Of a stretch of 15,859 nucleotides of DNA, positions 1 through 15,859 are shown piece after piece. The notes under the pieces are model-generated. The model was given only the letters and a program-made list of their open reading frames with translations. It did no database searches and was not told the origin of the DNA. How positions within the stretch are numbered: the first letter of the stretch is position 1; the number at the start of each line of letters is the position of its first letter. Source of the DNA: Actinoplanes subtropicus (GTDB lineage: Bacteria; Actinomycetota; Actinomycetes; Mycobacteriales; Micromonosporaceae); assembly GCF_000721705.1 (NCBI RefSeq), contig NZ_JOJL01000069.1, forward strand, positions 1 through 15,859, in the 5' to 3' direction. Both the position numbers and the translations under genes were made by a program.

Positions 1-99
1 CGCGGCGCCGACGTCGAACGCGCCGTGCTCTCCCGCGCGGTCGAATGGCACAGCACCGACCGGGTGATCCGGCACGGCAACCACACCATCGTCTTCGCC
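1..99 (+). repeat. Left arm of a perfect 99-bp terminal inverted repeat
   Basis: Bases 1-99 read identically to the reverse complement of 15761-15859. The repeat is coding (the 3' end of purU) and stops being identical at base 100, where this copy has TGA and the other has GGG TAG. The true repeat probably continues outside the window. Confidence 0.97.
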
Positions 100-102
100 T
101 GA
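1..102 (+). CDS. purU: PurU, formyltetrahydrofolate deformylase, C-terminal fragment (cut by window edge)
   Basis: Only the last 33 residues and a TGA stop are present; the gene enters from beyond the left edge. The residues include RGADVERAVLSRAVEWH and end in HGNHTIVFA. This matches the usual PurU C-terminus, where a GxDVERxVLxRAVxWH helix is followed by a short DRVxxHGNxTxVF strand. PurU hydrolyses 10-formyl-THF to formate and THF in the cytosol. folD begins 14 bases after the stop, so the two are probably co-transcribed and share the 10-formyl-THF branch. The first 99 bases recur as an exact reverse complement at the other end of the window, where a second purU 3' end lies. The assignment rests on a short but characteristic tail; catalytic residues are outside the window. 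Confidence 0.8.
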   Translation, partial: RGADVERAVLSRAVEWHSTDRVIRHGNHTIVFA

Positions 103-116
103 AAAGGGGTCACCGG

Positions 117-953
117 ATGACCACCACCATCGACGGCCGGGCCGTCGCGGCACGAGTTCGCGCCCAGGTCGCCGCCGAGGTCGCCGCCTCACCCCGCATT
201 CCCGGCCTGGCCACCGTGCTGGTCGGCGACGATCCGGCCAGCGCCGTCTACGTGGCCGCCAAACGCCGCGCGGTGCGGGAGGCCGGCATGCGCGATCTGC
301 ACCGGTCACTACCGGCGCACGCCACCCAGGCCGAGGTCACCACCGTCCTGGACGACCTCGCCGCCGACCCGGCGGTCTCCGGCATCCTGCTGCAGCTGCC
401 GCTGCCGCCAGGGCTCGACGCGGCCCCGCTGCTCGACCGCATCCCGGTGGGCAAGGACGTCGACGGCCTCACCGCGGCCAGCGCCGGCCGGCTGGCCCGC
501 GGCGAAGACGGCCTGCGGCCGTGCACACCGAGCGGAGTGCTGGAACTGCTCGACGCCGAGGGTGTCAAGCTACGCGGCGCGCACGCCGTCGTGGTGGGCC
601 GCTCCGCGCTCGTCGGCCGGCCGATGGCCGACATGCTCCTGCAGCGCGACGCCACTGTCACGCTCGCCCACCGGCACACGGCCGACCTGGCCGCGGTCAC
701 CCGCACCGCCGACGTCCTCGTGGTGGCGGCCGGAGTGCGGGGCCTGGTCGGCGCCGGGCACGTCCGACACGGCGCCACCGTGATCGACGTCGGCATCCAC
801 CGCACACCCGGCGGCCTGGCCGGCGACGTACGCACCGCCGAACTCGACGGCATCGCCGCCCGCGTCACGCCGGTACCCGGCGGCGTCGGACCGATGACCA
901 TCGCCATGCTGATGGCCAATACTGTGCGCGCCGCCCGCTGGCGACGGTCGTGA
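117..953 (+). CDS. folD: FolD, methylene-THF dehydrogenase / methenyl-THF cyclohydrolase
   Basis: This 278-residue protein has the usual FolD length. It interconverts 5,10-methylene-THF, 5,10-methenyl-THF and 10-formyl-THF using NADP+. Family signatures appear in order: YVAAKRRAVREAGM with the catalytic-type Tyr and Lys, ILLQLPLP, PVGKDVDGL, PCTPSGV, the dinucleotide-binding VVGRSALVGRP, DVLVVAAG, TVIDVGIH and the closing PVPGGVGPMT. The ATG at 117 is chosen over an upstream in-frame ATG at 45, because the latter would lie inside purU and an AAGGGG ribosome site sits at 104-109. It follows purU closely. The pair can run methylene-THF through 10-formyl-THF to formate plus THF, as in one-carbon catabolic clusters. 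Whether that is its role here is inference; a housekeeping role is equally possible. Confidence 0.96.
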   Translation: MTTTIDGRAVAARVRAQVAAEVAASPRIPGLATVLVGDDPASAVYVAAKRRAVREAGMRDLHRSLPAHATQAEVTTVLDDLAADPAVSGILLQLPLPPGLDAAPLLDRIPVGKDVDGLTAASAGRLARGEDGLRPCTPSGVLELLDAEGVKLRGAHAVVVGRSALVGRPMADMLLQRDATVTLAHRHTADLAAVTRTADVLVVAAGVRGLVGAGHVRHGATVIDVGIHRTPGGLAGDVRTAELDGIAARVTPVPGGVGPMTIAMLMANTVRAARWRRS

Positions 954-980
954 CGGCACTATTCGGCGATCTGGTCGCGG

Positions 981-998
981 GGCGAGCGCTCGCCTTTC
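981..998 (+). terminator. Perfect 14-bp palindrome plus short T run after folD, possible terminator
   Basis: GGCGAGCGCTCGCC (981-994) is a perfect palindrome followed by CTTTCCC-type sequence (TTT at 995-997), 27 bases past the folD stop. As RNA it can form a 5-bp GC-rich stem with a GCGC loop, then three U. This could end purU-folD transcription. The perfect symmetry would also fit a protein-binding operator. The T run is too short to be sure. Confidence 0.4.
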
Positions 999-1022
999 CC
1001 GCACCGCACCGGGTCCTCGCCA

Positions 1023-1040
1023 CCGGCCGAGGGGGGCCGG
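1023..1040 (+). other. GC-rich hairpin between folD and the membrane-protein gene
   Basis: CCGGCC (1023-1028) and GGCCGG (1035-1040) can pair around a GAGGGG loop. There is no T tract. Together with the palindrome at 981-994 it may help separate the purU-folD transcript from the next gene. In DNA this rich in G and C such stems also arise by chance. Confidence 0.25.
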
Positions 1041-1125
1041 CCGTAGGCCTCCATCCCGGCCCGTGGTGTGTTGGCTTATTCGAGATCGCATCGTTCGTAC
1101 CGCACGGCGCGCGATGATGTGCCTC

Positions 1126-1635
1126 ATGCTGACGACGGAACCTGTCGACGCGTACGACTCGGCGGCGTGGCAGAGTTTCGCGGTGGCCGTTGTCGGGGCG
1201 GCGGCGGCCTTGGCCGGCCTGCTGGTGGTCGCGTGCTCGATCAACATCAACCGGGTGATAGAGCTTCCGTCCGTGGTCTCCCGGATGGCGGCGTCTCTGG
1301 CTCTGTTCACTGGTGTGCTGACCGCCGGTACCGTTCTGCTCGTGCCGGGCCAGGATCGTTGGGTGGCCGGCATCGAACTTGCCGCTGTCGGTGGCGTGAT
1401 GGCCGCGGCCACGGCGCGGAACCACGGCCTGCGCGCGGCCCGACGTGAGTATCGCCGAAACGCGCTGGGCGCCGCTGTGCTGGCGGTGATCTCATCCTTG
1501 TTGGTCGTGGCCGCTGGTGTGCTGTGCGCGGCTCGAGCGGGCGGGGGTTTGTACTGGTTGTTTCCCGGCGTGGTGGTCGCCTTTTCCGTCGGCCTCTTCA
1601 ACGCCTGGGTGGCGCTCGTCGAGATCCTGCGGTGA
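1126..1635 (+). CDS. Small multi-pass membrane protein of unknown function
   Basis: This protein of about 169 residues is almost entirely hydrophobic. Five probable membrane segments can be seen, beginning at FAVAVVGAAAALAGLLVV, AASLALFTGVLTAGTVLL, WVAGIELAAVGGVMAAA, LGAAVLAVISSLLVVAAGVL and LYWLFPGVVVAFSVGLFNAW. The N-terminal pattern AYDSAAWQSFAVAVVGAAAALAGL followed by SIN resembles a widespread actinobacterial family of small integral-membrane proteins, some automatically labelled FtsH-protease modulators. That label is not supported by anything visible here. The start is uncertain: ATG codons at 1114, 1117 and 1126 and a GTG at 1063 share the frame, and none has a clear ribosome site. 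The family-like part begins just after 1126. It sits alone between folD and the kinase-cyclase gene, 44 bases upstream of the latter, so co-transcription is possible. Confidence 0.75.
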   Translation: MLTTEPVDAYDSAAWQSFAVAVVGAAAALAGLLVVACSININRVIELPSVVSRMAASLALFTGVLTAGTVLLVPGQDRWVAGIELAAVGGVMAAATARNHGLRAARREYRRNALGAAVLAVISSLLVVAAGVLCAARAGGGLYWLFPGVVVAFSVGLFNAWVALVEILR

Positions 1636-1667
1636 GCGTCCGGGCTTAGCCGCGCCGATCCACGGCC

Positions 1668-1673
1668 GATAAT
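1668..1673 (+). promoter_or_regulatory. Putative -10 element for a leaderless kinase-cyclase transcript
   Basis: GATAAT at 1668-1673 ends six bases before the ATG at 1680. This spacing would place the transcription start on or next to the A of the start codon, the arrangement of actinobacterial leaderless mRNAs. No proper Shine-Dalgarno sequence is present. No convincing -35 box is seen. Confidence 0.45.
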
Positions 1674-1679
1674 AGGACC

Positions 1680-4600
1680 ATGATCTCGGCTGTGGACGGC
1701 TCTCATCATCTGGGAGAGCTCGCACCACCGGTCCCGCACGACGTCGAGCTGATTGGCGAAATCGGACGTGGCTCACAGAGCGTCGTATACCGGATACGAC
1801 GCGACGGTGCTGACTATGCGTTGAAAACATCCCTGCAGCGGGTGCCAGGGCGGGCGGATGCCCGGGCAATGCAGCGGGAGTCGGCGCTGCTCGCCTGGAT
1901 CAGCCATCCGAACCTTCCCGAGGCCTACGAAAGCGGCATCGTTGATGGTCGGCCGTACCTGATAATGGATCTGGTCGAAGGTTGCGACGTCGCGACTCTG
2001 ATCCGGCGGGCGGCCTTGCCGTTCGCCCAGGTCACGGACATCGGTCGCCAGGTCGCCGCAGCCCTCGGCGCGTTGCATACGGCGGGTCTCGTCCACCGCG
2101 ACGTGAAGCCGACGAACATCGTGCTTCAACCCGACGGCCGGGTCCGCCTTCTCGACCTGGGTCTGGCGGTCCGGGGAGCATACGCCGACAGCGAAGCGGA
2201 GCGGGCGGCCGTCGGGACGCTGACCTATGCGGCGCCCGAGCAGTCCGGCATGTTGAAGCGCCCCGTGGACTTACGCTGCGACCTTTACGCACTGGGCGGC
2301 GTCATCTACGAGTGCCTGACCGGTCATCCGCCGTACGAGGCCGAAGACATCGGCGATTTGCTTTGGCAACACGCCAGCGCAGCGGTGCCGGATCCCCGGC
2401 AGGGCCGGCCGGAGGTACCAGCTCAGTTGGCGGCGATCACCGTCAAGTTGCTCGCCAAGGATCCTGACGACCGGTATCAGTCGGCGGAGGGCGTAGCGTT
2501 CGACCTTGAGCGTTGCACCCGTGAGTCGGCCGGGCCCTGGCAGTTGGGCTGCGAAGACGCGCCGGTCGACGTCAACAGTTCGCGGCCCGTCGTCGGGCGC
2601 GACGCCGAATGCGCCGCCTTGGTCGCCGCGTGGGAGCGAACCCGCGAGGGCTGGGGCGGGATCGCCGTGATCCACGGCCCGACGGGCATCGGCAAGACCC
2701 GGCTCGCCCAGGAGATCGCCCGGCGGGTCCGAGGTCTGGGTGCACCCGTCCTCACCAGCCGTTGCGGCGCGGACGGTCCGCCGCTCGGGGCTCTCCGGGC
2801 CGCGGTGGAGGCCTACGTCCGGTCCACCCCGCGGCTTGCCGACGGTGACCGGCCGGACGAGGACACGCCGCAAACGACCAGGGCGACCGCGCGGCTCGTT
2901 GCCCGGTTCGCACCGGGGCTCGCCGTCGCATCGTGCACCGAGCCGACGCTCGACACCGAGCAGGAGGCATCGGTCGAGGCCGCGATGGAGTTGTTCGCGG
3001 ACTTCGCTCGGTGCCACGCCGGCGCACTGCTGATCCTCGACGATGCCGAACACCTCGACGAAGCGACCCGCGGCCTGCTGCGACGCCTTGAGCTCCGGCT
3101 GCCGGAAACGCCGCTTCTCGTTCTGTTGGCGGCATCCGCCGCGGACGGCCTCGGCGTGACCGTGGAGACCGATGTTCGCCTCCATGACCTCGGAACCGAC
3201 ACCGTTCGAACGCTCGTGACGCAGGCGTCGAGGCACGTGTCCGCAGGCGGCCAAATCGTCGAACGGGTACTGGCCCGCGGTGCCCGGACTCCGCTGGAGG
3301 TTCATGAGTACCTGGCGGCCGTCCTCGATGCCGGTCTGCTGACTCCGCATTGGGGTGAATGGCGCCTGGACGTGGCACGGCTCGACACCTTGGCTCTGCC
3401 GCACGACATCATCGAACTGATCCGGTGCCGGCTCGACCGGCTAACGGATCCCGCGCGAGCCCTGCTGTGCGTCGCCGCGCTGGTCGGGACACGTTTTCCG
3501 CTGGGGCTCGTGGCCGCAGCGTGCGCTATGGAGAAAGACGAGGTCATCCGGCTCCTGGGGCAGGCGACGGACGCCGGCGTCCTGGAGGCGCTGGGCAGCG
3601 AGTGGGCGTTCACCCACGACTGCCTGCGTAACGCCCTGCACGACGAAATGGCCGAGGACCTCCGTCGCGATCTGCACGAGAGGATCGCCGCAGTGCTCTT
3701 GGTAGATGCCGGCGACCAGGAGACCGCCGCCGAGACGCTCTATTCATTGGCCAGACACTGCGCGGCCGGCCGGCCGGAACACGATCCGGTCCGCTCGGCC
3801 GAGATTCTGCTTGCCGCCGGACTCCGCGCGTTGACCGACGATGCCCCGATGCAGGCCGTTTCGCTTCTGAAGCTGGTGCCCGGTCTCGCCGAATTGGTGG
3901 AGCGGAACGGCGGACACGGACTGTCGGTGGATCGCGCGCGGGAGGCACTGGCCGGCGCCCTTCATGCCGCGGGCTCCTTCACCGAGGCCGTCGACATGTA
4001 CGGGCAAGCGCTGCGATCCGCGTCGGAATCTGCAGATCGGGTCCGGATTCTGCTGGCCATCGCCAAGGTCTACAACACCGAGTGGCGAGTCGGCCCACAA
4101 CTGGAGCATGTGGATCGGGCCCTGGAAGAACTTGGCGTCCGGATGCCGGAGAAGACACTGTTGTTGCTGCTCACCTCGCTCGGCTTGTTCGTCCGGGGCC
4201 TGGGGGTGGCGTTGACCAGGTCCGGTCGCGCGACCAGGCGGCCGGAGCGACGCGAAGGTAGCCGGCGGCTGGCGGCGGCCTACGGTGCGCTGGCGGGCGC
4301 GGCGATACAGGACGGCAACCCCCTCCGAAGCGTGGTCGCGACCCTGCGCCTGCTCTATCCGGCGGCCCAGCTGGGTGACTCCGTGGAGTACGCGAACGCG
4401 CTCGCCCACGTCCACGTCCTGACGACGATAGTCGGTCTTCGGCGCTATTCCGGGATGATCAAGCGGGCCATCGCGGTGGCGGAACGGCTGGGCGACGCGC
4501 GGCTGCGCAGCCGAATGGTGTGGGTGAGCCACGGTGCAAGCGTGGTCGCGGGCCGGTCGCACAACAACAAACTGCTGCTCCGGCAGGCGCAGCACGACCG

Positions 4601-6950
4601 GGACCTGCCGTTGATGGAGTACGTCACCGCCATCGTGGCGAACTGTGCAGAGCTACTCAACCGTGGGCACGCCGAGCCTGCCGCGCGGCTTTACGAGCAG
4701 GCCAGGCGCCGAGTCGAGGCGGCCGACCTGCACCATCCGGCTCTGGGCCTCATCGACATCGCCGGCGCGGCCGCCCGGGGCCGCATCGCCGACGCGGACC
4801 GGATACTCGGGCAGCTCATCGGGGATCCGGTGTACACCACCGGCATGCTGCGGACCCACCTGCTCGCGGTCCGGGCGCACGTCGCGGTGGAGCAACGAGA
4901 CCTCGGCGATATTTTCGACACCATTGCCGTGGAGTCCGCACAGTGTGGTACCCACCTGCCGGCGCATGCACGGCCGCTGTGGGTCGCCCTCGCCTACGGC
5001 CGGATCGAACAATGCCGTACCGCGTCATCCGCTCACCAGCAGACCGCCATGCAGACGGCGGAACGCACGGTTGCCACATTGGGCAAGGCAGCGGTCAGCC
5101 CCGACATGGCCGCCCACCACACCGTCGCCCGCGCCTACCTCCCCCACCTCCGCGGGGACCACGAGGCGGCGCTGGCCATCCTGAATCAGGCCGACCCCAG
5201 GTTACGGCGCAGCGACACGCCGCTGGCGTTGTACGAAGCGGCCAGGCTCCGCGCCCGCGCGCTCGCGGCTCTCGGCCAGCACGACAGCGCCGTGGCACAG
5301 GCCAAGGCAGCCGCATCGCTGGCTGCCACGCACGGCTGGCCGCACCGGATCGGGTGGTTGCGCGCGGAGTTCGCCGCCCTCGCCGAAGACGACTCCCCCT
5401 CGATGGCAGGGCGCCGCCATTCGATGCCGGGGCACACCGACAATCCCGATGGTGATCACGTGCTCCGGCGCAGGTTGGCAGCCATCGAACAGATCAGTCT
5501 CGCCGCATCGCGTGTCCTCGATCCGGCCGAGCTCACCAGAGTCGCGCTCGATGAGGCAATTCGGATGCTGGGCGCCGATCGCGCGTTCCTGTTCCTCGCC
5601 GAGAGCAACGATGCGGACCCCACCGCCGTGCCTCGACTGAGTCCACATCTGGGACGGGACTCCTCCGGCAACGACATCGGAACGCTGACCGGCTACGGAT
5701 CGACTCTGGTGGAGACCGTGCGTACCTGCCGGAAGCCACTCGTTGTCACCAGCACCGACGAGGGGGCCGCTCTCGGTTCGCGCAGTGCGGTGATGTACGG
5801 ACTGCGGAGCATGATCGTCGCACCGATGCTGCTGGAAGGACGCCTCATCGGGGTGGTCTACCTGGACAGCCGAATAGCGAAAGGCATGTTCGCCACCGAA
5901 GACCTCGGGACCCTCGGCGCTATCACCAACCACGTGGCGGCCGCCCTGGAGACCGCTCGTGCCGCACAGCTGGCGTTGGCTGTCCGGGCCGCGGAGGAAC
6001 GCCACGACACCTCGGAGATGATCCGCCGCGCGCTGACCGATCTGACCGCAAGCCTCGATCCCCGAGACGTGCTGACACGTCTCGCCGCGTCGGTGCGCAG
6101 AGCCGTCCCAGCCGACGGATGCCGGCTCGTCGTCCGGGACGGGGACACCTTTCACCTCTACGACGCGACGACCCCGCAACTGCCCATTTCCACGCCGGCC
6201 GTGACGCTGGACGAGGAATCCTGCGAATCGCTTCGCGCGCGGAAGCCGACATTCGGCGGCCCGCGTGAACTTCCCCTACTACCCGGCATGAAGTCATGGC
6301 TGGCGGTACCACTGCACACCAAGCAGGAGGCCGTCGGCGTGATCCTGATCGGAACGGCCGAAGGTGGCACGTACCGGCAGTCTCACCTCGACCTGGCGAG
6401 CACGCTCGTCTGCCAAGGCATGGTCGTCTACGACAATGCCCGGTTGTTCAGCCGGCTCCGGGTCATGGCGTCGACCGATGAGCTGACCGGTGTGCCGAAC
6501 CGGCGCTGCTTCTTCGAGCTGGGCCGGCGCCAAGTGGCCGTGAGCCTGGAACAGGGTAGACCGCTCGCGGCCCTCATGGTCGATATCGACAACTTCAAGA
6601 AGGTCAACGACACCTACGGACATCAGGTCGGCGACCAGGTCATCCGTGCCGCGGCGGACCGGATGTCCCGGGCGACACGCGAGACCATCCTGTTCGGACG
6701 CTATGGCGGCGAGGAGTTCGCGATCCTGCTCGCCGTCGGCGACAGTGCGATGACAGTCGCGGAACAAATCAGAAGTGCCGTTGCCGAGACACCGGTGGAA
6801 ACCGACGCGGGAGACCTCTCCGTCACAGTGAGTGTCGGTGTCACCTCGCTGCAGCCGGAGGACCGCGGCATCGACGAACTATTGTCGCGCGCCGACAGAG
6901 GGCTTTACCGAGCGAAAAGAAGTGGTCGTAATCGCGTGATGAATGAGTGA
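1680..6950 (+). CDS. Giant Ser/Thr kinase - AAA ATPase - GAF-GAF - GGDEF signalling protein
   Basis: This 1756-residue protein has at least five parts. Residues 20-280 are a Ser/Thr kinase with glycine loop GRGSQSVVY, Lys49, HRDVKPTN at 139-146 (catalytic Asp141), DLG at 159-161 in place of DFG, and APE at 185-187. Residues 300-700 look like an AAA_16-type ATPase, with Walker A GPTGIGKT (333-340) and Walker B LLILDD (450-455). Residues 700-1250 are helical and TPR-like, with a Leu-rich stretch near 825-846 that may touch membrane or pack internally. Two GAF domains follow (about 1260-1425 and 1445-1585). Residues 1596-1753 are a GGDEF cyclase with DELTGVPNRR, MVDIDNFKKVND (metal Asp1635) and GGEEF (1676-1680). 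It should make c-di-GMP; the RxxD inhibitory site reads R1667-E-T-I, so its Asp is missing. Related kinase-ATPase-GAF proteins often end in a histidine kinase. Two TTA codons occur, at 2271 and 5202. Targets and ligand are unknown. Confidence 0.93.
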   Translation: MISAVDGSHHLGELAPPVPHDVELIGEIGRGSQSVVYRIRRDGADYALKTSLQRVPGRADARAMQRESALLAWISHPNLPEAYESGIVDGRPYLIMDLVEGCDVATLIRRAALPFAQVTDIGRQVAAALGALHTAGLVHRDVKPTNIVLQPDGRVRLLDLGLAVRGAYADSEAERAAVGTLTYAAPEQSGMLKRPVDLRCDLYALGGVIYECLTGHPPYEAEDIGDLLWQHASAAVPDPRQGRPEVPAQLAAITVKLLAKDPDDRYQSAEGVAFDLERCTRESAGPWQLGCEDAPVDVNSSRPVVGRDAECAALVAAWERTREGWGGIAVIHGPTGIGKTRLAQEIARRVRGLGAPVLTSRCGADGPPLGALRAAVEAYVRSTPRLADGDRPDEDTPQTTRATARLVARFAPGLAVASCTEPTLDTEQEASVEAAMELFADFARCHAGALLILDDAEHLDEATRGLLRRLELRLPETPLLVLLAASAADGLGVTVETDVRLHDLGTDTVRTLVTQASRHVSAGGQIVERVLARGARTPLEVHEYLAAVLDAGLLTPHWGEWRLDVARLDTLALPHDIIELIRCRLDRLTDPARALLCVAALVGTRFPLGLVAAACAMEKDEVIRLLGQATDAGVLEALGSEWAFTHDCLRNALHDEMAEDLRRDLHERIAAVLLVDAGDQETAAETLYSLARHCAAGRPEHDPVRSAEILLAAGLRALTDDAPMQAVSLLKLVPGLAELVERNGGHGLSVDRAREALAGALHAAGSFTEAVDMYGQALRSASESADRVRILLAIAKVYNTEWRVGPQLEHVDRALEELGVRMPEKTLLLLLTSLGLFVRGLGVALTRSGRATRRPERREGSRRLAAAYGALAGAAIQDGNPLRSVVATLRLLYPAAQLGDSVEYANALAHVHVLTTIVGLRRYSGMIKRAIAVAERLGDARLRSRMVWVSHGASVVAGRSHNNKLLLRQAQHDRDLPLMEYVTAIVANCAELLNRGHAEPAARLYEQARRRVEAADLHHPALGLIDIAGAAARGRIADADRILGQLIGDPVYTTGMLRTHLLAVRAHVAVEQRDLGDIFDTIAVESAQCGTHLPAHARPLWVALAYGRIEQCRTASSAHQQTAMQTAERTVATLGKAAVSPDMAAHHTVARAYLPHLRGDHEAALAILNQADPRLRRSDTPLALYEAARLRARALAALGQHDSAVAQAKAAASLAATHGWPHRIGWLRAEFAALAEDDSPSMAGRRHSMPGHTDNPDGDHVLRRRLAAIEQISLAASRVLDPAELTRVALDEAIRMLGADRAFLFLAESNDADPTAVPRLSPHLGRDSSGNDIGTLTGYGSTLVETVRTCRKPLVVTSTDEGAALGSRSAVMYGLRSMIVAPMLLEGRLIGVVYLDSRIAKGMFATEDLGTLGAITNHVAAALETARAAQLALAVRAAEERHDTSEMIRRALTDLTASLDPRDVLTRLAASVRRAVPADGCRLVVRDGDTFHLYDATTPQLPISTPAVTLDEESCESLRARKPTFGGPRELPLLPGMKSWLAVPLHTKQEAVGVILIGTAEGGTYRQSHLDLASTLVCQGMVVYDNARLFSRLRVMASTDELTGVPNRRCFFELGRRQVAVSLEQGRPLAALMVDIDNFKKVNDTYGHQVGDQVIRAAADRMSRATRETILFGRYGGEEFAILLAVGDSAMTVAEQIRSAVAETPVETDAGDLSVTVSVGVTSLQPEDRGIDELLSRADRGLYRAKRSGRNRVMNE

Positions 6951-6958
6951 CAGGGAAG

Positions 6959-6992
6959 GGCGGTGGCGTGCGGCATCACGATCGGCGCCGCC
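6959..6992 (+). terminator. Hairpin between convergent kinase-cyclase and mdcH genes
   Basis: GGCGGTGGCG (6959-6968) can pair with CGGCGCCGCC (6983-6992), with one G-U wobble and one mismatch, around a 14-base loop. It starts nine bases past the kinase-cyclase stop and lies in the 76-base gap before the mdcH stop, where two convergent transcripts meet. A bidirectional terminator is expected there. No T tract is present. Confidence 0.4.
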
Positions 6993-7026
6993 GTAGAGGG
7001 GAACAACACGCGGCGCGCGAGATTCC

Positions 7027-8016
7027 TTACCGGCCGGCACCCCTGCGGACGGGGCCGTCTGGCGCTGGCCGCATCCGCTCGCGCGCCGGGCTCGCCGTCG
7101 GACGCAGCGGCGGCCCGGGCCTGGAAGTAAGCCGGATGACCTCGTCCAGCCCGAGGTCGGCCATGGCATAGGCGGTGCCCCCCGGCACCAGGCCGGCCAG
7201 CGAACGTCCCGGGGGCATCTGTATCCAACGGTCGACGCCGCGTTCGGTGAGAATCGCGGTGGCCATGTCCCAGCGGACGCCGTGCTCGACGTTGTCAGCC
7301 AGCTCGCGCCGAAGCCGATCAGCCGTGACGATGGTCTGCCCGGTGACGCTGCCGGCGATGGGCGTTGCGGGATTGCGCAGGCGCACCGAGCGCAGCGCGG
7401 TGCGCAGCCGCTGCGCAGCCGGCGCCATGAGCGGACTGTGCGCGGGCACGGTCACCGCGAGCCGCCGGACCCGCGCACCGGCCATCTCCAGTTCGCGGGC
7501 CAGCATGCGCAGCCCATGCTCGGTGCCGGACGCGGTCGTCTGGCTCGGTGAGTTGGCATTGCTCGCCCAGACGTGGTGTCCGGCGTCGCGGAGGGCGGTG
7601 GCCGCCGCGTCGACGACGGCCAGTCCGGGACCGTCGATGACCAGCATCCCGGCGTCGGCTGGGCTTGCCGCGCGCATGGTGGCGCCACGTAGGCGCACCA
7701 GCAGCAGCCCGTCGGTGAAGTCGAGGGCGTGCGCGGCGACCGCGGCCGTCCACAGCCCGACCGAGTGACCGGCGAGGTGATCCGCATGGAGGCCGCGGCG
7801 TTGGGCCGTCCGATACCAGGCGGCGCCGGCGATGAGCAGGGCAAGCTGAGCGGCGGTGGTTTCGGCCAAAGCGCTTGCGCTGTCGAGGGTCAGCGGGTGG
7901 ATGCCGAGCGTATGGCGGGCCTGGTCGAGCAGGTCATCCGCCTCGGGCGGCAAATGATGCAGCATCCCGGGCCGTTGTTCACCCTGGCCGGGAAAGAGTA
8001 CGGCCGTAGCCGTCAT
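7027..8016 (-). CDS. mdcH: MdcH, malonyl-CoA:ACP transacylase of malonate decarboxylase
   Basis: This 329-residue FabD-like acyltransferase carries FPGQG (8-12), the nucleophile motif GHSVG (Ser85), VRLRG with the carboxylate-binding type Arg110, and VPAHSPLM with catalytic-type His193. In malonate decarboxylase systems MdcH moves malonyl from malonyl-CoA onto the carrier MdcC. This primes the decarboxylation cycle before MdcA takes over with acetyl/malonyl exchange. The ATG at 8016 overlaps the mdcG stop by four bases (ATGA); an in-frame upstream start would lie inside mdcG. It is the last gene of the operon. A Pro/Arg-rich tail of about 35 residues follows the last recognisable domain residues and is probably disordered. 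Taken alone it could be a fatty-acid or polyketide transacylase; its place in the mdc operon decides the call. Confidence 0.92.
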   Translation of the reverse strand: MTATAVLFPGQGEQRPGMLHHLPPEADDLLDQARHTLGIHPLTLDSASALAETTAAQLALLIAGAAWYRTAQRRGLHADHLAGHSVGLWTAAVAAHALDFTDGLLLVRLRGATMRAASPADAGMLVIDGPGLAVVDAAATALRDAGHHVWASNANSPSQTTASGTEHGLRMLARELEMAGARVRRLAVTVPAHSPLMAPAAQRLRTALRSVRLRNPATPIAGSVTGQTIVTADRLRRELADNVEHGVRWDMATAILTERGVDRWIQMPPGRSLAGLVPGGTAYAMADLGLDEVIRLTSRPGPPLRPTASPARERMRPAPDGPVRRGAGR

Positions 8017-8672
8017 GGGGCGGGCCAGATATCGGTTACCAAACGGGGGCCAAGGTCTGTGCGCAGCACGACAGGTGCGCCGGCCGGTTCGCGTAGCCAT
8101 TCCTCGAGCGCGAAGCCGCCGTTCGGGGTGAGCACGTGCAGGTCCACCCGGGTCGGCAGCCTCGCGGTGGCCTCGAATGCTTGTCGAGCGGCGGTTCGGT
8201 CAAGCGGTTGTTCGGCCAGCAGGAGGACATCGAGGTCGCTGCTGGCGGTGACGGTTGCCTGCCCGGTCACGAGTTCGAAACCGACGCTGCCGCCGGGGCC
8301 CCAACGGTGGCCCGGCAACGCGGTGTCGGCGACGTGGCTGAACCCGTGCAGCGCGCGGAACGCCGGCAGCCGTGCGCGATGTGGCGTCGCGGTGCGGGGC
8401 ACCCGGGCGGGGGGAACGGCACACGCGACGGCGTCGGCCGGCATCTGGGCGGGGAAGCGGCAGGAGCGGTGCGCGCCGCGGATGCCGACCGGGATCCAGC
8501 CGGTTTCCCTGGTGGCGCGCCGGACCACCACCCAGGCGCCTTCGTCACCACCGCCACTGCCGGCTGCCGCCGTGGTCGCGGCCTGGTCCAGCGGCCCACC
8601 GCCGGGGGCACGCAGCGCCGACCGGTCGGAGACAAGCAGCAGGTCGTGTGGGCTTGGCGCGGTTCGGTCCAT
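8013..8672 (-). CDS. mdcG: MdcG, phosphoribosyl-dephospho-CoA transferase
   Basis: This 219-residue protein attaches the 2'-(5''-triphosphoribosyl)-3'-dephospho-CoA precursor to the serine of MdcC, turning apo-carrier into holo-carrier. It belongs to the nucleotidyltransferase-like MdcG family. Family traits seen are VGFELVTGQATVTASSDLD (residues 130-148, with the SDLD acidic pair), VDLHVLTPNGGFALEEW (176-192) and VLRTDLGPRLVTDIW (202-216). The start at 8672 lies one base beyond the mdcE stop; longer in-frame starts would run into mdcE. A Gly/Ala-rich stretch at about residues 31-45 looks like a flexible insertion. MdcB, which makes the precursor, is encoded in the same operon. Confidence 0.92.
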   Translation of the reverse strand: MDRTAPSPHDLLLVSDRSALRAPGGGPLDQAATTAAAGSGGGDEGAWVVVRRATRETGWIPVGIRGAHRSCRFPAQMPADAVACAVPPARVPRTATPHRARLPAFRALHGFSHVADTALPGHRWGPGGSVGFELVTGQATVTASSDLDVLLLAEQPLDRTAARQAFEATARLPTRVDLHVLTPNGGFALEEWLREPAGAPVVLRTDLGPRLVTDIWPAP

Positions 8673-8673
8673 G

Positions 8674-9501
8674 TCAGGCGTTCCACGCGTCGGCGACAAG
8701 GTCGCGAACTTGTATCGACAACGCGCGGTTGGTTCGGGCCTGCGGCGATTCGAGTCGGCACCGTAGGTCGCTCGGTCCTTGGCGGGCCGCGTGGACAGCC
8801 TCGGAGAGCGCCGAGCGCACCCTGGCGATGTCACCCGGATCCGGGCGGGCGGGCCGGCACACGACGACAGTGGAGTGGACCGCGCCCAGCGAGGCGAAGG
8901 AGGCCGCATCGTAGGCGGTGGCCGGGACGATACGCGCTGTCGCGTCGAGCTCCTCGAGGGAGCGATGGGTGATCCGAGCGGCGGACGGCTTGGACATCAC
9001 CTGTATGGCGACGCCGTCGTGGTCAAGAAGGACGATACGGTTGGCCTGCAGCCCGATGGCCAGGAATCCGCCGGACATGGCCTTTCCGGCGACGAGCGCG
9101 ACGACCGGATGGCCGAACGATCGTGCGCTGGCGACGGCGTGCACGGAGGCGGCGAGCGACTGGTGCAGGCCGGCGAGCTCCTCGACGTAGCCGTACGCCT
9201 GGCCGGGCACGTCCACGACGACGACGATGGCCCGGGGCCGCGGCCTGCCGTGGTCCTGCCGGATGATCCGCCGGATCATCTGGGCGATCGCCCAGCCTTC
9301 GTCGATCCCGACCTCGCCGGTGCGGGCGCGCGGAAATCTGGCGTCCGGGTCGGGCACCACGGCGGCCAGGAGCGCCGGCTCGTCATCAAGGTGGCAGGCG
9401 CCGACCCGCAGCGACCGCGGGATCGGCACGCCGCCGGCGTCTCCGGTCGTGTCCGCGAGGACATCGAACCAGACGGACCCGGTGGAGACCTGGGCCGTCA
9501 T
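8674..9501 (-). CDS. mdcE: MdcE, malonate decarboxylase gamma subunit
   Basis: This 275-residue crotonase-fold protein is one half of the acyl-carrier decarboxylase; MdcD is the other. Together they decarboxylate malonyl-S-MdcC to acetyl-S-MdcC. Visible motifs are DVPGQAYGYVEE (97-108), GKAMSGGFLAIG (139-150), a glycine-rich loop of the kind that builds the oxyanion hole, and QVMSKPSAARIT (167-178). All are typical of MdcE and related to acyl-CoA carboxylase carboxyltransferase subunits. The ATG at 9501 is chosen because it overlaps the mdcD stop by four bases and is preceded by GGGAGGT, a good ribosome site. A longer in-frame reading would extend far into mdcD. The tight coupling suits a fixed 1:1 D/E ratio. 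Confidence 0.94.
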   Translation of the reverse strand: MTAQVSTGSVWFDVLADTTGDAGGVPIPRSLRVGACHLDDEPALLAAVVPDPDARFPRARTGEVGIDEGWAIAQMIRRIIRQDHGRPRPRAIVVVVDVPGQAYGYVEELAGLHQSLAASVHAVASARSFGHPVVALVAGKAMSGGFLAIGLQANRIVLLDHDGVAIQVMSKPSAARITHRSLEELDATARIVPATAYDAASFASLGAVHSTVVVCRPARPDPGDIARVRSALSEAVHAARQGPSDLRCRLESPQARTNRALSIQVRDLVADAWNA

Positions 9502-10340
9502 GGCACCTCCCGCGTGACGATCGCCGTGAACTCGGCCGGTGTCGGCCGCCACCTGTGGTCGAACGCGGCCAGCATCCGCTGCGCCTGGTCGATCCGTTCG
9601 GCACGCGGCGGGTGGGCATCGGGCACCGTACGCCAGATCTGATGTGCGGCGGCGACCACCGACTCGATCGCGTCGTCGACGAGGACCTCGGCCTGGCCGG
9701 TGGTGACGCGTTGGGCACCACCGATCGTCGCCCACACCGTCGCCCGGTCGGAGGCGTCCAGCTCGTCGATGCCGGCCTCGGTCTCGATGACCTCGGGTCC
9801 GTTGAGGCCGAGCCGGCCGTACCGGGTCATGATCAGATGACTGGTGAGGCCCGCCACGATGCCCATGCCGCCGAAGCAGCCGACGGGTCCGGGAATGACG
9901 CCGACGACGGGTCCATGTCTGGTCAGTTCCACCAAGGCGGCATGGATTTCTGCGACAGCGAGCAAGCCCAGGTTGGCCTCCTGGAGGCGGATGCCGCCAC
10001 TGTCGAGGACGAGGACCACCCGGGTCGGTGTGCCGCTACGGCGATCGTCGAGTGCCCGCTCGAGCGCGGCGGCCAGTTTTGCGCCGGACACCTCACCGAC
10101 GCCGCCGCCCTGAAAGGCGCCGTCGAGAGCCAGGACAGCGGCGCTGACGCCGTCGATGGTTCCGCGCCCGATGACGGCGCCGTCGTCGCTTTGCGGGACG
10201 ATGCCCTGCCGGGGCAGGTGGGGGGACTCGAGAAGGTCGAACGGCCCGAGGATCTCGCGGAACGTGCCGGGGTCCAGCAGCGCCTGGACGCGTTGGCGGG
10301 GGCGCAGTTGGCTGAAGGCCGGACGGATGCGGGCACTCAT
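9498..10340 (-). CDS. mdcD: MdcD, malonate decarboxylase beta subunit
   Basis: This 280-residue carboxyltransferase-fold protein has a length typical for MdcD. It pairs with MdcE to release CO2 from the malonyl thioester on MdcC. Motifs seen are VLDSGGIRLQEAN (111-123), VIPGPVGCFGGMGIVAG (148-164), a double-glycine loop expected to hold the thioester carbonyl, and LGLNGPEVIE (177-186). The ATG at 10340 overlaps the mdcC stop by four bases, and the gene's own stop overlaps mdcE by four bases, indicating translational coupling on both sides. No biotin-related gene is present, which fits the biotin-independent type of malonate decarboxylase. Confidence 0.95.
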   Translation of the reverse strand: MSARIRPAFSQLRPRQRVQALLDPGTFREILGPFDLLESPHLPRQGIVPQSDDGAVIGRGTIDGVSAAVLALDGAFQGGGVGEVSGAKLAAALERALDDRRSGTPTRVVLVLDSGGIRLQEANLGLLAVAEIHAALVELTRHGPVVGVIPGPVGCFGGMGIVAGLTSHLIMTRYGRLGLNGPEVIETEAGIDELDASDRATVWATIGGAQRVTTGQAEVLVDDAIESVVAAAHQIWRTVPDAHPPRAERIDQAQRMLAAFDHRWRPTPAEFTAIVTREVP

Positions 10341-10657
10341 GGCGCCACCGCTGGAGGCGGGTTGGTCGCGGCAAGCTCACGCGCTTGCCCGAGGCGCAGC
10401 GACACCATGCCCGGAGTGGCGCCCGAGTCGTTGATCTCGTATCGGGCGCGAAACGCGCCGTGCTCGAAAAAGCGGTCCAGCACCCTCTGCCACCGGGCGC
10501 CATGTCCATCGACGCTGGTACGAAGCGCGATCGTCGCGGTTGGCCGCCCCGGATCGGGAAGCATCACGATCTCCAGATCACCCGAGGCGACGACGCCGAC
10601 GTGGATGGGCCGGTCGAGGATGTCGTCCGCGTCGTACACGAACGTCAGCTCTTGCAT
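10337..10657 (-). CDS. mdcC: MdcC, malonate decarboxylase acyl-carrier protein (delta subunit)
   Basis: This 106-residue protein is the carrier that swings the acyl group between MdcA and the MdcD/MdcE decarboxylase. The motif VVASGDLEIVMLP places the modified serine at position 25. Ser25 is also the known attachment site of the triphosphoribosyl-dephospho-CoA arm in Klebsiella MdcC. It is not a standard DSL-type acyl carrier, and no DSL motif is present. The ATG at 10657 lies within the end of mdcB (13-base overlap) and is preceded by GGAG and AGGA sequences. The C-terminus has a short Pro/Ala tail. MdcB, which makes the arm, and MdcG, which attaches it, are encoded in the same operon. Confidence 0.93.
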   Translation of the reverse strand: MQELTFVYDADDILDRPIHVGVVASGDLEIVMLPDPGRPTATIALRTSVDGHGARWQRVLDRFFEHGAFRARYEINDSGATPGMVSLRLGQARELAATNPPPAVAP

Positions 10658-11568
10658 TCCTGGTCCTCTCCGTCGCCGGGTGGCGGCGTGGGTGGTTCGT
10701 CAGGGATCGTGACCTGCTCAAGCAGCATCGCCAGGGCAAGCATGTCTGCACTGCCGCCCGGTGACAGCCGACGGTCGACCAGCGCGCGGTCGAACCGTTC
10801 CAGGGCCCGCATCCCGGCCTCGGTGGTCGTACCGCCGGATCGAAGCACTTCGGCGGCCGTGCCGCGGGCGAAGATCAGGCCGGCCCGGCCGCCCCGGCTC
10901 AGCAGGCAGGTGTCGTCGAGGCGGGCTATGCAGTGCAGCAGGGCGTCGAGCCGGGCGTGCGTCGGGCCGGCGCCGCGGGCCATGGCGCGCCGCATGGTGG
11001 TCAAGGCGCCCAGCGCCAGCGGGAATCCGGCCCTGGCCGCGCCGACGGCGCCGCCGACGCGGTAGCGCGCGCGGACCTCGCGGCCCTTGGTGCCGACGAA
11101 AGCCGAAGCCGGGTCGTCGTGGGCGGCAATGGCGGCGACAGTGGACAAAAGCGCTCCGGGGGCGGGCCGTTGCCCTCGCCGTGCCGCGGCGGCAACCGTG
11201 AGCCCGAGTGCCCAGATGGCGCCGCGGTGCGTGTTGACGCCACCGGTCGCCCGGTCCATGGTGCGCTCCCCTGCACGACCGATGCGGCCCAGTTCCGCCC
11301 GCAGGCTCGCACCCGCGAGCGAGGAGCGCCCACTCTGCGCCAGTTGGCGGAACGTGTCGCGGAGCGCGTCGGCGGACGCGATCATCATCGCGACGGTCAT
11401 GTCGCGGTGTGCACCGCTGCCGCGAAGGTCGACCAGGCCGGGCTTCGGGGTGAGCAGCGCCTCTTCGAACAACGCGTGCACGGCGGCGGACGCCAACTCG
11501 TCGTCGCTCAGCGGGGCAGCGTCGAGATCCGAGGCGATGGCGGAGGTCTGCGAAGGCACGGCGGTCAC
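10645..11568 (-). CDS. mdcB: MdcB, triphosphoribosyl-dephospho-CoA synthase
   Basis: This 307-residue CitG/MdcB-family enzyme joins ATP and 3'-dephospho-CoA to give 2'-(5''-triphosphoribosyl)-3'-dephospho-CoA plus adenine, the precursor of the MdcC prosthetic group. Motifs visible are LLTPKPGLVD (38-47) then GSGAHRDM (50-57), TGGVNTHRGAIWALGL (108-123), RYRVGGAVGAARAGFP (168-183) and LSPGGSADMLA (268-278). All are typical of the family. Translation starts at a GTG at 11568 that overlaps the mdcA stop by four bases (GTGA); no strong ribosome site is seen, so coupling to mdcA is likely. The last 20 residues are Pro/Asp/Glu-rich and lie beyond the conserved core. CitG was considered, but no citrate lyase genes are nearby. 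Confidence 0.94.
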   Translation of the reverse strand: MTAVPSQTSAIASDLDAAPLSDDELASAAVHALFEEALLTPKPGLVDLRGSGAHRDMTVAMMIASADALRDTFRQLAQSGRSSLAGASLRAELGRIGRAGERTMDRATGGVNTHRGAIWALGLTVAAAARRGQRPAPGALLSTVAAIAAHDDPASAFVGTKGREVRARYRVGGAVGAARAGFPLALGALTTMRRAMARGAGPTHARLDALLHCIARLDDTCLLSRGGRAGLIFARGTAAEVLRSGGTTTEAGMRALERFDRALVDRRLSPGGSADMLALAMLLEQVTIPDEPPTPPPGDGEDQECKS

Positions 11569-13217
11569 CAGGGGCGGAACCGGGTCGGCGGTTCATACAA
11601 GCCGCGAGACCAGACAACCAGCTCGTCGACGCTGCGGGCAGCCAGCAGCGACCGGCTCGCGTCCGATCGCCGTACCCCCAGATCCTCGGGCAGCGCGAGG
11701 ATGCCGTCGCGGCGCAGCGCTTCCCGGTGATCGCGGGTCGACCTCCGGCCCACCGGTCCCACCCCGGCGAGCGCGGCCACCGCCTCCCGGCGCTCCTCCA
11801 GGTCCCGGGCCCGGTAGAGGTAGGCCACCCCCTCCTCGCTGACCACGTGGGTAACGTCGTCGCCGTAGATCATCACCGGGGTCAGCGGCATGCCGGCGTT
11901 GCGTCCCACCGCGATCGCGTCCAGGCGCTCCACGTACTTGGGCCGGCCGGCCGCGCCGTAGCTCTCGGCGATCTGTACCACCAGCTTGCGCCCGCGTTCG
12001 GTGCCGAGGTCGCCGGTGCCCCGCGCCAGGCTCAGCCAGGCCGGGGTCGGGTGTCGGCGTCCGCGAGCGTCGCTGCCGAGGTTGGGGGCGCCGCCGAACC
12101 CGGACAGCCGGCTGTCGGTCACCGTCGAGGAGTTCGCCTCGGTGTCGATCTGCAGCGTCGAGCCGATGAACATGTCCGCCGCGTACAGCCCCGCCGTCTG
12201 CGCGATCATGCGATGGGAACGCAGCGATCCGTCGCGACCCACGGCGAAGACGTCTGGGCGCGCGGCGACGTACCGCTCCATGCCCACCTCGCCACCGAAT
12301 GAGGTGACGGTGTCGACCCAGCCGCTCTCGATGGCCGGTATCAGCGTGGGGTGCGGGTTCAGGACGAAGTTGCGGGCGATCTTGCCGCGCAGGCCGAGAC
12401 GTTGACCGTACGTCGGCAGCAACAGCTCGATCGCTGCGGTGTCGTACCCGATTCCGTGGTTCAGCGAGGTGACCTGGTGCCGCTCGTAGACGCCCCGGAT
12501 GGCCAGCATAGCGAGGAGGACATGCAGGTCGGTGATCTGGGACGGGTCGCGGGTGAACAACGGCTCGATCTGGCATGGCCGGTCGGCCACCACGACGAAG
12601 TCCACCCAGTCGCCGGGGATGTCCACCCGCGGCAGCCGGTCACCGGTGACCACCTGGTTCACCTGAGCTATGACAATTCCGCTCCGGAATGCGGTCGCTT
12701 CCACGATGGTGGGGGTGTCTTCGGTGTTCGGCCCGGTGTAGAGGTTGCCGGTAGCGTCGGCCTGCTCCGCGGCGACCAGCGCGATGTCCGGGATCAGGTC
12801 GACGAACAGGCGCGCGTACAGCTCGAGGTAGGTGTGGATGGCACCGACGGTCATGGCGCCCTCGGCCAGCAGCGCCGCGACCCGGGCGGATTGCGGCCCC
12901 GCGTAAGAGAAGTCGATGCGTGAGGCGATGCCCCGTTCGAACAGATCGACGTGCTCCGCCCGGGAGATCGATGGGATGAGCATGTGCAGCCCGTGGGTTC
13001 GCAACGGATCCACGGTCACGAGGGCTCGCGAAAGGAAGTCCGCCTGCTTCTGGTTGTCACCCTCCAGAACCACTCGGTCGCCCGGCCTGATCACCGCATG
13101 CAACAGATCCACGATCCGCTCCGTGGGTACGACGGTTCCCCAGCCCAGAGCCGCGGCAGCGTCGAGGCGCCGCCGCTTGCGGTCGCTACGCCGCCGCCAC
13201 CTTCGCACCTCGGCCAT
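11565..13217 (-). CDS. mdcA: MdcA, malonate decarboxylase alpha subunit (acetyl-S-ACP:malonate ACP transferase)
   Basis: At 550 residues this matches the usual MdcA length. It exchanges acetyl on MdcC for free malonate, releasing acetate and giving malonyl-S-MdcC, and is related to CoA transferases. Stretches characteristic of the family include LEGDNQKQADFLSRAL, GLHMLIPSISRAEHVDLFE, RIDFSYAGPQSARVA, AADMFIGSTLQIDTEANSST and SRLSGFGGAPNLGSDARGR. The ATG at 13217 is the operon's first start and has AAGGAG seven bases upstream. It is followed by mdcB, mdcC, mdcD, mdcE, mdcG and mdcH in the order known from proteobacterial clusters. The divergent LysR gene begins 113 bases away. The very basic first 17 residues (many Arg and Lys) are unusual and may belong to a shorter real N-terminus. 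The identity is firm. Confidence 0.96.
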   Translation of the reverse strand: MAEVRRWRRRSDRKRRRLDAAAALGWGTVVPTERIVDLLHAVIRPGDRVVLEGDNQKQADFLSRALVTVDPLRTHGLHMLIPSISRAEHVDLFERGIASRIDFSYAGPQSARVAALLAEGAMTVGAIHTYLELYARLFVDLIPDIALVAAEQADATGNLYTGPNTEDTPTIVEATAFRSGIVIAQVNQVVTGDRLPRVDIPGDWVDFVVVADRPCQIEPLFTRDPSQITDLHVLLAMLAIRGVYERHQVTSLNHGIGYDTAAIELLLPTYGQRLGLRGKIARNFVLNPHPTLIPAIESGWVDTVTSFGGEVGMERYVAARPDVFAVGRDGSLRSHRMIAQTAGLYAADMFIGSTLQIDTEANSSTVTDSRLSGFGGAPNLGSDARGRRHPTPAWLSLARGTGDLGTERGRKLVVQIAESYGAAGRPKYVERLDAIAVGRNAGMPLTPVMIYGDDVTHVVSEEGVAYLYRARDLEERREAVAALAGVGPVGRRSTRDHREALRRDGILALPEDLGVRRSDASRSLLAARSVDELVVWSRGLYEPPTRFRPW

Positions 13218-13330
13218 CGTCGGACTCCTTCGACCCGGTCGCTCGCGAACAGTGAGGTGGAGACCGGCCTGGGGAAACAGTCGTCCCGATCCGCCACGCC
13301 GGCAACCACCAGGCTGGCTAGATTGATTCA
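13218..13330. promoter_or_regulatory. Divergent mdcA / mdcR-like control region
   Basis: This 113-base gap holds the promoters of the mdc operon (leftward) and the LysR gene (rightward), the classic LysR arrangement. The mdcA ribosome site AAGGAG (- strand) lies at 13225-13230. A dyad TTCG (13229-13232), 13 bases, CGAA (13246-13249) is the only partly LysR-like symmetry I can see. It overlaps the mdcA ribosome site and is only weakly T-N11-A-like. The binding site is therefore not identified with confidence. Confidence 0.55.
13319..13324 (+). promoter_or_regulatory. Putative -10 element for leaderless mdcR-like transcript
   Basis: TAGATT at 13319-13324 fits the actinobacterial TANNNT -10 pattern and ends six bases before the GTG at 13331. 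No Shine-Dalgarno sequence precedes that GTG. A leaderless mRNA starting at or next to the start codon is the simplest reading. Confidence 0.5.
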
Positions 13331-14248
13331 GTGGTGAATGAGAACCTGGCTCATAGCGTCCTCGCGCCGGCGCTCGCGCAGCTGGCCGCGCTCGCCGACG
13401 ACCCGAACATCACCCGGACGGCGGCACGCACCGGTACTAGTCAGCCCAGTCTCAGCCGCACCATCCGCCGATGGGAAAAGCATCTAGGCATTCCGTTGCT
13501 GACGCGGGACGGCCGCGGCGTACGCCTGACCGAAGAGGCTTTCGCCATCGCCGCCGCGGCGGCGGAAGCCATCCAACTCGTCGACGACGCCGTCGACCGG
13601 GTCCGCGGCCGTGCCTCCGCCACCTCGCTGAGCCTCGGCTTCCTCAAGTCGCTCGGGCCTACCGTGGTCGCCGAACTCGTCGCGTCGTTCCTGCGCGACT
13701 CTCCCGAGGCGGTTCTCGCCCACCGCCAGGGATCCAGTGGCGAATTGCTGCACGCCCTCGACGAAGGCGCTATCGACGTCGCGGTCACCGCGCCCCGGCC
13801 GCCGGGCCAGTATGTATGGCTGCGCCTCGGCCGTCAGTCGCTGGCCCTCGTGGTGCCCGTGGGGCACCGGCTGGCCGGCGCCGGACCGGTCATGCTCACC
13901 GAAGTCCGCGATGAGCCGATGCTGGCCCTGTACCGGCGCTTCGATGCACGCAGGCGCGCCGACTCCCTCTGCGTGGCGGCCGGTTTCACCCCACGCATCG
14001 CATTGGAGGCTGACGACGTCACCATGGTGCGCGGCTACGTCGGCGGCGGCCTCGGTGTAGCCATCCTTCCGTCCGACACGGCGACCGCCGCGCGCACGGT
14101 CGACGTCCCGATCGATGCGGACACCGCGTGGCGCGACTTCGGCCTCGCCTGGCGGCCCGAACGCGTCAACCCGTCCAGCCGCAGGCTGCTGGCGCACGCA
14201 CGTCACTTGAACGCCCGTTACCCCGGCTGGGCAGACATCGTCGTGTGA
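13331..14248 (+). CDS. mdcR: LysR-family regulator, likely malonate-responsive (MdcR-like)
   Basis: This 305-residue protein has the normal length of a LysR regulator. Residues about 12-75 form the winged helix-turn-helix, with ITRTAARTGTSQPSLSRTI as the recognition region and a wing GIPLLTRDGRGVRLTE. Residues about 95-300 are the effector-binding fold, with LSLGFLKSLGPTVVAELV at its start and GGGLGVAILPS near its end. It is divergent from mdcA and is the only regulator beside the operon, so it probably activates mdc genes with malonate or a derived acyl-CoA. That ligand is inferred from position alone. The start is GTG at 13331 or the next codon, GTG at 13334. The gene converges with pabB downstream. 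The symbol reflects role by context, not proven orthology. Confidence 0.85.
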   Translation: MVNENLAHSVLAPALAQLAALADDPNITRTAARTGTSQPSLSRTIRRWEKHLGIPLLTRDGRGVRLTEEAFAIAAAAAEAIQLVDDAVDRVRGRASATSLSLGFLKSLGPTVVAELVASFLRDSPEAVLAHRQGSSGELLHALDEGAIDVAVTAPRPPGQYVWLRLGRQSLALVVPVGHRLAGAGPVMLTEVRDEPMLALYRRFDARRRADSLCVAAGFTPRIALEADDVTMVRGYVGGGLGVAILPSDTATAARTVDVPIDADTAWRDFGLAWRPERVNPSSRRLLAHARHLNARYPGWADIVV

Positions 14249-14264
14249 CCGGTCAGCTGCCGGT
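14248..14264 (+). terminator. Short hairpin between convergent mdcR-like gene and pabB
   Basis: ACCGG (14248-14252) and CCGGT (14260-14264) can pair around TCAGCTG, beginning at the last base of the LysR stop codon. The 37-base gap to the pabB stop must end both transcripts. The stem is only five pairs and lacks a T run. Confidence 0.25.
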
Positions 14265-14285
14265 ACCAGCCAGTGCCTCTCGGCT

Positions 14286-15437
14286 TCAGCGCGTCTCGGT
14301 CAGCGCCCGTGCGGCGTGGTGACCGAGGACCGCCGCCTTGGTCAACAGCTCGGCATGCTCCGCGGCCGCGTCGGAGTCCCAGGTGATGCCGCCGCCGGCA
14401 CCGTAGACGGCGATGCCGGTGGATCGGTCCAGCACGGCCGTGCGGATCGCGACGTTGAACCGGGCCCGGAACGGCGCCCCGGGCGGGGCGACCAGACCAA
14501 CCGCGCCGCAGTAGATGCCGCGCGGACCCGCTTCGAGGTCTCGGATGATCTCCATGCTGCGGTGCTTGGGCGCGCCGGTGACCGAGCCGCAGGGGAATAG
14601 CGCCGTGAAGATGTCGGCAAGCCCGCACCCGGGTCGCAGCCTGGCGGCGACCTCGGAGACCAGCTGCCACACCGTCGGGTACCGCTCGACCGCGAACAAC
14701 TCGGTCACCTCGACGCTGCCCAGGGCCGCCGCCCGGGACAGATCGTTGCGCAGCAGGTCGACGATCATGAGGTTCTCGGCCTGCTCCTTGGCGCTGGTTC
14801 GCAGACCGCGTGCCAGCCCGGCGTCGACCACAGGATCGTCGTCGCGCCGGGCGGTGCCCTTCATCGGGCGGGTCCTGAGCCGGTCACCGGCCCATTCGAA
14901 GAACAGCTCGGGGCTGGCGCCGGCGATGACGAACCGGCCGGCGTCCAGGTAGGCGCTGTAGGCGGCCCGCTGCGAGGTAGCCAGCCGCGCGTACAGGTGG
15001 AAAGGATCGTCGACCGCCGCGCGCAGCCGGTCGGTCAGGTTGCACTGGTAGGTCTCCCCGGCCGCGATGTGCGAACGCACGGCGGCGACGGCGCTTGCGT
15101 GCTCGGCCGCGGTCCAACCGGCGATCCACTCGGCTTGTTCGCGTTCGCCCTCCGGCGAGTTGATCAAGAAATCCTCGACCGGCTGCTCGCACAACCCGAA
15201 CCACACCAGCGGCGGGTCGTCGGCTGATCGTGCGGCGACGGGCAGCCCCGGCGCGGCCTCGTAGCCGACGTAGCCGTACGCCCATCGGCCGGCGGCCGTC
15301 GCAAGCTCGACCTCGCGCAGGATCCGGGGCACCTCGTCGATGTCATCGGTGGTCAGGATCGCGTGCGGCGGCCGGCAGATCAGGGCGTGGCCGGCGGCGA
15401 AATCGTCGAATCGCGTCGCGGACCGGGTTGTGGTCAT
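14286..15437 (-). CDS. pabB: PabB, aminodeoxychorismate synthase component I
   Basis: This 383-residue chorismate-binding enzyme makes 4-amino-4-deoxychorismate from chorismate and ammonia, the first step to pABA for folate. Motifs in order: SPELFFEW (175-182), RPMKGTARR (190-198), ENLMIVDLLRNDL (221-233), GSVTGAPK (284-291) and GAGGGITWDSD (346-356). The MKGT lysine (Lys193) matches the PIKGT lysine of aminodeoxychorismate synthase. Anthranilate synthase has PIAGT, so TrpE is disfavoured. There is no fused lyase (PabC) or glutaminase (PabA) domain, and neither gene is in the window. The ATG at 15437 has AAGGAG (15448-15453) ten bases upstream. It lies 86 bases downstream of the broken folP on the same strand, so the original layout was probably a purU-folP-pabB transcript. 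Confidence 0.94.
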   Translation of the reverse strand: MTTTRSATRFDDFAAGHALICRPPHAILTTDDIDEVPRILREVELATAAGRWAYGYVGYEAAPGLPVAARSADDPPLVWFGLCEQPVEDFLINSPEGEREQAEWIAGWTAAEHASAVAAVRSHIAAGETYQCNLTDRLRAAVDDPFHLYARLATSQRAAYSAYLDAGRFVIAGASPELFFEWAGDRLRTRPMKGTARRDDDPVVDAGLARGLRTSAKEQAENLMIVDLLRNDLSRAAALGSVEVTELFAVERYPTVWQLVSEVAARLRPGCGLADIFTALFPCGSVTGAPKHRSMEIIRDLEAGPRGIYCGAVGLVAPPGAPFRARFNVAIRTAVLDRSTGIAVYGAGGGITWDSDAAAEHAELLTKAAVLGHHAARALTETR

Positions 15438-15523
15438 GGTTTGGGCTCTCCTTCCGGTGAAACCTCGACCCCGGCACCGCGGGTCCTCGGCGTGGGCGAT
15501 CGCGGCCCGGTGTCAGGCGCCGT

Positions 15524-15746
15524 TCATGGCCGGTCCGTCCAGGCCGCTGCGACGGTCACGGCGTCGCGGTTCGCGCGAACGTCGTGGACGCGGACGCACG
15601 CGGCGCCGGCCGCTGCGGCGAGGGCGGTCACCGTCGGAGAACGAGTCCGGCGTGACGTTCAGGACGCACATCACCAGGCGGCGTCCGGTCGCGGCCTCCG
15701 GAATCCAGTGCGTGTCGTCGGGCCGTCCGCCGGCGGGGGTCGGCAT
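15524..15746 (-). pseudogene. folP: folP (dihydropteroate synthase) with internal out-of-frame deletion
   Basis: The ATG at 15746 opens a reading frame that gives RRLVMCVLNVTPDSFSDG, the unmistakable N-terminal substrate-binding motif of dihydropteroate synthase, at residues 22-39. Right after codon 39 the family match jumps to another frame. There it reads VTALAAAAGAACVRVHDV and on to AVTVAAAWT, the normal C-terminal end, stopping at TGA 15524-15526. About 74 of the usual 270-280 residues remain; the central barrel with the pterin- and pABA-binding residues is gone. The 223-base length is not a multiple of three, so the join at about 15629-15631 shifts frame. Translated from the ATG it runs on in a meaningless Arg-rich frame to 15513. 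It starts 8 bases after purU. It must be inactive as it stands; an assembly join error is the alternative. Confidence 0.88.
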
Positions 15747-15754
15747 GCGCTCTG

Positions 15755-15859
15755 CTACCCGGCGAAGACGATGGTGTGGTTGCCGTGCCGGATCACCCGG
15801 TCGGTGCTGTGCCATTCGACCGCGCGGGAGAGCACGGCGCGTTCGACGTCGGCGCCGCG
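15755..15859 (-). CDS. purU: Second PurU C-terminal fragment (cut by window edge)
   Basis: The last 34 codons and a TAG stop of a purU gene enter from the right edge on the - strand. The first 33 residues are identical, base for base, to those at the left end of the window. This copy then adds a Gly before its stop. As on the left, only the tail is visible, so catalytic residues cannot be checked. The downstream neighbour here is folP, against folD on the left. The two purU copies face each other across the window. Confidence 0.8.
   Translation of the reverse strand, partial: RGADVERAVLSRAVEWHSTDRVIRHGNHTIVFAG
15761..15859 (-). repeat. Right arm of the perfect 99-bp terminal inverted repeat
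   Basis: The reverse complement of 15761-15859 equals bases 1-99 with no mismatch. Identity ends at the very next inward base in each copy, so the arms are exactly 99 bases inside the window and are flush with both ends. Confidence 0.97.

Follow-up and report, generated by a model that had tools for sequence, protein, structure and literature searches.

Described kinase-GAF chimeras, as treated in the relevant parts of two earlier papers, are of the HstK type and end in a histidine kinase (PMC2176072, PMC1262709). These dual kinases of cyanobacteria (cbSTKIII), which were compared by description only, resemble the protein reported here (hereafter, the giant) in combining an N-terminal Ser/Thr kinase fold, a GAF domain, and a second signaling enzyme at the C-terminus, but they terminate in HisKA-HATPase rather than GGDEF. 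The same is true of L105, another protein of Actinoplanes subtropicus, in which an AAA_16 domain is also present, as in the giant. Closer in output is a 1826-aa protein of Clostridium thermocellum, noted in 2005, that carries a Ser/Thr kinase, six TPRs, and a GGDEF domain, and from which it was suggested that Ser/Thr kinases may take part in c-di-GMP synthesis (PMC1262709). Compared by description, it shares kinase, TPR, and GGDEF in one chain with the giant, whereas AAA and GAF domains are not named in the passage that describes it (PMC1262709). MalT and other LuxR-type STAND regulators, such as that of locus L110, also place helical repeats after a STAND module, but their output is DNA binding (GerE in L110) and they have no kinase, GAF, or GGDEF match. 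The Idiomarina phytochrome-activated diguanylate cyclase (6et7, 5llw) has, like the giant, tandem sensor domains, a long helix, and GGDEF. Its sensor binds bilin and senses light, and to our knowledge it contains neither a kinase nor a STAND module. The modules and the general idea are already known, the proposal that a kinase feeds c-di-GMP having been in print since 2005.

The giant (P0001) is encoded on the forward strand at 1680..6950 of the window, a 15,859-nucleotide stretch of A. subtropicus DNA, in an ORF that runs from ATG to TGA and specifies 1756 aa. An alignment with the homolog P0002 takes in 99% of the giant at 51% identity. For the remaining 119 listed homologs identity is 36-43%, with all but P0008, P0019, P0111, and P0113 (i.e., 115/119) covering at least 90% of the query. 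This near-full-length homology indicates that the frame is not a chance ORF. Altogether, of 7989 candidates that were scored, 360 were homologs at E<=1e-30; the best 120 of these constitute the listed set and were aligned with the giant using MAFFT, a gap in the resulting 121-protein alignment being counted as a missing residue. Pfam identifies, in order and all on the forward strand, a Ser/Thr protein kinase (residues 24-269, 1749..2486; PF00069, 1.5e-36), an AAA_16 domain (residues 304-481, 2589..3122; PF13191, 2.2e-19), a first GAF domain (residues 1281-1423, 5520..5948; PF01590, 8e-19), a second, GAF_3-type domain (residues 1461-1576, 6060..6407; PF13492, 2e-12), and a GGDEF diguanylate cyclase domain (residues 1597-1752, 6468..6935; PF00990, 4.1e-41). 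Both GAF domains are also seen in AF2 models, and no membrane domain was recognized in the giant.

Hanks-type kinases are recognized by a beta3 Lys, an alphaC Glu, an HRD motif, a catalytic-loop Lys and Asn, and the Asp of DFG. Judged from its sequence, the giant has each of these, with a G-loop at 29-36, K49, E67, H139-R140-D141, K143, N146, and A185-P186-E187 all present and the DFG motif reading DLG (159-161). The solved structures nearest to this domain include PknE, StkP, and PknB. At the other end of the chain, both the GG[DE]EF signature (GGEEF, 1676-1680) and the metal-binding Asp (D1635-x-D1637) of diguanylate cyclases are found. Neither HisKA nor HATPase gave a Pfam match in the giant, placing it outside the HstK-type dual Ser/Thr-His kinases. 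The TOMM kinase/cyclase fusion model (TIGR03903) was considered and rejected, as it scored 187 bits against a curated cut-off of 705.75, with its best stretch at 296-722. Across the alignment, the kinase set (K49-E67-HRD-K143-N146-D159) is complete in 100/121 proteins, the cyclase set in 119/121, and a STAND set (GR, GK[ST], and D) in 97/121. All three are jointly complete in 77 of the 121, including the giant, and at least one residue is missing in the other 44. The preliminary description of this locus, which had placed kinase, AAA, GAF, GAF, and GGDEF in a single 1756-residue chain with Lys49, HRD, Lys143, Asn146, APE, DxD, and GGEEF retained, is borne out in domain order, intact frame, and every one of these residues. 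Its further claim, that two outputs appear active, holds in a more guarded form: since both active-site sets are intact and mostly conserved, two enzymatic outputs are plausible. It had called the second module simply an AAA ATPase, for which the AAA_16 match stands but a STAND switch is the better reading, and it had missed both the STAND/TPR module between AAA_16 and the first GAF domain and the absence of the I-site Asp.

STAND proteins carry a GR ahead of the P-loop, a Walker A motif of the form GxxxxGK[ST], and an acidic residue in Walker B. All of these are present in the giant (GR at 306-307, Walker A at 333-341 with K339, and Walker B at 450-455). A sequence search of residues 290-1270 against the PDB returned no match up to E 0.1, and the middle of the protein was therefore compared by fold. 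The AF2 model of the STAND/TPR region (pLDDT 86.5, pTM 0.83) matches folds including 6mfv, MalT, Apaf-1, and a plant NLR NB-ARC (NRC1 among the matches to the core), of which 6mfv and MalT have the best coverage. MalT chain 8bob_C aligns to positions 9-482 of the model, equivalent to residues 298-771 of the giant. In the predicted structure, the nucleotide-binding core is followed by the remaining helical and winged-helix part of a STAND module (approximately residues 482-658, 3123..3653) and a TPR-like helical superhelix (approximately residues 659-1230, 3654..5369), i.e., the winged helix and superstructure-forming repeats expected of a STAND architecture. The region left unannotated by Pfam is thus modeled as a STAND switch joined to a TPR superhelix.

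Residues 1262-1756 were modeled with high local confidence (pLDDT 90.3) and a low pTM of 0.56. In this model, a 49-residue helix connects the two GAF domains and a 33-residue helix (residues 1567-1599, 6378..6476; 306-338 of the model) leads from the second GAF into the cyclase. The first six Foldseek matches are all chains of the Idiomarina phytochrome-activated diguanylate cyclase, followed by other cyclases and, further down, by the GAF tandems of PDE5A and PDE2A. Feedback inhibition of diguanylate cyclases relies on an I-site, scored here as RxxD five residues ahead of GGDEF. In the giant this position (residues 1667-1670, 6678..6689) reads R1667-E-T-I1670; with the Asp of the feedback site lost, only weak inhibition by the product is expected there. 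The R..D pair is found in 95/121 aligned proteins and missing in 26/121, R..I occurring in the giant only, whereas RxxD is found in 5 and missing in 21 of the 26 family loci whose GGDEF motif could be read; the rates differ because the 121 proteins are the matches most like the giant. The own-genome paralogs L101 and L104 keep RxxD. The idea that I-site loss is special to the giant was dropped, given its frequency among relatives with intact GGDEF motifs.

A. subtropicus also encodes other kinase-AAA_16 giants, among them L105, with its HisKA-HATPase end, and L106, L107, and L116 (the last assigned by our own profile), which have one GAF and a GGDEF domain. Each of twenty regions, L116 among them, contains one kinase-AAA_16 giant. 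L115, from another family of the order, is arranged as kinase-AAA_16-GAF-PAS-GGDEF-EAL and shares kinase, AAA_16, GAF, and GGDEF with the giant, but differs in having a single GAF plus PAS and a terminal EAL. To place these proteins, a quick, unrooted tree without bootstrap was built from the kinase-to-STAND part of 51 rows, with a long-branch warning for L115 and L103; L108, L109, L110, L114, and the family row of L132 were left out as repeats of included loci. To assign the C-termini, Pfam was used for L105-L107, L115, L124, L127, L129, and L135, an H-box pattern alone for the seven other histidine kinase rows, and our own profile for the other GGDEF rows. The 27 GAF-GAF-GGDEF proteins all lie to the same side of a branch with SH-aLRT 99. 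The 23 sister giants comprise 12 with histidine kinase ends and 11 with GGDEF ends, interleaved in the tree such that each output label needs three changes, at least two of them forced by the starred branches. This interleaving points to swaps of output within the sister group and not among the relatives of the giant. The two groups differ as well in the catalytic-loop Lys, which is present in 26/27 sampled family members and in 0/23 sister giants, where S, T, or N takes its place. The sister giants (L105, L106, L107, and L116-L135) are perhaps, to judge by these residues, pseudokinases built on a chassis whose output enzyme varies. Separate genes of similar content were seen at L070 (2249-5058) and L078 (7503-10078), where a GAF-GGDEF frame is followed on the same strand by a Ser/Thr kinase frame.

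Whole-genome protein searches found a match at E 1e-100 or better in 34/36 Actinoplanes genomes, A. subtropicus included; G008 and G021 were without a match, and G031 matches in pieces. In other families of the order, a match was found in only 1/24 genomes. At the same threshold, the family-level sample gave 15/81 genomes and 7/44 genera, while the phylum sample gave 2/246 genomes at E 1e-70, one of which was A. subtropicus itself. The architecture is ordinary within one genus and rare across the phylum. A. subtropicus has at least five copies, namely the giant and those on contigs C5, C21, C42, and C54; because the genome searches score few candidates per genome, copy numbers are lower bounds. 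A single-protein search of genome contigs, in which 80/348 loci were kept, recovered loci that mostly had only the GGDEF end in common and is no measure of the spread of the architecture. No full-chain match was present in 11 genomes behind such GGDEF-end loci (9 of them not actinobacterial), a weak negative from a small sample, and a tblastn search of a plasmid collection at E<=1e-50 gave no match to the giant. The literature that was searched, most subscription journals lying outside its scope, yielded no functional study of the family. The expectation that such giants are known mostly with histidine kinase ends agrees with the portions of the literature on HstK-type chimeras cited above. 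As for the proposal that this is an under-described system, the want of a functional study speaks for it, but the family is nearly genus-wide, the giant is one of five copies, and the Clostridium precedent dates from 2005. What appears undescribed in the literature searched is the family itself, along with its narrow distribution, the intactness of both active sites, the way it differs from the sister giants, and its association with flagellated genomes.

The last of these emerged from the sample of 81 genomes, in which flagellin above the cut-off was found in 14/15 genomes with the family and 8/66 without it (Fisher p 2.3e-9, uncorrected for descent). Counted by genus, the figures are 6/7 and 4/37 (p 1.9e-4), and among 28 GGDEF-rich genomes they are 14/15 and 7/13 (p 0.029). 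Genomes were called GGDEF-rich at 33 or more GGDEF candidates, the lowest value among family-positive genomes; GGDEF match counts saturate at 39-40, and first-look candidate numbers were accordingly taken as a rough proxy. The link is confounded by GGDEF-richness and common descent, with GGDEF-rich genomes driving part of it. Flagellin was not matched in one family-positive genome (G111), and the eight flagellin genomes without the family lack it at the threshold used. A. subtropicus itself has two strong flagellin matches and one weaker, along with 85 GGDEF matches, pieces of split domains included. According to the relevant parts of published work, GGDEF domains are most numerous, within the actinobacteria, in zoospore formers and especially in Actinoplanes, which makes swimming spores (PMC10746217); Actinoplanes SE50/110 has 67 GGDEF or EAL proteins (PMC6828939). 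Work on actinobacterial c-di-GMP is said to concern the non-motile Streptomyces and Mycobacterium (PMC10746217), and the examined part of the table of diguanylate cyclases and phosphodiesterases of S. venezuelae contains no kinase-bearing member (PMC6205966). The giant likely belongs to the c-di-GMP network in flagellated Actinoplanes that form zoospores. A link to BldD, through which, according to the preliminary description, c-di-GMP controls development in actinomycetes, would be putative.

From the domain and motif content, the fold predictions, the grouping in the tree, the taxonomic distribution, and the flagellin co-occurrence, all of them computed, we infer gating, oligomerization, and kinase and cyclase activities within this setting, and we consider it somewhat probable that the giant is a diguanylate cyclase gated by its STAND module and equipped, in addition, with a Hanks-type Ser/Thr kinase. 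In such a protein, a protein or small-molecule cue would be received by the TPR superhelix and the two GAF domains, upon which the STAND module would swap ADP for ATP and oligomerize. This could bring the GAF-GAF-helix-GGDEF ends together as dimers that make c-di-GMP, and the N-terminal kinases, clustered by the same event, could phosphorylate each other, their own chain, or a partner. Phosphorylation might then tune the switch or constitute a second output. A simpler arrangement, which we regard as a serious contender though not the one to bet on, is that the cyclase is the sole output and that the kinase, through autophosphorylation, does no more than regulate its own chain. The unfused GAF-GGDEF and kinase genes that adjoin in L070 and L078 of Gemmatimonadales fit a kinase acting on a cyclase, and the kinase fold of the 23 sister giants, all without the catalytic-loop Lys, may be regulatory. 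On the other hand, the canonical HRDxK loop in 26 of the 27 family members and the six-residue set complete in 100 of the 121 proteins look as if catalysis matters, an observation that does not distinguish auto- from trans-phosphorylation. Far less probable is an immune-type STAND receptor resembling Avs or NLR proteins, in which infection would raise c-di-GMP or protein phosphorylation. Foldseek ranks Avs3 second for the STAND/TPR model and places CED-4 and plant NLRs in the first 50, the family is multi-copy, and the giant lies on a low-GC3, accessory-looking contig, but the fold matches of best coverage are 6mfv and MalT, and no defense gene was identified by Pfam among the ten other window ORFs scanned. 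PADLOC profiles match the giant as well (32 families), including C3a189, which spans kinase and AAA (48-465); the other 24 of the 25 matches listed cover the kinase part only, one of them reaching residue 306, and the PADLOC matches were set aside as defense evidence, being judged generic kinase matches.

A different question is whether this particular copy is decaying or was recently imported and has little function, which we consider improbable. Its GC3 of 0.805 lies below the 0.859-0.961 of eight other giants of A. subtropicus, its end branch is long (0.84), and it deviates at 17/271 conserved columns (rank 11/121, median 8) in addition to having lost the I-site Asp. Against this, the frame is intact over 5.3 kb, the catalytic residues checked are all present, and relatives with intact GGDEF motifs have commonly lost the I-site too. 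GC3 is 0.79-0.90 in the ten further genes on the contig, and the tetranucleotide profile of the contig is not set apart from other stretches of the genome. The window folD (117-950) is 77-78% identical to copies in two genomes of the same genus (G001 and G004) and on contig C47 of A. subtropicus, but only 44% identical to the genus-typical folD on C1, making it a second type. Assembly contamination was thought unlikely in view of this profile and the folD kin within the genus, and on such sequence signals we take the contig to be an accessory part of the same organism. The two nearest rows to the giant in the tree are its own-genome paralogs L104 and L101; a further paralog, L102, belongs to a 12-row group in which its close orthologs come from eleven other sampled genomes. 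No near ortholog of the giant was found in the 35 other genomes of the genus searched, the best full-length match being 43%, and this copy may do something special.

The surroundings of the gene were also compared. Between folD and the giant lies a 190-aa hydrophobic ORF (1063-1635, forward strand) with no Pfam match. Downstream is a convergent malonate decarboxylase set, together with a LysR regulator and a chorismate-binding enzyme. The malonate decarboxylase genes (7027-13217, reverse strand), with a divergent LysR regulator (13331-14248, forward strand), comprise an alpha subunit, a CitG-like protein, a carboxyl transferase, MdcE, MdcG, and an acyltransferase. In a comparison of 12 loci, from which a GC3 filter dropped the giant, the 190-aa ORF, mdcG, and mdcE of the window, no compared window gene was common to another family locus, and gene context therefore gives no function. 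Scans around the gene returned one promoter-like site against 0.5 expected and three terminator-like sites against 1.9 expected, none of them usable. Elsewhere, the family copy of three genomes of the same genus (L110, L111, and L114) sits in a conserved block with 81-96% identity between genomes, containing an adjoining 685-aa gene, a gene of 840 to 1274 aa, and a divergent STAND regulator of ~960 aa, in which GerE was found at L110; this shared block was seen only in these three of the 12 loci. At L101, on contig C5, the own-genome paralog is immediately preceded by a GGDEF gene of ~640 aa (412-2337).

Returning to the STAND-gated cyclase with its own kinase, a broader reading, tentative and on present evidence rather doubtful, is that these proteins form a lineage-specific class of receptors in actinomycetes that have flagella and form zoospores. 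A single ATP-driven, NLR-like assembly step would switch on kinase and cyclase together, feedback control by c-di-GMP would have been shed repeatedly, and related giants on the same kind of chassis would have swapped their output between histidine kinase and cyclase. If this is true, there would be a direct tie between Hanks-kinase signaling and c-di-GMP as these organisms switch between sporangium, swimming spore, and mycelium. The sister giants provide a natural experiment in which one sensory chassis is combined with a changing output enzyme. Gene studies have been published for Actinoplanes missouriensis, and the parts of the family could be examined there. With several paralogs in a genome and separable kinase, STAND, and cyclase parts, the family of the giant is a conserved, countable candidate for feeding the c-di-GMP network of Actinoplanes.
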